A DNA stretch of 64,000 nucleotides from Bacteroidales bacterium (GTDB taxonomy: Bacteria > Bacteroidota > Bacteroidia > Bacteroidales > UBA932): positions 62,001 through 126,000 of the forward strand of contig JAGAIM010000072.1 in assembly GCA_017626555.1 (NCBI GenBank), given 5' to 3'. The notes under the pieces were generated by a model. That model saw nothing but the letters and a program-made list of their open reading frames with translations, was not told the origin of the DNA and made no database searches. Below are positions 1 to 64,000 of the stretch, piece after piece; position 1 is the stretch's first letter, and each line of letters starts with the position of its first letter. Both the position numbers and the translations under genes were made by a program.

Positions 1-1
1 C

Positions 2-2170
2 GGTAAGGAAGACGGTAAGGAAGATGATGGCAACGATAATCAGGGTGACAGCGGAAATGTAGGTGACCTTGAGAAATTCGACTTCCCATATTTCGATGCC
101 TTTCCGGTGGATTGCGGCAATCTTATCGCAGAGGGATCGGATGTCGGTGTGACCATCGAGGTGACCAAGGTGGAAGACCACAACTTCGTGTTTGAACTCC
201 GTCCCGGAGCAATGGTGCAGTCTTTCAAGATGGATGTGTATCCTCTTGCACAACTTTATAACAACCTTCTGAACGACAGGAATTCCGGAGCACTTGCTTC
301 TGCAGAGTCCTGGGCTGTCAATGAGCGTATCCGTGAATACCTCTTCAATGAGACAGGAAGCGGCGGATATGCTTTCTCCGTCAAGGATTTCAGCAATCCG
401 GAGGATTTCCTCCAGATCGAGTATGACTGGATGAACACATCGTATGCTCCTGCTTCAGCCATAGCCATTCCTGACTGCGATTACCTTATTGCTGTGGTCG
501 CTTCCACAAGCGAGGATATAAGCAGTTCGAATCAGGAAGATATCACCCTCTGCTATGTGCATACCACAAGCCAGCCGCTTGTCGGTGATCCTCAGGTGGA
601 GATCGAGGTAAATGCAGGTTACCGTACGTTCGGTGTAAACCATATCCTGAATGCAGATGCTGCGGCAGTATATTTCTACGGATGGCTTCAGAATGAGATC
701 GATGAGTACATCGACACATTCAATGACAGAATGTTCCGTGACTTCGTCCGTACACGTGTGACATCTCCATCTTATGAGAATGACCCTAACAATCCGAACA
801 GCCTCCAGTATTCGGTCAACTATGGTGATGCTGCTGATGCATCCATAATGAGTACTACAGTTGCAGTGGCGGTTGATGTCAATCTGACACCTCAGGAGGA
901 TTACAGCCGTGTCGATTTCCATCTTCAGGAAATACCTGATGATCAGCCGGTTGCCGATCTTGAAATCCGTATTGTCGAGGACAGGGTTGCTGCAGCATAC
1001 TTCGAATTCGATGTAAAGTTCGCAGCCGAGTGCCAGACTTTGTTCTATAATGTATATACCGCTGAATATGTAGAAAGCATAAAGGCTATGAGCGACAAGG
1101 ACAAGAGGGCTCTGGCAAGATCCATCAGGGACGAAGGCTACGGCCATCACAATCCGAACTTCCTTTGGGATGATGATAATGATGTCGCAACAGGCACAGG
1201 TGCTACAGACAGACTTCAGGTATGGGGATCTCTTATGCCAGGTGAAACTTACGTCATCGTATATGTGGGACGCAACGGTTTCGGAACCATTACCGATCTC
1301 AGATATTCGGAGCCTGTGACACTTGACAGCAGAAATCTCGAGTCTTCAGCAGATTGTAAGGTCAAGGATCTCAAACTTGTTCTGGACAAACCGGGCAGGA
1401 CTCAGTTCAGAGGAACCATCACATACGACCCTTCCACTGTATCGATGGTCTATGTGCAGTATATGACGGCAGACAACAATCCTGGACTCGGCCCGGACAG
1501 CCCGTGGAAGGATTGGATCAATTTCATTTTCACTCCTTCATCGACAGGAACAGGCTCTATGGAGTCTTCGAATATCCTTGTCAATGCCTGGACTACCGAG
1601 CCGAGCGGAAGAGACGGCCTGACCTGGACAGGAATGACCCCGGACACTGATTACACTGTATTTCTCTGTGCGGAGGACTTCGACGGTAACATCAGTGAAA
1701 TGCACTTTGCGACAATCAGGACTTCAGAAGTGCAGGTGGGCGCTGATCCGACTGTCATAATGAAACTTCAGCCTGCTGACAATCATCCATACGACTGGAC
1801 AGTGACATATACGATCGACCACGATGTCGAGTACTTCCTCTATTGCTACACCAAGAGTTCGGCAGACCTTGCCAACCATATCCCAGGCCTCAATCAGGGT
1901 CACTTCAACAACATCAAGGGCTCAGGCTTCAGTTATGAGGAGTGGTACAACGGTATCTATGAGTGGGTTGCCGGTGGATTTGAGAACAATGGCGGCGGTA
2001 TGCGCACGGAAAGCGATACCAGCCAGGACTGGGAAGGCAACGAGACTGTAATAGCAGCCTGCATCGCTGTGGGACGCGACACTGACGGTGCGCCGGTTTA
2101 CAAGATGTATCACCTCATCTGCAAGGACGGAAAAGCCCAGACTCTTGAGGAAATTTTCGGAATAGAATAA
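2..2170 (+). CDS. Large surface lipoprotein with fibronectin-like modules, 5' end cut by window
   Basis: The frame is open from the first bases of the window, so the N-terminus, where a signal peptide would be expected, lies off the left edge; the GTG at 107 is only an internal codon. The visible part is 722 residues. It opens with a Gly/Asp/Glu-rich linker (about residues 1-20), as often follows the lipid-anchored Cys of Bacteroidota lipoproteins. The body looks like all-beta modules of about 120-150 residues, each ending in a pattern such as TDYTVFLCAEDFDGNISE (near 1640-1700), and it is rich in Tyr, Trp and Asp. The same pattern recurs in the genes at 2217, 6546 and 10764. No catalytic motif was seen. 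Likely an outer-membrane or surface-exposed binding protein, a role inferred from architecture. It ends 46 bp before the next lipoprotein gene. Confidence 0.75.
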   Translation, partial: GKEDGKEDDGNDNQGDSGNVGDLEKFDFPYFDAFPVDCGNLIAEGSDVGVTIEVTKVEDHNFVFELRPGAMVQSFKMDVYPLAQLYNNLLNDRNSGALASAESWAVNERIREYLFNETGSGGYAFSVKDFSNPEDFLQIEYDWMNTSYAPASAIAIPDCDYLIAVVASTSEDISSSNQEDITLCYVHTTSQPLVGDPQVEIEVNAGYRTFGVNHILNADAAAVYFYGWLQNEIDEYIDTFNDRMFRDFVRTRVTSPSYENDPNNPNSLQYSVNYGDAADASIMSTTVAVAVDVNLTPQEDYSRVDFHLQEIPDDQPVADLEIRIVEDRVAAAYFEFDVKFAAECQTLFYNVYTAEYVESIKAMSDKDKRALARSIRDEGYGHHNPNFLWDDDNDVATGTGATDRLQVWGSLMPGETYVIVYVGRNGFGTITDLRYSEPVTLDSRNLESSADCKVKDLKLVLDKPGRTQFRGTITYDPSTVSMVYVQYMTADNNPGLGPDSPWKDWINFIFTPSSTGTGSMESSNILVNAWTTEPSGRDGLTWTGMTPDTDYTVFLCAEDFDGNISEMHFATIRTSEVQVGADPTVIMKLQPADNHPYDWTVTYTIDHDVEYFLYCYTKSSADLANHIPGLNQGHFNNIKGSGFSYEEWYNGIYEWVAGGFENNGGGMRTESDTSQDWEGNETVIAACIAVGRDTDGAPVYKMYHLICKDGKAQTLEEIFGIE

Positions 2171-2216
2171 ACACTAAGTTTATATTTTTTTTAATTATTA
2201 ACTAAACCCTATTGTT

Positions 2217-5200
2217 ATGAAAAGACAATTTGTAAAAAGCCTATGTGCTTTCTGTACAGGTGTTATGACACTTGTTGCAGCGTCTTCTCTCGTAGTGTCT
2301 TGCTACGATGATTCAGCCCTCAGGGAAGATCTGGAGGAGATGAAGGGAGAACTCAGTGAACTCGATGCACGCCTTCAGGCTATCGAGGCACTCAAGGACC
2401 AACTCACAGCACTCACTGCAAGAGTTGACGCTCTCTACACTCTTCAGTTCCAGGTGTCTGACAACAACGAACTTCAGTACTCTTTCGACGGAAAGGACTG
2501 GAAGGGAACAGGCATCATCCTAGCAGAGGAATGTGATGCACCGTGCGAATGCGTACCGGTTGATCCTTGCTCTTGTCCTGAGGTGTCTCTCGTTGACAAC
2601 GGAGACAGCGTGACCATCAAGGTCGGTGACGCAGAGTTCACAATCGAGAAACCACAGGAGATCGTATTCGAGATCCGTGCAGGTAAACTCTACTTCGAGT
2701 CAGAAGGAACTCAGACTGTTGCTGTCAAGACTGTCGGCATTGAGGATCTTACTGTTATGGCCGCTCCTAAGGGCTGGTGGGCAGAGATCAACTCAGATGG
2801 ACAACTTGTTATCACAGCCCCTGACTATGAGTCAACTCAGGGAGATATTGATTATGAAACTTGGGAGGAGATCCCTGCAGAGAATGCCGCTTCAGGTTAC
2901 GTGAAGGTTCACGCTTGCGGCGCTGACGGTAAGTGTATGGTGGGTAAGGTCGCTGTCGAGGTTGCCGCTCAGGCTCTTATAGTCAAGGCGTACGGTGGAA
3001 ACGCTTACTTTACTCTTGTTGCAAACTATGCTCCTACATTCTATTATGGTATCTCTACAAAGGAGACACTTGAGGCTGATACCAAGGATCTCCTCAAGAG
3101 AATGAACGATGGTGACTGGAACCTCGCAGATGATTATGATAACAACTGGGGTGAATTCTCAGTTACCGAGTCTATCGCTGACCTTCTCGGTGAGGAACCT
3201 AAACTTGGTGAGGAGTATGTTGTTTGGGCAGTGCTGGAAAGTTGGAGTGCTGCTCCATTCGATATGGACGACCTCGTATATGCATACTATTCACCTCTTC
3301 AGGTGAAGATCACAGAAGTAGAGGCTGAAAGAACCGCATATAACGTTACTGTAGATGTAGAGGTTATCGGTGCTGATTCCTATGTGGCTGTCGCAATGCC
3401 TCAGACCTATTGTTCGACCGAGGATGATGTACTTTATCAGCAGGAGATGATGGCTATGGCAATGGCACAGGGAGAGTATTATGGAAAACTCTATAAAGAG
3501 AACTATCACGGTTCTGCTCTTGATATTGCTGCTGAGACTACTTATTCGATGACCGGCAACTATTCTCCTGCATCTGACATTTATGTGTTCGTCCTCCCTC
3601 TTGACGGACGTTCGAATGAGGACTATACTCTTGAAGATGTTGTTGTCGGCAAGTTTGCTACTGCAGGACTTACTTCAGGTGGTTCTGTAAACGTTACAGC
3701 GACTCAGATTTATGAGTATATGGGTACCGGTTATGATGAGAACTGGAATCTTATTGAGAAACTTTTCAAACTTGATCCATATACTGAGGTAGGTGTGGAA
3801 GTAACCCCATCTTCGACTTCAGGCTGGTCTGCATTCTACTATCAGTTCCTTACTGAGGAGCAGTGGGCAGATTATGGCGCTTACGATGAGGATCTCGTTG
3901 ACCTTCTCCTTGAGGGTTGGGGAATGACTCCGACTGACGTTGAAAAGTGGCCTCAATATATTACTGAGAAAGTAAACCCTGCGACAACTGTCCATTTCGT
4001 AGCATTCTTCGTTGACAAGGACGGAAAATACGGTGAACTTGCAAAGGTGAAACTTACTTCTGAGGAACTTAAGAAGGCTGAAATCTCTTGGGTTGAGCCA
4101 TATACTACCAACCTCGTTGACGGTTCGCTTAAGAACACCAAGTCCCTTGAGTTCACTCCTGTGACTGAGGGTGAAGCGGCTTCATACAAATATGTATGGC
4201 AGGCTACAACATATTATAACCCATATAAGGGTAAGGATGATGCCCAGATGGCTGAAGAAATCTTCTTCTCATCTTCTGCAAAGACCGTGACTGCAGCAGA
4301 CCTCGTTGATGGAAAGATTGTTATCGAAGGACACAGATATGGCGACTCGTATTATTTTGCTGTGCTTCCGCTTGATGCTAACGGTGCTCCTGGTAATTCT
4401 GCGGCAATCCTTGAGTACACTTGCGATTTCTCTCTGGACAATGTAATCACAGAGGGTGCTGATTACACAGCAACAGAGCCTGGGATTGTCATCAACCTTC
4501 CTGAGTGGTCTGAATTATATACAAATGGAGACTGGGGCGAAGGATCTTACTATGGATGGGAAGACCAGACTGCCTGGGGATACGGATACCGCTTCTATTA
4601 TGAGTTCAACTATTCAGTTGCTCCGAAGGAAGGTACTGAGGTAAGCGCTATGCTCGTAAATGCAGATGACTGGACACTCGGTTCAGATGCCAAGACCAGG
4701 GCTTCTCAGTTGCTTCAGGAATCATTCGGTACTCCGTTCACTACTACCGTGGCTGAGGATGCCCTTTATACTTACTTCCAAAATTATAATGACAAGCCAG
4801 CACCGGAAGTATATCTTATGGTCGTTTGGTCAGATGCTGCAGGAAACTACTATTACAAAGAGTATGCACTCCAGTCTGAACTCCAGAAGTATGCAGACAA
4901 ACTTTCCGAGACCCTTGGCCTTGAAAAGCCTGAACTTCCTACTCCTGACGGAAAGCAGTGGTCATTCAACTGGACTGCAATGGGTATGGGTGATCTGATG
5001 GCAGTCCTTGATTTCGGTGTATCAATGGAAGGTCAGTGCCTCGTAGCCATAGATCCATCTGTTCTGGGCGCTCCAGAGGGATCTCCATACCAGATCTTCA
5101 ATGCGATTGGTTATGAATTCGAGCCAGCAGATGCTACATCCGGTAAACTCACCCTTATTACAGTCAATATGTACGGTGAGGAACTTACTCAGGAATTCAA

Positions 5201-5324
5201 GTACTATGATCTCACAGACTATAGTTGCTACTTTGAATTCGGTGAGGATTCATTCATACTTCAGGATGTTGACGGACTTCTTACAGAAGTAGAGATCGAT
5301 ATGTCTGGCGGAATAATGCAGTAA
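2217..5324 (+). CDS. DUF4988-type coiled-coil lipoprotein with fibronectin-like repeats
   Basis: Protein of 1035 residues. Residues 1-29 form a lipoprotein signal ending in a lipobox (LVVSC, Cys29). YDDSALRE and a heptad-like coiled coil (about 32-75) follow, the hallmark of the Bacteroidota DUF4988 / PL29-N-terminal family. A short beta domain contains QYSFDGKDWKGTG, then five Cys within residues 106-120 (C106, C110, C112, C118, C120). The rest is a series of Tyr-rich beta modules with endings such as TTVHFVAFFVDKDGKYGEL. No catalytic residues are recognisable. The coiled coil could act as a stalk lifting the modules off the membrane (inference). A strong intrinsic terminator follows, so the gene may end a transcript shared with the gene at 2. 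The gene at 10764 is a paralogue in architecture. Confidence 0.85.
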   Translation: MKRQFVKSLCAFCTGVMTLVAASSLVVSCYDDSALREDLEEMKGELSELDARLQAIEALKDQLTALTARVDALYTLQFQVSDNNELQYSFDGKDWKGTGIILAEECDAPCECVPVDPCSCPEVSLVDNGDSVTIKVGDAEFTIEKPQEIVFEIRAGKLYFESEGTQTVAVKTVGIEDLTVMAAPKGWWAEINSDGQLVITAPDYESTQGDIDYETWEEIPAENAASGYVKVHACGADGKCMVGKVAVEVAAQALIVKAYGGNAYFTLVANYAPTFYYGISTKETLEADTKDLLKRMNDGDWNLADDYDNNWGEFSVTESIADLLGEEPKLGEEYVVWAVLESWSAAPFDMDDLVYAYYSPLQVKITEVEAERTAYNVTVDVEVIGADSYVAVAMPQTYCSTEDDVLYQQEMMAMAMAQGEYYGKLYKENYHGSALDIAAETTYSMTGNYSPASDIYVFVLPLDGRSNEDYTLEDVVVGKFATAGLTSGGSVNVTATQIYEYMGTGYDENWNLIEKLFKLDPYTEVGVEVTPSSTSGWSAFYYQFLTEEQWADYGAYDEDLVDLLLEGWGMTPTDVEKWPQYITEKVNPATTVHFVAFFVDKDGKYGELAKVKLTSEELKKAEISWVEPYTTNLVDGSLKNTKSLEFTPVTEGEAASYKYVWQATTYYNPYKGKDDAQMAEEIFFSSSAKTVTAADLVDGKIVIEGHRYGDSYYFAVLPLDANGAPGNSAAILEYTCDFSLDNVITEGADYTATEPGIVINLPEWSELYTNGDWGEGSYYGWEDQTAWGYGYRFYYEFNYSVAPKEGTEVSAMLVNADDWTLGSDAKTRASQLLQESFGTPFTTTVAEDALYTYFQNYNDKPAPEVYLMVVWSDAAGNYYYKEYALQSELQKYADKLSETLGLEKPELPTPDGKQWSFNWTAMGMGDLMAVLDFGVSMEGQCLVAIDPSVLGAPEGSPYQIFNAIGYEFEPADATSGKLTLITVNMYGEELTQEFKYYDLTDYSCYFEFGEDSFILQDVDGLLTEVEIDMSGGIMQ

Positions 5325-5354
5325 TAGTCAGTACATATCCTACTTATATCAGAC

Positions 5355-5378
5355 CCGGCGGCAACGTCGGTTTTTTTT
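5355..5378 (+). terminator. Intrinsic terminator after lipoprotein gene
   Basis: CCGGCG and CGTCGG form a 6-bp stem (one G-T pair) closed by a GCAA tetraloop and followed by eight T. It lies 30 bp after the stop codon at 5324. This is a textbook rho-independent terminator. Confidence 0.9.
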
Positions 5379-5407
5379 GTTTTTTGCCTTGATTTGATTT
5401 ATATTTG
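5376..5407 (+). promoter_or_regulatory. Bacteroidetes-type promoter for the 5428 operon
   Basis: TTTG (5376-5379), a 20-bp spacer and TATATTTG (5400-5407) match the phylum-specific -33/-7 consensus TTTG-N19/20-TAnnTTTG. The -33 box sits in the T-tract of the preceding terminator. The ATG at 5428 lies 21 bp downstream. Confidence 0.75.
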
Positions 5408-5427
5408 TAAGTTATATATTAAAGACT

Positions 5428-6546
5428 ATGAGGCAAATATTCAGACTGATTATCTGTTGTACCGCTGCTGTTATACTTTGCGGATGCGACAGAGAACGTG
5501 AACAGGAAAAAGCCCATCCGGTGATTCCCGGCGAGATAACTCTTACGGCAACTTCGGAGCAGATGAGAAGTGACGGACAGGATGTCGTGGAGTTCACTGT
5601 CAATGTGACAGATGAACAGGGTAAGGTGCATAATGTCACTGAGTATGCGGAGATTTATCTCGACCTTGAAAAGACTCCTTTGACATCGCCATCGTTCACG
5701 ACCGATAAGGACGGCGAGTATCTTTTCTATGCCGTGTATGGACTTGCGCTATCCAATGAACTTGTCATTACTGCATTCAACGATATGCCGGAACTGCCGG
5801 CTGATCCGCAGGAGGATAACGTGTCTTTCCGTCACAGGATGCTTCTGGTGCAGCATACAGGCGCGACCTGTGTGAATTGTCCGAGAATGATGGAGAGCCT
5901 CAAGGCCTTGGCTGAGGATGATGCGTACAATGATCTTTATCATCACGCAGCATCTCATTCATACAATGATGGGGAGTCGGATGCCGCCTATTCCGAGGCT
6001 GCCCGCAATGTGTCGATTGCATATAATACGTCAGGGCTGTATCCGATGCTGACATTCAATCTCACTTCCACAGCAGTCGGGACGGATCTTTCGGAGATAA
6101 AGTCTCAGATAGATGCGTTGAAGAAGAATACTGCGGCTGTCGGCATTGCTGCTTCCGCAAAGATTTCCGGGGATGATGTGCTTGTCAACATTGAGGTCAA
6201 GGCTGCTCAGGAGAATGATTACCGTGTTGCTGCGTGGCTTCTGGAGGATGATATCTATTCTCTTCAGGCTGGTATGTCCGAGTCCTGGCACAATACGCAC
6301 AATAATGCGCTGAGGTATGCGGCCGGTACGGTGTCACAGTTCTCTTTCGCAGGTGAAAAACTGGGGCATCTTTCGTCTGGTCAGAAGGCTGGCAAGGTGT
6401 TCGTCCTTCCTTTGGAGGAGACTTGGGTGGCTGAGAATTGCGAGGTGCTCGTGTTTGTGACTGCTCCAGACGGGAACGGAAATTATGATTTGGTAAACTG
6501 TGTCCTCTGTCCGGTGGGTGAGGCGGTAACATACGATTACAAGTGA
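5428..6546 (+). CDS. Omp28-like lipoprotein with thioredoxin-like region
   Basis: Protein of 372 residues with a lipoprotein signal (VILCGC, Cys20). An N-terminal Ig-like segment (about 30-125) precedes a thioredoxin-fold segment carrying GATCVNCPRMMESLKAL, the pattern of the Omp28-related outer-membrane protein family first known from Porphyromonas gingivalis. The CVNC pair sits where thioredoxins have CxxC, but redox activity is not established for this family. It is the first gene after the promoter at 5376-5407 and its TGA shares one base with the ATG of the next gene, so translational coupling is likely. Probably lipid-anchored to the outer membrane. Family call fairly sure, function unknown. 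Confidence 0.8.
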   Translation: MRQIFRLIICCTAAVILCGCDREREQEKAHPVIPGEITLTATSEQMRSDGQDVVEFTVNVTDEQGKVHNVTEYAEIYLDLEKTPLTSPSFTTDKDGEYLFYAVYGLALSNELVITAFNDMPELPADPQEDNVSFRHRMLLVQHTGATCVNCPRMMESLKALAEDDAYNDLYHHAASHSYNDGESDAAYSEAARNVSIAYNTSGLYPMLTFNLTSTAVGTDLSEIKSQIDALKKNTAAVGIAASAKISGDDVLVNIEVKAAQENDYRVAAWLLEDDIYSLQAGMSESWHNTHNNALRYAAGTVSQFSFAGEKLGHLSSGQKAGKVFVLPLEETWVAENCEVLVFVTAPDGNGNYDLVNCVLCPVGEAVTYDYK

Positions 6547-8885
6547 TGAAGAAGATATTTGCATATTTGGCAGCATTGGTTTTTGCTGCTGTTGCCGTGT
6601 CCTGCGTGGATGAGCAGGCACTTCAGGATCCGGAACTCAATCTTTCTGCAACACAGGTTGAAATCGGTGCTGAGGGAGGAAAGTTCAAGATTGTTTATGA
6701 ACTTTCAGGAGTGTCGGACGGCGTTTCTCTCGAGGTAATCAACGATGCCGGATGGCTTGAAGTCAGTACGGCCAGGGCAAGAATAATCGAGGTGTCTGCA
6801 CAAAAGAATGATACCGGGGAGGAAAGGACTGCGCAGTTCACTGTGAGGTGCAAGGGTGTGGAGGACGTATCTGTGTCAGTGGTGCAGAAGGCTTGGCAGG
6901 ATCCGATCACGCTCACGGTGCTGGGTACCGAGGCTACAAAGGTCATCTTCTCTGTCAAGACTTTGAGTGACGATTTCACGTGGGTCGGACAGGTCGTGGG
7001 CAAGGAATGGTTCGACGATATGGAGTCTGATGAGCAGATATTCCAGGAAGACCTTTCATATTATTCGTATCAGGCTGCTGATCAGGGCGTTTCGCTTCAG
7101 GAATATCTCAAGACGGTGATGAACAAGGGTTCGTTCGAAAATCTTGAGTACAAGGGATTGGATCCGAGTTCGGAATATGTGGTGTATGTGTATGGAATTT
7201 CTACAGAAGGTGAGAGGACCACTGATATATATTCTGCTCCGGCTGTGACGCAGCCGCCTTACGAGGGACCGATAACTTTTGATATCAATGTGACTGAAGA
7301 GAATAATGTGATGGATATCACGGTGACTCCGGATCACGACGGTGTATATTACTATTGGAACCTGATGGATAAGGCTACGTACGATCAGTACGCTGCCGGA
7401 CACGGAAATGATCCTGTGGCGGTTTTCCAGGCCTTTGTTGACTGGGATATACAGGATCTGATCGATTACGAGTACCTGACCGGCCGTGCCGAGTATTACG
7501 AGTGGTACAGCGACATCAATCAGGTGAACAGCCAGTTCGAGTGTATGGCATTGACTGATTATATCGTTTTTGCCTGCAAGTGGGATGAGGATTGTCATTT
7601 TACCGGTGAAGCGACATACGTGTGGCATACTTCGGGCGATGTGGCTCCTTCCGACAATGTGATAACCGTGACGGTGGGCGATGATGTCGATCAGTCCTCT
7701 TTCTTTGTTGACGTACAGACAACCAATAACGATCCGTACGTTATGATAGCAGAGCCTTCACGCTTTATGGAAGGAATGAATGATGAACAGATCTATGCTC
7801 ATCTTATGGAGGACTACGGCACCTGGGGTATTCTCAATTTCGTGTATGAGGGAAGTCTTTCCGGACGTATGACAGGTCTGGAGGCTGATACGGAATATAC
7901 TATGGTCGTGTTCGGATACAAGGCTGGAAAACAGACTACTCCGATGCAGAAGTTTACCGTGAGGACTGCACCTGCCGGTCCTGCGGAGGATTGCAGGTTC
8001 GAATTCGTTCTGAATGAGGCCGGATCCAATTCTCTTGATATCACCGTGACTCCTACTGATGCCGCGCATTTCTATTATTGGTATGTATATACGACGGATG
8101 TGACTGCTGATCAGGTGAAGCAGAATATTACCGACCTGATCAATAATTCATACTATGGAGATATGTATGAGTTCAGTTACTGGGAACTTTCACAGGGCAG
8201 GTCTGAGGGCAAGATATCCTTCCTTGCTCCTGAGACTGAGTACAGGGTGGCTGCGGTCGTTATGGATGAGCAGACAGGTGAGTTCCTGGCGGATGTCATA
8301 TTCAGCGAGCCATTCAGCACTCTTGAACCTGATTATGCTGATATAACGATTACGGCATCATACGACAAGTTCTATGACGGAGACGATCTGTATGCCCTCA
8401 ATCCTGATGCTGGAGCGCAGTACAGAGGATATGCAATGGTGCCGGTGAGCATAAGCATCGATGGAGAATACAAGTCGTATTATTATACGATGATAGAATA
8501 TGTGACCGGCCTGGAGGATCCTGATGTGTATCCTGATGCCGCACTTTATGAGACTCTTGTTTATTACGGAGTGTATTATTCGGAGACTGTGAATTTCCGT
8601 GCTCCGTGGAACAAGACGGTTCTGCTGGCTGCGATGGCTATAGATAACGAGGGACGATACAGCAGGGTGTTCCGTCAGAAATGTCAGTTCAGGAAATACA
8701 ATGCTTCCGATATCGAGGATCTCCTGACCAGATCGGTTATGGCTTCAGAGTCTGAACCGCCTGTCCCATACGCGCCGGCCGCAAAGGATATTGTGGTCAG
8801 CAAGAGCCGTAATGAAGGAGACTCCCGTTTCAGTAACGCCAATATGGCAAAGATCAGGAAAGATAACAGGTTGAGGAAATTTTAA
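6546..8885 (+). CDS. BACON-domain lipoprotein with Tyr-rich beta modules
   Basis: The ATG at 6546 is preferred over GTG at 6543 because it gives MKKIFAYL, a clean signal with lipobox AVSC (Cys20), and a TGATG overlap with the gene before. Product 779 residues. About residues 32-115 look like a BACON domain (ISAQKN-like strand and QKAW ending). Roughly five Tyr/Trp-rich modules follow, each with a strand of the form TxYxVxxxGxxxxG or, at the end, KTVLLAAMAIDNEGRYSR. The C-terminal 45 residues form a basic, Pro- and Asn-rich tail without predicted strands. BACON domains are often found in Bacteroidota surface proteins that bind glycan or mucin. No enzymatic motif is visible. Probably a structural or binding partner of its neighbours. 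Confidence 0.8.
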   Translation: MKKIFAYLAALVFAAVAVSCVDEQALQDPELNLSATQVEIGAEGGKFKIVYELSGVSDGVSLEVINDAGWLEVSTARARIIEVSAQKNDTGEERTAQFTVRCKGVEDVSVSVVQKAWQDPITLTVLGTEATKVIFSVKTLSDDFTWVGQVVGKEWFDDMESDEQIFQEDLSYYSYQAADQGVSLQEYLKTVMNKGSFENLEYKGLDPSSEYVVYVYGISTEGERTTDIYSAPAVTQPPYEGPITFDINVTEENNVMDITVTPDHDGVYYYWNLMDKATYDQYAAGHGNDPVAVFQAFVDWDIQDLIDYEYLTGRAEYYEWYSDINQVNSQFECMALTDYIVFACKWDEDCHFTGEATYVWHTSGDVAPSDNVITVTVGDDVDQSSFFVDVQTTNNDPYVMIAEPSRFMEGMNDEQIYAHLMEDYGTWGILNFVYEGSLSGRMTGLEADTEYTMVVFGYKAGKQTTPMQKFTVRTAPAGPAEDCRFEFVLNEAGSNSLDITVTPTDAAHFYYWYVYTTDVTADQVKQNITDLINNSYYGDMYEFSYWELSQGRSEGKISFLAPETEYRVAAVVMDEQTGEFLADVIFSEPFSTLEPDYADITITASYDKFYDGDDLYALNPDAGAQYRGYAMVPVSISIDGEYKSYYYTMIEYVTGLEDPDVYPDAALYETLVYYGVYYSETVNFRAPWNKTVLLAAMAIDNEGRYSRVFRQKCQFRKYNASDIEDLLTRSVMASESEPPVPYAPAAKDIVVSKSRNEGDSRFSNANMAKIRKDNRLRKF

Positions 8886-8890
8886 ATAGT

Positions 8891-10750
8891 ATGGTAAGAA
8901 GATATATTACAATCATCGTTCTGGCGCTTTTTTGCTTTGTGTCCTGTGATAAGGATGTCGATGTGATCCCTACGCCTCCTGAGGAGGAGACACCGTCCGG
9001 ACAGGATCCTCCTGTGGAGGAACCGGAATCAGGCGTTGCCAATGTGTCTTATCCCGACAAGGCTGTGTCTTACAGGGGGGCTACTGTTTCGGTCAAGTTC
9101 GATGCTGAGGCTGCGTGGACGGCTTCTCTCGAATTGAAGTCTGTGCCCGAACTTGAGTGGGCTGCAGTGAGTGCGAGTACCACTTCGGGTGATGCGAAGA
9201 AAGGATGCAGTGTAAGAGTTGCATTTGAGGAAAACAAGTCGTCAGAAGAAAGGATTGCCGAACTGTGGGTGACGGTGGAAGGCTTCGAGCCTGAGTGCAT
9301 TGCGACCTTGACGCAGGCTGCGGACGGAGCCGGTGCCGATGCTGGGATCAACAAGGCTCTCAATACCTATATGCACGATATCCTTAAGGAAGACTACCTC
9401 TTTGCGGATGCATATAATGCACAGGAGGTGGATCTGACAGTCTCCTACAATGACTTCCTTTCGAAACATCTTCTTTCATTGGGCGATGTGAATGTTGCTG
9501 ACGGAGGATACAGGAAGGCAAGTCAGGAGAATGCCGGACAGAGGTTCATATATACTAATCTCGTGGAGATTGTCACCACGAAGGCGGCTCAGACCGGAGG
9601 CTTGGGATTCGGCCCGTTCATTTCCACAGCCTTGTCCGCCAATGGTTCTGATATGGCCATAGCACCGTCATTCGTGCGCCGTGGATCTCCGGCGGAAGGT
9701 GCCGGCCTCAGAAGGGGAGACCTTATATATGCCGTCAATGGTACACGTCTTACCACTTCCAACTACCGTGCATATATGACTTCCCTCTATATGAATCCGT
9801 CAGGTGTGTATAACTTCTCATTCCTGCGATTCGAAGCAGACGGGAATGGAGGCTACAGCCTCAATTCATATGATTCCGGATCCGCTGCATCCGGTGTACA
9901 TATTTATGATCCGGTCCTTCACGCATCTGTTATGACTGATCCTGACAATCCTGCCACAAAGATCGGTTATCTTGTGTATGAGTCCTTCGATCTCAATTCT
10001 CAGGATATTCTTGAAGAGACCATAAATGACTTCATCGAGGCAGGCATCAACGATCTCATTCTCGATCTTCGTTTCAATGCGGGTGGAGCAGTGGCTCAGA
10101 GCAGATGGCTTTCGGGATGTATCGCTGGTCCGGCCAACGGTTCCAAGACCTTTACTAAGGTGGTGTATAATGACGGCGCGACAGAAAACTGGACATTCGA
10201 TTACGGATATGACAACGATACCGACAACCTCGGCAAGCCTTCATATCTCGGTCTTTCCAGACTTTATGTGATCTGTTCCTACAATACTGCATCGGCAGCA
10301 GAACTGGTGATAAACTCGCTCCGAGGCGTTGATTTTCCTGTGACTCTTATCGGAGGTACCACGGAGGGCAAGAATGTGGGTATGGAGGTGTCGGAGAAAG
10401 TGTATAACGGACGACGTTTCCAGTTCTCTCCGGTGACTTTCTGGGTCAGGAATGCAAAGGATTTCGGAGACTATCCTGACGGTATAAGGCCGGATGAGTT
10501 TGTCAATAATGACAATGGAAGTTATGATGATGATGCAGATAATGTATTCCCGTATTCTTTCTCTGATTGGGGAAATATGGACTACAACATTGCCCTCCAG
10601 TGGGCATATTGCAGTATCACGGGCAAGTCTAGGTGGACTCATACCCCAGTGCGTTCGATGATGTTTGATGTTCCGGTTCCTGTCGATTGTCAGCCGATGG
10701 AACTGATGCACAACCGATACGGCAATCTTATGTTTGAAAATAATCAATAA
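8891..10750 (+). CDS. S41 family peptidase lipoprotein (BACON-PDZ-protease)
   Basis: Protein of 619 residues. A lipoprotein signal (CFVSC, Cys19) is followed by a Pro/Glu-rich linker and a BACON-like beta domain (about 55-145). A PDZ domain follows (RRGSPAEGAGLRRGDLIYAV, about 258-277), then a tail-specific protease domain. The nucleophile is likely Ser468 in NTASAAE and the general base Lys494 in TEGKNVG, the S41 Ser-Lys dyad. LILDLRFNAGG is the typical strand before the active site. It starts 5 bp after the previous gene and ends 13 bp before the next, so it sits inside the lipoprotein operon. It may process a neighbouring lipoprotein or a host protein (inference). Family call is sure. Confidence 0.9.
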   Translation: MVRRYITIIVLALFCFVSCDKDVDVIPTPPEEETPSGQDPPVEEPESGVANVSYPDKAVSYRGATVSVKFDAEAAWTASLELKSVPELEWAAVSASTTSGDAKKGCSVRVAFEENKSSEERIAELWVTVEGFEPECIATLTQAADGAGADAGINKALNTYMHDILKEDYLFADAYNAQEVDLTVSYNDFLSKHLLSLGDVNVADGGYRKASQENAGQRFIYTNLVEIVTTKAAQTGGLGFGPFISTALSANGSDMAIAPSFVRRGSPAEGAGLRRGDLIYAVNGTRLTTSNYRAYMTSLYMNPSGVYNFSFLRFEADGNGGYSLNSYDSGSAASGVHIYDPVLHASVMTDPDNPATKIGYLVYESFDLNSQDILEETINDFIEAGINDLILDLRFNAGGAVAQSRWLSGCIAGPANGSKTFTKVVYNDGATENWTFDYGYDNDTDNLGKPSYLGLSRLYVICSYNTASAAELVINSLRGVDFPVTLIGGTTEGKNVGMEVSEKVYNGRRFQFSPVTFWVRNAKDFGDYPDGIRPDEFVNNDNGSYDDDADNVFPYSFSDWGNMDYNIALQWAYCSITGKSRWTHTPVRSMMFDVPVPVDCQPMELMHNRYGNLMFENNQ

Positions 10751-10763
10751 TCCAATAAGACTT

Positions 10764-13727
10764 ATGAGAACTTTAAAAAAACTATTATCCTGCTGTCTTA
10801 TGGGATCTATGCTGTTTGCGGTCTCTTGTGAGACTGTGGTCGAGCAGTACATAGAGAATCCTTACGATGACAGTGGACTTAAAGAGGAAATCGATGGTGT
10901 CAAGGATCAACTTGACGAATTGTCGGGCAGAATCGATGGTATCATTGAGACGATTTACGATCTGCAGGAGAAATTGAACGATGAGATCGATGCTCTTGAA
11001 TCTATGCTTTCAGGCAAACTGCTGATTTCAGATGTTTCGACAGATGCTTCCAACGGTGTCACAACCGTTACACTTTCTGACGGTACGAAGTTGTATCTTC
11101 TTCCTGAGACAGATCTTCGCTCGTTCGTTACATACGTGACACTCAGCGATGGCATTGCATATTGGGCATATATAGATGCCGAAGGAAAGACGGTTCTGTT
11201 CCTTGATGAGAATAAGGCTCCGGTTCCGGTGATAGGTGATGTTCCGGAAGTGATTGTCAAGGACGGGGAGACCTGGCTTGTGATCGGTGGTGTGGAATAT
11301 CCTATATCGGGTAATTCGGTATTCTCTGATTATGAGGTTATTACAGATGAACTTACAGGTGATGTATATGCCGTTACGTTCACTTTCGGTGAGGGTATGT
11401 CATTTACTGTGACTGTTGATGGCGCAGCGGGATTCCACTTTGTGAAGCCTTCAGGATGGTCAACTGTGGTGATTTCCGACTATTATGTCGCTAACGGTCT
11501 TACAGAGCGTGTGCAGATTGATGCAAGAGGTGTGGTTGATTATGTCCTTCAGATTCCTGACGGTTGGAGAGTCAAGGAGTATGAAGATGTATTTATGGGT
11601 TCAATGTACTTCGATATTACTGCTCCGTCAGAGGAACTGGTGAAAAGCGGAGTGGCTGCTGCTGATGGTGACCTGAAAGTCGTTGCTGTTCTTGAAGGAG
11701 GAAAGGCTACAGTGGCTAAACTGTATCTGTCAACTTCTCCTTTCAAGGAGTTCAATGTGTCGATGGGCTACGCCGATGTGACTATGTACAATGGCCTTCA
11801 GAAGTTCGTTTATGGCGTGTGCCTCGAGTCTGAGTATGATGAGGATGCCATTTTCTCAGTAGCGGAGGGACTTCTTACTGCATACGACTATCCGGCTGGT
11901 TATGGCGTGGCAGACTATGATCTGGAAGGTCTCGCTCTCAGCGATATCGCCGGCGCTGAACTTTTACCAGGAGAAAAATATGTGTTCTGGGCTATTCCTG
12001 CTTTGTATTATATGACTGATTATGATGCTGGCTACTACCTTAAGAAGGGTACTCTCGTCAAGAAGGAAGTCGAGTATTCTTCAGTACTTTTTGAGGTAGG
12101 GGATGAAAGTTTCCGTGATGCTGTGCTTACAATGGATCTCAAGGGAGTGAATGCATATTATACTGCTTTGGTTCCGAAGGCTGACTTTATGGTAGAGGAT
12201 GTGGCATATTGCCTCAATATCCCTGAATACTATGAGGCAATGACCACTCCGATGTCATACGAAGGCTCTGTTTTCTCATTCTATAATGTAGAGCCGGAGC
12301 AGGCTACAGAGTATGTTGCCTGGATTGCAGTGGCAGAGGAAGGCAAGACATATACTGAGGCTGATGTTGTGGTTCGTGAGTTCTCTACTCTCAACCTGAC
12401 AGCAGGAGGAAATGTGTCTGTTGCTGTAAATGAGATTACTCCTTCTGTATTTGATGTAGATGTTACGCTCTATGCTACCGGTGCCGAGAATATCTACTAT
12501 GCATACCTTACTGCTTCAAATGCAAAGAAATATGCTGACAATGAGGCCAGGGCTATGTATCTGTTCGAGAACGGATTTTCTGTAAAGGGTGAGTCTGCTC
12601 AGACTAAGGTGTCGGATTTCATTACCAGTACAAAGCCTGAGACAACTTACGTTCTCTTTGCCGTTGCATCTGATGCTGACGGAAAATATGGAGATGTGCT
12701 TGTTTATGAATGCACCACAACTGAGATTGTTTATAACGACCTTAAAGTTGAGATGGAGATTGTGACCAATGATCCTAACAATGTGGTGCTGAGCATTTCA
12801 GCGAAAAATTCTACCGGGTTCGTTTACTGGCTTGGAAAGACTTCCGACAACACTTGGAAGAGTTCCAACTATATGGGCGGCAAGGTAGAGACAGCACAGG
12901 AATATATCTATCTCAACCAGAATCAGTACAGGGTTACGTCAGTTATGGAGAAATACCCGATTGAAAACGGGCAGATCGTTATGACCGATCTCGCAATGGA
13001 TGAAGATTATGTTATCGTTGCTATGGCAAAGGATAAGGATGGCGGTCTTTCCAAGGCTACGGAACTCAGATTCGTGCCACGCGCCGTTGCATTGGGAACA
13101 TTGGTGCTTGCTACCGATCCTAAGTGGGCTGACGCAAAGCCTTCGGTGGATTGGATTGAGGAGCGTTTCCAGGCTGCCACAGGCCAGATGTCGGGAGCGT
13201 ATGGTTTCAATATAACCATCCCTTCAGGATTTACTGCATACGTTCTTGCCGGAACTGACAGTTATATTAACGACGGCGATGCGACTCTTGTACTGACTCC
13301 GGAGGAAAAGATCATAAAGATAATCCAGTATGTCGATAGGCCGCGTGACTGGCATCTTACGGTTTCAGAAGACTGGGTGTGGCCTCATATAGGTTATGTC
13401 CATTATCATAGCCACCACGGTGCACCTCTCTATGGTAATTCGATAATATGGGCTTCACAGGAATATCACGATTCAAGGTGTGACTGCGGAGGCAATTATG
13501 TGGCAGTGATGGAAATGCAGGGACACGAGGTGGAAGTGAACCATCTGATCAACATCAACGATGGCAAACCTGTTGAGTTCAGACAGCCTCAGGCAATCGC
13601 AAGCACATCAGAAGTGATCGATAAGGTCTTTGTCGTTTGTCAGGATCTCGATGGCAACTGCTATGAGCCATTCGTTATAGATGTTCCGTTGGAACTCTTC
13701 CAGAATGCAGGAGGACGAGACGAGTAA
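10764..13727 (+). CDS. Second DUF4988-like coiled-coil lipoprotein
   Basis: The ATG at 10764 is chosen because the upstream TTG at 10734 lies inside the S41 gene and adds ten residues before the signal; from 10764 the signal ends in a lipobox (FAVSC, Cys22). Product 987 residues. ENPYDDSGLKEEIDGVKDQL begins a coiled coil, matching the YDDSALRE start of the 2217 protein. Next come two short beta repeats (VTLSDGTKLYLLPETD, VTLSDGIAYWAYIDAEGK), then several Tyr-rich modules including TTYVLFAVASDADGKYGDV, nearly the same as in the 2217 protein. The C-terminal part (about 860-987) is His-rich around HIGYVHYHSHHG and has a CDCGG, possible metal ligands. Last gene of the operon. Confidence 0.85.
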   Translation: MRTLKKLLSCCLMGSMLFAVSCETVVEQYIENPYDDSGLKEEIDGVKDQLDELSGRIDGIIETIYDLQEKLNDEIDALESMLSGKLLISDVSTDASNGVTTVTLSDGTKLYLLPETDLRSFVTYVTLSDGIAYWAYIDAEGKTVLFLDENKAPVPVIGDVPEVIVKDGETWLVIGGVEYPISGNSVFSDYEVITDELTGDVYAVTFTFGEGMSFTVTVDGAAGFHFVKPSGWSTVVISDYYVANGLTERVQIDARGVVDYVLQIPDGWRVKEYEDVFMGSMYFDITAPSEELVKSGVAAADGDLKVVAVLEGGKATVAKLYLSTSPFKEFNVSMGYADVTMYNGLQKFVYGVCLESEYDEDAIFSVAEGLLTAYDYPAGYGVADYDLEGLALSDIAGAELLPGEKYVFWAIPALYYMTDYDAGYYLKKGTLVKKEVEYSSVLFEVGDESFRDAVLTMDLKGVNAYYTALVPKADFMVEDVAYCLNIPEYYEAMTTPMSYEGSVFSFYNVEPEQATEYVAWIAVAEEGKTYTEADVVVREFSTLNLTAGGNVSVAVNEITPSVFDVDVTLYATGAENIYYAYLTASNAKKYADNEARAMYLFENGFSVKGESAQTKVSDFITSTKPETTYVLFAVASDADGKYGDVLVYECTTTEIVYNDLKVEMEIVTNDPNNVVLSISAKNSTGFVYWLGKTSDNTWKSSNYMGGKVETAQEYIYLNQNQYRVTSVMEKYPIENGQIVMTDLAMDEDYVIVAMAKDKDGGLSKATELRFVPRAVALGTLVLATDPKWADAKPSVDWIEERFQAATGQMSGAYGFNITIPSGFTAYVLAGTDSYINDGDATLVLTPEEKIIKIIQYVDRPRDWHLTVSEDWVWPHIGYVHYHSHHGAPLYGNSIIWASQEYHDSRCDCGGNYVAVMEMQGHEVEVNHLININDGKPVEFRQPQAIASTSEVIDKVFVVCQDLDGNCYEPFVIDVPLELFQNAGGRDE

Positions 13728-13745
13728 TCCTGAGAATATACAGTA

Positions 13746-13846
13746 AAAAATCCAAGGCTGTAACAGCAAGGCGGCATTGGCTCCCGAAAAGGGAGGGGAC
13801 CCACGATAGTGGGGAGGACCGCCGGCTGTTACAGCCTTGGATTTTT
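13746..13846. repeat. 101-bp cloverleaf-like palindrome between convergent genes
   Basis: A perfect 22-bp inverted repeat (13746-13767 and 13825-13846) has A5 on one end and T5 on the other. Inside lie GGCGG/CCGCC (13770-13774, 13819-13823) and two tandem hairpins, CTCCC-GAAAA-GGGAG (13781-13795) and CCCAC-GATA-GTGGG (13800-13813). It sits between the lipoprotein operon and infB, so it can end transcription from both sides. The element at 38313-38411 has the same plan. It may be a small palindromic mobile element used as a terminator (inference). Confidence 0.8.
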
Positions 13847-13855
13847 ATCAGAGGA

Positions 13856-16732
13856 CTATAGCGTCCTCTTGATCTCTTCGATTGTGTATGCCTCTACGAC
13901 ATCACCGATCTTGATGTCATTGTAGCCCTGGATGTTAAGACCGCAGTCCTGACCCATAGCCACTTCCTTGACATCATCCTTGAATCTCTTGAGTGAGCCA
14001 AGTTCACCGGTATAGATTACGATACCGTCGCGGATTACGCGCACTTTCGCAGATCTGACGAGTTTGCCTTCGCGGACGATACATCCGGCGATGGTTCCGA
14101 CCTTGGAAATCTTGAATGTCTCCTGAACTTCTGCAGTTGCAGTGACGATTTCTTTCTGCTCAGGCTCGAGCATACCTTCGATACCGCTCTTAAGTTCGTT
14201 GATACAGTCGTAGATCACAGAGTACAGACGTATCTCGATCTCTTCCTTCTCTGCAAGTTTGCGTGCTGAAGGCATAGGACGTACCTGGAAACCGATGATG
14301 ATGGCATCAGAAGCCGCTGCAAGCAGGATATCCGACTCTGAGATTGCACCCACGGCCTTGTGGATCACATTCACGCGTACTTCCTCTGTTGAAAGTTTGA
14401 TGATAGAGTCCGAGAGCGCCTCGATAGAACCGTCCACGTCTCCCTTGACGATGACATTGAGTTCCTTGAAGTTTCCGATGGCGATACGACGTCCGATCTC
14501 CTCGAGAGTCATATGCTTCTGTGTCTTGATACCCTGGATACGGATCAACTGTTCGCGTTTGTTGGCGATATCCTTTGCTTCCTTCTCGTCAGCCATAATG
14601 TTGAATGTCTCACCTGCGGTAGGGGCTCCGTTAAGACCGAGGACTGAAACTGGTGTTGAAGGACCGGCCTCCTCAACCTTCTGTCCACGCTCATTGAACA
14701 TTGCCTTGACGCGTCCGGTGTAGCATCCTGAGAGCATCACATCTCCCACTCTCATCGTACCGTTCTGTACGAGGATGGTTGCGAGATATCCGCGACCCTT
14801 GTCAAGTGATGACTCGATGACTGCACCTGTAGCCCTGCGGTTAGGGTTGGCCTTGAGATCGAGCATCTCTGCCTCAAGAAGAACCTTTTCGAGAAGAAGA
14901 TCGACATTGATACCTTTCTTTGCGGAAATTTCCTGGCACTGATATTTTCCTCCCCAGTCTTCCACGAGAATGTTCATATTGGAGAGTTGCTCGCGTATCT
15001 TGTCAGGGTTTGCACCCGGCTTGTCAATCTTGTTGATTGCGAAAATCATCGGTACGCCGGCAGCCTGTGCGTGATTGATAGCCTCGACTGTCTGCGGCAT
15101 TATGCAGTCGTCTGCAGCCACGATGATGATGGCGACGTCAGTCATCTTTGCACCTCGCGCACGCATCGCGGTGAACGCCTCGTGACCAGGAGTGTCGAGG
15201 AATGTTATCCTCTGTCCGTCAGGGAGTTTCACGTTGTATGCTCCGATGTGCTGGGTGATACCACCGGCCTCACCGGCAATGACATTCGCTTTACGGATAT
15301 AGTCCAGAAGGGAAGTCTTACCGTGATCGACGTGACCCATCACTGTGATCACCGGTGGACGTGGGAGAAGGTCCTCTTCGGTATCCTCACCCTCACCCTG
15401 TGCAATTGCGTCTGTGAGGTTTGCTGTAACGAATTCAACTTCATATCCGAATTCTTCGGCAACGAGAACGAGTGTCTCTGCGTCGAGACGCTGGTTGATG
15501 GATACCATCATACCGAGGCTCATACAAGCGCCGATGACCTTGGTCACAGGAGTATTGTTCATCAGGGTCGCAAGGTCGTTTACGGTCACGAACTCTGTCA
15601 CCTTCAGCACCTTCTGCTCGAGTTGCTGCATCTCCATCTCTTCCAGCATCCTCTGTGAGGCTGCCTCTCTCTTCTCCTTTCTGTGCTTTGCTCCGAAGTT
15701 ACCCTTCTTGTTTTCGTTCATTCGGGCGTATGTCTCCTTGATCTGCTTCTGGATCTCCTTCTGCATCTCTTCCTGCTCGGCCTCAGTCATAGGCTTGAAT
15801 TTGTCACCGCCTCTGTCGCGACGATTCTTCTTTCCATTCTTGCCCTGCTGCTCGCTCGGACGCTGCTGCTTCTGACCATTGTTCTGCTGGCCCTGGCCTC
15901 CCTTGTTCTTATCTTTCTTTACCTTATTGTCTGCCTCGACCTTAGTGACATCCACTTTCTGGCTGCCTTCCTTGCCGATTCTCTCTCTCTTCTTCTTTTT
16001 CTTCTTCTTGTCGAACTGGGACAGGTCGATCTTGTCAACCACCTTCGGGCCGGCGAGACGCTCTACTTCGATCTTCACTTCGCGTGGCTGAGGCTTTTCT
16101 TCTACCTTCGGCTCTTCCTCCTTCCCGTTCTCTGTTGCGACAGGAGTTTCCGGCTCAGCCGGCATTGCAGGCTCTACCGCTGGGGTCTGGGCGGTCTGAT
16201 CTTCTGCAACCGTTTCCGGCTCGGTCTTCACCTCCTTTGCTGGAGACTTTTTCTTGTCAAACTGGGAGAGGTCGATCTTGTCAACGATCTTGATGCCTCC
16301 TTCCTTGTTTTCCACTTTTGCCGCTTCCTTGACTTCGGGAACAACTGCCTCAGGCTTTGCTTCCTGGACGTGCTCCTCCTGCTGAGGCTCAGCAGGCTTT
16401 TCAACTGCCTGTTCAACCTTGGCAGGCTCGCTGTTGAGTACGTTGCTCTTGATGACTACTTCCTTCTCAGGTACTTCCTCGTCTTCACGACCGGCCTTTT
16501 TCTTGGAGCCCATCTCGATGATCTCCTTGAGTTTGATAGTCACTTTTTCCGAGTCTTTCTTAAGTTTGAGGTCTTCGCCGAACTTTGCCTCTATAGCCGG
16601 AAGATACTCATCCGATACCTTTGCATTCGGATTCATCTCCACGTTGGCTCCCTTCTCGTTGAGAAAATCAACGAGTCTGGCAAGTCCGATGCTGAATTGC
16701 TTTGTAAGTTTGCTTAATCTGATTTCTGCCAT
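13856..16732 (-). CDS. infB: Translation initiation factor IF-2
   Basis: Protein of 958 residues, in the range for Bacteroidota IF-2. The N-terminal helical domain ([16 protein letters not shown]) is followed by a long charged Lys/Glu/Gln-rich linker (about 90-370) holding two copies of [13 protein letters not shown], a phylum feature. An IF2_N domain then leads to the GTPase domain with P-loop GHVDHGKTS (about 464-472) and NKID (about 565-568), then domains II, III and the fMet-tRNA-binding C2 domain. It positions initiator tRNA on the 30S subunit with GTP hydrolysis. Third gene of rimP-nusA-infB, starting 22 bp after nusA. A plus-strand open frame of 344 codons over the linker is a composition shadow. 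Confidence 0.98.
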
Positions 16733-16754
16733 TATATTACCCCTTTATTAATTT

Positions 16755-18008
16755 CTACTCTTCGTCTTCAAATTCCGCACGGAGGATGTCGATGATCTCC
16801 TCTACGGTTTCGTCTTCGAGGTCAGCCCTCTTGGCGATGTCTGCTGCAGAAAGTGCTAGTACACTCTTTGCTGTGTCGCATCCGATGCTCTGGAGTCTTT
16901 CGATGATCCAAGCGTCGATAACGTCATCGAATTCGCTCAGAAGCACATCCTCTTCCTCTGCCTCGATGTCATCCTTAGGAAGTTCTCTCCATACCTCGAT
17001 CTCCTTTCCTACAAGCATACCTGCAAGACGGATGTTGCATCCTCCCTTACCGATACCTTTCTTCACCTCGTCAGGAAGCATATAGACTTTGATCTTGTCT
17101 TCCTCTCCACCGAGTACGATGGATGAAATCTTTGCAGGATTGAGGGCTCTCTGGATGAGGAGTTGGGTGTTGTTTGTCCACTGGAGGACATCGATGTTCT
17201 CGTTGCGGAGTTCGCGTACGATACCGATGATACGGGCTCCCTTGACACCGATGCAGGCTCCGATAGGATCGATTCTCTCATCGTATGATTCCACTGCCAC
17301 CTTCGCGCGTTCTCCCGGGATACGGACAACCTTCTTGATGGTGATGAGTCCGTCATATATTTCAGGAACTTCCTGCTCGAAAAGTTTCTCCAGGAATTCA
17401 GGAGTCGTACGTGAGAGTACTATGTATGGAGTGGTGTTGTTCTTCATCTCCACGCTCTTGATGATGGCGCGGACTGTGTCGTTCTTCTTGAAGTGCTCGC
17501 CAGGAATCTGCTCTGACTTAGGCAGACGGAGTTCGTTGCCGTCTTCGTCCAGAATGAGCACCTCCTTAGCCCAGGTCTGATACACCTCTCCTGTGAAGAT
17601 CTCTCCGATCTTGCTTACGTATTTGTTGTAAAGGTTAGCCTTCTCTATATCCATAATACGACCCTGGAGGTTCTGGCGTATGTTGAGGATGCCTCGACGG
17701 CCGAAGTCCTTGAGTTCTATCTTCTTTGCAAAGGTCTCTCCGATCTCGTAGTCGTCGTCGAGTGCCTCGTCGTCAAGTGCAATCTGTGTGTTAGGGTCTT
17801 CGACCTCTTCAACGACCTCTCTGTTCCAGTAGATCTCGCAGTCTCCTTTGTCGATGTTGATGATAATGTCGAAGTTGTCTGCCGATCCGTAAGTCTTTGT
17901 GATCTGGTTCTTGAACACTTCTTCAAGAACGCCCATCATTGTGGGTCTGTCGATGTTTTTCTGGTTCTTGAACTCAGCAAAAGCATCTTTAAGTTCGATC
18001 TTTTCCAT
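16755..18008 (-). CDS. nusA: Transcription termination/antitermination factor NusA
   Basis: Protein of 417 residues. The N-terminal RNA-polymerase-binding domain (about 1-130) is followed by an S1 domain (about 135-205), two KH domains (ERIDPIGACIGVKGARI and KVYMLPDEVKKGIGKGG, about 240-350) and a C-terminal helix-hairpin-helix-like region (IGCDTAKSVLALSAADIAKR). It binds RNA polymerase and modulates pausing, termination and antitermination in the cytoplasm. The rimP-nusA-infB order is widely conserved; 42 bp separate it from rimP. Nothing odd in length or motifs. Confidence 0.97.
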   Translation of the reverse strand: MEKIELKDAFAEFKNQKNIDRPTMMGVLEEVFKNQITKTYGSADNFDIIINIDKGDCEIYWNREVVEEVEDPNTQIALDDEALDDDYEIGETFAKKIELKDFGRRGILNIRQNLQGRIMDIEKANLYNKYVSKIGEIFTGEVYQTWAKEVLILDEDGNELRLPKSEQIPGEHFKKNDTVRAIIKSVEMKNNTTPYIVLSRTTPEFLEKLFEQEVPEIYDGLITIKKVVRIPGERAKVAVESYDERIDPIGACIGVKGARIIGIVRELRNENIDVLQWTNNTQLLIQRALNPAKISSIVLGGEEDKIKVYMLPDEVKKGIGKGGCNIRLAGMLVGKEIEVWRELPKDDIEAEEEDVLLSEFDDVIDAWIIERLQSIGCDTAKSVLALSAADIAKRADLEDETVEEIIDILRAEFEDEE

Positions 18009-18050
18009 TTTTTATTATTTATTTTTTTATGATTATACGTAATTGTGAGT

Positions 18051-18521
18051 TCAGGCAAATTCAATGAAAGGCTTCACGGAATTCACCTGATCCATTGTGA
18101 AACGGTCAGTGTGCTCTACGAGTTCCTTCTTCTTCTTTCCTTCCACTGCCTCCTTCACGGAATATTTCAATGTTATGCTCTCCTGATCGGCCTCCTGAAG
18201 TACAGCCACCATCTTCTTCCCACCCTTGAGGGATACTTCCACTTTCGAGCCGATGGCTTTCTGATACTGTTTCAGTACCTTGAAAGGCTGGTCGAGTCCG
18301 GCCGAACTTACGGTGAGAGAATAGTCTTCAACCTCTCTGTCGAACTTGGATTCGAAGAATCTGGTGAGTGAAACGCAGTCTTCAAGTTCGATTTTCCCGT
18401 TTTCGGATTCGATTGTCAAAACAATATCGTTATCTTTGCTGACCGAAACGTCAACAATGAAGCATCCGCGTGCAACAATCTCGCCGCCGATTGCATCTAT
18501 AATGTCTGATGTTTTAATCAT
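18051..18521 (-). CDS. rimP: Ribosome maturation factor RimP
   Basis: The ATG at 18521 gives 156 residues beginning MIKTSDIIDAIGGEI, the usual RimP N-terminus, and has CAGGAG 3 bp upstream. The frame runs 90 bp further up, but that stretch lies across the promoter and a leader hairpin, so it is rejected as coding. RimP has an alpha/beta N-terminal domain (about 1-80, with VSSAGLDQPF at its end) and an SH3-like C-terminal domain (about 85-150). It binds the 30S subunit and is needed for its maturation. First gene of the operon, with a promoter at 18582-18613 and a hairpin at the start of its leader. Confidence 0.93.
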   Translation of the reverse strand: MIKTSDIIDAIGGEIVARGCFIVDVSVSKDNDIVLTIESENGKIELEDCVSLTRFFESKFDREVEDYSLTVSSAGLDQPFKVLKQYQKAIGSKVEVSLKGGKKMVAVLQEADQESITLKYSVKEAVEGKKKKELVEHTDRFTMDQVNSVKPFIEFA

Positions 18522-18545
18522 TGCTCCTGATAATGCATAAAATAA

Positions 18546-18563
18546 GGGGGCCTGCCAGCCCCC
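18546..18563 (-). promoter_or_regulatory. Hairpin at 5' end of rimP-nusA-infB leader
   Basis: On the minus strand GGGGGC-TGGCAG-GCCCCC forms a 6-bp all-GC stem followed by TTATTTT. It begins about 20 bases after the -7 box and ends 24 bases before the rimP ATG. It could be an attenuator or a 5' stabilising hairpin. The poor T-tract argues against full termination. Confidence 0.55.
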
Positions 18564-18581
18564 TGAATCATTCTCACGGTG

Positions 18582-18613
18582 CAAATTTACGAATAAATTC
18601 ATAATAAGCAAAA
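18582..18613 (-). promoter_or_regulatory. Promoter of rimP-nusA-infB
   Basis: Reading the minus strand, TTTTG (18613-18609), a 19-bp spacer and TAAATTTG (18589-18582) fit the Bacteroidetes consensus exactly. The -33 box is only 4 bp from the divergent lpxD start codon at 18617, so the two units share this region. Confidence 0.85.
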
Positions 18614-18616
18614 TAA

Positions 18617-19603
18617 ATGGAACTCAAAGCGAAAGAGATCGCGGAAATTCTCGGCGGTACCGTTGAAGGAAATCCGGAGGCCGTCATTACCGGCTTCGCA
18701 AGAATCGAAAGCGGTAAACCTGGCACAATATGTTTCTTTGCAAATCCCAAATATGAACATTACGTATATTCCTGCAAGGCGGACATACTGATCGTCAACA
18801 AGACGTTCGAACCTAAGGAAGCCGTACCTGCGACTATGGTGCGTGTGGATGACGCTTATTCTGCTGTGGCTTCTCTTCTGGACTATGTCACTGCTAAGAA
18901 ACGCTCATACAGGAGATATCGTGGGCTCAGGAGCAGGATCCGTTGGAGTTCCAGAATCGGCCGCAAGGTGTATGTGGGAGATTTTGCTTATATAGGAAGA
19001 AGAGCACAGATCGGAGATTTTACAAAGATTTACGAGAATGTATATGTTGGCGATGATGTGAAGATCGGTTCCAACTGCATTATCTATCCGGGTGTACGCA
19101 TCTATCCGGGAATGGAGATAGGCAACAATGTCATCATTCATTCCAATGCCGTAATAGGTGCGGACGGATTCGGCTTTGCTCCTCAGGAGGACGGCACGTG
19201 GAAGAAAATCGAGCATACTGGAAAGGTGATTATAGAGGATGATGTAGAGATAGGAGCGAACACCTGTGTTGATAAATCGCAGATGGATGCCACTATCATA
19301 CGTCGGGGGGCCAAGATCGATGACCTTTGTATGATTGCTCATAATGTCGAAGTCGGAAGAAATACCGTGATGGCGGCTATGACCGGAATCGCTGGCTCTA
19401 CCAAGGTAGGTGAGCATTGCATATTCGGAGGACAGTCCGGAATTGCAGGACATCTGACCATTGCAGACAACACATCTCTTGGAGCGCAGACTGGAGTTCT
19501 TGGCAGCATCAAGACTCCGGGACAGTCGTATATGGGTACGCCTGCAATTCCGTACCGGGAATATCTCCGTAGTTATGCGGTTTTTAAAAAGGCTGGTAAA
19601 TAG
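18617..19603 (+). CDS. lpxD: UDP-3-O-acylglucosamine N-acyltransferase LpxD
   Basis: Protein of 328 residues. The N-terminal uridine-binding domain (about 1-100, with [20 protein letters not shown]) is followed by a left-handed beta-helix of hexapeptide repeats (about 105-305). The catalytic His is His242 in [22 protein letters not shown] is the family motif before it. It adds a 3-hydroxyacyl chain to the 2-amino group in the third step of lipid A synthesis, in the cytoplasm. The ATG lies beside the divergent rimP promoter; no forward promoter of the canonical type was found. It starts the block lpxD-lpxC-lpxA. Length and motifs are normal. Confidence 0.97.
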
Positions 19604-19623
19604 GAATATAGAAAATTATTGAC

Positions 19624-19631
19624 TATCTTTG
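19624..19631 (+). promoter_or_regulatory. Possible -7 box upstream of lpxC
   Basis: TATCTTTG matches TAnnTTTG, but no TTTG is found 19-20 bp upstream. It would give lpxC-lpxA a promoter separate from lpxD and a leader of about 60 bases. Confidence 0.45.
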
Positions 19632-19645
19632 CACGCTAAAATGAA

Positions 19646-19672
19646 CCGGACTATCCGAGATGGTCAGTCCGG
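19646..19672 (+). promoter_or_regulatory. Leader hairpin of lpxC
   Basis: CCGGACT (19646-19652) pairs with AGTCCGG (19666-19672) in a perfect 7-bp stem, 14 bp after the -7 box. It supports reading 19641-19697 as untranslated leader and not as an LpxC N-terminal extension. Confidence 0.5.
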
Positions 19673-19697
19673 TGTGAATAAAGGAATGGGAAAAGTA

Positions 19698-20603
19698 ATG
19701 CAATTGCAACAGACAGTTAAGAAGAGTTATTCATTTGAAGGGAAAGGACTTCATACCGGAAGAATAGCGAAAATGACAATAAATCCGGCTCCTGTCGATA
19801 CTGGCATAGTATTCAGGAGGACGGATATAGGTGAAGAGGCGACAGTGGCCGCGCTTGCAGAGAATGTGTCCAATACAGCCAGAAGCACCACCATATCATC
19901 CGGTGAGGTGTCGGTTTCAACGATAGAACACGTTCTTTCGGCTCTTACCGGTATGGGAGTTGACAATGCCTGCATAGAAATTGACAATGTGGAAGTCCCT
20001 ATTCTTGATGGAAGTGCCAAGCCATATATCGATGCTATATGGAAAGACGGTTTCGAACAGCAGGATGCTCCACGCAGGTATATCGAGATCAAGGAGACCA
20101 TCGAGGTCAGAAATGAGGAAAAGGGTTCGCTTGTGCGTATAGAACCGGCAGACGAGTTTTTATACGATATAAAGATTGATTTCAATTCAAGAGTTCTCGG
20201 CGTTCAGCACGCACAGTGGGATCCGTCTGTGGTATATGCCGAAGAGATTGGAGTATGCAGGACATTTGTTTTCTTCCACGAGATAGAATTCCTTTTCAAT
20301 AACAATCTTGTCAAGGGAGGTGATGTTGACAACGCTATTGTAATTGTCGAACATCCTGTGACAGACGCGCAGATACAGAATATGAGCCGCCTGTTCAATG
20401 TGCCGGCGCTTGGAGTACGTGAGGATGGATACCTCAGCAATCTGGTGCTTCGCTTCCCGAATGAATGTGCAAGACACAAACTCCTGGACCTTATCGGCGA
20501 TCTGCGCCTTTGCGGAGGCTTCCTTAAGGCTAAGGTTACGGCTGAAAAGGCAGGACACGGAATAAACACGACTGCAGCAAAGGCTGTGCGTAAAACATTA
20601 TGA
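19698..20603 (+). CDS. lpxC: UDP-3-O-acyl-GlcNAc deacetylase LpxC, without FabZ fusion
   Basis: The ATG at 19698 (MQLQQTVKKSYSFEGKGLHTG) is chosen by fit to LpxC N-termini; ATGs at 19641 and 19686 are in frame but lie in or beside a leader hairpin. Product 301 residues. Zinc and catalytic residues are present: Glu77-His78 (TIEHVLSALTG), His260 and Asp264 (HKLLDLIGDL), and His287 (KAGHGINT). It removes the N-acetyl group in the committed step of lipid A synthesis. In most Bacteroidota LpxC is fused to FabZ in a protein of about 460 residues. Here the frame stops just after the His287 region and overlaps lpxA by 4 bp (ATGA), so it is a stand-alone enzyme with no sign of a decayed FabZ. Confidence 0.95.
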   Translation: MQLQQTVKKSYSFEGKGLHTGRIAKMTINPAPVDTGIVFRRTDIGEEATVAALAENVSNTARSTTISSGEVSVSTIEHVLSALTGMGVDNACIEIDNVEVPILDGSAKPYIDAIWKDGFEQQDAPRRYIEIKETIEVRNEEKGSLVRIEPADEFLYDIKIDFNSRVLGVQHAQWDPSVVYAEEIGVCRTFVFFHEIEFLFNNNLVKGGDVDNAIVIVEHPVTDAQIQNMSRLFNVPALGVREDGYLSNLVLRFPNECARHKLLDLIGDLRLCGGFLKAKVTAEKAGHGINTTAAKAVRKTL

Positions 20604-21418
20604 TTATGGCAAAAATTCATCCACTCGCAACAGTGCATCCTAATGCAAAGTTAGGAGAGAACGTAGAGGTCGGACCTTACGCATATATAGAAGAGCACGT
20701 GGAAATCGGTGACGGAACCAGAATTCTTCCACACGCTACTATTTTCAACTATGTCAAGATGGGAAAGAACTGTACCGTATTCCCTGGTGCAGTCATAGGT
20801 GCAATACCTCAGGATCTCAAATTTGATGGTGAAGTGACATACGTGGAGATCGGTGATAACGTTAATATCCGTGAGTGCGCAACCATCAACCGCGGTACAA
20901 AGGCCAGCGGAAGAGGCGTGACCAAGATCGGAAATAACGTCCTTCTGATGTCATACACCCACGTTGCCCACGACTGTACTGTCGGCAACAATTGTATCCT
21001 CGTAAGTTATGTGGGCATTGCAGGTGAAACGGATGTTGACGATTGGGCGACCATCGGCGGAAGTTCTGTAGCACATCAGTTCTCAAGGATCGGAAAGCAC
21101 GCGTTCATCGGAGGCGGATGCAAGATCAACAAGGATGTGCCGCCTTATATCCTCTGCGGCCGTGATCCGCTTTCGTATGCAGGAGTCAATATCGTGGGAC
21201 TTCGCAGAAGAGGTTTCACTTCCGATCAGATCCGCAGCATCAAGGATATGTATGACATCATATACAGCAGCGGAAACAACTTCTCTGATGCTCTTGCAAA
21301 GATCGAGATCGGCTTCCCTGAATCGGAAGAAAGGGATACCATCATCCAGTTCATCAGAAGTTCAAAGCGTGGTATCATCAGAGGTGCCGATACCACAACG
21401 AAAGGCAGCATAGACTAA
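20600..21418 (+). CDS. lpxA: Acyl-ACP:UDP-GlcNAc O-acyltransferase LpxA
   Basis: Protein of 272 residues (270 if started at the second ATG, 20606). The N-terminal hexapeptide-repeat beta-helix runs to about residue 190; the C-terminal part (VGLRRRGFTSDQIRSIKDMY) is the alpha-helical domain specific to LpxA. The catalytic His lies in YTHVAHDC at residue 124. It attaches 3-hydroxyacyl to UDP-GlcNAc in the first step of lipid A synthesis. The start overlaps the lpxC stop in ATGA, a sign of translational coupling. The C-terminus is about ten residues longer than in E. coli, rich in Thr and Lys. Confidence 0.96.
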   Translation: MIMAKIHPLATVHPNAKLGENVEVGPYAYIEEHVEIGDGTRILPHATIFNYVKMGKNCTVFPGAVIGAIPQDLKFDGEVTYVEIGDNVNIRECATINRGTKASGRGVTKIGNNVLLMSYTHVAHDCTVGNNCILVSYVGIAGETDVDDWATIGGSSVAHQFSRIGKHAFIGGGCKINKDVPPYILCGRDPLSYAGVNIVGLRRRGFTSDQIRSIKDMYDIIYSSGNNFSDALAKIEIGFPESEERDTIIQFIRSSKRGIIRGADTTTKGSID

Positions 21419-21419
21419 A

Positions 21420-22127
21420 GTGCCGAAGTTATTATCAACAGCATATTTTCCCCCTGTCTCCTATTTTGCCGCTATGGCACAGGAGATGGAAGGGTTGAGG
21501 AATAGACGTGACGGGGACGGTTCCATCGAACTGACTCCGTCCGTCGTATATATTGAGGCCTGTGAGAATTATCAGAAGCAATCCTATCGCAACAGATGCA
21601 GATTCTATGCTGCTGACGGCCTGCAGGCTCTCTCTTTTCCGATAGTGCACGAAGGAGGTACGCACAAACTTCCCATATCACAGATCAGGGTGGATTATTC
21701 CACTCCCTGGCTTCTTCAGCACAAACGTGCCATTATTTCCGCTTATCGGACTTCAGCCTATTTCGAGTACTATCAGGATGAACTGTTTGAAATTCTTGAC
21801 AGCAGGCCTGAGAGGCTTTTCGATCTGAATCTTTCACTGATACGTTTCTTTATAGATAAGACAGGGATTGCTGTAGATCTGAGGCTTACGCCCGATTATT
21901 CAGCCGACGGCAAGGTCTTGCAGAAGGACGGAAGTCTGATATGTTGTGAAGACCTCCGAGAGGTCATCCACCCTAAGCGTCCCAATGATATTCTGTCAGG
22001 CCTGGATCTGGAAAAGCCGTATTTCCAGGTCTTTTCCGGGAAATACGGCTTTCTGTCCGATCTGTCCATAATGGATCTTCTTTTCAATGAAGGTCCGGAC
22101 AGTATTGTCTATCTGAAGAAACTTTAG
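21420..22127 (+). CDS. WbqC-like family protein
   Basis: Protein of 235 residues starting at GTG one base after the lpxA stop; the N-terminal LLSTAYFPPVSYFAAM fits the conserved start of WbqC-like proteins (PF08889), which supports the GTG over a later ATG near 21474. Other family features are ENYQKQSYRNRC, FPIVHEG and STPWLLQHKRAIISAYRTSAYFEYY. The biochemical role is not known; members lie in O-antigen clusters and, in Bacteroidota, beside lipid A or signal-peptidase genes. Its 3' end overlaps the convergent porin gene by 4 bp. Confidence 0.85.
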   Translation: MPKLLSTAYFPPVSYFAAMAQEMEGLRNRRDGDGSIELTPSVVYIEACENYQKQSYRNRCRFYAADGLQALSFPIVHEGGTHKLPISQIRVDYSTPWLLQHKRAIISAYRTSAYFEYYQDELFEILDSRPERLFDLNLSLIRFFIDKTGIAVDLRLTPDYSADGKVLQKDGSLICCEDLREVIHPKRPNDILSGLDLEKPYFQVFSGKYGFLSDLSIMDLLFNEGPDSIVYLKKL

Positions 22128-23752
22128 AATCTCCATCCGAATGTCAGGAGCACCTTCCAGAGGCTGCTCTTGATCCGAAGTTCAGGGGCGTATGCATTCT
22201 CGAGAATATATCCCTCCTCATCAAACATATAATCGGAATACGGCATAAAATATTCGTCGGCAAGAATAGTCCTTCTCACTGCAAGATCAGCGAAGAAAGA
22301 CTTCTTTGAACTGTATCCTAAGCCGAAAGAGACGTTCTGTGTCAATGATACAGGGATCTTGTCTCCCCAGGAATCATAAAGTTCAGATGAAGTGGCCGCT
22401 CTGTAACCCGCTCTTATGGCGAGTCCGCTCAATGGCTTCACTTCTGCTCCGATCCTGACTATGTGGGAAGCACCGAAACGTTCCTTGATGTCGTTGTTGA
22501 TGTCTTCAAAATAATCCCGGTCGGAACCGTTGGTTCTGTATTTCATCTGGCCATAATTACAAACTTCGTAATCTGCGCTTATGAGTCCGAACTGTCCTAC
22601 TGTATATGCAAGTCCGAAGTTTGCCCTGAATGGAGAAACCATAGTATATGATCCTCTGCCTAATGGACTTTCAGCAAATGCGTTGTATCCGGCGTCAGTG
22701 TATGATGTCTCGCCTGAAATCTGCCATTCTTCGTCGATTTGGTTTATTACCGGGGTCTGGATTGCCGCGCCTATGCGCAGACCGCCTCCCGGAGTGACGA
22801 TGACGCCGAACTTTCCATAGTAGCCTGTGCCGAGCGCCGTGTATGAATATCTGTAGTTCATATCCTTGAAATAGAAACTGTCACCGTTTGCCATTACTAT
22901 TTCAAAATCGGACGGATCGCTCGCGCTTTCCTTGAAATATTCATCATATCCGTATTCAAGCGAAGTTATTCCAAGGTTGGCTCCGATATAGATGAAATCG
23001 GAAATGTTTGCTCCTACATTGAATATGTAGTCGTATTTTCCTCCTTGAACAGTTCTGCCGTATGATTGTTCAAGCGGCCCTCCCACGGCTACTTCACCGT
23101 TGTCATATATGACTTCGCTTGCTCCGACATACTGGTCGTCATATCCTCCGAAAGTGGATATCATTCCGCTGAGGTAGCCTACGACAGGCTTCCAAGGCAT
23201 AAATCCGTATGCGTCTTCCGAACCAAGGTCGGAACCGAGCAGGCCGTCAACAGTGGCCTCGTATGCCATCGCTCCCATAAAGGAGGTAGAGGAATTTGTA
23301 CCGCGTGCAAATACATCCTGATCCCATCCTGCGCTTTTGTTTACAATGAAACCGAAGGTTACGTTTTTCAGTCCCGATGTACGGTGGGTGTCGTAGTTGA
23401 GCGTGATGCCGAAGTTGGGCATCGAGAAGTTTGTGATGCTGCTTCTTATCTGTTTCTCGAAATACGGCAGGCTGCCGTCACTGTAAGGAGATACTCCTTT
23501 TGCAGTGTTTGCAGAAAAGGTAAGAGACGGAGTCAATGTCAGTTGTGAATAACCTGCCACTGCGCTTCCTGCTGGATTGATGCTGACAGATCCCAGATCC
23601 CCTCCCAATGCAGTGAAAGCATTGCCCATAGCCACGGTTCTGGCACTGCCTTCATAATTGTTCTCGCTGAACATAAGGGCATCGTATGCTGTCTGGGCGT
23701 ATCCGCAGACTGCTGCGAATGCTGCCAATATTGTAAGTGCTGTCTTTCTCAT
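22124..23752 (-). CDS. OmpP1/FadL-family outer-membrane transport protein
   Basis: The ATG at 23752 gives 542 residues with a type I signal ending at about GYAQ (20). The mature N-terminus has the OMPP1/FadL/TodX pattern: RTVAMGNAFTALGGDLGSVS then INPAGSAVAGYS. A beta-barrel follows with alternating aromatic strands and a C-terminal LLTFGWRF ending in Phe, the outer-membrane insertion signal. The family moves hydrophobic compounds across the outer membrane; the substrate here is unknown. It starts 23 bp after the Trp/Tyr-rich lipoprotein gene, so the two are probably co-transcribed. Confidence 0.85.
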   Translation of the reverse strand: MRKTALTILAAFAAVCGYAQTAYDALMFSENNYEGSARTVAMGNAFTALGGDLGSVSINPAGSAVAGYSQLTLTPSLTFSANTAKGVSPYSDGSLPYFEKQIRSSITNFSMPNFGITLNYDTHRTSGLKNVTFGFIVNKSAGWDQDVFARGTNSSTSFMGAMAYEATVDGLLGSDLGSEDAYGFMPWKPVVGYLSGMISTFGGYDDQYVGASEVIYDNGEVAVGGPLEQSYGRTVQGGKYDYIFNVGANISDFIYIGANLGITSLEYGYDEYFKESASDPSDFEIVMANGDSFYFKDMNYRYSYTALGTGYYGKFGVIVTPGGGLRIGAAIQTPVINQIDEEWQISGETSYTDAGYNAFAESPLGRGSYTMVSPFRANFGLAYTVGQFGLISADYEVCNYGQMKYRTNGSDRDYFEDINNDIKERFGASHIVRIGAEVKPLSGLAIRAGYRAATSSELYDSWGDKIPVSLTQNVSFGLGYSSKKSFFADLAVRRTILADEYFMPYSDYMFDEEGYILENAYAPELRIKSSLWKVLLTFGWRF

Positions 23753-23775
23753 AATCAAGTCTTTCTGATTGTACT

Positions 23776-25083
23776 CTATCTTCTGCCGCCGGATGATCCG
23801 CCGCTTCTGCTTGATCCTCCGCCACTGTATCCTCCGCCTGAAGAACTTCTGCTGTAACTTCCGCTGCTTCCTGAACTGTAACTTGATCTGCCGGAAGAAC
23901 TGCTGCTGTTGTAACTTGACGAACTTCTGCTGTATGTTGACTGTCGGTCAGTTGTTGAACTTCTGTAGGTCTGAGTGCTTCCTGAACTTGTGCTCACTCT
24001 GTCGCGTGAGCCTGTCGTTGTCGTGCTTGCAGCAGGCCTGCGGTGGTTGGATTGTGATGTTGTCACCCCGGTCCTTCCGCCGGCAGGACGTGAGGCTGAT
24101 ACCGAACCTCTTGATGTGTTGTTCTGTATCGAGGCTCCGGTGTTGCGTCCGCTTGTCTTGCTGTTCCTTATGGCTGGAGTTGTTCTTACGACAGATGACC
24201 TTGCTGCTGACGATGATGTGGATGTCACTGTTCTTCCGGCTGATGGCCTTCCTGCAGCCTGTACGCGGCTGACAGTGGCTTTCCCGGCTGTGCTGCCGCT
24301 ACGGCTTACTGTACTTCTGCTTCCTATGCCTCCTCTGAGTGAAGAACTGTTGCTGTAAAGCCTGTCAGCACCTGTCTGATGTCTTGATCCGTACCATACG
24401 TCCCTGTGGTCAGGGCCTCCTCCGATATGTCCCGGACCGTGTCCGTGGTGATGGTGATGTCCCCAGTATGGATCCCATCCTCCGTACCATCCGCAATAGT
24501 AGTGAGGGTGGTACCAAGGGTCATACCAGCCCCAGTGGCTTCCCCAGTACCAAGGGTCGTACCAGCCACCGTAGAATCCTCCGTAATAATAAGGATTGTA
24601 CCAATTGCCGTAATACCATCCGTCATACCAGGCATTGTATCTCCAAGGAGCGAAGTCCCAGGCGTACCAAGGTGAGTAGTGCCTGCTCCAATACCACGAA
24701 CTTCCGATGCTGTAAGGCCCGTACCAGTAGCCGTAGTTGTTTTCCAGATCATATCTCCAGTCGTACGGATTCTCTCCTACTGTCACAACGGTCCCACCAA
24801 GTTTCTGGTCGTATCTTATCATTGCTGACATATCCTGCGGTATTGCCACAGTGTCTTTCTTGTCGCCGAAAAGATATATCTGGGATTCCTTGGTCTTCTG
24901 GGCAAGAGCCTGTGCTTCGGCCTGAGCCTCTGCCTTTTCGGCCTTTGTCAGGAATGAAGGAGTATTGCTGTAAACTCCGTCCTTGAACTTCTGTCCGTCG
25001 TCTGTTGAAGCAAACTTACTGGCAGTTCCGCACGAAGAGAGTATGAGGGCTGCCGCAATAAGTAGCGCTGAACTCTTTTTCAT
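23776..25083 (-). CDS. Trp/Tyr/Gly-rich low-complexity lipoprotein
   Basis: The ATG at 25083 has GGAG 7 bp upstream and yields 435 residues with a lipobox (ILSSC, Cys18). After an Ala/Lys/Glu helix (about 35-65) the protein turns into an extreme tract (about 100-215) of Trp, Tyr, Gly, Asp and Pro, ending in a His run ([12 protein letters not shown]). The rest, to the C-terminus, is Ser/Thr/Arg/Gly-rich and presumably disordered, finishing in SGGSSGGRR. No enzymatic motif. Such tracts occur in adhesive or surface-coating proteins; a structural role at the cell surface is a guess. Co-directional with the OmpP1-type porin downstream. Plus-strand frames over the tract (for example 24339-24986) are shadows. 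Confidence 0.75.
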
Positions 25084-25117
25084 AGTCATTCTCCATTTAT
25101 TATTTATAATATTTTCG

Positions 25118-25182
25118 TATCTTCGCAACCTGTTTTGTTCTGCAAGAACTGTACCGATGTTTTTCGGCTTCGCAGAATTGCG
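25118..25182 (+). promoter_or_regulatory. Candidate promoter and structured leader of proS
   Basis: TATCTTCG (25118-25125) resembles a -7 box with T to C change. Three small hairpins follow: GTTCT-GCA-AGAAC (25137-25149), CCGA/TCGG (25154-25167) and CGCA/TGCG (25171-25182). TTCTGC (25138-25143) can instead pair with GCAGAA (25172-25177), excluding the first and third. Such switching is typical of synthetase leaders, but this is by-eye evidence only. Confidence 0.35.
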
Positions 25183-25230
25183 GATTCAAATACAATAATA
25201 GGGATAAAAACAATAAAAAGCAAAAATACA

Positions 25231-26712
25231 ATGGCAAAAGAAGTAACAAAGAGGTCTGACAACTATTCGCAGTGGTATGACAATCTTGTAGTGAAAGCAG
25301 ACTTGGCTGAACGTTCAGCGGTAAGGGGATGTATGGTGATCAAGCCATACGGATATGCAATCTGGGAAAAGATGCAGGATATACTTGACAAGATGTTCAA
25401 GGATACAGGACATCAGAATGCGTATTTCCCTCTCTTCATTCCTAAATCGTTCCTTAGTCGTGAAGCAGAGCACGTTGAGGGCTTCGCAAAGGAATGTGCA
25501 GTGGTGACGCATCACAGGCTTATGGCAGATCCTGACGGAAACGGAGTGGTGGTGGATCCGTCTGCCAGACTCGAAGAAGAACTCATCGTCCGCCCTACTT
25601 CAGAGACCATTATCTGGAATACATACAAGAACTGGGTGACATCCTGGAGAGATCTTCCTATCCTTTGCAACCAGTGGGCGAATGTTGTCCGCTGGGAGAT
25701 GCGTACACGTCTTTTCCTCCGTACGGCAGAGTTCCTCTGGCAGGAGGGACATACAGCCCACGCTACACGTCAGGAGGCGGAAGAGGAGACAATGAAGATG
25801 GTAAATGTATATGCTGACTTCGCGCGTAATTATATGGGTGTCCCTGTCGTGGTAGGTCACAAGAGTCCTAACGAGCGCTTCGCAGGTGCTCTCGATACGA
25901 TGACCATCGAGGCACTTATGCAGGACGGAAAGGCTCTGCAGGCAGGAACTTCCCACTTCCTCGGACAGAACTTTGCAAAGGCATTTGATGTACAGTTCAC
26001 CAACAAGGAAGGAAAGCAGGAATATGTCTGGGCTACATCCTGGGGAGTTTCGACACGTCTTATGGGTGCTCTCATTATGGCTCACGGCGATGATAACGGT
26101 CTGGTTCTTCCTCCGAAACTTGCTCCTATACAGGTGGTTATGGTTCCTATTACCGGCAAGGATGAGGCTGTGAACAATGCAATACTTGACAAGATGAATG
26201 GTTTCAAGAAGGAACTGGAGGCAAAAGGAATCAGCGTGAAGATCGACGACCGCGACACTCTCCGTCCTGGCTTCAAGTTCGCCGAGTGGGAACTCAAGGG
26301 AGTCCCTGTACGTCTCGCTATGGGAGGCCGTGACCTTGAGAACGGTACAGTCGAACTTGCACGTCGTGATACCTGCGAGAAGTCATCGCATTCTCAGGAG
26401 GGAGTTGCAGATGTGATTGCGGCACTTCTCGATGATATACAGGCAAGTATCTATGCCAAGGCTTTGAAATTCCGTGACGAAAGCATACGTAAGGTGGATA
26501 CTTGGGAGGAGTTCAAGGAAGAAATCACCAAGGGAGGATTCCTTCTCTGCCATTGGGATGGTACACCTGAGACAGAGGAAAAGATCAAGGAGGAAACCAA
26601 GGCTACCATCAGGTGTATCCCTGTCGATAGCGCGGTTTGTGTCGAGGAAGGCAAGTGTGTCTATACAGGCAAGCCATCCAGCCAGAGAGTACTTTTCGCA
26701 ATTTCATATTAA
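25231..26712 (+). CDS. proS: Prolyl-tRNA synthetase, short eukaryote/archaeal-like type
   Basis: The ATG at 25231 gives 493 residues starting [17 protein letters not shown]; the frame is open to 25135 but the extra 32 codons overlie leader structure. Class II synthetase motifs: motif 2 region [20 protein letters not shown], and motif 3 region near [19 protein letters not shown], followed by an anticodon-binding domain and a C-terminal zinc-binding-like domain. It lacks the bacterial editing insertion, so it belongs to the short type found in Bacteroidota, archaea and eukaryotes. It charges tRNA-Pro in the cytoplasm. Confidence 0.96.
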
Positions 26713-26721
26713 TAGATATTG

Positions 26722-27876
26722 ATGAATAGAATCAGTTATATCATAGCATTGCTGTCTTTGTGCGTGTGCGCAAGTCAGGGAGTTGCAGCGCAGGAACTCA
26801 CTGATGCTCAGAAGGCTGCAGCCGAGGCTGCGAAGGCGGTGGCTGAGGCTCCGGAGGCTGAGCAGAAGGTTGAGAAGCCGCAGTACTGGGATCAGTCGCT
26901 CAAGACCAACATAAAGTTCGGCCAGACATCCCTGACCAACTGGGCTGCCGGTGGAGACAATACAGTGACACTTCAGGCTTTCATAGACGGGAACGCCAAT
27001 TATAAGAAGAATGATCTTTTCTGGAATAACCGTCTCCAACTTGACTATGGATTCGTATATGCTTCATCGAAGCCGATTCTTCAGAAAAGCGATGACCGAA
27101 TCTATTTTGAGAGCAAGTTCGGATACAAGAACTTCAAGATGAGAAATTTCTCATTTTCAGCCAACTATGACTTCAAGTCACAGTTTTCGACAGGATACGA
27201 TTATCTTACTCCTACGGTGCCGTCAGATAAATATCCTGAAGGTACGGGGCTGAATGACCTGGCTCATAAGGATCAGGTGAAGTTGTGGAAGGATGCCCGT
27301 AATGTCAAGTCCGGCTTTCTTGCTCCTGCATACACAAATCTTGCGCTCGGTATTGACCTGAAGCCTTGGAAATGGCTGTCGCTCAATATCGCTCCGCTTA
27401 CCGGAGGTGTGGTTATAGTCAGGGATCCCGACCTGAGAAAAAACTACGGTATGGATCTTAAGGATGCTTATAAGGATGCTTCCAAGTTGTCTCCCGAGGC
27501 TCTGGATAAATTCAATGAAGCAATGAATTCTGGCGATCCTGCCATTATGGGAGAGTATTACCGTGGAGCCCGCTTTGAATTCGGTGCCCAGATCAAGGCA
27601 GACATTGCAGTGAAGGTCAACGACGGATTTGCATACACATCCCAACTTGTGCTTTTCTCTAATTATCTCGATCATCCCGAGAACCTCCGTGTGAACTGGG
27701 ATAACCGTTTTGACTGGAAGATTGCCAAATATTTTTCACTCACCTTGACTACCAACCTGATATATGACGATAAGGTGCTGATATTCAGTGAGGAGGATGG
27801 CTTGACGAAACAGAGGGTACAGTTCAAGGAATCCCTTCTGTTCGGTTTTACATACACTATTGCAAGGAAAAGGTAA
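26722..27876 (+). CDS. DUF3078 outer-membrane beta-barrel protein
   Basis: The ATG at 26722 gives 384 residues (the TTG at 26719 only adds one Met). The signal ends near VAAQ (about 24), followed by an Ala/Glu/Lys segment (AAAEAAKAVAEAPEAEQKVE). The body has the DUF3078 pattern: W-aromatic strands, FGQTSLTNWAAGGDNTVTLQ and NNRLQLDYGFVYASS. The last strand, LLFGFTYTIARKR, is a little basic for a barrel end. The function of the family is unknown. The stop overlaps the tilS start by one base (TAATG), so it is coupled to tilS. Confidence 0.82.
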   Translation: MNRISYIIALLSLCVCASQGVAAQELTDAQKAAAEAAKAVAEAPEAEQKVEKPQYWDQSLKTNIKFGQTSLTNWAAGGDNTVTLQAFIDGNANYKKNDLFWNNRLQLDYGFVYASSKPILQKSDDRIYFESKFGYKNFKMRNFSFSANYDFKSQFSTGYDYLTPTVPSDKYPEGTGLNDLAHKDQVKLWKDARNVKSGFLAPAYTNLALGIDLKPWKWLSLNIAPLTGGVVIVRDPDLRKNYGMDLKDAYKDASKLSPEALDKFNEAMNSGDPAIMGEYYRGARFEFGAQIKADIAVKVNDGFAYTSQLVLFSNYLDHPENLRVNWDNRFDWKIAKYFSLTLTTNLIYDDKVLIFSEEDGLTKQRVQFKESLLFGFTYTIARKR

Positions 27877-29288
27877 TGCAGAAAAGATTTTCAGAAGCAT
27901 TGAACGAATTGAGGGGGCTGATCAAAGAATGGTCAGCCCCTTCGGTTCTCATTGCTGTCAGCGGCGGCATAGACTCGATGTGTATGGCTGAATTGTTCGC
28001 TTCTATGGAGCAATCTCTCCCGTTTGCTGTAGCACATTGCAATTTCCGCCTCAGGGGAGAGGAAAGCGACGGGGATGAGGCTTTGGTGCGGAAATGGGCG
28101 CAGGAACATAATGTAATCCTTCATATAAAGAGTTTCGATACGCAGGAATATGCTGCTTCCAATGGCATAAGTATAGAAATGGCTGCACGCGACCTTCGTT
28201 ACGGATGGTTTGCCGATCTGTGTCGTGAATATGGTTATGCTGCTGTCGCAGTGGCTCATAATGCGAATGACAATGCGGAAACGCTGATTCTCAATATGCT
28301 TCGGGGATCAGGCTTGAGCGGTCTTACAGGTATGTCCTCGCTTTCAGTTGTGCCTGGTACTTCTATCCCTTTGGTAAGACCCTTGCTGGGATGTACCAGA
28401 AAGCAGATTGAAGGATATATGTTTTCACATAAAGCCGAATATCGCGACGACAGCACCAATGCTTCCTCGGAATATAAACGCAATAGGATAAGGAACGAGG
28501 TTTTCCCGGTTTTCGAGACTGTAAATCCTTCTTTCGTACGTACGTTGAACAGGGAAATGGGCTATTTCTCAGAAGCGGAAGATATCGTTACAGAATGGTG
28601 CCAGATGCAGACGGAATCCGTTCTGACAGATGCACAGGCTCCTGCCCTGGTCGGAATATCGCTTCCTTCTTTATTGGCCGTCAGGCATTGGAGGTATCTT
28701 CTATATCATATTCTCGAGCCATACGGCTTCAATTCATCTGTTCTGGCTTCTTTGGAAGATCTTCTGTCGTCCGAAAGAACGTCATCAGGAAAGAGGTTCG
28801 AGTCTCCTGAATACATATTGCTGGTTGAGAGGGAACAGATGGTTGTCTTTCCGAAGGAGGAGAAGGCGGTTTTGAGTCCCCTTTCGGAAGAGGACATAAT
28901 GATTGTAAGTGGAGCCGGCCTTTATTCTTTCAATGGAAGAAAATTGCAGGTCGAGGTGTTCCCATATAAAGAAAATATGCCGCTTAAGCAGCCTGAAGGA
29001 GTTCTGGTTATGGATGCCGACAGACTGCCTTTCCCGTTCATACTCAGGCAATGGCGTACAGGGGACTGGTTCGTGCCTCTCGGAATGCGTGGAAAGAAAA
29101 AGGTCAGCGATCTTTTCGCCGACCTTAAATATGATACTTTCCGTAAGAAATCAGCGATTGTAATCGTTGATTCCGCTGAAGATGATTCTGATGCACGGCA
29201 TATTTCTGCCGTTGCGGGAGTCAGGATCGATGACCGTTGTAAAGTTGTTTCCTGTACCCGGAATATAGTCAGAATCAGTCTTATCTGA
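27876..29288 (+). CDS. tilS: tRNA(Ile)-lysidine synthase TilS
   Basis: Protein of 470 residues. The N-type ATP pyrophosphatase P-loop SGGIDS is at residues 29-34, with the conserved RLRGEESDGDEALV and HNANDNAET motifs of the catalytic domain. The C-terminal domain (about 370-470) carries RTGDWFVPLGMRGKKKVSDL, the TilS C-terminal fold. It converts C34 of the CAU anticodon of one tRNA-Ile to lysidine, essential for AUA reading. Coupled to the DUF3078 gene by TAATG; the 3' end overlaps convergent sppA by 8 bp. A perfect 8-bp hairpin (27914-27940) lies in the first 22 codons. Confidence 0.95.
   Translation: MQKRFSEALNELRGLIKEWSAPSVLIAVSGGIDSMCMAELFASMEQSLPFAVAHCNFRLRGEESDGDEALVRKWAQEHNVILHIKSFDTQEYAASNGISIEMAARDLRYGWFADLCREYGYAAVAVAHNANDNAETLILNMLRGSGLSGLTGMSSLSVVPGTSIPLVRPLLGCTRKQIEGYMFSHKAEYRDDSTNASSEYKRNRIRNEVFPVFETVNPSFVRTLNREMGYFSEAEDIVTEWCQMQTESVLTDAQAPALVGISLPSLLAVRHWRYLLYHILEPYGFNSSVLASLEDLLSSERTSSGKRFESPEYILLVEREQMVVFPKEEKAVLSPLSEEDIMIVSGAGLYSFNGRKLQVEVFPYKENMPLKQPEGVLVMDADRLPFPFILRQWRTGDWFVPLGMRGKKKVSDLFADLKYDTFRKKSAIVIVDSAEDDSDARHISAVAGVRIDDRCKVVSCTRNIVRISLI
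27914..27940 (+). promoter_or_regulatory. Hairpin in 5' coding part of tilS
   Basis: GGGGCTGA (27914-27921) and TCAGCCCC (27933-27940) form a perfect 8-bp stem with an 11-base loop, inside codons 13-22 of tilS. It may affect early elongation or be chance. Confidence 0.3.
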
Positions 29289-31059
29289 TGCTGTACTCGA
29301 AAGGCATACGTGCATAGACCTTTCCGCTCTCAGAAGCGTTCCAATCCTTGAAAGCCTCTTCCACATTCTCGAAAGGAGTGCCGGAGAAGACATTTTCATT
29401 GCCTCCGAATGCTTCCAGAATGCTCTCCAATGCAGTGAGAGGCTTCGGATATTCCTGAATCCGGACATCATCAAGGCTGCTTACGCCATCTATAGACATC
29501 GCTGCATAGATTATAGCATCCTCAATGGTTCCGATTTCGTCAACGAGGCCGATCTCCAGAGCGTCGCATCCTGCCCATACGCGTCCCTGAGCAATCTCAT
29601 CCACTGCCTCCACTGTCATATTTCGTCCCTCAGCAACAAGGCCTGTGAATGCATCGTATATTCTTTCCACAGATGCCTGCATATAGTCGGTTTCAGCCTT
29701 GTCCAGCGGCCTCATCATACCGTACATATCGGCGTGCCTGTTGGAGTTCACAGGTGTGATGTTTATGTGGATCTTGTTCTTCAATGTACCGCTTATGTCA
29801 GGGATCATACTGAATACGCCGATTGAACCGGTGAGAGTAGTCGCATTTGAATAGATCTTGTCGCAGTTTGCAGAAATCCAGTATCCTCCTGATGCCGCGT
29901 AGTCACCGTAAGATGCAATCACCGGGATGCCCTTCTCTTTTATGAGGTCGAGTTCGGCCTTTATCTTTTCAGATGCCAGAACGCTTCCGCCCGGAGAGTT
30001 GACCCTGAGAACGACAGCCTTTACAGTGGTGTCCTTGCGTACTTCTTCGATGATGCCTGCAAATCTGTCACCTGCAATCTGCTGCTTTCCGTTGCCGTCG
30101 ATGATGTTGCCTTCTGCATAGATTACTGCTACCTTCTTGTCGGCATTGAGGCTGACGGCGGCTGATTTCAACTTGGCGTAATCCGGAAGTTGGATGGCTT
30201 TGACATCTTCAAATTTCTCTGCAGAATACAGATTGCAGAGTTTCTGCTGGAGTTCATCACGTGTGAGAAGTTCGTCAACAAGTCCTTTTTCGAGGAAATC
30301 CTGAGGAAAATTAAGTTCGAGATTGTTCAGCATCGCGTTGAGGTCGTCAGTGGAGATGCCGCGTGACTCTGCTATCTGGGCAGCCCAACTGTTCCATACC
30401 GCCTCGATCATTTCAGTGTTCTGCTCGAGATTTTCGGGGCTTGATGAGTTTCTGATGTACATCTCGCCTGCAGACTTGTATTTGCCGTGACGTATGAGTT
30501 GTACATTCACTCCGAGTCTGTCGAGAAGGTCTTTCAGGAATATCATCTGGGATGAGAGTCCGCTGAACATATTCATACCGCCATCGTAGGAAGTCATATA
30601 TATCTTGTCGGAAACCGATGCAAGATAGTAACTTGCGTTGCTTGGATTTTCAATGAATGAAACTATTGCCTTGCCGCTGTTTCTGAAATTCTCAAGAGCC
30701 TTTCTGAACTCTTCGAACTGTGAGATTCCTCCCATTGCTCCGTCAGGCTTCATATATATGAACTTGACTGCCGGATCGCTCGCGGCGGCATTTACGGCTT
30801 GGATAGCACTGTAAATACCTACAGGTGTAACTGCCTGCTCGCCTGAAAATGATGCGAAAGGATCAGCCTCTGTAGTCTGTTCTGCAAGTGTCATAGTTGA
30901 CATATTGATCTGAAGGACACCTTCACGAGGCATCACAGGCTGTTTGTCTCCCATAGCGGCCAGCGCTCCTACCATAGCGATCATAATGAACATCGCCACG
31001 AAACCGAAAATGAAAAGACCCGCTATCGTTGCCAGGGTCATCTTTACAAATTCTTTCAT
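29281..31059 (-). CDS. sppA: Signal peptide peptidase SppA, 67K type (S49)
   Basis: Protein of 592 residues with one N-terminal transmembrane helix (about 8-32) and two tandem S49 domains, as in the long SppA type. The catalytic Lys is likely Lys195 in GKYKSAGEM in the first domain and the nucleophile Ser390 in YAASGGYWIS in the second, the split dyad known from E. coli SppA. It degrades signal peptides left in the inner membrane, working from the periplasmic side. A -7 box TATCTTTG is at 31114-31107. The 3' end overlaps convergent tilS by 8 bp with no terminator between. Confidence 0.94.
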   Translation of the reverse strand: MKEFVKMTLATIAGLFIFGFVAMFIMIAMVGALAAMGDKQPVMPREGVLQINMSTMTLAEQTTEADPFASFSGEQAVTPVGIYSAIQAVNAAASDPAVKFIYMKPDGAMGGISQFEEFRKALENFRNSGKAIVSFIENPSNASYYLASVSDKIYMTSYDGGMNMFSGLSSQMIFLKDLLDRLGVNVQLIRHGKYKSAGEMYIRNSSSPENLEQNTEMIEAVWNSWAAQIAESRGISTDDLNAMLNNLELNFPQDFLEKGLVDELLTRDELQQKLCNLYSAEKFEDVKAIQLPDYAKLKSAAVSLNADKKVAVIYAEGNIIDGNGKQQIAGDRFAGIIEEVRKDTTVKAVVLRVNSPGGSVLASEKIKAELDLIKEKGIPVIASYGDYAASGGYWISANCDKIYSNATTLTGSIGVFSMIPDISGTLKNKIHINITPVNSNRHADMYGMMRPLDKAETDYMQASVERIYDAFTGLVAEGRNMTVEAVDEIAQGRVWAGCDALEIGLVDEIGTIEDAIIYAAMSIDGVSSLDDVRIQEYPKPLTALESILEAFGGNENVFSGTPFENVEEAFKDWNASESGKVYARMPFEYSIR

Positions 31060-31106
31060 AATTCTTATTTTAGTCTGTAATTATTTCCTATTAGACGAAT
31101 AAACTT

Positions 31107-31114
31107 CAAAGATA
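31107..31114 (-). promoter_or_regulatory. -7 box of sppA
   Basis: The minus strand reads TATCTTTG, 47 bp before the sppA ATG. A TTTG lies 14 bp upstream, closer than the usual 19-20, so the -33 box is uncertain. Confidence 0.5.
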
Positions 31115-31185
31115 CTACAAAAACTTGACAAATGTTCATCTGGGACTGTCGTTCTTTTTGTCTGGATTTTTGCTAGTGTCGTTTA

Positions 31186-31216
31186 TTTGAAATTCCGGCA
31201 CAATTTTATATCTTTG
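31186..31216 (+). promoter_or_regulatory. Promoter of the metal-uptake locus
   Basis: TTTG (31186-31189), 19 bp, TATCTTTG (31209-31216): a full match to the Bacteroidetes consensus. The ATG at 31226 follows after only nine bases, so the transcript would be nearly leaderless. Confidence 0.75.
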
Positions 31217-31225
31217 CAAGTTGAG

Positions 31226-31720
31226 ATGAAAGGGATTTTTACAAAGATAATCGCAGTCTTGCTGGTGGTATGGTATTCTATGAGTATCATAGGGTTTGAT
31301 GTTCATACCTGCAGCGGTAGCGGCAGGAGTTTCGTGGTCACTTTCGTCGAAGGACTCACTTGTGAGGAAATCCATCCCGAGCACAGGTGCGACAAGTCGG
31401 CCTGCTGTGCCGATGCACACGGTTGCTGTCAGTCTCACGGCTGCACCCACTCTGATTCCGAGGCTGTATCACAGATAAGCGCAAAATCTTGTTGCTCAAG
31501 TGATTATCAGGTTCTTGCCTTGACGGGTACTTCATTGGATGATAAGGATAACGAGCGTAATGTATGTAATTGCGGGCATTGTCCAAGCCCTCTTCTTATC
31601 AGTGTTGAAATGCCGGATAATATATTGGCTTCCGGCAGGATCTTTTTCAGCAAGGTGTCCGGACCTGGGGTGGAAATGAGGCCCGACGGACAGTCCCTTT
31701 TCAGTGTCTGGCGTATCTGA
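31226..31720 (+). CDS. Cys/His-rich single-pass membrane protein (HYC_CC_PP-like)
   Basis: The ATG at 31226 gives 164 residues; the TTG at 31187 is inside the promoter. One hydrophobic helix (about 5-24) is followed by an exported domain with Cys- and His-rich clusters: DVHTCSG, HRCDKSACCADAHGCCQSHG and CNCGHCPSP. This layout fits the small HYC_CC_PP proteins of Bacteroidota, which occur next to metal-linked TonB receptors. The Cys/His clusters suggest binding of a soft metal such as copper, zinc or mercury (inference). It lies 89 bp before the TonB receptor gene, with a hairpin between them. Confidence 0.7.
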   Translation: MKGIFTKIIAVLLVVWYSMSIIGFDVHTCSGSGRSFVVTFVEGLTCEEIHPEHRCDKSACCADAHGCCQSHGCTHSDSEAVSQISAKSCCSSDYQVLALTGTSLDDKDNERNVCNCGHCPSPLLISVEMPDNILASGRIFFSKVSGPGVEMRPDGQSLFSVWRI

Positions 31721-31736
31721 TTCAAGTCTTATACTG

Positions 31737-31769
31737 TTTCCCGGATGGCAGGAACGCCATAGCGGGAAA
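31737..31769 (+). promoter_or_regulatory. Hairpin between Cys-rich gene and TonB receptor gene
   Basis: TTTCCCG/CGGGAAA (31737-31743, 31763-31769) encloses ATGGC/GCCAT (31745-31749, 31756-31760). No T-tract follows, so it is more likely a processing, stability or regulatory hairpin than a terminator. Confidence 0.45.
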
Positions 31770-31809
31770 GATTTGTATATGAATAACTTGATAAGAAAAC
31801 CAGAAATTT

Positions 31810-33912
31810 ATGAAAAAGACAATCATATCCTCAATTATTGCACTTCTTGCATCTGTGGCATCTTATGCACAGGTGGTGGATCAGCACGGCCACGTCGTAG
31901 ATACTACCGAAATATATGGTGAACGTGCGGACAGCCTTGATGCTGCTGTCTTTGTCTCACGTCAGGCCGGCAATTATCTTTCCAAGGGAAAGGAGATCCG
32001 TACGGAAGTGATTTCAGCCGCGGGTCTCTGCAAGATGGCCTGCTGCAATCTTGCGGAAAGTTTCGAGAACTCCGCAAGCGTTACAGTCGGGTATTCTGAT
32101 GCCGTTACCGGAGCACGTCAGATCAGACTTCTCGGTCTGTCCGGCGTTTATACCCAGATGCTCGACGAAACCCGTCCCGTAATGCGCGGACTATCAGCCC
32201 CTTTCGGGCTTTCATACGTTCCCGGTCAGTGGCTCGAGAGCATCCAGATAGCGAAAGGCTCTTCATCGGTAATCAACGGTGTGGAGTGTATGACGGGACA
32301 GATCAATATGGAGCACCGCAAGCCTACTGACGAGAAGCCTCTTTTCATCAATGGAGCCGTGATGAGCGATACAAAGATGGACCTTAACATTGCTTCTTCT
32401 CTTCAGATGGGATATAAGTGGAGCACAGTCATACTCGGCCACGTTTCCGGCAATATCGAGGCTCACGATATGAACAATGACGGCTTCCTTGATGAACCGA
32501 AGATGCTACAGTTCAATCTCTCCAACCGCTGGCTCTATCAGGCCGACAATGGTGTACAGGTTCGTTTCGGCGTACGTGCCATCCAGGATAAGCGTGCCGG
32601 AGGTCAGATCCAGGCAATACAGAACCGCTGGACATCCGATATCCTCAACAGGTCGCTGAACGGATATCTTAAGGTGGGAGTTCCTCTGAATGAGGACAAT
32701 TCTCAGAATATAGCCCTTGTGGCAGACTATAATTATCAGGATATGGATTCCGGATTCGGAACCAAGACATACGATGCCGGACAGCATTCTGCATTTGCAA
32801 ACCTCCTTTATCAGAATGTCATAAATGATTCGCACAGGTTCACCCTCGGTCTGAACGGAACATTCGACCGTTATGATGAAGTGATAAGAAGACTTGCACC
32901 GCAGGGAGCGGATTTCATTCTCAAAGAGGACAGCGGCATCACTGATCTTGCCAATGCCGGAGTTTTCGGAGAATATACATACCACGCCGGTGAAAAGTTT
33001 TCAGCGATTGCCGGTCTTCGCGGAGACTGGTTCTACAAGCAGGGATTCAAGGTGTCTCCAAGAGTCACTCTCAAGTATATGCCTGTGGATGAGATCGTTA
33101 TCCGTGCGAACGGAGGACGCGGACTCAGATATTCGACTCCATTGGTGGATAATATCGGTGTGTTCTCTACCGGAAAGGATTATATCGGAGCGTATAATGA
33201 CCATATCCTTGAAGATGCCTGGACATTCGGCGGCAACATCACCTATTATATGCCGTTCGGAGCATCTTCCAACACCTACCTCAGTTTTGACTATTTCCGT
33301 ACTCAGTTTGCCCAGCAGATGGTGGTTGATTATGAATATGGTCTGAACGAGATCCATTTCTATGCATTGGACGGTAACCGTTCCTTCACTGATAATTATC
33401 AGGTGGATTTCTCTGTCGATCCGGTAGAACGTTTCAATATCACTGCGACATTCCGCTATACGAATGCCAAGATTGAACTTGCCGGTAAAGGATTGGTAGA
33501 AAAGCCTATGACAAGCCGTTTCAAGGGAGTTCTCAATCTTCAGTATGCAACGAACCTGAACAAGTGGATATTTGACTTCACTGCTTCGCTGAACGGCTCG
33601 TGCAGGGTATATAATTTTATGGAGGGGCTCAAGGATGCTGACGGAAATCTTCTTTACAAGGATGGCCGTACTCCGGTCTATCCTCTTCTCTATGCCCAGG
33701 TGACTCGTCGTTTCAAAGGATGGGATGTGTATATCGGTGCAGAGAACCTTACCAATTTCCGTCAGAAGAATGTGATCCTCGGTTCGGTAAAGGATCAGAA
33801 CGGCTATGTGAATGCATTCCAGCCATCATTTGATGCAAGTTGTGTGTGGGGGCCATTGATGGGTATCAAGGCTCATATCGGTTTCCGCTTCACTCTTTGG
33901 AAAAAAGCCTAG
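31810..33912 (+). CDS. TonB-dependent receptor, probable metal uptake
   Basis: Protein of 700 residues with a signal peptide (SVASYAQ, about 20). There is no CarboxypepD-like N-terminal domain; a plug domain follows (about 60-170, GARQIRLLGLSGVYTQMLDE) and then a 22-strand-type barrel ending IGFRFTLWKKA. The plug carries a Cys group (GLCKMACCN) uncommon in sugar receptors and fit for metal handling. It takes up a substrate across the outer membrane using TonB energy. Its neighbours, a Cys-rich membrane protein upstream and an HMA-domain protein downstream, suggest a heavy metal or metallophore, copper being the best guess. No SusD partner is present, which argues against glycan uptake. Confidence 0.85.
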   Translation: MKKTIISSIIALLASVASYAQVVDQHGHVVDTTEIYGERADSLDAAVFVSRQAGNYLSKGKEIRTEVISAAGLCKMACCNLAESFENSASVTVGYSDAVTGARQIRLLGLSGVYTQMLDETRPVMRGLSAPFGLSYVPGQWLESIQIAKGSSSVINGVECMTGQINMEHRKPTDEKPLFINGAVMSDTKMDLNIASSLQMGYKWSTVILGHVSGNIEAHDMNNDGFLDEPKMLQFNLSNRWLYQADNGVQVRFGVRAIQDKRAGGQIQAIQNRWTSDILNRSLNGYLKVGVPLNEDNSQNIALVADYNYQDMDSGFGTKTYDAGQHSAFANLLYQNVINDSHRFTLGLNGTFDRYDEVIRRLAPQGADFILKEDSGITDLANAGVFGEYTYHAGEKFSAIAGLRGDWFYKQGFKVSPRVTLKYMPVDEIVIRANGGRGLRYSTPLVDNIGVFSTGKDYIGAYNDHILEDAWTFGGNITYYMPFGASSNTYLSFDYFRTQFAQQMVVDYEYGLNEIHFYALDGNRSFTDNYQVDFSVDPVERFNITATFRYTNAKIELAGKGLVEKPMTSRFKGVLNLQYATNLNKWIFDFTASLNGSCRVYNFMEGLKDADGNLLYKDGRTPVYPLLYAQVTRRFKGWDVYIGAENLTNFRQKNVILGSVKDQNGYVNAFQPSFDASCVWGPLMGIKAHIGFRFTLWKKA

Positions 33913-33944
33913 CCTGTCGAGGAATCTGAATAAGAATTAATTAT

Positions 33945-33952
33945 TATATTTG
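33945..33952 (+). promoter_or_regulatory. Possible -7 box before the HMA gene
   Basis: TATATTTG, with the ATG nine bases after it; no clear TTTG 19-20 bp upstream. It could allow expression apart from the TonB receptor gene. Confidence 0.4.
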
Positions 33953-33961
33953 TACGATATT

Positions 33962-34378
33962 ATGAAAAAGACACTTATCCTTACTATTGCAGCGCTTATG
34001 ACACTGTCGGTGTCATCGCATTATATGTTTGCTGCAGACATTAATGAAACTTCTTCGTTCACTCAGAGTTATAAGGCTTCCAGGAAGAAAGCCGAGATCA
34101 AGGAGGTGATTTTCAACGTACAACTTCACTGCGAAAATTGCGTGAAGAAGGTGCAGGAAAATATTGCCTTCGAAAAGGGCGTGAAGGATCTCAAGATATC
34201 TCTTGAAGACCAGACTGTTGCCATCAAATATGATGCTGCCAAGACTTCGGAGGAGGTGCTCAAGGCTGCAATCGTGAAACTTGGATACCCTGTAAATGGC
34301 AAGGTAGAGAAGGAGCAAGGACTGGATCGCGAAAAAGTTACCGTAGATGCTCATCATCACCAGATACGTACTCACTAA
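33962..34378 (+). CDS. Exported heavy-metal-associated (HMA) domain protein
   Basis: The ATG at 33962 (MKKTLILTIAALMTLSVSS) gives 138 residues; the frame opens at TTG 33950 inside a promoter-like box. A signal peptide (cleavage near MFAA, about 25) is followed by one HMA domain (about 48-115) with the metal site LHCENCVKKV, a variant of GMxCxxC. The tail is His-rich (DAHHHQIRTH), another possible metal ligand. Probably a periplasmic metal chaperone for copper or a similar ion, working with the TonB receptor 49 bp upstream. Family is sure, metal is inferred. Confidence 0.85.
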   Translation: MKKTLILTIAALMTLSVSSHYMFAADINETSSFTQSYKASRKKAEIKEVIFNVQLHCENCVKKVQENIAFEKGVKDLKISLEDQTVAIKYDAAKTSEEVLKAAIVKLGYPVNGKVEKEQGLDREKVTVDAHHHQIRTH

Positions 34379-34420
34379 AGAATCATTTCTGGCTCCAGCC
34401 AGGGTATAACCATATTAATT

Positions 34421-35284
34421 ATGTACGAAATCATAACCAAAGAAATGCTCACGCCGACAATCTGCCGGATGAAGGTAAAGGCTCCGCGCCTTGCGGCTGC
34501 TGCCCTTCCCGGACAGTTCCTTATCGTGCGTGCCACTGAAAAAGGAGAGCGTATTCCTTTGACCATCAGTGATTATGACAAGGAGGCCGGTACAGTTACC
34601 ATCGTAACCCAGCAGATCGGTGCTTCATCTTCTGAAATCATTTCATTCGAAGCAGGTGAGGCTTTTGCCGATGTCGTCGGCCCTCTTGGAATTCCGTCAG
34701 ACTTTACTGAAATGCCCGAAGATGAACTCCGGAAAAAAAGATTCATCTTCATTGCAGGAGGTGTCGGAACCGCTCCGGTGTATCCTCAGGTGAAGTGGCT
34801 TCACGAAAGGGGAGTCGCTGTGGATGTAATAGTCGGAGCAAAGACAAAGGATCTTGTCATCTATAAGGAAGAAATGGAGGCGGTCTGTGACAATCTCTAT
34901 CTCTGTACTGATGACGGTTCTGCCGGCTTCAAGGGGCTTGTTACGGCAATGCTCGAAAAACTCGTCAACGAGGAAGGACAGAAGTATGATCAGGCAGTTG
35001 CAATCGGTCCTATGATAATGATGAAGTTCGCTACGCTTACAGCGAAGAAACTCGGACTCCCTATCATTGTCAGCCTCAATACATTGATGGTCGATGGAAC
35101 CGGAATGTGCGGAGCCTGCCGTGTGACAGTGGCCGGAAAGACGCGTTTTGCTTGTGTGGAAGGCCCTGAGTTCAATGGTTATGATGTCGATTTTGATGAG
35201 GCGATGCGTCGCCAGGGAATGTATAAGGCAGAGGAGGTTGAGGCGAATGAACACCACAATTGCAGAATAGGGAGGGGAAAATAA
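34421..35284 (+). CDS. nfnA: NfnA-like FAD/NAD-binding subunit (ferredoxin-NADP reductase alpha)
   Basis: Protein of 287 residues of the sulfide dehydrogenase / dihydroorotate dehydrogenase electron-transfer type. The FAD domain (about 1-100, RIPLTISDYD) is followed by an NAD-binding domain (IFIAGGVGTAPVYPQ) and a C-terminal Cys cluster (GTGMCGACRVTV with a later FAC) that binds a [2Fe-2S] centre. With the next gene it forms a two-subunit flavoprotein that moves electrons between NADH, NADPH and ferredoxin, in some species by electron bifurcation. Its TAA shares a base with the ATG of the beta subunit, so they are coupled. Bifurcation itself is not shown by sequence. Confidence 0.88.
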   Translation: MYEIITKEMLTPTICRMKVKAPRLAAAALPGQFLIVRATEKGERIPLTISDYDKEAGTVTIVTQQIGASSSEIISFEAGEAFADVVGPLGIPSDFTEMPEDELRKKRFIFIAGGVGTAPVYPQVKWLHERGVAVDVIVGAKTKDLVIYKEEMEAVCDNLYLCTDDGSAGFKGLVTAMLEKLVNEEGQKYDQAVAIGPMIMMKFATLTAKKLGLPIIVSLNTLMVDGTGMCGACRVTVAGKTRFACVEGPEFNGYDVDFDEAMRRQGMYKAEEVEANEHHNCRIGRGK

Positions 35285-36669
35285 TGGCAAACAAGATTCC
35301 AAGAGTCCCTGTCAGAGAACAGGATCCGAAGGTACGTGCAACCAATTTCGAGGAGGTGTGCTACGGATATAGTATAGAGGAGGCTCAACTTGAGGCAACA
35401 AGATGTCTTCATTGCAAGAATCCGCGCTGTGTGGCAGCCTGTCCTGTAAGCGTCAAGATTCCGAACTTCATCGCTCAGGTCGCTGCCGGCAATTTCGCCG
35501 CTGCGGCATCTGTGATTGCAGAGGATTCATCTCTTCCTGCAATCTGCGGACGTGTCTGCCCTCAGGAGACGCAATGCGAGGGTAGTTGTATCCTTGGAGT
35601 GAAGGGTGAGCCTGTGGCTATCGGAAAACTTGAGCGTTTTGTGGCAGACTGGAGCAGGGAGAACGGTGGCGTCAAGCCGGAAGTCGCTCCTGCCAACGGC
35701 TATAAAGTCGCTGTAATCGGCAGTGGCCCTGCAGGCCTTGCCTGTGCTTCAGATCTTGCTAAACTTGGATATGATGTGACTATATTCGAGGCTCTCCATC
35801 GTCCGGGCGGAGTGCTTGAGTATGGTATTCCGGAGTTCCGTCTTCCTAAGGACAAAGTCGTTGCGGCTGAAATCGAGTCTGTAAAGGCTCTCGGAGTGAA
35901 GATCGAGACCAATGTCATTGCTGGAAGAACCGTGACCATTGATTCTCTTCTTGATGAAGAAGGCTTTGCAGCAGTGTTTGTAGGCTCTGGTGCCGGACTT
36001 CCGAAGTTTATGGGTATTCCGGGAGAGAATTTAAATGGAGTATTCTCTGCAAATGAATTCCTTACGAGAAATAATCTTATGAAGGCGTTCAGGGATGACT
36101 ATATGACTCCTATTCACGCAGGAAAGAAGGTTGTAGTGGTCGGTGGCGGAAACGTTGCTATGGATGCTGCCCGTACCGCTTTGAGACTCGGAGCAGAGAC
36201 CACGATCGTATATCGTCGTACGGAGAATGAACTTCCGGCACGTCGTGAGGAGGTTCATCACGCGAAGGAAGAGGGTATTCAGTTCGCTATGCTTACCAAT
36301 CCGATAGAGATCATCGGTGATGAAAAAGGCTGGGTCAAGGCTGTGAAGTGTATCCGTATGGAACTTGGTGAGCCGGATGAAAGTGGCCGAAGAAGCCCTG
36401 TGGCTGTGCCTGGATCAGAGTTTGAGATTGAGACCGAGACTGTCATTATGTCTTTGGGAACATCTCCTAACCCTCTTATCGCCAAGACTACAGCAGGACT
36501 TGAGACCACTCGCAGAGGATGTATCGTGGCAGATGAGAACGGAGCGACAACCCGTCCGGGAGTATTTGCCGGTGGAGATGCCGTGACAGGTGCTGCGACA
36601 GTCATTCTCGCTATGGGTGCAGGTCGTAAGGCTGCAGCAGCGATTCACGAATATATTAGGAATAAATAG
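35284..36669 (+). CDS. nfnB: NfnB/GltD-like NADPH-dependent oxidoreductase beta subunit
   Basis: The ATG at 35284 (TAATG overlap with nfnA) gives 461 residues. The N-terminal Fe-S region has CLHCKNPRCVAACPVSVKIP and CGRVCPQETQCEGSC for two [4Fe-4S] clusters. Two nucleotide-binding folds follow: FAD (AVIGSGPAGLACASDLAKLG) and NADPH (VVVGGGNVAMDAARTALRLG). The sequence is often annotated as glutamate synthase small subunit, but pairing with nfnA and no large gltB subunit nearby argue for Nfn. Cytoplasmic. It ends 3 bp before the convergent permease gene. Confidence 0.9.
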   Translation: MANKIPRVPVREQDPKVRATNFEEVCYGYSIEEAQLEATRCLHCKNPRCVAACPVSVKIPNFIAQVAAGNFAAAASVIAEDSSLPAICGRVCPQETQCEGSCILGVKGEPVAIGKLERFVADWSRENGGVKPEVAPANGYKVAVIGSGPAGLACASDLAKLGYDVTIFEALHRPGGVLEYGIPEFRLPKDKVVAAEIESVKALGVKIETNVIAGRTVTIDSLLDEEGFAAVFVGSGAGLPKFMGIPGENLNGVFSANEFLTRNNLMKAFRDDYMTPIHAGKKVVVVGGGNVAMDAARTALRLGAETTIVYRRTENELPARREEVHHAKEEGIQFAMLTNPIEIIGDEKGWVKAVKCIRMELGEPDESGRRSPVAVPGSEFEIETETVIMSLGTSPNPLIAKTTAGLETTRRGCIVADENGATTRPGVFAGGDAVTGAATVILAMGAGRKAAAAIHEYIRNK

Positions 36670-36672
36670 AAC

Positions 36673-37893
36673 TCAGAATCTTGGTTTCCTGTAGTAAGCC
36701 GCTACAGGCAGCAGGGCGATCAGGTAGCCGATCAGGGCTACACCGGCAACGGTAATGATTATGTCGCTTAAAGACAAGATGACAGGATATGCCTGGACAA
36801 GAAATTGTCCGGGCATCTTTATTATTCCGAATTGCTGCTGAAGCAATGTGAATCCAATGCCTGCTATGAGGCCTCCTGCCAGCCCCGTGAGAGAGATCAT
36901 CCATCCCTCCAGAACGAAAATGCGTTTTATCAGTTTGTCCTCTGCGCCAAGGCTGCGTAGAGTCTCGATATCGTCTTTTTTCTCGATTATGAGCATAGAA
37001 AGACTTCCGAATATATTGAATGCAATGATGATTATTACAAAAATCAGGATCATATAGATGGCCGCCTTTTCATATTTCATCATCTTGTAAAGGGATTCGT
37101 TCTGCTGAAACCGGTCCTTGACCTTGAATTCTTCTCCAAGTCTTGCGCTTATCTCGGTCTGCAGACGCCTTAATTCATCCTGACCGTAGCCTTCCGCCAT
37201 TCTTATTTCAATGGCCGATACTTCGTCGTCATACTCAAGAAGTTCCCTCATTTCCTCGATCGGGACTATCATCAGGTCGGCGTCGATGTCATTACTGACT
37301 GAAAAAGTACTTGAAGGCCAGACTTTTATGCTTTCTACGGCAGCGAGGGGATTCGCTATTGATATCCTTCTTGTCCTGGATGGGAAATAGATTTCGATAG
37401 GTGAAAGGAAACGGGGATTTATCCCCATATCGTATGCCAGGCCGACACCGACTGAAGCCAACGGCACGTCTCCTCTGTGCAGCCTGAATTCTCCGTCGCT
37501 GATATGATCCCGGAGAGGAGATTCTTCCTCATATATCCAATCTACACCTTTCGCTTTTGCGATGCCTTGTTGGCCGTCGTAATTTATGAACACCTGTTCC
37601 TGAAGTACGCTGCACATATTCATCACCGACGGTTGGTCGTATATCCAGTCATATACTTCACCTTCCGGTACGAATACCTTGCCCTTTGCAGGGGTGATCA
37701 TAAGATCGGGCTCGACATTGCTCATCATTGACCTGACAAGCGAGTCGAACCCGTTGTAAACCGACATTATGATGATCAGAGCAGCAGTACCGATAGCCAT
37801 ACCGATGGCACTTATCGCCGAAATGATGTTTATCACATTATGCGACTTCTTGACGAAAAGATACCTTTTTGCTATGAACGGTGCTAATCTCAT
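36673..37893 (-). CDS. LolC/LolE-type ABC transporter permease
   Basis: Protein of 406 residues: an N-terminal amphipathic start (MRLAPFIAKRYLFVKKSHNV), TM1 at about 22-48, a large periplasmic domain (about 50-265), and three C-terminal helices (about 270-300, 325-350, 370-395), the MacB/FtsX topology. RYLFxKKSHNVINIIS is the family start of Bacteroidota lipoprotein-release permeases. It probably extracts lipoproteins from the inner membrane with LolD, which is not in the window. It starts 15 bp after rbfA, so it is in the tyrS-rbfA direction. MacB-like export is the alternative. Confidence 0.8.
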   Translation of the reverse strand: MRLAPFIAKRYLFVKKSHNVINIISAISAIGMAIGTAALIIIMSVYNGFDSLVRSMMSNVEPDLMITPAKGKVFVPEGEVYDWIYDQPSVMNMCSVLQEQVFINYDGQQGIAKAKGVDWIYEEESPLRDHISDGEFRLHRGDVPLASVGVGLAYDMGINPRFLSPIEIYFPSRTRRISIANPLAAVESIKVWPSSTFSVSNDIDADLMIVPIEEMRELLEYDDEVSAIEIRMAEGYGQDELRRLQTEISARLGEEFKVKDRFQQNESLYKMMKYEKAAIYMILIFVIIIIAFNIFGSLSMLIIEKKDDIETLRSLGAEDKLIKRIFVLEGWMISLTGLAGGLIAGIGFTLLQQQFGIIKMPGQFLVQAYPVILSLSDIIITVAGVALIGYLIALLPVAAYYRKPRF

Positions 37894-37908
37894 CTGGCAT
37901 TGGTTTCC

Positions 37909-38259
37909 CTATTTCTTCAATAGTTCTTCAATGTGTTCTACATAGTCAAGAGAACAGTCGAGGTAGAAAGCAATTTCAGGCACGATACGCAACTGCTTTC
38001 CTACCTTTCCTCCCAATTCTCCGCGGAGAGCCTTGCTGTTCTCCTCCAGCACTCCCATCACAGCCTCAGCCTTCTCTGACGGGAAAATGCTCACATATAT
38101 CTTCGCAACCGAAAGATCAGGGCTGATCTTCACACCGCTCACTGAAACAAGAGCACCGCCGAATGCAGCCATTCCCTTGCTTCTGATGATCTCAGCCATC
38201 ACCTTCTGTATCTCCTTGGCAACTTTCAATTGCCTTGTACTTTCAATACCTTTTTCCAT
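37909..38259 (-). CDS. rbfA: Ribosome-binding factor A
   Basis: Protein of 116 residues starting MEKGIESTRQLKVAKEIQKV. It has the single KH-like fold of RbfA with VSGVKISPDLSVAKIYVSIF in the middle and RIVPEIAFYLDCSLDYVEHI near the end. It is a cold-shock-linked 30S maturation factor that binds near helix 1 of 16S rRNA. A run of basic T-rich leader lies between it and the palindrome after tyrS. Length and motifs are normal. Confidence 0.94.
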   Translation of the reverse strand: MEKGIESTRQLKVAKEIQKVMAEIIRSKGMAAFGGALVSVSGVKISPDLSVAKIYVSIFPSEKAEAVMGVLEENSKALRGELGGKVGKQLRIVPEIAFYLDCSLDYVEHIEELLKK

Positions 38260-38312
38260 ATTATGCGTTCCTCCTGCGTCTTTTTTACTTTATAATTAAG
38301 ATGCTGTTTGCA

Positions 38313-38411
38313 GTTTATGTGTGTGGATATGGAGGAAACGTGCCACCCCCGGCTAGGGGGTGCCCGACCATCGGGAGGGCGGGGGTTTCCGGAATATTCA
38401 CACGCATAAAC
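38313..38411. repeat. 99-bp cloverleaf-like palindrome after tyrS
   Basis: The outer arms of 27 bp (38313-38339 and 38385-38411) pair with few mismatches. Inside are two perfect hairpins, CACCCCC-GGCTA-GGGGGTG (38344-38362) and CCCGA-CCA-TCGGG (38363-38375). The plan and size match the element at 13746-13846. A competing hairpin CACACG/CGTGTG (38399-38416) overlaps one end. Likely a terminator for tyrS and perhaps a small mobile palindrome. Confidence 0.75.
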
Positions 38412-38421
38412 GTGTGATTCT

Positions 38422-39711
38422 CTATGCGATCTTTATGATAAAGTAGTTCTTCTTTCCCTTCTGTGCAAGAATATACTTGCCGTTGATGAACGACTCTTCG
38501 CCTATCTGAGCATTGATATCGCCGACTTTCTCCTTGTTTATGCTCACACCGTTTGCCTGAATCATCTTGCGGCACTCTCCCTTAGAAGGGAACACGCTTG
38601 ACTCTCCTGCAAGAAGGTCGATGACTCCGATAGGGAACTTCTCTGCTGCAACTTCGAAAGTAGGTACTCCGTCAAACACTGCAAGGAATGTCTTCTCGTC
38701 GAGGCTCATAAGAGCATCCTTTGTGGCATTGCCGAAAAGCATCTGTGATGCCGCAACAGCATTCTCGTATTCTGCAGCACCGTGAACCATTGTAGTCACC
38801 TCCTTGGCAAGAAGTTTCTGGAGTTCGCGACGCTCAGGAGCCTCGGCGTGCTGTGCGATTGCAGCATCGATCTCCTCCTTCGAAAGCATAGTGAAGATCT
38901 TGATGTACTTCTCTGCATCAGAGTCAGATACATTGAGCCAGAACTGGTAGAATTGGTATGGTGATGTGCGCTCAGGATCGAGCCAGATGTTACCCTTTTC
39001 TGTCTTTCCGAACTTTCCGCCGTCTGCCTTTGTGATCAGAGGGCAGGTGAGTGCGAAAGCCTCCTTGCCGAGGATGCGGCGGATGAGTTCCGAACCTGTG
39101 GTGATGTTGCCCCACTGGTCTGCTCCACCCATCTGAAGTGTACATCCCTTGTGCTCATAGAGATAGAGGAAGTCATATCCCTGAAGCAACTGGTATGTGA
39201 ACTCTGTGAACGACATTCCGTCGCGAGCCTCTCCTGAGAGTCTCTTCTTCACGGAATCCTTTGCCATCATATAGTTCACAGTGATATGCTTTCCGATGTC
39301 GCGTGTGAAATCGAGGAAAGAGAAATTCTTCATCCAGTCGTAGTTGTTCACGAGTTCAGCCTTGTTCTCGACATCTGACTCGAAGTCAAGGAATTTGCTG
39401 AGTTGCGCCTTGATGCAGGCTACGTTGTGGTTGAGTGTCTCTTCGTCAAGAAGATTCCTCTCCTGCGACTTCATCGAAGGGTCTCCGATCATACCGGTAG
39501 CACCTCCCACCAGTGCGATCGGCTTGTGGCCGCAGTTCTGGAAATGCTTGAGTATCATAATGCTGACCATATGGCCGATATGGAGCGAGTCTGCAGTAGG
39601 GTCAATACCCACGTATGCAGCAGTCGAGCCTTCCATCAATTTTTCTTCAGTACCGGGCATAATGTCCTGGATCATTCCCCTCCATCTGAGTTCTTCTACA
39701 AAATTCTTCAT
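38422..39711 (-). CDS. tyrS: Tyrosyl-tRNA synthetase
   Basis: The ATG at 39711 ([20 protein letters not shown]) gives 429 residues, the usual length; the longer frame to 39873 runs through the promoter. Class I signatures: HIGH-type SLHIGHMVS, and KMSKS replaced by [11 protein letters not shown]-terminal S4 RNA-binding domain (about 365-429) includes [20 protein letters not shown]. It charges tRNA-Tyr. First gene of the minus-strand set tyrS, rbfA, LolE-like permease, but a palindrome separates it from rbfA. Confidence 0.96.
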
Positions 39712-39745
39712 ATATGTTTTATTTAATTTATTCATTTGTAACCCA

Positions 39746-39753
39746 CAAAGATA
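39746..39753 (-). promoter_or_regulatory. -7 box of tyrS
   Basis: The minus strand reads TATCTTTG, 34 bp before the ATG at 39711; the -33 position has TTTC and not TTTG. The stretch 39754-39921 on its far side shows no gene or strong structure. Confidence 0.5.
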
Positions 39754-39921
39754 CATAAAAATTACCAATATATGAAACAGTCTGTCCGGATCTGGCTCGC
39801 TTCGCAGAAGTATGGGTATATGCTCCGCTCTCTCACACCTGTGATCTCTCCTTTTTGATAACAGATGGCACAATTGTGCGTCCGAGAAGGAAAAAACAAA
39901 TGCCTTTTCCCCTCTCCAAAA

Positions 39922-39953
39922 TTTGCTTTTTTAAATGGAGAGAGTTATATTTG
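39922..39953 (+). promoter_or_regulatory. Promoter of small gene and M64 peptidase
   Basis: TTTG (39922-39925), 20 bp, TATATTTG (39946-39953) is a full Bacteroidetes promoter. It drives the 50-codon gene at 39996 and, through it, the M64 gene at 40151. Confidence 0.8.
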
Positions 39954-39995
39954 TTCCTGATTCTAAATGAGTTAACCCTATAATTCCGTAATGAT

Positions 39996-40148
39996 ATGAA
40001 GCAGCAGACCGATGATTCTGTTCCGGCTCTCTATGCGAGTCCGGAAATTTCCGTTTGTGAAATACTGAACGGAGGTGTTCTATGCACAAGTGGAACGCAC
40101 GATTCCTTTTATGAGGATGATGAGTGGATTGAATTGTTGGAGGAGTAG
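39996..40148 (+). CDS. Small 50-aa protein upstream of M64 peptidase
   Basis: ATG 39996 to TAG 40146-40148 encodes 50 residues, MKQQTDDSVPALYASPEISV then CEILNGGVLCTSGTHDSFYE then DDEWIELLEE. The core SPEISVCEI...GGVLCTSG matches a pattern I recognise from short Bacteroidales genes upstream of surface lipoproteins (SPExxVxEIxxxGVLxxSG, acidic tail). No signal peptide or membrane helix. A strong promoter lies 43 bp upstream and the M64 start follows 2 bp after the stop, with its GGAGGAG inside this gene's last codons, so the two are coupled. It may be a secretion or regulatory partner or a leader peptide; its function is unknown. Confidence 0.75.
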   Translation: MKQQTDDSVPALYASPEISVCEILNGGVLCTSGTHDSFYEDDEWIELLEE

Positions 40149-40150
40149 TT

Positions 40151-43100
40151 ATGAAGCGCGTTTTACCTTTCTTGTTGACATACATCGTATCCCTGATGTC
40201 AGTGTCTTGTGTGGATGAAATTTCAGATTCATCCTTGCTTATGCAGGAAATGACTTTTTCTGCTACCATTCAGTCCGAAACAAGGACGATGCTGACTGAA
40301 TCAAATGGAGTGTCTTGGCTCCCTGGAGACCAGATCGCAGTTAATGCTGCTAACGAACCGTTTACGGCAGATATCGAAGAGCCGTCTGATTTTACACTAT
40401 TTACCGGTTCTGCGTATCAGGCCGCGAATTATTATGCAGTTTATCCGTATTCATTGTTCAGAGTATTCGATGACTCTATGGCAATAATTGAGATGCCGCA
40501 TATTCAGAAAGCAGTAAAGGGCGGTTTTGCTGATGATCTGAATATATCTGTAGCACGCGCATCATCTGATGAAATGTCTTTCAGATTCCGCAATGTGCTT
40601 GGCTATGTGAAATTTACCATATCGGAAGAATCCGATCCGATCAAGTCCGTGACAGTCAGGACTATAGGTAAGGAGCCTCTTGCTGGTGTGATAAATGTGG
40701 ATTGTGCAAGTGATTATCCGTCAGCAACGATTTACGAAAATTCACAGTCTTCAGTGACCCTTGTTTCTGAGACTGTTCTTGAGCCAGGAAACTACTATAT
40801 AGGCCTTGTTCCGGGAAGATATGCTTTAGGACTCGAATTCTCCTTTATGAATGAAGAAGGCCTTGTTGCCATCAAACAGATCTCCCGTGAAATCTCTCTT
40901 AATGATGGGCAGATCAGGAATATCGGTGAAGTGAAGGATCTGGAATTTGGAGAAAGCGTTGAGACTAAACAGGCTAAGGAGCGTGAGGCTTTGATTGCTA
41001 TTTATGATGCTCTGGATGGCGATAATTGGCCGAACAATGAAAATTGGTGCAGTGAAAGGCCTGTAAACGAATGGTATGGAGTCGATACGGATGAAAATTC
41101 ATTTGTTACACAACTACATATATGTGGCAACTTGAATAAACTAGCCGAGCGCGTCACTTTACCGACAGAAATAGGATGTCTTAAGAAATTGTCAAGTTTA
41201 TGGCTTGAAATGACAAATGTGGATTCTTTCCCTGATGTTATGACATCATTGAATATCGAAGTATTCAGATCTTGGCAAAACCCATATCTTACTCTATCAG
41301 AATATAAACCTATATATGATGGGGCAGGGACTTTAAAGGAATTTGGGGTTGTCCTTTTTTCAACAGACTTAGGTTATGAAATTTCAGACCAGTCCAATAT
41401 CCCTCAACCGATTCCATCTGAACTTCTTAAGAATAAGGGTTTAAAAACACTTCGTTTAGAGGGATGTAATCTGTCAGGCAGTATTCCGTCCTGGATAGGT
41501 GAATTGACTGCTCTAGAATCATTGATTCTATATAATTTATGGATTACCTATATGACAGGAGAGATACCATCCACTATAGGAAATCTAAAGAATCTGAGAG
41601 GATTACGATTGTTTAACCTGGAACTTTCGGGTGGTATTCCGGAGGAATTATATGCTATGCCTCAACTGGTTTCATTGGAAATAGATTCTTGTAATATTGG
41701 TGGGACTTTGTCTCCTGCTATCGGCAATCTGATCAATCTGGAGTGCCTTAATCTCAGGGATGCAGGCCTTACAGGAGAGTTGCCTGTTGAACTGGCAAAT
41801 ATTATGGATAACCTATATACGTGTATGTTGGATGGTAACAATTTGAGCGGACAGATTCCAGAGGAAATCAGGACGCATCCTAAGTGGCGGCAATTCTGGA
41901 CTTCGATCATTGACAGGAACCAATTCAATGTTACATATAAGGATATACCTTCTCCATCTTTCAGTGAAATGGATGTGTTCGGCAATCTGATACAATCGGA
42001 TGTCGAATATGAAAATAATACTTATACGATTATTTACCAATATGATGTTGATATGTTCCCATTCATATCAAGTGCAGTATATCCTTGTAACAAGATGTAT
42101 GCTCTGTATGAAGCATATAACAAATTTGGGGTAGAGATTCTGATGTTCAATGGAGTCGGATGGGAAAATGAAGTTCGTGAATTCATTCTTGAAAACGATA
42201 TTCCTTGGCCAGTATTGTGTTATCCTCCATTCGGGATGGCTGCAATCCCGAATGTGACGATTGTGGATAAAAACAAGGAGGTTGTCTTTTCTACCATATT
42301 GGATGATGAAATCACACCTTTTTCTGATATTCTCGCGTTTTTTGAGGAAAAGTTCCCTGATGAAAAATATTCGACTTCCGATTATTCTCAAGATGGGAAA
42401 GTAACGACCCTCCAGACAGCATCGGAAGGTGAGGGGATAAACATTGTCCTGATGGGTGATGCATACAGCGACAGGCAGATAGCGGACGGAACATACGAGG
42501 CTGATATGAGATTTATGTATGAGAACCTCTTTGCTGAGGAGCCTTTCAAGTCTTATAAGGAAATGTTCAATGTGTATTATGTGAACGTCGTGTCTGCTAC
42601 TGAAGGATATCTGTATGAAGATACTTCTCTAGGCACTTACTTTGGCGGTGGAACATCAGTCGGAGGCAATGATCAGAAGTGCTTTGAATATGCATTGAAA
42701 GCATTGACGGCGGAGGATATGTCGGAGGCTTTGGTCATTGTGGCGATGAATTCCGATGCATACGCCGGAACCTGCTATATGTATTATCCTGAGTCAACAT
42801 CAGGAACGTATGGAACAGGTACTTCTGTGGCTTATTTCCCTAAAGGCAAGGATCAGGAGACGTTCCTCCAACTTCTTCACCACGAAGCCTGCGGTCACGG
42901 TTTTGCGAAACTTGCCGATGAATATGCTTATGAATATATGGGTGCCGTGCCGGATGACTATGCAAACCAGACCATCCGGCAACAGAATGAATGGGGCTGG
43001 TGGAAAAATGTTGATTTCACAAGTGATCCGTCGCAGGTCCGTTGGTCACATTTCCTTGAGGATGAGAGGTATCAGTATGATGGACTTGGCTGCTTCGAGG

Positions 43101-43393
43101 GCGGTCTGACCTATTGGAGCGGTGTATGGCGTCCTACGGAGGACAGCATAATGCGTTACAATATCGGTGGCTTCAATGCTCCAAGCCGTGAGGCGATCTG
43201 GTACCGCATCCACAAACTTGCATACGGCGACAGTTGGGAGTACGATTATGAGGACTTTGTCGAGTGGGATGCCATAAACAGAGCATCTTCAGCATCGGCA
43301 GCCCGCAGACAGCGTGCAAACTATGTGGAACGCACTTTCGAACCGACAGCGCCGCCTGTGATTGTCGGCAAGTCTTGGCGTGACGCGAAGTAG
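40151..43393 (+). CDS. Mosaic lipoprotein with LRR and M64 (IgA-peptidase-type) domain
   Basis: Protein of 1080 residues, lipobox SVSC (Cys20). Order: a fimbrillin-like beta domain (about 30-270), a plant-type leucine-rich-repeat block (about 285-590, with LEGCNLSGSIPSWIGELTAL and GEIPSTIGNLKNLRGLRLFN), a thioredoxin-like stretch (about 640-735, PWPVLCYPPFGMAAIPNVTI), then the M64 metallopeptidase. The zinc motif is H911-E912...H916 in HHEACGHGFAKLADEY, with D923-E924. M64 includes IgA1 proteases, but here the target is not known. GGAGGAG 5 bp before the ATG is a strong ribosome site. The LRR and thioredoxin-like parts look AT-richer than their flanks, as if inserted by recombination. It probably acts at the cell surface on host or diet proteins. 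Confidence 0.85.
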   Translation: MKRVLPFLLTYIVSLMSVSCVDEISDSSLLMQEMTFSATIQSETRTMLTESNGVSWLPGDQIAVNAANEPFTADIEEPSDFTLFTGSAYQAANYYAVYPYSLFRVFDDSMAIIEMPHIQKAVKGGFADDLNISVARASSDEMSFRFRNVLGYVKFTISEESDPIKSVTVRTIGKEPLAGVINVDCASDYPSATIYENSQSSVTLVSETVLEPGNYYIGLVPGRYALGLEFSFMNEEGLVAIKQISREISLNDGQIRNIGEVKDLEFGESVETKQAKEREALIAIYDALDGDNWPNNENWCSERPVNEWYGVDTDENSFVTQLHICGNLNKLAERVTLPTEIGCLKKLSSLWLEMTNVDSFPDVMTSLNIEVFRSWQNPYLTLSEYKPIYDGAGTLKEFGVVLFSTDLGYEISDQSNIPQPIPSELLKNKGLKTLRLEGCNLSGSIPSWIGELTALESLILYNLWITYMTGEIPSTIGNLKNLRGLRLFNLELSGGIPEELYAMPQLVSLEIDSCNIGGTLSPAIGNLINLECLNLRDAGLTGELPVELANIMDNLYTCMLDGNNLSGQIPEEIRTHPKWRQFWTSIIDRNQFNVTYKDIPSPSFSEMDVFGNLIQSDVEYENNTYTIIYQYDVDMFPFISSAVYPCNKMYALYEAYNKFGVEILMFNGVGWENEVREFILENDIPWPVLCYPPFGMAAIPNVTIVDKNKEVVFSTILDDEITPFSDILAFFEEKFPDEKYSTSDYSQDGKVTTLQTASEGEGINIVLMGDAYSDRQIADGTYEADMRFMYENLFAEEPFKSYKEMFNVYYVNVVSATEGYLYEDTSLGTYFGGGTSVGGNDQKCFEYALKALTAEDMSEALVIVAMNSDAYAGTCYMYYPESTSGTYGTGTSVAYFPKGKDQETFLQLLHHEACGHGFAKLADEYAYEYMGAVPDDYANQTIRQQNEWGWWKNVDFTSDPSQVRWSHFLEDERYQYDGLGCFEGGLTYWSGVWRPTEDSIMRYNIGGFNAPSREAIWYRIHKLAYGDSWEYDYEDFVEWDAINRASSASAARRQRANYVERTFEPTAPPVIVGKSWRDAK

Positions 43394-43406
43394 AACCTTA
43401 TAAATA

Positions 43407-43475
43407 CCGACATTCCCCGTCGGGGAGGAAAGCATTTTCCTTTGTTTCTGCTTTCCGACCGACGGGGAATGTTGG
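43407..43475. terminator. Palindromic terminator between convergent peptidase genes
   Basis: Arms of 17 bp (43407-43423, 43459-43475) pair with one wobble; GGAAAGCA (43427-43434) and TGCTTTCC (43449-43456) extend the stem around a 14-base T-rich loop. It lies between the 3' ends of the M64 and M49-like genes and can serve both. Confidence 0.7.
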
Positions 43476-43520
43476 CTTATTGGGGATGCCCGAATTGTCG
43501 GACATTACGCGGACTGGTGG

Positions 43521-45119
43521 TTACCAGGCGAAATCGAATACGATGTCGCGAGGGATGCCGGCCTTGTTGACCTTTGCAACTTCTGCTGCAAGAGTCTCGC
43601 GGATGCTGGCGTTTTCGGCTGAATATTTCTGAGCGAATTCGAGGTTTCCTGTAGCCTGAGTCTCAAGTATGAGGGCTGCCCAGGCATCTATCGCTTCTGC
43701 TGCCTTCTCGAAATCAACTACATATCTTCCTTCTGCATTGCGTGTGAATGCGCCGTTGTCCTCCATAAAGTTGAAGCACATCATATTTGCCTTACCGTGT
43801 GATGAGGCAGATCCGAAACGGACAGAACGAACGATTCCTGCTATGAATGTTGCAATGGACTCTTCTTTTGTAATATCGGAAATCTCTCCCATATCAATAA
43901 GTCTGTTCACCATAAACAGTCCGAGAATGTCGGCTTTGGCTTCTTCCCAAGTGGTCTTTTCCGATCCCATTGCTTCGTCAACGGATCCCTTGCCGTTTAC
44001 GGTCTCCTTTACTCCGAGTCCGTGAGCCACTTCGTGGAATGTTACGTTCCAGAAGAATGCATCTGCGCTCAGGTACTGCTGCTGGTCAGGAGTCATAAGG
44101 ATTTCTCCGATAGGGGCGAGGATCTTGTCGAATTTAGCCATCATACTATTGTACAACTGGAGACGGCGGGCTCCCTTGGCAGCGTGTACTCTTTCGTCAT
44201 TCGGAAGATTGATTGCTATGGTCTTGCTGCCGGCATTGCAGTCGCCGGCGTAATATATGGCATCATAGACGTTGAGGTCTGATGATGTTCCAGGTACGAA
44301 GGTCTTATATTCCTCCGGGCAAGGAAGCATAGTCTGGAGTGTAGGAAGGAGAGCCACATACTTCGCGAGGTTTGCACTGCGTGTCTCGTCCTTGAGAAGG
44401 ATGAAGCACTCGTATGCTGCCTTGGCCTCGAAAAGATGGTCATCATAATTCTCGATAGGGCCGATCACGAGATCCATATTGCAGTCCTTCATATCCATCC
44501 ACGCCATATCGCTGGCGAGATAATCGTCTGTACGGAAGGCTTTTATGCGCTCAGTCAGATATGTGCGCATACCCTCGTTTTCTGTAAGTGCAGCAGCCTC
44601 TTCAAGGAGAGCGCACACCTTTTCAAGTTCTTCCTTGTACTCGTCACGGTACCATACAGTCTTGAGACCACCGTTCTCATCGCGGCGTATCACCGTGTAG
44701 AGACTGAGTTTGTCAGGATCATCAAACGCCTCCCATTCTTCCATAGTCATATCCTGAGGGTAGTACTGGCATCCGAGAGGCTTCTCTCCATAACCTTCGA
44801 TAAATGGCTTGTTGTCGTCGAGGTGATCCCAGGCGCCATAGTTGATCATAGCGTATGTCTTGGCATATCCGTCAGGAAGCGCCTCGATCTTTGCCTTGTC
44901 TCCAAATGTCTGTTTCCAGAACAGTCCGTCCATAATCTCGGCAGCCTGGCGGAAAAGACCCACGATTTTCTTGTCATTCTCGGAAAGGGCATCGTAAAGC
45001 GGAGACTTCACCTCCACCACGGCATAACTCTCCACCTTTTCCTTCAGAGAGTCGTCGTTTTTCTGCGTGCACGCTCCTAAAGCGAGAAGTGCAGTCGATA
45101 TAAATAATATCTTTCTCAT
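43521..45119 (-). CDS. M49-like zinc peptidase lipoprotein with HEVAH motif
   Basis: The ATG at 45119 gives 532 residues with a lipobox (LGAC, Cys17); the frame to 45152 runs upstream. A mid-part stretch (YKEELEKVCALLEEAAALTE) matches YGAALEKICAELEKAAAVAE of the gene at 52966, so both belong to the dipeptidyl-peptidase III (M49) group. The zinc motif is His362-Glu363...His366 (HEVAHGLG) with Glu392-Glu393 in EEAKAD. Classical M49 enzymes have HExxGH; this one has the five-residue HExxH. Probably a lipid-anchored dipeptidyl peptidase; a hydrolase-like or inactive relative is possible. A repeat hairpin lies between tpiA and this gene. Confidence 0.75.
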   Translation of the reverse strand: MRKILFISTALLALGACTQKNDDSLKEKVESYAVVEVKSPLYDALSENDKKIVGLFRQAAEIMDGLFWKQTFGDKAKIEALPDGYAKTYAMINYGAWDHLDDNKPFIEGYGEKPLGCQYYPQDMTMEEWEAFDDPDKLSLYTVIRRDENGGLKTVWYRDEYKEELEKVCALLEEAAALTENEGMRTYLTERIKAFRTDDYLASDMAWMDMKDCNMDLVIGPIENYDDHLFEAKAAYECFILLKDETRSANLAKYVALLPTLQTMLPCPEEYKTFVPGTSSDLNVYDAIYYAGDCNAGSKTIAINLPNDERVHAAKGARRLQLYNSMMAKFDKILAPIGEILMTPDQQQYLSADAFFWNVTFHEVAHGLGVKETVNGKGSVDEAMGSEKTTWEEAKADILGLFMVNRLIDMGEISDITKEESIATFIAGIVRSVRFGSASSHGKANMMCFNFMEDNGAFTRNAEGRYVVDFEKAAEAIDAWAALILETQATGNLEFAQKYSAENASIRETLAAEVAKVNKAGIPRDIVFDFAW

Positions 45120-45143
45120 CAGTGTGTTTGTTAAAAGACGCAA

Positions 45144-45213
45144 CACTGTCATTCTGAACGAAGTGAAGAATCCTTGATATAAAGATCCTTCGCAGGCGCT
45201 CAGGATGACAGTG
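45144..45213. repeat. 70-bp dispersed inverted repeat, full copy
   Basis: The left arm (45144-45172, starting CACTGTCATTCTGAACGAAG) and the right arm (45184-45213, ending CTCAGGATGACAGTG) are imperfect reverse complements. Half copies occur at 51535-51562 and 54968-54994. Intergenic, 3' of tpiA. This type of TGTCATyCTGArCG palindrome is known to me from many Bacteroidota genomes; its origin is unclear. Confidence 0.8.
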
Positions 45214-45234
45214 CTACACGTTTCTTATAAAGAA

Positions 45235-45987
45235 TTAGAATGATACTGCGATTCCGATGAAGTCCTCAGCCTTGAGAGCAGCGCCACCGATGAGTCCGCC
45301 GTCGATGTCAGGGCAAGCAAAAAGTTCTTTTGCATTTGAAGGCTTGCAGGAACCACCGTAGAGGATGGAAATCTCTTCAGCAAGAGCACCGAACTTCTCA
45401 GCGAGTACCTTGCGGATCTCTGCGTGAATCTCCTGTGCCTGCTCTGCAGTTGCTGTGAGGCCAGTTCCGATAGCCCATACTGGCTCGTAAGCAACGATTA
45501 CGTTAGCCATCTGCTCTGGAGTGAGTTCGAAGAGAACGTTCTTCACCTGCTCAGTAACCACCTCGAAGTGGCGGCCTGCCTCACGTTCTTCCTTCTTCTC
45601 TCCGATGCAGAAGATAGGTGAAAGACCCTGTGCAAGAGCGAGTTTAACCTTCTCAACGAGTTTTGCATCAGTCTCTCCATAGTATTCTCTTCTCTCAGAG
45701 TGTCCGAGGATGACATACTCGCAACCAACACCTGCAAGCATATTCACTGCAACCTCACCTGTGTATGCGCCCTTCTCCTTGTCAGCGCAGTTCTGTGATG
45801 AGAGACCTACTGCTGTGCCCTTTACAACCTCTGCTACAGGATAGAGGTGAGTGAATGGAGGAGCGATGATGAGTTTTACATCAGCAGGAACTTCTGCTGA
45901 CTTTGCCACTACTGCCTTTGCGAGTTCTACGCCCTCTGCAACTGTTGTATTCATCTTCCAGTTGCCTGCTACGATTTTCTTTCTCAT
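45235..45987 (-). CDS. tpiA: Triose-phosphate isomerase
   Basis: Protein of 250 residues, a TIM barrel with GNWKMN (Lys near 11), ILGHSERR (catalytic His) and [10 protein letters not shown] (catalytic Glu, about 166), plus the phosphate-binding loop [13 protein letters not shown]. It interconverts dihydroxyacetone phosphate and glyceraldehyde 3-phosphate in glycolysis. A -7 box TAAATTTG overlaps the stop of the lipoprotein gene upstream. The gene has its own transcript end marked by the repeat at 45144-45213. Confidence 0.97.
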
Positions 45988-46034
45988 TTCTTTAATATTT
46001 TAATGTTAATTATCTGTCTTTGTCATAGAGGCCG

Positions 46035-46042
46035 CAAATTTA
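46035..46042 (-). promoter_or_regulatory. -7 box of tpiA
   Basis: The minus strand reads TAAATTTG, overlapping the TAA stop of the small lipoprotein gene and 47 bp before the tpiA ATG. No TTTG at the -33 position. Confidence 0.45.
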
Positions 46043-46444
46043 CAAGTTTTTTATGACTATTCCTATGCTTTTGGACTTGTTCCACAACCATATCCGCCCT
46101 TTTGAATCAGTCCTGTGGACTGTGAATTCGAGCGATTTCTCGCTTTTGGTGGAATTGCTTGATGTCCAGGTTATGTCAGCAGTAAGTGTCTGACCTTCTG
46201 TGTCAGGCCTTGCGTTACATCTGACTATGAACCAATCCGACAACCTGTCATCGAAAGCGCGGTACTCGTTTGTTGTGCTGTTGTGAGCGAATTGGCAGTA
46301 AACAGGATCATAGATGAATTGATCCTGACCTTTCCAAGTCAATGAAATCTCACTTTTTTCAAGGAGGATTTCATCGATGTCATAACGATTGCACCCTGCT
46401 GCTGCAAGCAGAATGACCAATATGCTGAAGATTTTTCTAATCAT
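46040..46444 (-). CDS. Small lipoprotein downstream of M6 peptidase
   Basis: Protein of 134 residues with a lipobox (LAAAGC, Cys18) then a single beta-rich domain (about 30-134) containing SEISLTWKGQDQFIYDPVYC and a final VIKNL strand. I do not recognise the family; it could be a small immunoglobulin- or BACON-like domain. Its ATG overlaps the M6 stop codon by 8 bp, so it is translated with the M6 peptidase and may be an inhibitor, chaperone or surface partner (inference). Confidence 0.65.
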   Translation of the reverse strand: MIRKIFSILVILLAAAGCNRYDIDEILLEKSEISLTWKGQDQFIYDPVYCQFAHNSTTNEYRAFDDRLSDWFIVRCNARPDTEGQTLTADITWTSSNSTKSEKSLEFTVHRTDSKGRIWLWNKSKSIGIVIKNL

Positions 46445-48659
46445 TCTTATCTGTGCTGATTGTTATTTCCTTGACGATCTTCTCAACCTTGCCGTCCTTC
46501 CATATTATTTCGGCCATCAAGGTTCCGCTTTTTGCAGCGGTGTAATATCCGTTGCCCTGCCGTGATATGGACTCACCGTCGTATGACCAATTGACTTCGG
46601 CAGCATCTCCGATATTGCATAGCATAAGCGGTAGTTGAGCATCCTGCGGGAAAGTTCCGTTCTCGTTGCGAGAAGATGATGCTATATATATGTAAGGCCA
46701 GGTTACTGCAGGCTTCCTTTTGGTCATAAATGAAACGCTTGAAGGTTCGCCGGATGCACCGTCGGCTTCGAATGCAATCCTGGCGGTATATGTCTTGTTG
46801 CCTGGTTCGAGACCTTGCAGCACCAGGGCATATCTGCCTGGCTCGTATGGCATAACCCTTACTGATTCAGTCTCCAGTCCTGTACGTCCCCATTCCACGA
46901 CAGCCTCTCCCTCAAATGGATATGAACTTTCAAATTGTATTATTGCCGCATCGGGGAATGTTTCTGTCTGTATTGTCCCGACTTCCGGAGGTGCGATGGT
47001 TCCGTCCAGACCGGTTACTGTGAAACTGATGCCGTTCCTTTCCTTGCTGATGCTTCGGATCGATATGGTAGAAGGCTGACCGCTCCATTTGACAAGTCTT
47101 TCGGATGCTATGGCATCTGTTCCCTGATATGGGAAGAATATTCCTCTTGTTTCTGTGAGCAGGGATCGGAAAGTCGCATCTTCGATGCTTGTGAAACTGT
47201 CCTGCCGGCTGTCTGCCTCGATCAGGTCGGCGCACTGATGGTCGGGGCGGGCATTTACTTCATTGGCGCTCCACCTCTGCTCTGCTGTCAGATCTGTACC
47301 ATATAGGTCGGATGTTCCGGTGCCCCTTGCAGATTTGTCTATGTGGTATATCAGAAGACCGCTTCCTCCTATGTATTTGTCCCAGCCTTCTCCTGAACGG
47401 CACTCGATCAGATAATATTCATTCTCGTCGTCAGTATTTATTCTGTAAGACTGTCCTTTGACGTTTATCGGTTCCAGTCTGTACGAGCCGTTGGCTTCTA
47501 TCACGGAAGGTTCGCTCAATCCGAGGATCTCTCTTTCCAGTGCATTGAAATATGGAGGAGTATTGCCGCCATTGTTCTGGTTGCCTCCATCCATCAGTGC
47601 TGTCCATAGCCATAATCCGGCTGCATTTCCTCCACTTCCTTCATAGTCTGTGTCATAGAGGTCCGGAAGTCCGAAAGTGTGACTGTATTCGTGGCAGAAG
47701 GTTCCGATTCCTGTGAGTATGTCGTCAAATTCCTTGCTGTTGTAATACCTTCTTGTCAATTCTGATGTGCAGGCATATCTGTTAAGCATCTTTCCGTCAA
47801 GCATTACGGTTTGGCCTGCACCATTATATATGTACCAGGCGTGTGACCAGATACAGTCTTCTCCAGCCCCTTCAGCCTCGTCTCCGCCAGCAAAAAATAC
47901 AAAAACGTTGTCAATTTCCCCGTCTCCGTCATCGTCGTAAAGCGAAAAGTCTGTTGTAGCGTCTGCAGCCCGGCAGGCTTCTATGATCATACTTGCCGGA
48001 TCTTTATCGTCTCCATTGCTTCTGTTGCCACCATAATCGGCACGTTTGCCCGGAATCGTGACGATTTCACTGACATCGAACCTGAAATCGACCTTGCCCA
48101 CAAACTGTTCATCAAAATATTCCTTCGCGCTTCCGGAAGCACCGTTTCGTGAGTAACCCTTCAGAGTAAGCAGATCGACGAAGTCCTCTCTGCTATACGT
48201 GAACTTTACGTCGCTATATTGTGCCAGAATGACAATTCCGTGCTTTATTGCAGCATCTCCGTTCCTTGTTGCGGGCCCAAGCCTTTCTATGAAACGCATT
48301 TCCTCCCTGGGCAAAACACTTCTCTTCATAACTGCAGAGGCAGAAAGAGAACCATACGGAATTCTACGGCTTGCAGAAATGACTGCGTAAGGGGCTTCTC
48401 CTCCTACAGTCCAGCCGGTGCTCGCCCTGTTTCCATTTTCGTCGAATTCTGCATAACACCACCATCCTTCCTCATTCTGGATTATTGCGCATCCGTCTGC
48501 AGTAGTGGTGATCTTACAGAATTCATCACCTGTGATTCTGGCTTCAAATATGGTCCCGTCGGGCTGCATAAGGGGAGTAATGCCAATCCTTGCCGGTCTC
48601 GAATGAGCCGGATAGAATATTATGAGAGCCAAAAATATAAGTATCGTCTTAAGTTTCAT
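46437..48659 (-). CDS. M6 family metalloprotease with C-terminal sorting-like beta region
   Basis: The ATG at 48659 gives 740 residues with a signal peptide (IIFYPAHS, about 20). A propeptide-like N-terminal part (GTIFEARITGDEFCKITTTA) precedes the M6 domain with zinc motif HEYSH (His323, Glu324, His327) in CHEYSHTFGLPDLYDTDYEG, the immune-inhibitor-A type. Asp/Gly-rich DDDGDGEID (about 240) is a likely calcium site. Two C-terminal beta domains (about 580-740) follow. It is exported and may digest host proteins. The stop overlaps the small lipoprotein gene. Confidence 0.88.
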   Translation of the reverse strand: MKLKTILIFLALIIFYPAHSRPARIGITPLMQPDGTIFEARITGDEFCKITTTADGCAIIQNEEGWWCYAEFDENGNRASTGWTVGGEAPYAVISASRRIPYGSLSASAVMKRSVLPREEMRFIERLGPATRNGDAAIKHGIVILAQYSDVKFTYSREDFVDLLTLKGYSRNGASGSAKEYFDEQFVGKVDFRFDVSEIVTIPGKRADYGGNRSNGDDKDPASMIIEACRAADATTDFSLYDDDGDGEIDNVFVFFAGGDEAEGAGEDCIWSHAWYIYNGAGQTVMLDGKMLNRYACTSELTRRYYNSKEFDDILTGIGTFCHEYSHTFGLPDLYDTDYEGSGGNAAGLWLWTALMDGGNQNNGGNTPPYFNALEREILGLSEPSVIEANGSYRLEPINVKGQSYRINTDDENEYYLIECRSGEGWDKYIGGSGLLIYHIDKSARGTGTSDLYGTDLTAEQRWSANEVNARPDHQCADLIEADSRQDSFTSIEDATFRSLLTETRGIFFPYQGTDAIASERLVKWSGQPSTISIRSISKERNGISFTVTGLDGTIAPPEVGTIQTETFPDAAIIQFESSYPFEGEAVVEWGRTGLETESVRVMPYEPGRYALVLQGLEPGNKTYTARIAFEADGASGEPSSVSFMTKRKPAVTWPYIYIASSSRNENGTFPQDAQLPLMLCNIGDAAEVNWSYDGESISRQGNGYYTAAKSGTLMAEIIWKDGKVEKIVKEITISTDKND

Positions 48660-48693
48660 CGTTTCTTTCGGTATGGTTTTTTCTAAAAACCCG

Positions 48694-48701
48694 TATATTT
48701 G
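48694..48701 (+). promoter_or_regulatory. -7 box of PCMD gene
   Basis: TATATTTG, 29 bp before the ATG at 48731. The -33 position is weak (GTAT). The 71-bp gap also holds the start region of the divergent M6 gene. Confidence 0.45.
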
Positions 48702-48730
48702 CAAAAGAATTGCATATTTAATGATTTTTT

Positions 48731-49708
48731 ATGAGACGGACAAGATTATTTGCGCTTTCTTTATGCGCATTGCTTTTTGCGTCTTCCGCTCTTATGGCTC
48801 AGGAAAGTGTTGCCAAGAAAATAAATGAAATCGGAAAATTTGACAAATGGTGTCTTCGCGAAGTCAAGGAATCCGGTCTTATAGGCGGAAAGACAAAGTA
48901 TCTATACGAATTCTACGGCAATCAGGATACTCTAGTCACAGGCAAGACTCCGTTCAAGGCACCTGAAGGGTATTTATGGCGTACCAACAACGTTCTTGCA
49001 ATAGTTGCCGGGGTTGTCAAGACCAATAATACTGTATTCCCGGAAAAAAGAGGAGACGGTTATTGTGCCCGTATCGAGACACATATTGAGGAAGTCAAGG
49101 CACTAGGCATAGTGAATATGGATGTGACCTGTCAGGGGGCTTTGCTGGTCGGTGCCTTGCCTGAACCCATAACCACTACAAAGGATCCTATGTCGAAAGT
49201 ATTGTACGGAGTTCCGTTTACGGGCTCTCCAAAGGCGATCAGACTTGATTATAAGGCTGATGTGGGATATGAGGTGGTTCGTGGTACCGGATTTTCCAAG
49301 TTGAAGCCGATGGGTTATCCGGATTATGCTGAGATGACAGTGATTCTTCAGAAAAGATGGGAAGATGAGGATGGGAATGTCCACGCATTGAGGGTCGGCA
49401 CCGGTATTGAAAGAATAATGGAGGATGTGCCTCAGTGGAAGAACGGCTATGAAATCAATATCCATTATGGAGATATTACGCACAAACCATTCTACAGGGA
49501 ATATATGGGGCTGAAGACAGACCCTGATTCTGCGTATCACGCTATCAACAGCGAGGGTAAGAATGTCATAATCATTGAAGACGGATGGGCTGCTGAAGGG
49601 ACTGAACCTACGCATATTATGATTCACTTCATCTCAAGTTGCGGAGATGCCTTTTATGGAGGTGTAGGCAATACTTTGTGGGTCGATAATGTCGAGATTG
49701 TGATGTGA
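48731..49708 (+). CDS. PCMD-domain exported protein
   Basis: Protein of 325 residues with a signal peptide (SSALMAQ, about 24). Residues 90-325 fit the PCMD domain (putative carbohydrate metabolism domain, PF13201): NTVFPEKRGDGYCARIETHI, LYGVPFTGSPKAIRLDYKA and GGVGNTLWVDNVEIVM. PCMD proteins are beta-sandwich, surface or periplasmic, and may bind glycan; activity is unproven. It stands alone here, without SusC/D partners, with its own promoter and a terminator 93 bp after the stop. Confidence 0.82.
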   Translation: MRRTRLFALSLCALLFASSALMAQESVAKKINEIGKFDKWCLREVKESGLIGGKTKYLYEFYGNQDTLVTGKTPFKAPEGYLWRTNNVLAIVAGVVKTNNTVFPEKRGDGYCARIETHIEEVKALGIVNMDVTCQGALLVGALPEPITTTKDPMSKVLYGVPFTGSPKAIRLDYKADVGYEVVRGTGFSKLKPMGYPDYAEMTVILQKRWEDEDGNVHALRVGTGIERIMEDVPQWKNGYEINIHYGDITHKPFYREYMGLKTDPDSAYHAINSEGKNVIIIEDGWAAEGTEPTHIMIHFISSCGDAFYGGVGNTLWVDNVEIVM

Positions 49709-49800
49709 GATTATTTTTTTTGATTTTTTTCAATATTTGATGCAACGTTCCTGAACCGATATGCATCTATATGTCAGGTTTAGGTTTTAGTACACGTTTA

Positions 49801-49841
49801 GGGGCCGGTAAGTTGAGAAACTACCGACCCCTTGTTTTTTT
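49801..49841 (+). terminator. Intrinsic terminator after PCMD gene
   Basis: GGGG/CCCC encloses CGGTA/TACCG and GTT/AAC in one hairpin, followed by TTGTTTTTTT. T-rich stretches precede it at 49713-49730. On the minus strand no T-run follows, so it serves the plus strand. Confidence 0.8.
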
Positions 49842-49851
49842 ATGAAGGAAA

Positions 49852-50025
49852 TTATTTTGCAGCCTCTACAGACTCCTTTCTGAATTCCTTCATCAACTTC
49901 ATAAGATTCAAAGCAGCCTTACGAGCGCGTGCGCCGGCAGCCTTGTTGCCTTTCTCTACCTGAGCCTCGGCGTTCTGTGCGAATACCTCATACTCTGCCT
50001 TGATCTGATCTACAAGTGCTCTCAT
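49852..50025 (-). CDS. Small histone H1-like DNA-binding protein
   Basis: ATG 50025 to TAA 49852 encodes 57 residues: MRALVDQIKAEYEVFAQNAE, then AQVEKGNKAAGARARKAALN, then LMKLMKEFRKESVEAAK. EKGNKAAGARARKA is the signature of the short Bacteroidota histone H1-like (Hc1-type) family, of about 57 residues. Two helices, basic and Ala-rich, suggest nucleoid binding. A promoter with TTTG-N20-TACCTTGG lies upstream. It is a stand-alone gene. Confidence 0.88.
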   Translation of the reverse strand: MRALVDQIKAEYEVFAQNAEAQVEKGNKAAGARARKAALNLMKLMKEFRKESVEAAK

Positions 50026-50070
50026 CGTGTTGAAATTTTAAATAGTTCGTGAAACTTTGATAAACTTCGA

Positions 50071-50102
50071 CCAAGGTATGGATAATTCGTCGAAAAAACA
50101 AA
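50071..50102 (-). promoter_or_regulatory. Promoter of histone H1-like gene
   Basis: On the minus strand TTTG (50102-50099), 20 bp, TACCTTGG (50078-50071). The -7 box has G for T at one site. The leader is about 45 bases. Confidence 0.65.
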
Positions 50103-50139
50103 TTTTTAATGCTAAAATTTTTGTTTTCAGTCCTTTGGA

Positions 50140-50733
50140 CTATTTTTCGACTTCCTCCATCTTTGCTTTGGGCTTTGTATTAACGGTATTCATTGCTCTG
50201 TCCGGCCCTACTGTAGCCCAGGCTTTGACACCATCGATGACTCTTTTGCAGAGATCTGGCATTTCTTTCTTTTCGTCTTCAGTAAGTTCGCCAAGCACAT
50301 AGCCGACCTGCTGGCCACGTCCGAAATCATTGCCGATTCCTACTCTGATCCGGGCATATTCCTGCGTTCCGATGAGTTCATTTATGTTTGTCAGTCCGTT
50401 ATGTCCTCCTGCGCTGCCGTTCTTGCGCAGACGAAGTGTCCCGAACGGAATGTTGAGGTCATCAGAAATTACAAGAAGGTTTTCCGGCTGGATCTTCAGT
50501 TCGTTCATCCAGTATCGGACAGCCTTGCCGCTCAGATTCATATATGTGGAGGGCTTCAGAAGAGTGAACTTCCTTCCCTTGAAGGACACCGTCGCCGTAC
50601 TTCCGTATCTTCCAGACTCAAAAACAATATTGGATGCCTGAGCCCAGGCATCCAATACCATAAATCCCATATTGTGTCTGGTGTTTGAATATTCGACGCC
50701 GATGTTTCCTAAACCGACGATCAGATAGTTCAT
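50140..50733 (-). CDS. pth: Peptidyl-tRNA hydrolase
   Basis: Protein of 197 residues starting MNYLIVGLGNIGVEYSNTRH; the conserved catalytic His is in TRHNMGF (about 20) and the Asp in VISDDLNIPFG (about 95). GSAGGHNGLTNI is the family glycine motif. It frees tRNA from peptidyl-tRNA dropped by ribosomes. It follows rplY by 11 bp, so the two share a transcript, as in many bacteria where L25 (Ctc) and Pth are linked. Confidence 0.96.
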   Translation of the reverse strand: MNYLIVGLGNIGVEYSNTRHNMGFMVLDAWAQASNIVFESGRYGSTATVSFKGRKFTLLKPSTYMNLSGKAVRYWMNELKIQPENLLVISDDLNIPFGTLRLRKNGSAGGHNGLTNINELIGTQEYARIRVGIGNDFGRGQQVGYVLGELTEDEKKEMPDLCKRVIDGVKAWATVGPDRAMNTVNTKPKAKMEEVEK

Positions 50734-50744
50734 ACCAGATCAGA

Positions 50745-51326
50745 TTACTTGCCCTGCTCCATCTTAGCCTGCTGAGTTGCACGTGTAGGACGTACTGAGC
50801 AGATGATGGTTGCCTTAGGTGAAACGATTGTAACGCCGTCGAAGTTGAGGTCGCCTGCAACGATCTGCTTGCCGATCATAAGGTGAGTAGAGTCAACTTC
50901 AAGTACGTCAGGAAGTTTGTCCATCATTGCGCTTACGCGGAGTTTGCGGCTTGAAACGAGGAGTTTACCACCCATCTTCACACCCTCAGAGTGTCCTACT
51001 ACCTTTACAGGAACCTCGATGGTTACTGGCTTGTCTTCTGCAACGAAAAGGAAGTCAACGTGAAGAGCCTCGTCGGTTACAGGATGATACTGTACCTCGT
51101 GGAGCACTGCATAGCCGTTTCTTCCGTCGCTGAGTTTGAGGTCGATGATGTAAGAATTAGGAGTATGAGTGATAGTCTTGAGATCCTGTGCGTCGATAGT
51201 GAAAAGGATGTTCTCCATACCGAGTCCATAGATGTTGCAAGGAACGAGTCCTGCACGACGTACTGCCTTTACCGCAGCCTTGTTGCCAGCTTCGCGAACC
51301 TGGCCATTGAGTTCAATGTGTTTCAT
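50745..51326 (-). CDS. rplY: Ribosomal protein L25 / general stress protein Ctc
   Basis: Protein of 193 residues: an N-terminal L25 domain that binds 5S rRNA (about 1-90, MKHIELNGQVREAGNKAAVK) and a C-terminal beta domain (about 95-180), so it is the long Ctc form. It is expressed from a promoter 160 bp upstream, with a structured leader in between (51441-51483) that could regulate it. First gene of rplY-pth. Confidence 0.95.
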   Translation of the reverse strand: MKHIELNGQVREAGNKAAVKAVRRAGLVPCNIYGLGMENILFTIDAQDLKTITHTPNSYIIDLKLSDGRNGYAVLHEVQYHPVTDEALHVDFLFVAEDKPVTIEVPVKVVGHSEGVKMGGKLLVSSRKLRVSAMMDKLPDVLEVDSTHLMIGKQIVAGDLNFDGVTIVSPKATIICSVRPTRATQQAKMEQGK

Positions 51327-51440
51327 TGTTTTTTTTTGATTTAAAATGTGTTACTCAGTTTTTACTTCAAAAGCCTCACAACCAAAAGGTTGCTCCGGTT
51401 TCTCAGATTTGTCCGCCTCGAAAATATCGGCTTTTGCGGT

Positions 51441-51483
51441 AAAAACCCCATTGCACCAAAAAGCGCTGCCGCTTTTTATGGGG
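51441..51483 (-). promoter_or_regulatory. Terminator-like hairpin at 5' end of rplY leader
   Basis: On the minus strand CCCCAT/ATGGGG (51483-51478, 51451-51446) encloses a perfect 8-bp inner stem AAAAAGCG-GCAG-CGCTTTTT (51477-51458) with a GGTGCA bulge, followed by TTTTT (51445-51441). It looks like an intrinsic terminator right at the transcript start. A possible 29-codon Arg-rich leader frame starts in its distal arm (51451 to 51362). Confidence 0.55.
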
Positions 51484-51486
51484 CTG

Positions 51487-51516
51487 CAAAGATAGATAAA
51501 TTATTTGAGAATCAAA
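51487..51516 (-). promoter_or_regulatory. Promoter of rplY-pth
   Basis: On the minus strand TTTG (51516-51513), 18 bp, TATCTTTG (51494-51487). Confidence 0.75.
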
Positions 51517-51534
51517 TATTTTTGTTGGAAAAAA

Positions 51535-51562
51535 GATCCTTCGCTGGCGCTCAGGATGACAG
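51535..51562. repeat. Half copy of dispersed repeat
   Basis: GATCCTTCGCTGGCGCTCAG and the following GATGACAG match the right arm of the repeat at 45184-45211 with one change. It lies 7 bp before the end of the C11 peptidase gene; no partner arm was found nearby. Confidence 0.75.
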
Positions 51563-51568
51563 GACAGG

Positions 51569-52882
51569 TCATTCTATAAGCCCGGTCGCCTGGTTCCACT
51601 GCAGTGTCTTGTAGAACTTGTCCAGTTCGGCGTTTCCGTTGCAGGGCAGGTACATACTGAAGCCGGAGAAGGTGTTGATGTCAAACTCATACATAAATCC
51701 TGGAGTATGACCTTTGTAGAGCACGCATTGGTACAGAGCGTTATGAAGTCCTGCAATTTCGTTTTCATCCGCTCCAGCCTCCGTCATTATGCTTTCCAGA
51801 TCATAAAACCAATGGTGTGAAAATCTATAGAATCTTTGCACTTTGTCCGGATCGATCGAAGCAAGCCCTTCGCGATGCGATGCAAAGAATGCGCGGCATA
51901 CCTCTGCCAGAGGCTCCAGCCTCTCGCAGTCGATGAGCGATATGGTTGCAGACCTATAGACCCCTGTCTCTGTGTCGTACTGGTTGAAATAATCTTCACA
52001 TACGCCGCGTGGATATGGATCCATTCTCTTGAGCAAGTGTTCTGTAAGTGTTTTGTAATCAAGTCCTTCTGCGAGAACTTCGGCCTGGGAGAATCCTACT
52101 TTGCTGCATTTCTCCCTTAATTCGTATGCCACTTCTATACCTCCCATCAGGCAGGCATCGAAGAGGATATAATCCAGTTTCATCGGGATGGCCTCTGCGA
52201 AGTCAGGGAGATCCATTTCGTAGGACTGTCTGTCTGATACCGGACCTGTCACATCCTGTCCTATGCTTTTTACCATTGGGAGAGAAGGGTCGTATTCCGG
52301 CTCGATATAAGGGACAGCCTTTGGCTTTGATATGCCTCGGGCTTTCATCATTCCAGTTTCAGAAAAGACATATCCGTCAGGATTGGAATAGAATCCGGCC
52401 GGAAGATATCCTGTCGCGTGTGACGAGAATATCATTCCATAACTCCTGGCTGCATAATTGTCCTTTACGTAAGTAAGCACTTCATTGAGTTGTGCTGCGG
52501 ATGATGAGATCGTGTTTTCATCATATCTCTTTAGGGTGTCGCATACGGTGTTCCCGCTTCCGTCCTGAGACAGCCTGATCAGATATGGGGTCGTCGGGGT
52601 GCTGTATGCACTATATGACTTTGGCGTGTGAGTATAGACAAGGAGTACATCATCGTCACACCCTTTGCCAGGAAGCCAGCCTTGCTTGAGATCGTTGATG
52701 TCGTCAAGCAGATATTCTCTTAATGAGTTGAATCCTGCGGAATAAATAAGGAGAACCTTGCGTGATGTATTATCCTGCGGACAGTCATCCTCAGGCTTGT
52801 CTATGTGGCAGCATCCTCCAGCAAGTGTCATCAGGATGATGGCTGCTGTGATGTTCGATATGAATGTATTTATAGATTTCAT
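51569..52882 (-). CDS. C11 (clostripain-family) cysteine peptidase lipoprotein
   Basis: Protein of 437 residues with lipobox LAGGC (Cys24). The catalytic dyad of the C11 family is His155 (FSSHATGYLPAG) and Cys244 (ILFDACLMGGIEVAYEL). The surrounding caspase-like fold with RKVLLIYSAGFNSL is typical. C11 enzymes cut after Arg or Lys; some act on host or gut proteins. A divergent promoter pair separates it from the M49 gene. It probably works at the outer-membrane surface. Confidence 0.9.
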   Translation of the reverse strand: MKSINTFISNITAAIILMTLAGGCCHIDKPEDDCPQDNTSRKVLLIYSAGFNSLREYLLDDINDLKQGWLPGKGCDDDVLLVYTHTPKSYSAYSTPTTPYLIRLSQDGSGNTVCDTLKRYDENTISSSAAQLNEVLTYVKDNYAARSYGMIFSSHATGYLPAGFYSNPDGYVFSETGMMKARGISKPKAVPYIEPEYDPSLPMVKSIGQDVTGPVSDRQSYEMDLPDFAEAIPMKLDYILFDACLMGGIEVAYELREKCSKVGFSQAEVLAEGLDYKTLTEHLLKRMDPYPRGVCEDYFNQYDTETGVYRSATISLIDCERLEPLAEVCRAFFASHREGLASIDPDKVQRFYRFSHHWFYDLESIMTEAGADENEIAGLHNALYQCVLYKGHTPGFMYEFDINTFSGFSMYLPCNGNAELDKFYKTLQWNQATGLIE

Positions 52883-52901
52883 CTAATATGCTTTAAATGT
52901 G

Positions 52902-52932
52902 CAAATATAATTATTTTGCGTATATTTGCCAA
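52902..52932 (-). promoter_or_regulatory. Promoter of C11 peptidase gene
   Basis: On the minus strand TTG (52932-52930), 20 bp, TATATTTG (52909-52902). It overlaps the plus-strand -7 box at 52921-52928. Confidence 0.6.
52921..52928 (+). promoter_or_regulatory. -7 box of M49 peptidase gene
   Basis: TATATTTG, 37 bp before the ATG at 52966. The -33 region is poor (ATGT). Confidence 0.5.
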
Positions 52933-52965
52933 TTACGCTACTGTAAGACAATAATTGTGAAAAAT

Positions 52966-54966
52966 ATGAAACTGTTCAGAAAAATGATTACGATCGCAGG
53001 CTTCGCCGCTGCCTTGACTTCTTGTTCGGACAAAGCGGCAGACAAAGGAGATTTCAAATATCTTCTCGACGAGTTCGCAGACCTGAAGATTATGAGGTAT
53101 CAGGTGCCGGGCTGGGATGGACTTACGCTTCAGCAGAAGGAATATGTATATCATCTTGCAGAGGCTGCAAAATATGGCCGTGATATCATCTGGATGCAGA
53201 ACTGCAGATATAACCTTGATATCCGCAAGACTCTCGAGAATATCCTTGAGAAATATGAAGGCGACCGCACCAGCGAGGAATGGAAACAGTTCGAGGTGTA
53301 TGCGAAGAGAGTGTTCTTCAGCAACGGTATCCATCATCATTATGCAGAAGACAAATTCTTCCCTGAGTGTTCTCAGGAGTATTTCCGGAGCCTTATGACT
53401 GCAGTCGGTGATGAGGAGAAATGCTCGGAACTCCTCCCTGTAATCTTTGACCCTGCTGTGTATCCTGCAAGAAAACTTATGGGAGGCAAAGATATAGTAG
53501 CGGAATCGGCTGTGAATTTCTATGAGGGAGTGACACGCGCTGAAGTAGAGTCATTCTATGCCGCTATGGTGGATCCGGCAGACAAGACTCCTGTTTCATA
53601 CGGTCTCAACAGCCGTGTCGTAAAAGGCGCTGACGGCGTTGTACGTGAAGAAGTATATAAAGTAGGAGGGCTCTATGGAGCGGCACTTGAGAAGATCTGT
53701 GCCGAACTGGAAAAGGCTGCTGCTGTGGCTGAGAATGAGACTCAGAAGTCATATATTGCCGATCTTGTGGCATATTACAGGTCTGGTGACCTGAAACTTT
53801 GGGATGAGTATAACATCAAGTGGGTGAAGGATACTCTCGGTACGGTTGACTTCGTGAACGGATTCGTAGAGGATTATAATGACCCTCTCGGACGCAAGGC
53901 TACTTGGGAGGGACTTGTGAATTTCAAGGATACTGAGGCCTCGCTCCGTACTGAACTTATAAGCGAAAATGCTCAGTGGTTCGAGGATAATTCTCCAGTT
54001 GACGATCGTTTCAAGAAGAGCGAGGTGAAGGGCGTGTCTGCAAAAGTGATCAATGTGGCGGTTCTTGCAGGAGACTGCTATCCAGCCGCTCCTATCGGCA
54101 TCAACCTTCCTAACGCAGATTGGATCCGTCGTGAGCACGGTTCTAAGTCCGTGACTATAGCAAACCTCACTTCGGCATATAATATGGCGGCACAGGAATC
54201 GCCTAAGAATCTTCTGTCGGAGTTCGCCTGGTCTGAGGAAGAGATTGCGGCTGAGAAGAAGTACGGTGCACTTACCAATGACCTTCATACCGACCTTCAC
54301 GAATGCCTCGGACACGGTTCGGGTCAACTCCTTCCTGAGACATCTCCAAATGCTCTGGGCGAGTATAGTTCTGCTCTTGAGGAGACACGTGCAGACCTGT
54401 TCGGACTCTATTATCTTGCTGATCCTAAGTTGGTTGAACTTGGAATACTTCCTGATATGGAGGCATACAAGGCTCAATACTCAAGTTATATCCGCAACGG
54501 TATCTTTACGCAGTTCAATCGCGTCGAATTCGGAAAGAAAAATATGGAGGCACATATGCAGAACAGAAAACTCATTGCTGACTGGTGCTATGAGAAAGGT
54601 TTGGCCGATAATGTTATCGAGAAGAAGAACCGCGATGGAAAGACCTATTTTGTCGTGAATGATTTCGAGGCTCTTCGTGGCTTGTTCGGAGATCTTCTGG
54701 CAGAGGTGCAGAGGATAAAGTCCGAAGGTGACTATGAAGCAGGAAAGGCTCTGGTGGAGACATACGCGGTGAATATCGATCCTGAACTCCACAGGGAGGT
54801 GCTTGACAGATATGCTGCCCTCGGTCTGAAACCATACGGAGGATTCGTCAATCCTGAGATCGTTCCTGTTGAGGAAAATGGCGAAATTGTTGATTATCAG
54901 ATTGTATATAACGACAATTATCTCGACCAGATGCTCCAGTACGGAAAGAAGTATTCGACTCTTTAA
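52966..54966 (+). CDS. M49 dipeptidyl-peptidase III lipoprotein
   Basis: The ATG at 52966 gives 666 residues with a lipobox (ALTSC, Cys20). The M49 zinc motif is His445-Glu446...His450 (HECLGHGSG) and Glu472-Glu473 in EETRAD, the canonical HExxGH form, as in the enzyme known from Bacteroides thetaiotaomicron. It removes dipeptides from the N-terminus of oligopeptides. Lipid anchoring points to the outer-membrane periplasmic face or surface. It probably works after the endopeptidases of the window. A half repeat lies 2 bp after its stop. Confidence 0.93.
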   Translation: MKLFRKMITIAGFAAALTSCSDKAADKGDFKYLLDEFADLKIMRYQVPGWDGLTLQQKEYVYHLAEAAKYGRDIIWMQNCRYNLDIRKTLENILEKYEGDRTSEEWKQFEVYAKRVFFSNGIHHHYAEDKFFPECSQEYFRSLMTAVGDEEKCSELLPVIFDPAVYPARKLMGGKDIVAESAVNFYEGVTRAEVESFYAAMVDPADKTPVSYGLNSRVVKGADGVVREEVYKVGGLYGAALEKICAELEKAAAVAENETQKSYIADLVAYYRSGDLKLWDEYNIKWVKDTLGTVDFVNGFVEDYNDPLGRKATWEGLVNFKDTEASLRTELISENAQWFEDNSPVDDRFKKSEVKGVSAKVINVAVLAGDCYPAAPIGINLPNADWIRREHGSKSVTIANLTSAYNMAAQESPKNLLSEFAWSEEEIAAEKKYGALTNDLHTDLHECLGHGSGQLLPETSPNALGEYSSALEETRADLFGLYYLADPKLVELGILPDMEAYKAQYSSYIRNGIFTQFNRVEFGKKNMEAHMQNRKLIADWCYEKGLADNVIEKKNRDGKTYFVVNDFEALRGLFGDLLAEVQRIKSEGDYEAGKALVETYAVNIDPELHREVLDRYAALGLKPYGGFVNPEIVPVEENGEIVDYQIVYNDNYLDQMLQYGKKYSTL

Positions 54967-54967
54967 T

Positions 54968-54994
54968 CTGTCATCCTGAACGAAGTGAAGGATC
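54968..54994. repeat. Half copy of dispersed repeat overlapping xer start
   Basis: CTGTCATCCTGAACGAAGTG and the following AAGGATC match the left arm of the repeat at 45146-45172. The GTG start of the xer gene (54985) and its first codons lie inside it. Confidence 0.75.
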
Positions 54995-55881
54995 TTCTCA
55001 AACATTACGAGATTTATCTTAAGATAGAACGTGCGATGTCGCGGAATACCGTGGCATCGTATTGTTCTGATGTGAAGAAGTTCTTCGATGCAATGCCGTC
55101 TCGTCCGGAATATATCGTTCCGGAGGATGTCGAGCAATATTTATCCGGACTTTCCGCTGTGTCGAAGCGTTCGCAGGCCAGATTCCTGAGTTCCTTGCGT
55201 TCTTTTTTCAATTGGCTTGTACTTGAAGGATCCATCACAGACAATCCCTGTGATAAGGTGGACTCTCCCAAATTGGGACAATATCTTCCGGAGGTGCTGT
55301 CTGTCGAAGAAGTGGAGGCTATGCTTGACGTGCCGGATCTTTCATCCTGGCAAGGACTGCGTGACAGGGCTATCCTTGAGATCCTGTATGGATGTGGTCT
55401 CAGGGTGTCTGAGGCTGTCGGACTGAAGTTGTCCTGCCTTTTCTTTGATGAGGGATATATACGTGTCATCGGGAAAGGCAACAAGGAAAGGCTTGTACCA
55501 GTGGGAGAAATGGCGATAGATGCCGTCAATGCCTATCTGGAACGTCGCCCTGTTCCATACGATGATGTAGCCGATGATCTGGTATTCCTTAACCGGTTCG
55601 GACGCTCCCTGAGCCGCCAGTCGATGTTCAAGATGGTGAAGGTCACTGCATTGCTGGCAGATGTCCGTAAGGAAATATCTCCTCACACATTGAGACATTC
55701 CTTTGCGACCCATCTGGTCGAAAACGGGGCTGATCTGCGTCTCGTCCAGGAGATGCTTGGTCACGAAAGTCTCACCACCACAGAGATCTATACCCACATT
55801 GACACCACCACCTGGCATAAGGAGGTGCTTGAACATCATCCTCGCCGAATGTCAGGTCCTGATGAGGAATCTCTTAAATAA
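54985..55881 (+). CDS. Xer-type tyrosine recombinase
   Basis: Protein of 298 residues, the size of XerC/XerD. The N-terminal SAM-like domain (about 1-90) is followed by a catalytic domain with Arg140 (YGCGLRVSEA), His234 and Arg237 (HTLRHSFATH), His260 (LGHES) and Tyr269 (EIYTHID). It resolves chromosome dimers at dif by strand exchange. The GTG at 54985 is chosen since KDLLKHYEIYLKIERAMSRN fits the family N-terminus; the first codons lie in a half copy of the dispersed repeat. XerD is likelier than XerC by general resemblance, not proven. Confidence 0.92.
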   Translation: MKDLLKHYEIYLKIERAMSRNTVASYCSDVKKFFDAMPSRPEYIVPEDVEQYLSGLSAVSKRSQARFLSSLRSFFNWLVLEGSITDNPCDKVDSPKLGQYLPEVLSVEEVEAMLDVPDLSSWQGLRDRAILEILYGCGLRVSEAVGLKLSCLFFDEGYIRVIGKGNKERLVPVGEMAIDAVNAYLERRPVPYDDVADDLVFLNRFGRSLSRQSMFKMVKVTALLADVRKEISPHTLRHSFATHLVENGADLRLVQEMLGHESLTTTEIYTHIDTTTWHKEVLEHHPRRMSGPDEESLK

Positions 55882-55888
55882 AAATTGC

Positions 55889-55896
55889 TACATTTG
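55889..55896 (+). promoter_or_regulatory. -7 box of FKBP gene
   Basis: TACATTTG, 56 bp before the ATG at 55953. No TTTG at the -33 position. Confidence 0.45.
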
Positions 55897-55952
55897 CAGG
55901 CGTTTGCAAAATTATGAATTTAATCAGCCCGCAAGGGTATAAATATTTAAAT

Positions 55953-56558
55953 ATGGATAAGAACAGTTATGCATTGGGTATGAGCATTGCCCACAATATG
56001 ATGTCATCGGGCATCAGATCGATTGAATTTGAGGATTTTGTGGCTGGAGTCAAGGCCGTTTTGACAGGTTCCGAGCCTGCTGTTTCCTTCCAGGAGGCAG
56101 GACAACTTCTCGATAAATATTTCGCTGAACTCGAGGCTGAACAGAAGGCTCAGGCCGAGGCTATGAGTGCTGCTATGCGTGAGGAAGGCGAGGCATTCCT
56201 GAAGATGAATGCAGAGAAAGAAGGCGTAGTCGTACTTCCGAGCGGCCTCCAGTATAAAGTTATCACAGAAGGATCCGGCAAGAAACCGTCGGCAACCTCA
56301 CAGGTAAGATGCCATTATGAGGGAACATTCCTCAATGGTGCCAAGTTCGACAGTTCGTATGATCGTAATGAGCCGGCTGTATTCGGCCTTAATCAGGTGA
56401 TCGCAGGATGGACAGAGGGTGTTCAACTTATGTCAGAGGGATCGAAATACGAGTTCTATATTCCTTACAACCTTGCATACGGTGAGCACGGTGCTCCTGG
56501 TGCGATTCCTCCATACGCGACCCTTAAGTTTGTAGTGGAACTTATAGAAGTCCTCTAG
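55953..56558 (+). CDS. FKBP-type peptidyl-prolyl isomerase, FklB-like
   Basis: The ATG at 55953 (MDKNSYALGMSIAHNMMSSG) gives 201 residues. The N-terminal helical dimerisation domain (about 1-85, Ala/Glu/Gln-rich) is followed by an FKBP domain (about 105-201) with VRCHYEGTFLNGAKFDSSYD, VIAGWTEGVQLM and YGEHGAPGAIPPYATLKFVV. No signal peptide, so it is likely cytoplasmic, unlike FkpA. It speeds prolyl isomerisation in folding. It overlaps pnuC by one base if that gene starts at GTG. Confidence 0.92.
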   Translation: MDKNSYALGMSIAHNMMSSGIRSIEFEDFVAGVKAVLTGSEPAVSFQEAGQLLDKYFAELEAEQKAQAEAMSAAMREEGEAFLKMNAEKEGVVVLPSGLQYKVITEGSGKKPSATSQVRCHYEGTFLNGAKFDSSYDRNEPAVFGLNQVIAGWTEGVQLMSEGSKYEFYIPYNLAYGEHGAPGAIPPYATLKFVVELIEVL

Positions 56559-57148
56559 TGAATTCTTTTATGGAAATATTCACCCTCGTTACGGGGGTGA
56601 TTTATATTATTCTGGAGATCCGTCAGAAAAATCTGATGTGGGTGGTGGGAATCCTCACCAGTGTTGCTGCGATGTGGGTATTCTTCCGTCAGGGTCTGTA
56701 TGCATCATTCGGGCTCAATACCTACTATCTGGTTACATCAGTAGTGGGATTATGGCAGTGGCGTAAGGATATGGGCAAGGTTTCTGCAGATCCCGATGCA
56801 CCGGAAGATGGGTGCATCAGGCTGAAACGTTTGTCTCTCAAGACCCTGGTGCTCAGTGTGTTGGCTGTAGTTGCAGGAACTGTCGCTCTGGCATATCTGA
56901 TGGAACTTCTGGAGAATCCTATGTCTTATCTTGACTCGGCTGTGGCGGTATTGAGTGCCGTGGCTACCTGGTGGCTGGTGCGCTGCTATATCCAGCAGTG
57001 GTGGCTCTGGATAGCGGCAGATACGGTAAGTACCATCTTGTGCGCAAGCCAGGGTCTGTGGTGGATGGCAGTTCTTTATGCCGCTTACAGCATTTCAGCG
57101 GTGATAGGGTATATACATTGGAAAAAGCACGGACGCTATATTGCATAG
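56558..57148 (+). CDS. pnuC: PnuC-family nicotinamide riboside (or thiamine) transporter
   Basis: Protein of 196 residues starting at GTG inside the FKBP stop (TAGTG); the ATG at 56570 is a possible shorter start. About seven hydrophobic helices. The PnuC motifs WVVGILTSVAAMWVFFRQGL, YYLVTSVVGLWQW and WWLWIAADTVSTILC are present, with the conserved Trp-rich substrate region. PnuC proteins carry nicotinamide riboside by facilitated diffusion; in Bacteroidota close relatives (PnuT) carry thiamine. No riboswitch is visible upstream, so substrate is open. The stop codon lies in the hairpin at 57125-57159. Confidence 0.9.
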   Translation: MNSFMEIFTLVTGVIYIILEIRQKNLMWVVGILTSVAAMWVFFRQGLYASFGLNTYYLVTSVVGLWQWRKDMGKVSADPDAPEDGCIRLKRLSLKTLVLSVLAVVAGTVALAYLMELLENPMSYLDSAVAVLSAVATWWLVRCYIQQWWLWIAADTVSTILCASQGLWWMAVLYAAYSISAVIGYIHWKKHGRYIA

Positions 57149-57159
57149 CGCCCGTGCTT
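57125..57159. terminator. Bidirectional terminator overlapping pnuC stop
   Basis: AAGCACGGACGCTAT (57125-57139) pairs with ATAGCGCCCGTGCTT (57145-57159), one mismatch, loop ATTGC. On the minus strand TTTTTC follows the stem, fitting the GDSL gene. The pnuC stop (57146-57148) is inside the right arm. Confidence 0.8.
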
Positions 57160-57176
57160 CTTATATAAGTGATCTG

Positions 57177-57839
57177 TTATTTCAGAACTTCAAGTATCAT
57201 CTCCTCCATTATCTTGTAACACTGGAGATTCGGATGCACCCCGTCTGCGGCGTGTACCTTCGGTAAACCATTGTTTTCATCCTTCAGAGATGTGTGGTAG
57301 TCAACAAATGGAATCTTCTCCGAACGGGCATATTCCTTTATCATACTGTTGAGCCGGATCAGATCTTCAGCCGGCTTGACTTCCGGTCTCCAATAGAACC
57401 CTGATGCCGGAAGAACAGAGCATAGTATCGGCTTGATTTTATTTGCCTTAGCCAGTTCGCACATAGATATGATATTGCCCAGTACATTCTTCAGGCTGAT
57501 GTATCCATTGTTTCTGGCCACATCATTTGTGCCGGCAAGGATTACAACGTACTTCGGACTGAAGTCAATGACATCCCTTCTGAAACGGACCAGCATCTGT
57601 GAAGATGTCTGCCCGGATATACCTCTGCCGAGGAAGTTGTTGGAAGTAAAGAAGTCCGGATCTTCCTTTGCCCATCCTTCAGTGATGGAGTCTCCCATAA
57701 ATACTGCCTTGGGTGTTGTGGCGACCTGCTGATTCTTTTCTGCATATTTCCCGAAGTTAGCCCAATCCTGAGCCTGAGACATAGCCGGAATCAGGAGAGC
57801 CGCTATGGCGGCGATGATGATAGTCTTTTTCATACTCAT
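57177..57839 (-). CDS. Exported SGNH/GDSL hydrolase
   Basis: Protein of 220 residues with a signal peptide (PAMSQAQ, about 24; ATG at 57833 is an equal start). SGNH blocks are complete: GDSIT with the nucleophile Ser near 51, LGRGISGQTS (Gly), AGTND (Asn) and DGVHPN (Asp-His). Such enzymes deacetylate sugars or act as lipases or esterases; the type with N-terminal WANFGKYAEKN is common in Bacteroidota. Substrate unknown, probably an acetylated glycan. It has its own promoter-like -7 box. Confidence 0.9.
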   Translation of the reverse strand: MSMKKTIIIAAIAALLIPAMSQAQDWANFGKYAEKNQQVATTPKAVFMGDSITEGWAKEDPDFFTSNNFLGRGISGQTSSQMLVRFRRDVIDFSPKYVVILAGTNDVARNNGYISLKNVLGNIISMCELAKANKIKPILCSVLPASGFYWRPEVKPAEDLIRLNSMIKEYARSEKIPFVDYHTSLKDENNGLPKVHAADGVHPNLQCYKIMEEMILEVLK

Positions 57840-57855
57840 ATTGAATCTATTTATG

Positions 57856-57863
57856 CAAAGATA
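57856..57863 (-). promoter_or_regulatory. -7 box of GDSL hydrolase gene
   Basis: The minus strand reads TATCTTTG, 16 bp before the ATG at 57839. A divergent TATTTTTG box (57875-57882) is 11 bp away. Confidence 0.5.
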
Positions 57864-57874
57864 GGGAATTTTCT

Positions 57875-57882
57875 TATTTTTG
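57875..57882 (+). promoter_or_regulatory. -7 box of sugar-kinase-like gene
   Basis: TATTTTTG, 22 bp before the ATG at 57905. The -33 box is not clear. Confidence 0.45.
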
Positions 57883-57904
57883 TATTCTCATAGGTAATCT
57901 CGAG

Positions 57905-58771
57905 ATGAAGATAATTGTTGAAAGCGGGGCCACCAAGACGGCCTGGAGGGCTGTGTCATCCGATGGGACGGTCAGGGAAGCACTCACTGATGGGCTCAGC
58001 CCTACCTGTCTGGATATGGATCACATCCGCAATATAATCAGAACCGCTGTCCCGATTGTAAATCCGACAGGAGGCAATGTCGATCAGGTGTTTTTTTATG
58101 GAGCCGGCCTTGTCTCGGAAGAATCGGCTGCTCCGGTCAGAGCCTGTCTGGAGGAATGGTGTCCTTTTGCAAGTGTTGAATTTCATTCCGATATCCTTGC
58201 TGCTGCCAGAGCCTTGTTCGGCAACGGAAGCGGAGTTGTGGCTATAATGGGTACCGGCTCCAATAGTTGTCTTTATCATAATGGCAAGATAGTGAGGAAT
58301 ATACGCCCTGGTGGCTATATTCTCGGAGATGAGGGAAGCGGGGTAGCCCTGGGGAGGACATTCCTTGCTGATTTTGTTAAAGGAATGGTGCCCGAACATA
58401 TTCAGGATGACTTCATAGCAGAGACAGGCTTGGATTATTCTGCGATTGTACGGAAAGTGTATAAGGAAAAGGCTGCTTCAGCGTTTATGGCTTCGCTTGC
58501 TCCATTTGTGCTATCGCGTACCGATGACCCATATATGCTCTCACTTGTTGAGGACTGCATATCATCGTTCGTAAGAAGATCATTGGCTAGATATGCTTCC
58601 GAGGAAGTCAAGGGGGATTATACTCGCAGCGTAGGGGTGGCAGGTTCATTCGGCTGTGCTTGTGAGGAGATCCTTCGTAAGGAAGGGGCACCCTACGGCC
58701 TTGAATTTGTCAGATTTATCAAATCTCCTATAGATGAATTGGTAAGATATCATAACGATTATGGTATATAA
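57905..58771 (+). CDS. BadF/BadG-type ATPase, N-acetylglucosamine-kinase-like
   Basis: Protein of 288 residues of the actin-like ATPase fold. Phosphate 1 motif ESGATKTAWRAV (about 6-17), phosphate 2 and the catalytic region IMGTGSNSCLYHNGK, and the adenosine motif VGVAGSFGCACEEIL are seen. PGGYILGDEGSGVALGR is the mark of N-acetylglucosamine kinases. It may phosphorylate GlcNAc or muramic acid in peptidoglycan recycling. It overlaps recR by 11 bp, so they are co-transcribed. Confidence 0.85.
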   Translation: MKIIVESGATKTAWRAVSSDGTVREALTDGLSPTCLDMDHIRNIIRTAVPIVNPTGGNVDQVFFYGAGLVSEESAAPVRACLEEWCPFASVEFHSDILAAARALFGNGSGVVAIMGTGSNSCLYHNGKIVRNIRPGGYILGDEGSGVALGRTFLADFVKGMVPEHIQDDFIAETGLDYSAIVRKVYKEKAASAFMASLAPFVLSRTDDPYMLSLVEDCISSFVRRSLARYASEEVKGDYTRSVGVAGSFGCACEEILRKEGAPYGLEFVRFIKSPIDELVRYHNDYGI

Positions 58772-59426
58772 GGAAAATTACCCGTCAAAACTTCTTGAGG
58801 AAGCCGTCGATGCAATCAGTTCATTGCCTGGCGTGGGTCGGAGAAGTGCGCTCAGGCTTGCCTTGCATCTTCTTAAGCAGCCTCAGGAGAATGTTCATCA
58901 TTTTGCGACAGCAATCACACGGCTTCGCGATGATGTGAAGTATTGCAGCCATTGTATGATGATATCAGATGATCAGGTATGCTCGATATGTTCAGATCGT
59001 TCTCGCGACCATAGGACAATCTGTGTGGTGGAGAGTGTGCGTGATGTTATGAGTATTGAAAACACCGGTCAGTACAATGGCGTATATCACGTTCTCGGTG
59101 GAATTATTTCTCCTATAAACGGTATAGGCCCATCGGATATCAGAGTACGCGAACTTGTGGAACGCGTGGCTGCTCTTGTTTCGCCTGAAGCCCTTTTCGA
59201 AGCGGATGCCGATGGGCTGGAAGGCTCTGCCGGAGAGGTTATACTGGCGTTGAGCGGAGATGTGGAGGGGGAGACCACCTCGTTCTATATATATCGTCAG
59301 ATTGCCAGGTATGGTGTGAAGGTCTCTTCTCTGGCGCGTGGTTTGGGATTCGGGGACAATCTGGAATATGCTGATGAACTGACTCTTGGCCGTTCAATAG
59401 TCAACAGACAGATTTTCAAGCCATAG
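58761..59426 (+). CDS. recR: Recombination protein RecR
   Basis: Protein of 221 residues. The N-terminal helix-hairpin-helix region (SSLPGVGRRSALRLALHLL) is followed by a zinc finger (YCSHCMMISDDQVCSIC) and a Toprim domain (VVESVRDVMSIENTGQYNGV to GDVEGETTSFYI), with a Walker-like end. It works with RecF and RecO in loading RecA at gaps. Length is about 20 more than in E. coli. The start ATG is inside the upstream kinase-like gene. Confidence 0.96.
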   Translation: MVYKENYPSKLLEEAVDAISSLPGVGRRSALRLALHLLKQPQENVHHFATAITRLRDDVKYCSHCMMISDDQVCSICSDRSRDHRTICVVESVRDVMSIENTGQYNGVYHVLGGIISPINGIGPSDIRVRELVERVAALVSPEALFEADADGLEGSAGEVILALSGDVEGETTSFYIYRQIARYGVKVSSLARGLGFGDNLEYADELTLGRSIVNRQIFKP

Positions 59427-59427
59427 A

Positions 59428-59459
59428 TTTGGACTTGTCAAAGAAAAAGGATAAATTTG
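59428..59459 (+). promoter_or_regulatory. Promoter of corA
   Basis: TTTG (59428-59431), 20 bp, TAAATTTG (59452-59459): full consensus match just after the recR stop. Confidence 0.8.
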
Positions 59460-59488
59460 CAGGCTTGCATTTCTGTATGCAGGCCTGT
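59459..59488 (+). promoter_or_regulatory. Leader hairpin of corA
   Basis: GCAGGCTTGCAT (59459-59470) and ATGCAGGCCTGT (59477-59488) form a 12-bp stem with two wobbles around TTCTGT. It starts at the end of the -7 box, so it is at the very 5' end of the message. It could stabilise it or sense magnesium (inference). Confidence 0.5.
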
Positions 59489-59524
59489 TTCGTATTATTG
59501 TCTTTTAAAAATGGGAGGTAGAGT

Positions 59525-60478
59525 ATGATTGAGATCTTCTACAAGCAGGACGGACAGATTATGGTTTCCCAGTCAGAAACCGATCTTTCAAACATTGCAT
59601 ATTCCGATGTGGTGTGGATTGATCTTTATGTTCCTTCCGGCGAAGAGAAAAGGACGGTGGAGCAGTTCCTTGGCACTACGATACAGAACCGTGCGCAGGC
59701 CGAGGAGATCGAGATATCATCACGCTTCTACGAGACAGAAAAGGCTATCTTTGCGAATACCAGTTTCCTTATTCCCGGTCCGGACGAATATAATGAGGAG
59801 ACTGTTTCGTTCATTCTTACCGATGAAATACTTACGACCCTCAGAGAGTGTCCTCTGAAGAGTTTTACGGATCTCCAGCGCCGTATGCTTGCCTTTCCTA
59901 AAATGTATGATTCGGGTCACGTTGCCTTTCTGAGTATTCTGGAACAGCGTATCGACCTTGATGCTGATATGGTCGAACTTGTTTCCAAGGAAATCACCCA
60001 ATACAACAAGAAGGTCAGTCTCGGAGAAGACATCAGCGAGGAGTTCCTTATAGATATCAATCAGTTGCAGGACAATACAATGCTCATCCGAGAGAATATC
60101 GTTGATAAGCAGAGGGTTATCTCAAGCATCATCAAGAGCAAGAAATATCCGGTCGAGTATCATTCGAAACTCAATGTATTGCTGAAGGATATATCATCCC
60201 TGATCAATCATACCAACTTCAGTTTCGAAAGACTTGAATATCTTCAGAACACTGTGCTCGGTATCATCAATCTCGATCAGAATAAGATAATGAAAGTGTT
60301 CACCCTTGTCTCCCTGATGCTTATGCCTCCGACACTTATAGCCAGTTTCTTCGGAATGAACGTGAAGTTCGGCTGGTTCTTCGGACATTCCGGATGGGCC
60401 TGGTTCGTGATCCTTTCCCTGATGGTCATATCACTGATCGTCATCTTCTGGGTTTTCAAGAAGAGAAGGATGTTCTAG
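59525..60478 (+). CDS. corA: CorA-family magnesium/cobalt transporter
   Basis: Protein of 317 residues: a large N-terminal cytoplasmic domain (about 1-250), then two C-terminal helices (about 258-278 and 290-312) with the pore motif Gly277-Met278-Asn279 (FFGMNVKF) between them and a basic tail KKRRMF, the CorA topology. GGGAGG at 59513-59518, 6 bp from the ATG, is a strong ribosome site, unusual for this genome. It moves Mg2+ (or Co2+, Ni2+) down the gradient as a pentamer. Promoter and leader hairpin just upstream. Confidence 0.93.
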   Translation: MIEIFYKQDGQIMVSQSETDLSNIAYSDVVWIDLYVPSGEEKRTVEQFLGTTIQNRAQAEEIEISSRFYETEKAIFANTSFLIPGPDEYNEETVSFILTDEILTTLRECPLKSFTDLQRRMLAFPKMYDSGHVAFLSILEQRIDLDADMVELVSKEITQYNKKVSLGEDISEEFLIDINQLQDNTMLIRENIVDKQRVISSIIKSKKYPVEYHSKLNVLLKDISSLINHTNFSFERLEYLQNTVLGIINLDQNKIMKVFTLVSLMLMPPTLIASFFGMNVKFGWFFGHSGWAWFVILSLMVISLIVIFWVFKKRRMF

Positions 60479-60487
60479 ATAAGGTTT

Positions 60488-61135
60488 CTATTTCTTTTCC
60501 ACTTCGACGATCAGAGGCCCATAATGATCGGTTCTTGTGTCGTACCATAACGTTATGACCATCAATCCGTCTGTGCCTATAGTGCCGACAGGGGTGCAGT
60601 AAATCTTATTGCCGTTCCCATCTGTATAAAAATAGTCGTTTTCATCAGCGGAGATGACGAATCCTTTGTATTCTACGGGAAGTATGATGCCGTTGCTGTC
60701 TGGCTGCGGACCTTGTTCGCCGCCTTCGTTTCCTTCTCCTTCCTCACCCTCTGTGCTTCCATCCTCTTCTGACTTTACAGTTTCATCCGGATGAGAAGGA
60801 TATATGCGTCCCATCAATTTCAGAGTCATATCCTCGGTGTGCAGATTCTCCACAGCCCAGACCACCGAATCTATCTGGAGGATTTTCGTCTGAGGATCAT
60901 ATCCGTATGGGAAGGCTCCTTTCATACCTTCGATGCAGCACAATCCTTCCTTGTAGAATGTCATAGCGGGGTAGAATGCCGAATCGGCCTGGGCTACAAG
61001 TTCTCCATTGAAGAAATATTCGCATCCTATTCCGTCCCAGTTGCCCAAAGGGGAGTCGAGTGGACCGACGTAAGCATCCGGTTTGCAGGAAAGGAGTGTA
61101 AAGGCCAGTAAGGTACAATATAATATCTTTTTCAT
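60488..61135 (-). CDS. Lipoprotein of unknown function with Gly/Glu linker
   Basis: The ATG at 61135 shares its base with the prmA stop (TAATG) and gives 215 residues with lipobox TLLSC (Cys17). The first domain (about 30-110, SPLGNWDGIGCEYFFNGELV) resembles lipocalin-like or DUF-type beta sheets. Then comes an acidic Gly linker (about 120-148) and a C-terminal strand-rich piece (VEYKGFVISADENDYFYTD). I do not recognise the family. Coupled to prmA. Confidence 0.7.
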   Translation of the reverse strand: MKKILYCTLLAFTLLSCKPDAYVGPLDSPLGNWDGIGCEYFFNGELVAQADSAFYPAMTFYKEGLCCIEGMKGAFPYGYDPQTKILQIDSVVWAVENLHTEDMTLKLMGRIYPSHPDETVKSEEDGSTEGEEGEGNEGGEQGPQPDSNGIILPVEYKGFVISADENDYFYTDGNGNKIYCTPVGTIGTDGLMVITLWYDTRTDHYGPLIVEVEKK

Positions 61136-61989
61136 TATTTGCTGAATTTTATGCAGCACCAGTTATCGATACTGTCGTGACTTACATATTCGAGGCCGGC
61201 CGCAGAAGCGGTACCGATGATCATCGGCATATCTTCCACGTAGAATCCGCTTACGAACAACAATCCTCCTTTGCGGAGCGAGTGAGCGTATGTCTGCATA
61301 TCCTGAATGAGGATGTTGCGGTTGATGTTGGCTAAAAAGACATCATAACTGTTCCGCTGAAGCAGGGATGCATCCCCGCAGTAGGTCTCTATTCTGTTGC
61401 CCACTCTGTTAAGCCTTGCATTGTCGTATGCTGATATTGCAGCCACAGCGTCAATGTCGATGCCATATACGCGTTCAGCCTTCATCTTGGCGGCAAGAAT
61501 CGCAAGTATGGCAGTGCCGCAGCCCATATCCATAACGACTTTGCCTCTGACCTGTTCTTCGTTTTCCAGGAGTGCGCGGCACATCATATATGTAGTCTGG
61601 TGATGGCCTGTGCCGAATGCCATCTTGGGGTCGATCGTGATGTTGAAACGAGTCTTTTTCAACCCTTGATGGAAAGATGCTTTTATCGTGCATTTCCTAT
61701 CGACGATGATAGGGGTGAACTCGCTTTCCCAGACCGCGTTCCAGTTTACTGCCGGCATCAGGTTGGCGCTGAATTCGACATCAAATCCCATTCCCTCCAG
61801 GCCGCTCATCACGACTTTGAGTTCCTGCGCGTTGTAAAGTTCCTTCTGAATATAGCATTTGAGGTACGGATCTTCCATTGTGAAGGATTCGAAAGGAAGT
61901 CCGCATATCTCCGCTGTTACGATTTCAGCGTTCTCCTCGCTGAACGGTGCGATTCTGATCGCAACTTCAATGTATTCCTGACTGTTCAT
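61135..61989 (-). CDS. prmA: Ribosomal protein L11 methyltransferase
   Basis: Protein of 284 residues. The N-terminal L11-recognition domain (about 1-100) precedes a SAM-binding Rossmann fold with VVMDMGCGTAILAILAAKMK (about 150-170) and YGIDIDAVAAISAYDNARLN. FGTGHHQTTYMMC is the family motif. It methylates L11 at several amino groups. It overlaps the AsmA-like gene by 23 bp upstream and the lipoprotein gene by one base downstream, so the three form one transcript. Confidence 0.93.
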   Translation of the reverse strand: MNSQEYIEVAIRIAPFSEENAEIVTAEICGLPFESFTMEDPYLKCYIQKELYNAQELKVVMSGLEGMGFDVEFSANLMPAVNWNAVWESEFTPIIVDRKCTIKASFHQGLKKTRFNITIDPKMAFGTGHHQTTYMMCRALLENEEQVRGKVVMDMGCGTAILAILAAKMKAERVYGIDIDAVAAISAYDNARLNRVGNRIETYCGDASLLQRNSYDVFLANINRNILIQDMQTYAHSLRKGGLLFVSGFYVEDMPMIIGTASAAGLEYVSHDSIDNWCCIKFSK

Positions 61990-64000
61990 CTGTTGTATCT
62001 GATGTTTCTTTTGTTATCTGTTCCATATCCTGAGAACCGGATTCTGCATCCAACTGCTTCTTTTCTTCTTCCGAAAGTTCTTCCAACTGCTGGTCAACAG
62101 CATTGACAAAGCCTAAGATTTTCTTGAGGCTGTTGATGGCATCCTGTTTCTCGTTTTCTTTTATAGCGACCTCGACACCTTTTTCAAATATGCCTCTTAT
62201 GGATTCCGCCAGATTGATTCGGGTACGGTCTATTACTTCTGTGAAGACAGGGATCTTGGTGTTCTTATATTTCGGTTTACCTATCTTGAACTTCATATTG
62301 CTGAAGTCCGGTCCGTACATATCGACTCCTACTTTGAATACCATAGGCGACCGTATGATCGAAGCGTGGTATCTGAAAGATTGGTCGAGATTGTGCTTGC
62401 CGCTTAAAGCCAACGTATATCTGTCAATATCTACTATGAAAGGAAAGACCTCGATAGTGTTGTCCTTTATGACTCCTTCTACTGTCATCCTGTCAATCCT
62501 GCCTTCGTCCCTATCCTTGAACTTAAGTTTCTTGGCGAGGTCTGTGAACATCTTGTCGCCGCTGAGAGTCAGATTCTCGCCTCCGATCCTGATTACCCCG
62601 TTGATGCTCGGCATCATTACGTTCATATTTGTATCCAGACTGGCTGTCGCGGCCAGGATACAATCAACCGATCCTTTGAATGATTTGAGCAAAGGCATAA
62701 TCGTGTCGATTGCCGGCATCATTGATATGACTTTTTCAGTAGTGATATCTGTGAGGCCTATATTGAAACCTGTGCGTATATCCTTTTTGCTTCTTGTGGC
62801 ATAGAATCCTTCGAATGATCCGTTGCCGACGTTGGTGCTGACTGTCGTGTTGAGAATCTGCATACATCTCTCCTTCATCACGATGTCGGCTCCGAGGCTG
62901 CTGATATCCAGTTCGGAGAATCTGATGTTCCTGGCGTTAAGGCTTAAGTCTGCTACTATGTTGGCAGGGACGACTATGAGTTTCTGAGGCTCGTCCATTG
63001 ACAGAGAGTCAGCCACAACCATCTGCAGGAATTCGGAATCGCTTGCTTCAGACATATCTGTACTGTCCGGGTTGAATGACGCTCCGGCATTGAATGCAGC
63101 AAGGAGTTCATTTGCATCCATTTCATCCGATGTGATGTCCATATCCAGGTTGTACGTGCCTCTCCCCAGAAGAGCGCGCCGAAGTCCCGAGAGCCTGCCT
63201 TTGGCTGCAATTTGTGATGAGCCGGCAAGAACTTTAAGGCTGTCGATGCGGAACTCATTGTTGTTGAAGGAAATATCCATTCCCTTGAGTATGTTTCTCA
63301 ATGGAAGGTAAGGTGTCATAAGGATTCCAGTGCGGACCTTTATGCCACCGTCAAGATCCCATTCTCTGAAATACCTGGCAAGACTTTCGTCAAGTCTGAT
63401 GTTGATGTCCTGTGCCTTGAAATCTTCCTCAGTCATCCAGTCTGGAATGTCCCTTGTCTTTTTACCGGAAGCATAACGGCGGAAAAGAGAGTCGGAAGGA
63501 ATATCGGGGTGCTCCTGAGCAAGTGAGTCAAGCACTGCTTTCCTTCTCTGCCTGCGTTCTATTGAGTTCATCGCAGCAGTCCCTTTTACTGATGCATCCG
63601 TCAGAATTACGCGGTTGGCGGCATCCCTGACATATATTCTCTTATTTGTGCTGGACAGGCTCAATACCGGTACCTTGTGGTTCCCTTTCTTCGGAACCAT
63701 CTGAAATCTGTTTGCAGTATTGTCCAGAGATACCGACAGCCCCTCTGCATCCTTCAGGGAGAGAGTCTCTGCATTGATATGTCCTCCCAGAGGATGGATC
63801 TTGGTAGTATCCTTGTCTGAGAAAGCATCCGCTGCATTTTTTGCCGCTATGTCGATGGACTGTCCGTTAAAGGAAAGAATATCCTTGTAATTCAGGTCGG
63901 CCTTGTCTATCCTGCCGTTGATTGCTATAAGTCTGAAGGAACGCTCCGGATCTGCTTTGGATGTGACGGATTCCGGCCCTATCTTTATATCGAGTCCGTC
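61967..64000 (-). CDS. AsmA-like envelope protein, N-terminus cut by window
   Basis: The minus-strand frame is open to the right edge, so the start and the N-terminal membrane helix lie beyond 64000; 677 residues are seen. Repetitive beta-strands (LTLSGDKMFTDLAKKLKFKD, DRMTVEGVIKDNTIEVFPF and MVFKVGVDMYGPDFSNMKFK) fit the C-terminal half of Bacteroidota AsmA-family proteins. The C-terminal tail (about 640-677) is Gln/Glu/Asp-rich. AsmA-type proteins are thought to move lipids between membranes or help outer-membrane assembly. It overlaps prmA by 23 bp. Confidence 0.78.
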   Translation of the reverse strand, partial: DGLDIKIGPESVTSKADPERSFRLIAINGRIDKADLNYKDILSFNGQSIDIAAKNAADAFSDKDTTKIHPLGGHINAETLSLKDAEGLSVSLDNTANRFQMVPKKGNHKVPVLSLSSTNKRIYVRDAANRVILTDASVKGTAAMNSIERRQRRKAVLDSLAQEHPDIPSDSLFRRYASGKKTRDIPDWMTEEDFKAQDINIRLDESLARYFREWDLDGGIKVRTGILMTPYLPLRNILKGMDISFNNNEFRIDSLKVLAGSSQIAAKGRLSGLRRALLGRGTYNLDMDITSDEMDANELLAAFNAGASFNPDSTDMSEASDSEFLQMVVADSLSMDEPQKLIVVPANIVADLSLNARNIRFSELDISSLGADIVMKERCMQILNTTVSTNVGNGSFEGFYATRSKKDIRTGFNIGLTDITTEKVISMMPAIDTIMPLLKSFKGSVDCILAATASLDTNMNVMMPSINGVIRIGGENLTLSGDKMFTDLAKKLKFKDRDEGRIDRMTVEGVIKDNTIEVFPFIVDIDRYTLALSGKHNLDQSFRYHASIIRSPMVFKVGVDMYGPDFSNMKFKIGKPKYKNTKIPVFTEVIDRTRINLAESIRGIFEKGVEVAIKENEKQDAINSLKKILGFVNAVDQQLEELSEEEKKQLDAESGSQDMEQITKETSDTTDEQSGIH

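Follow-up and report, generated by a model that had tools for sequence, protein, structure and literature searches.

We analysed a 64,000-nucleotide stretch of DNA, here called the window. We observed that positions 2 to 13727 are filled by six open reading frames on the forward strand (genes 1 to 6; Table 1). They run in one direction with short gaps, as the original prediction had described (46, 103, −4, 5 and −17 bp between successive genes). Gene starts are approximate because open reading frames were called with a greedy longest-ORF script; gene 6 probably starts at 10764. Gene 1 is cut at the window edge, and the complete gene lies in the same contig (L032:13828 or 13876-16170, where L032 is G000:C4:48001-68000 and L032:14001 is window position 1). 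All six products carry a lipobox-type signal by eye, in most cases with acidic residues soon after the cysteine, in keeping with the earlier claim that they are surface lipoproteins.

Table 1. Features of the six-gene run (positions in the window)
Feature	Position	Strand	Basis or remark
Gene 1, large lipoprotein	2..2170	+	5' part outside window; profile alignments; orthologues in 26/61 genus genomes examined
Gene 1, FN3-like repeats	about 470-892, 1223-1570, 1625-2095	+	Self- and cross-profile alignments
Gene 2, lipoprotein with N-terminal coiled coil (by eye), long paralogue of gene 6	2217..5324	+	
Gene 3, Omp28-family lipoprotein, fourth Omp28 gene of the run	5428..6546	+	PF11551 E 1.7e-25
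Gene 3, CxxC dithiol, C148 to C151	5869..5880	+	Both Cys invariant in 5/5 own-genome Omp28 paralogues
Gene 3, proline 206	6043..6045	+	Invariant in 5/5 own-genome Omp28 paralogues
Gene 4, lipoprotein with BACON and tandem FN3-like modules	6543..8885	+	
Gene 4, BACON domain	6735..6890	+	Pfam
Gene 4, tandem FN3-like modules (model residues 119-595)	6900..8330	+	AlphaFold model
Gene 5, lipoprotein S41 peptidase with BACON-like N-domain and PDZ	8891..10750	+	Pfam; 14 named relatives 63-80% identical
Gene 5, Ser468, presumed S41 catalytic serine	10292..10294	+	Conserved 27/27 aligned
Gene 5, Lys494, presumed S41 catalytic lysine	10370..10372	+	Conserved 27/27 aligned
Gene 6, DUF4988-type lipoprotein with tandem FN3-like modules	10734..13727	+	PF16378 E 8.8e-11
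Gene 6, DUF4988 region	10902..11282	+	Pfam
Gene 6, best-defined FN3-like module (model residues 547-655)	12402..12728	+	AlphaFold model

Pfam searches assigned gene 3 to Omp28, gene 4 to BACON, gene 5 to S41 with PDZ and a weak BACON match, and gene 6 to DUF4988; the Omp28-like protein and S41 protease that had been predicted are thus genes 3 and 5. Gene 1 gave no Pfam match and gene 2 no credible one, and PDB sequence searches returned nothing for gene 2 and nothing credible for gene 6. Gene 2 aligned with gene 6 at an hhalign E of 4.2e-47, and the N-terminal region of gene 4 is common to gene 5 (hhalign 95.6%). We recognised no SusC or SusD among the six genes (Pfam) or among the labelled genes of L032.

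Gene 3 scored 90.2 bits against PF11551 (cut-off 34.9) and 50.8 bits against NCBIfam lipoprot_Omp28, which is below the cut-off of 150. It is laid out as an Ig-like N-domain (weak matches), a thioredoxin-like domain and the Omp28 domain. Its CxxC is accompanied by proline 206, which appears to stand at the place of thioredoxin's cis-proline; at the level of sequence, gene 3 has a thioredoxin dithiol site. A profile of five Omp28 proteins from the same genome matched HBP35 (PDB 5y1a, E 7.5e-8) and Omp28 (PDB 2r2c, E 1.8e-4). Gene 5 scored 62.4 bits against PF03572 (E 4.9e-17; cut-off 24). Its Ser468 and Lys494, which we take by motif assignment to be the S41 catalytic Ser-Lys dyad, are both conserved. 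All 14 named relatives of the protease are in metagenome-assembled genomes (MAGs) titled Bacteroidales bacterium.

The original prediction held that four of the genes share one module. A module of ~110-130 aa is common to genes 1, 2, 4 and 6, and we scored it by profile-profile comparison against 30 column shuffles per pair. Scores exceeded the shuffle maximum for g1-g6 (68.1 vs 20.9), g1-g4 (61.1 vs 22.2), g4-g6 (52.7 vs 25.1) and, with the N-terminus cut off, g2-g6 (270.2 vs 26.5). The g1-g2 (25.0 vs 24.6, a tie) and g2-g4 (28.9 vs 30.8) pairs were not above the shuffle null, so gene 2 belongs to the set because of its long homology to gene 6. Self-profile alignment found internal repeats in genes 1, 4 and 6 and none in gene 2. 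The strings quoted for the repeated strand lie inside the genes to whose starts they had been assigned (residue 607 of gene 1, residue 637 of gene 6), and not at those starts.

AlphaFold models were made for two of the four proteins, and both (genes 4 and 6) had the shared fold that had been anticipated, with the same strands-helices-strands unit in tandem. The gene 6 model had a mean pLDDT of 69.7, with residues ~430-860 mostly above 80. For Foldseek we used single-domain rows, as the whole-model ranking consists of long multi-domain proteins whose global superpositions have little meaning. In the models the module has the beta-sandwich of an ordinary fold, fibronectin type III (FN3), with a helical insert. 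The sole match to the Pfam fn3 profile was gene 4 at 14.8 bits, under the cut-off of 25; the module is therefore FN3-like in fold and no member of Pfam fn3. A novel fold was considered for the module and is ruled out, since structural comparison gives FN3.

The cluster that the original prediction outlined is real beyond chance but incomplete, as the operon continues upstream of the window. Upstream of gene 1, on the same contig and strand, we observed folP, a TlpA-like thioredoxin (161 aa, 5.6 kb before the window), a DUF6029 protein and three Omp28 genes. The DUF6029 protein scored 589.3 bits against PF19494 (E 9.3e-177; cut-off 27). The six window genes are the 3' part of this longer operon-like run, whose conserved core is the TlpA-like thioredoxin, the DUF6029 beta-barrel and Omp28; the whole run may be one transcript. 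The redox partners (TlpA, DUF6029 and several CxxC Omp28 proteins) had been missed because most lie outside the window. Three more genes lie beyond folP: a MauE-like gene of opposite orientation (PF07291 E 9.5e-17), a further Omp28 gene and one for a 910-aa protein.

A PDB sequence search with DUF6029 gave nothing credible. When viral contigs were searched for DUF6029, 52 stretches matched a pattern and none encodes a relative. We also sampled 12 genomes of the genus for an empty site, using folP and nusA (11 without a DUF6029 match, and G023 with one). Five had both genes on one contig (G013, G016, G017, G019, G008), about 3 to 15 kb apart and in differing relative orientation.

PF19494 was found in 165/295 Bacteroidales genomes, in 81/296 genomes of a phylum sample (79 above cut-off) and in 75/250 genomes of the genus; the last figure means that DUF6029 is dispensable. 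We examined 40 order loci (from the 165 genomes with a match) and 37 phylum loci (from the 81), hand-chosen for spread; f135, the family with the weakest matches, is represented once in the phylum sample (L239). TlpA lies at most two genes upstream and Omp28 at most two genes downstream of DUF6029 in 34/40 order loci. In the others TlpA was absent (five) or Omp28 was absent (one). Phylum loci (n = 37) had both partners in 22, TlpA only in 7, Omp28 only in 6 and neither in 2. The corresponding genus counts (n = 59) were 46, 3, 10 and 0, tallied for 59 of 60 loci, with L158 left out as no DUF6029 gene was called there. A crude lipobox test was positive for TlpA in 2/35 order and 2/29 phylum cases, for DUF6029 in 4/40 and 5/37, and for Omp28 in only 24/39 and 10/19. 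TlpA is presumably periplasmic, DUF6029 in the outer membrane and Omp28 on the surface.

Within its last 60 residues, DUF6029 has a C..G[VIL]C motif in 145/145 matches (144/144 distinct proteins, two of them <450 aa), compared to 0/336 other 400-700 aa proteins of the same loci. In an alignment of 99 DUF6029 proteins, exactly two cysteines are invariant, those of this motif, and the motif is kept in remote relatives. No further cysteine is present in 22/40 order, 18/37 phylum and 13/59 genus proteins. The motif directly precedes the last predicted strand. In the usual barrel topology the stretch before the last strand is the last extracellular loop, and the cysteine pair is therefore expected at the outer mouth. 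A C..C motif was present in TlpA in 38/38 order, 50/50 genus and 29/29 phylum proteins and in Omp28 in 47/47, 113/118 and 32/33, respectively, compared to 89/913 other genes (130-650 aa) of the same loci. Four of the five genus Omp28 proteins without C..C are at a locus end; the fifth (L173, 175 aa) is not.

One phylum locus (L247) encodes a single 667-aa protein with TlpA at residues 1-164 (CVPC) and DUF6029 at 163-667 (C645, C650), whose sole other cysteine, C5, is in the signal region. This was the one fusion among the 145 DUF6029 matches. It links TlpA to DUF6029 more directly than neighbourhood does. The fusion fits an electron relay and fits equally well a role in biogenesis, in which TlpA merely makes or breaks the disulfides of DUF6029 and Omp28, DUF6029 acts as a porin that might export polysaccharide, and the lipoproteins would be generic surface-operon cargo. 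DUF6029 resembles Wzi-type barrels by HHpred and has been related to these barrels and to polysaccharide secretion (PMC9603273). In addition, the cysteine pair flanks a GG turn and could be a plain hairpin disulfide. However, Omp28 keeps the thioredoxin CxxC and proline, which a passive client would not need, and we consider the biogenesis account rather unlikely.

Neighbours of the core were then compared across the genus. Gene 1 was found in 26 of the 61 genus genomes with an examined locus, in every case together with DUF6029 and Omp28. The two outcomes named beforehand as refuting the original prediction, modules without a common structure and neighbours that are not kept in related genomes, thus did not arise. 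Three or more Omp28 genes were present in 22/26 loci with gene 1 vs 1/35 without. Loci with gene 1 contained gene 2 in 11, gene 4 in 4, a gene 6-like gene in 16, S41 in 12, SusC in 10 and SusD in 8 cases, whereas those without gene 1 contained them in 0, 1, 2, 0, 4 and 2, respectively; all except the gene 1 counts are undercounts as stretches end at 20 kb. The window's own genome (G000), for example, scores no gene 4, S41 or gene 6 owing to the stretch end. The exact six-gene order proposed as a conserved unit did not hold up. Two loci (L034, L035) read Omp28 - gene 1 - gene 6 - S41, with gene 6 before S41 and without genes 2, 3 and 4, and L127 has gene 2 without genes 3 and 4.

A set of SusC, SusD, DUF4843, PKD_2, TlpA (about 450 aa) and DUF4595 genes lies directly before S41 and gene 6 in 10/14 protease relatives (L118-L123, L125, L126, L128, L129); Pfam was run on L118 only, and the other loci were assigned from gene sizes, gene order and matches to the TlpA profile. 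In L120, and perhaps in L123, the locus ends within SusC. In L124 the set begins at SusD, and gene 4 and Omp28 genes come after it in inverted orientation. In L116, L117 and L127 no SusCD set was found within the DNA covered. Across relatives, SusC/SusD lie before S41 or after S41/gene 6. The MAGs of 11 of the 14 protease relatives are titled with ruminant hindgut sites (roe deer, water buffalo, sheep, goat), and relatives of the source bacterium live in animal guts.

The original prediction was that the genes may build one surface complex or adhesin, with the protease maturing it. Lipoproteins with tandem FN3 and BACON modules would suit binding, and S41 adjoins their genes. Nothing that we observed points to attachment or to maturation by S41, and no cleavage or anchoring signal came to notice in passing. 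However, L130, L133 and L134 run from gene 6 directly into SusC without S41, and the adhesin account leaves the redox partners unexplained. We do not favour it and consider it improbable.

The order of the genes, the folds of their domains, the conserved cysteine pairs and neighbourhood and the one natural TlpA-DUF6029 fusion were observed. From these we propose that the core forms a dithiol relay that crosses the outer membrane and has surface thioredoxins at its end, enlarged here perhaps for reductive protein foraging. This is the reading we prefer, and we place it somewhat short of an even chance. An inner-membrane carrier would supply a periplasmic TlpA with electrons; in some lineages this carrier would be DsbD, and here perhaps the MauE-like protein. 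TlpA would reduce the invariant cysteine pair close to the C-terminus of the DUF6029 barrel, which in turn would pass the electrons to the CxxC of surface-exposed Omp28. At the surface, this genus would have enlarged the system with three or more Omp28 proteins, FN3/BACON lipoproteins and an S41 peptidase, with SusC/SusD importers in many relatives. The FN3/BACON lipoproteins may act as substrate holders, S41 as the cutter and SusCD as the peptide importer. The most likely job of such a system would be to reduce proteins with disulfide bonds at the cell surface, cut them and import the peptides. The direction of electron flow, the substrate and any cooperation of protease and thioredoxins are what we infer from this arrangement. 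More broadly, TlpA-DUF6029-Omp28 might be a widespread Bacteroidota machine that moves reducing equivalents through the outer membrane by exchange between thiols and disulfides at a beta-barrel and so provides a surface reductase, with the window genes as its protein-foraging extension, which we regard as doubtful.

Several observations count against the relay. For a periplasmic TlpA to reach a cysteine pair in an extracellular loop, that loop would have to fold into the barrel lumen, or a small thiol would have to act as a shuttle, and the DUF6029 pair could be a plain structural disulfide. TlpA, Omp28 or both are absent in 15/37 phylum loci. The limited share of Omp28 proteins positive in the lipobox test, the dispensability of DUF6029 in the genus and the SusC genes of 4/35 genus loci without gene 1 also weigh against it.

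A DsbD-type gene in the locus speaks for an inner-membrane partner in some lineages, but such cases are rare, which counts against the relay. We observed one in 3/40 order (L076, L082, L101), 1/37 phylum (L240) and 2/59 genus loci (L152, L153), directly after Omp28 in L101 and directly after DUF6029 in L240. L257-L259, which had been selected for a DsbD gene close to DUF6029, do not enter these counts. Genomes have one to four DsbD_TM matches and the stretches span about 18 kb; by our own estimate, uncorrected for shared descent, chance alone should give well under one such locus in 40. Against a relay driven by DsbD, DsbD_TM (PF02683) was present in 289/295 order genomes but had no match in the window's own genome (a 95% complete MAG). 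Four of the six order genomes without DsbD_TM carry DUF6029 (G000, G037, G104, G135). The MauE-like protein beside folP, in which C12, C108 and C110 are conserved in 13/13 aligned relatives, is only a candidate for a carrier in place of DsbD.

The same parts could instead serve uptake of a ligand such as heme, a metal or a thiol compound, with DUF6029 as the channel, Omp28 as its lid, the cysteines binding or releasing the ligand, and the FN3/BACON lipoproteins, S41 and SusCD capturing nutrients in the manner of SusCD-type systems. In the PDB, the Omp28 profile matched best to HBP35, a thioredoxin that binds hemin and whose deletion mutant is reported to grow slowly without hemin (PMC2907840), and the SusC and SusD genes of gene 1 loci (10/26 and 8/26) would suit such a role. 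However, the triplet in the 40 order loci is usually without genes labelled as SusCD-type parts, which is a reading of labels and not a tally of SusC/SusD profiles. We consider ligand uptake unlikely. HBP35 of Porphyromonas gingivalis also has a cell-surface form and needs C48 and C51 to reduce insulin (PMC2907840), and electron export to surface thioredoxins is therefore favoured.

If the relay is true, it would point to a specific barrel whose invariant cysteine pair can be mutated, assign a function to DUF6029 and Omp28, and offer a possible redox mechanism by which gut commensals dismantle disulfide-rich proteins such as trypsin. We know of no function for either family, and of no route by which reducing power could reach the surface of anaerobic Bacteroidota in the absence of outer-membrane cytochromes. 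Should the relay prove wrong, the triplet with its lipoprotein/protease/SusCD extension would still be a directly testable genetic unit.

We found no description of the TlpA-DUF6029-Omp28 set among the matches listed from open-licence PMC literature, and several known systems share parts of it. SusCD-type outer-membrane utilisomes combine surface lipoproteins with a SusCD importer (PMC7618045), as relatives of this locus do, and differ in that we recognised no SusC/SusD among the genes of this run in its own contig. The 28 kDa outer membrane protein Omp28 (PDB 2r2c; PF11551) shares the C-terminal Omp28 domain with gene 3; the papers found for it gave no operon context. In the Paraprevotella 00502/00509 trypsin-degrading system, an Omp28-annotated surface protein with Ig-like domains captures a protein substrate, whereas that system is type IX dependent (PMC9477747). 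The Omp28 label of 00502 is an automatic annotation, and the protein is reported to recruit trypsin and cause its breakdown without detected protease activity (PMC9477747). To explain that breakdown by reduction would be our speculation; 'thioredoxin' and 'disulfide' have 0 occurrences in the main text of the paper (PMC9477747).

HBP35, a Bacteroidales thioredoxin with a cell-surface form (PMC2907840) and a profile relative of Omp28, differs in being exported by the Por (type IX) system (PMC3120885). The CcdA-Etrx1/2-MsrAB2 pathway of Streptococcus pneumoniae is similar to the relay in joining a membrane carrier to surface thioredoxin-fold lipoproteins that act outside the cell (PMC3914529). 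It is Gram-positive, with no outer membrane to cross and, as far as its abstract shows, no barrel (PMC3914529). Shewanella oneidensis, which likewise has an outer membrane to cross, carries out extracellular disulfide reduction and needs DsbD to do so, whereas it uses Mtr proteins, and DsbD acts in cytochrome assembly (PMC10986466). As far as the abstracts show, neither the pneumococcal nor the Shewanella system uses a thiol barrel (PMC3914529, PMC10986466). Surface thioredoxin pathways and extracellular disulfide reduction are already known; a relay through a thiol barrel would be categorically new, a standing that we grant it only with considerable doubt.

The MauE-like protein encoded upstream of the window retained C12, C108 and C110 in 13 of 13 aligned relatives. 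It is a possible candidate for an inner-membrane thiol carrier. The coordinates of its gene, and those of the uptake set found in relatives, are listed below.

Features upstream of the window and in relatives
Feature	Coordinates	Position or strand
MauE-like protein	L032:5447-6652 (own contig, upstream of window)	strand opposite to folP
SusC-SusD-DUF4843-PKD_2-TlpA-DUF4595 set	L118:422-9907	in relatives, between gene 4 and S41 protease

In locus L124, a gene 4-like gene and an Omp28 gene (L124:6475 and its neighbour), both inverted, lay between the uptake set and the S41 protease gene, a sign of local rearrangement. In L147, L154, L162, L165 and other loci, Omp28-type proteins about 460-490 aa long, encoded close to DUF6029, gave matches to the S41 profile as well. 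The profile used here includes a BACON-like N-domain, and these matches possibly reflect only that shared domain.

Matches to nusA contained a single in-frame stop in some genomes (TAG in G016, G017, G018 and G008; TAA in G003), which may represent alignment beyond the gene's own stop. DUF6029 appeared as two adjoining matches in G568 (C49:13213-14930), G529 (C1) and G393 (C1), perhaps because the gene is broken, the assembly contains an error or the alignment has a gap.

Two loci from genus relatives (L131, L136) each carried two DUF6029 genes, the first directly followed by gene 6-like lipoproteins rather than Omp28. In the phylum sample, a single 667-aa protein (L247:4530, genome G830) joined TlpA, with its CVPC motif, to DUF6029 as a natural fusion.
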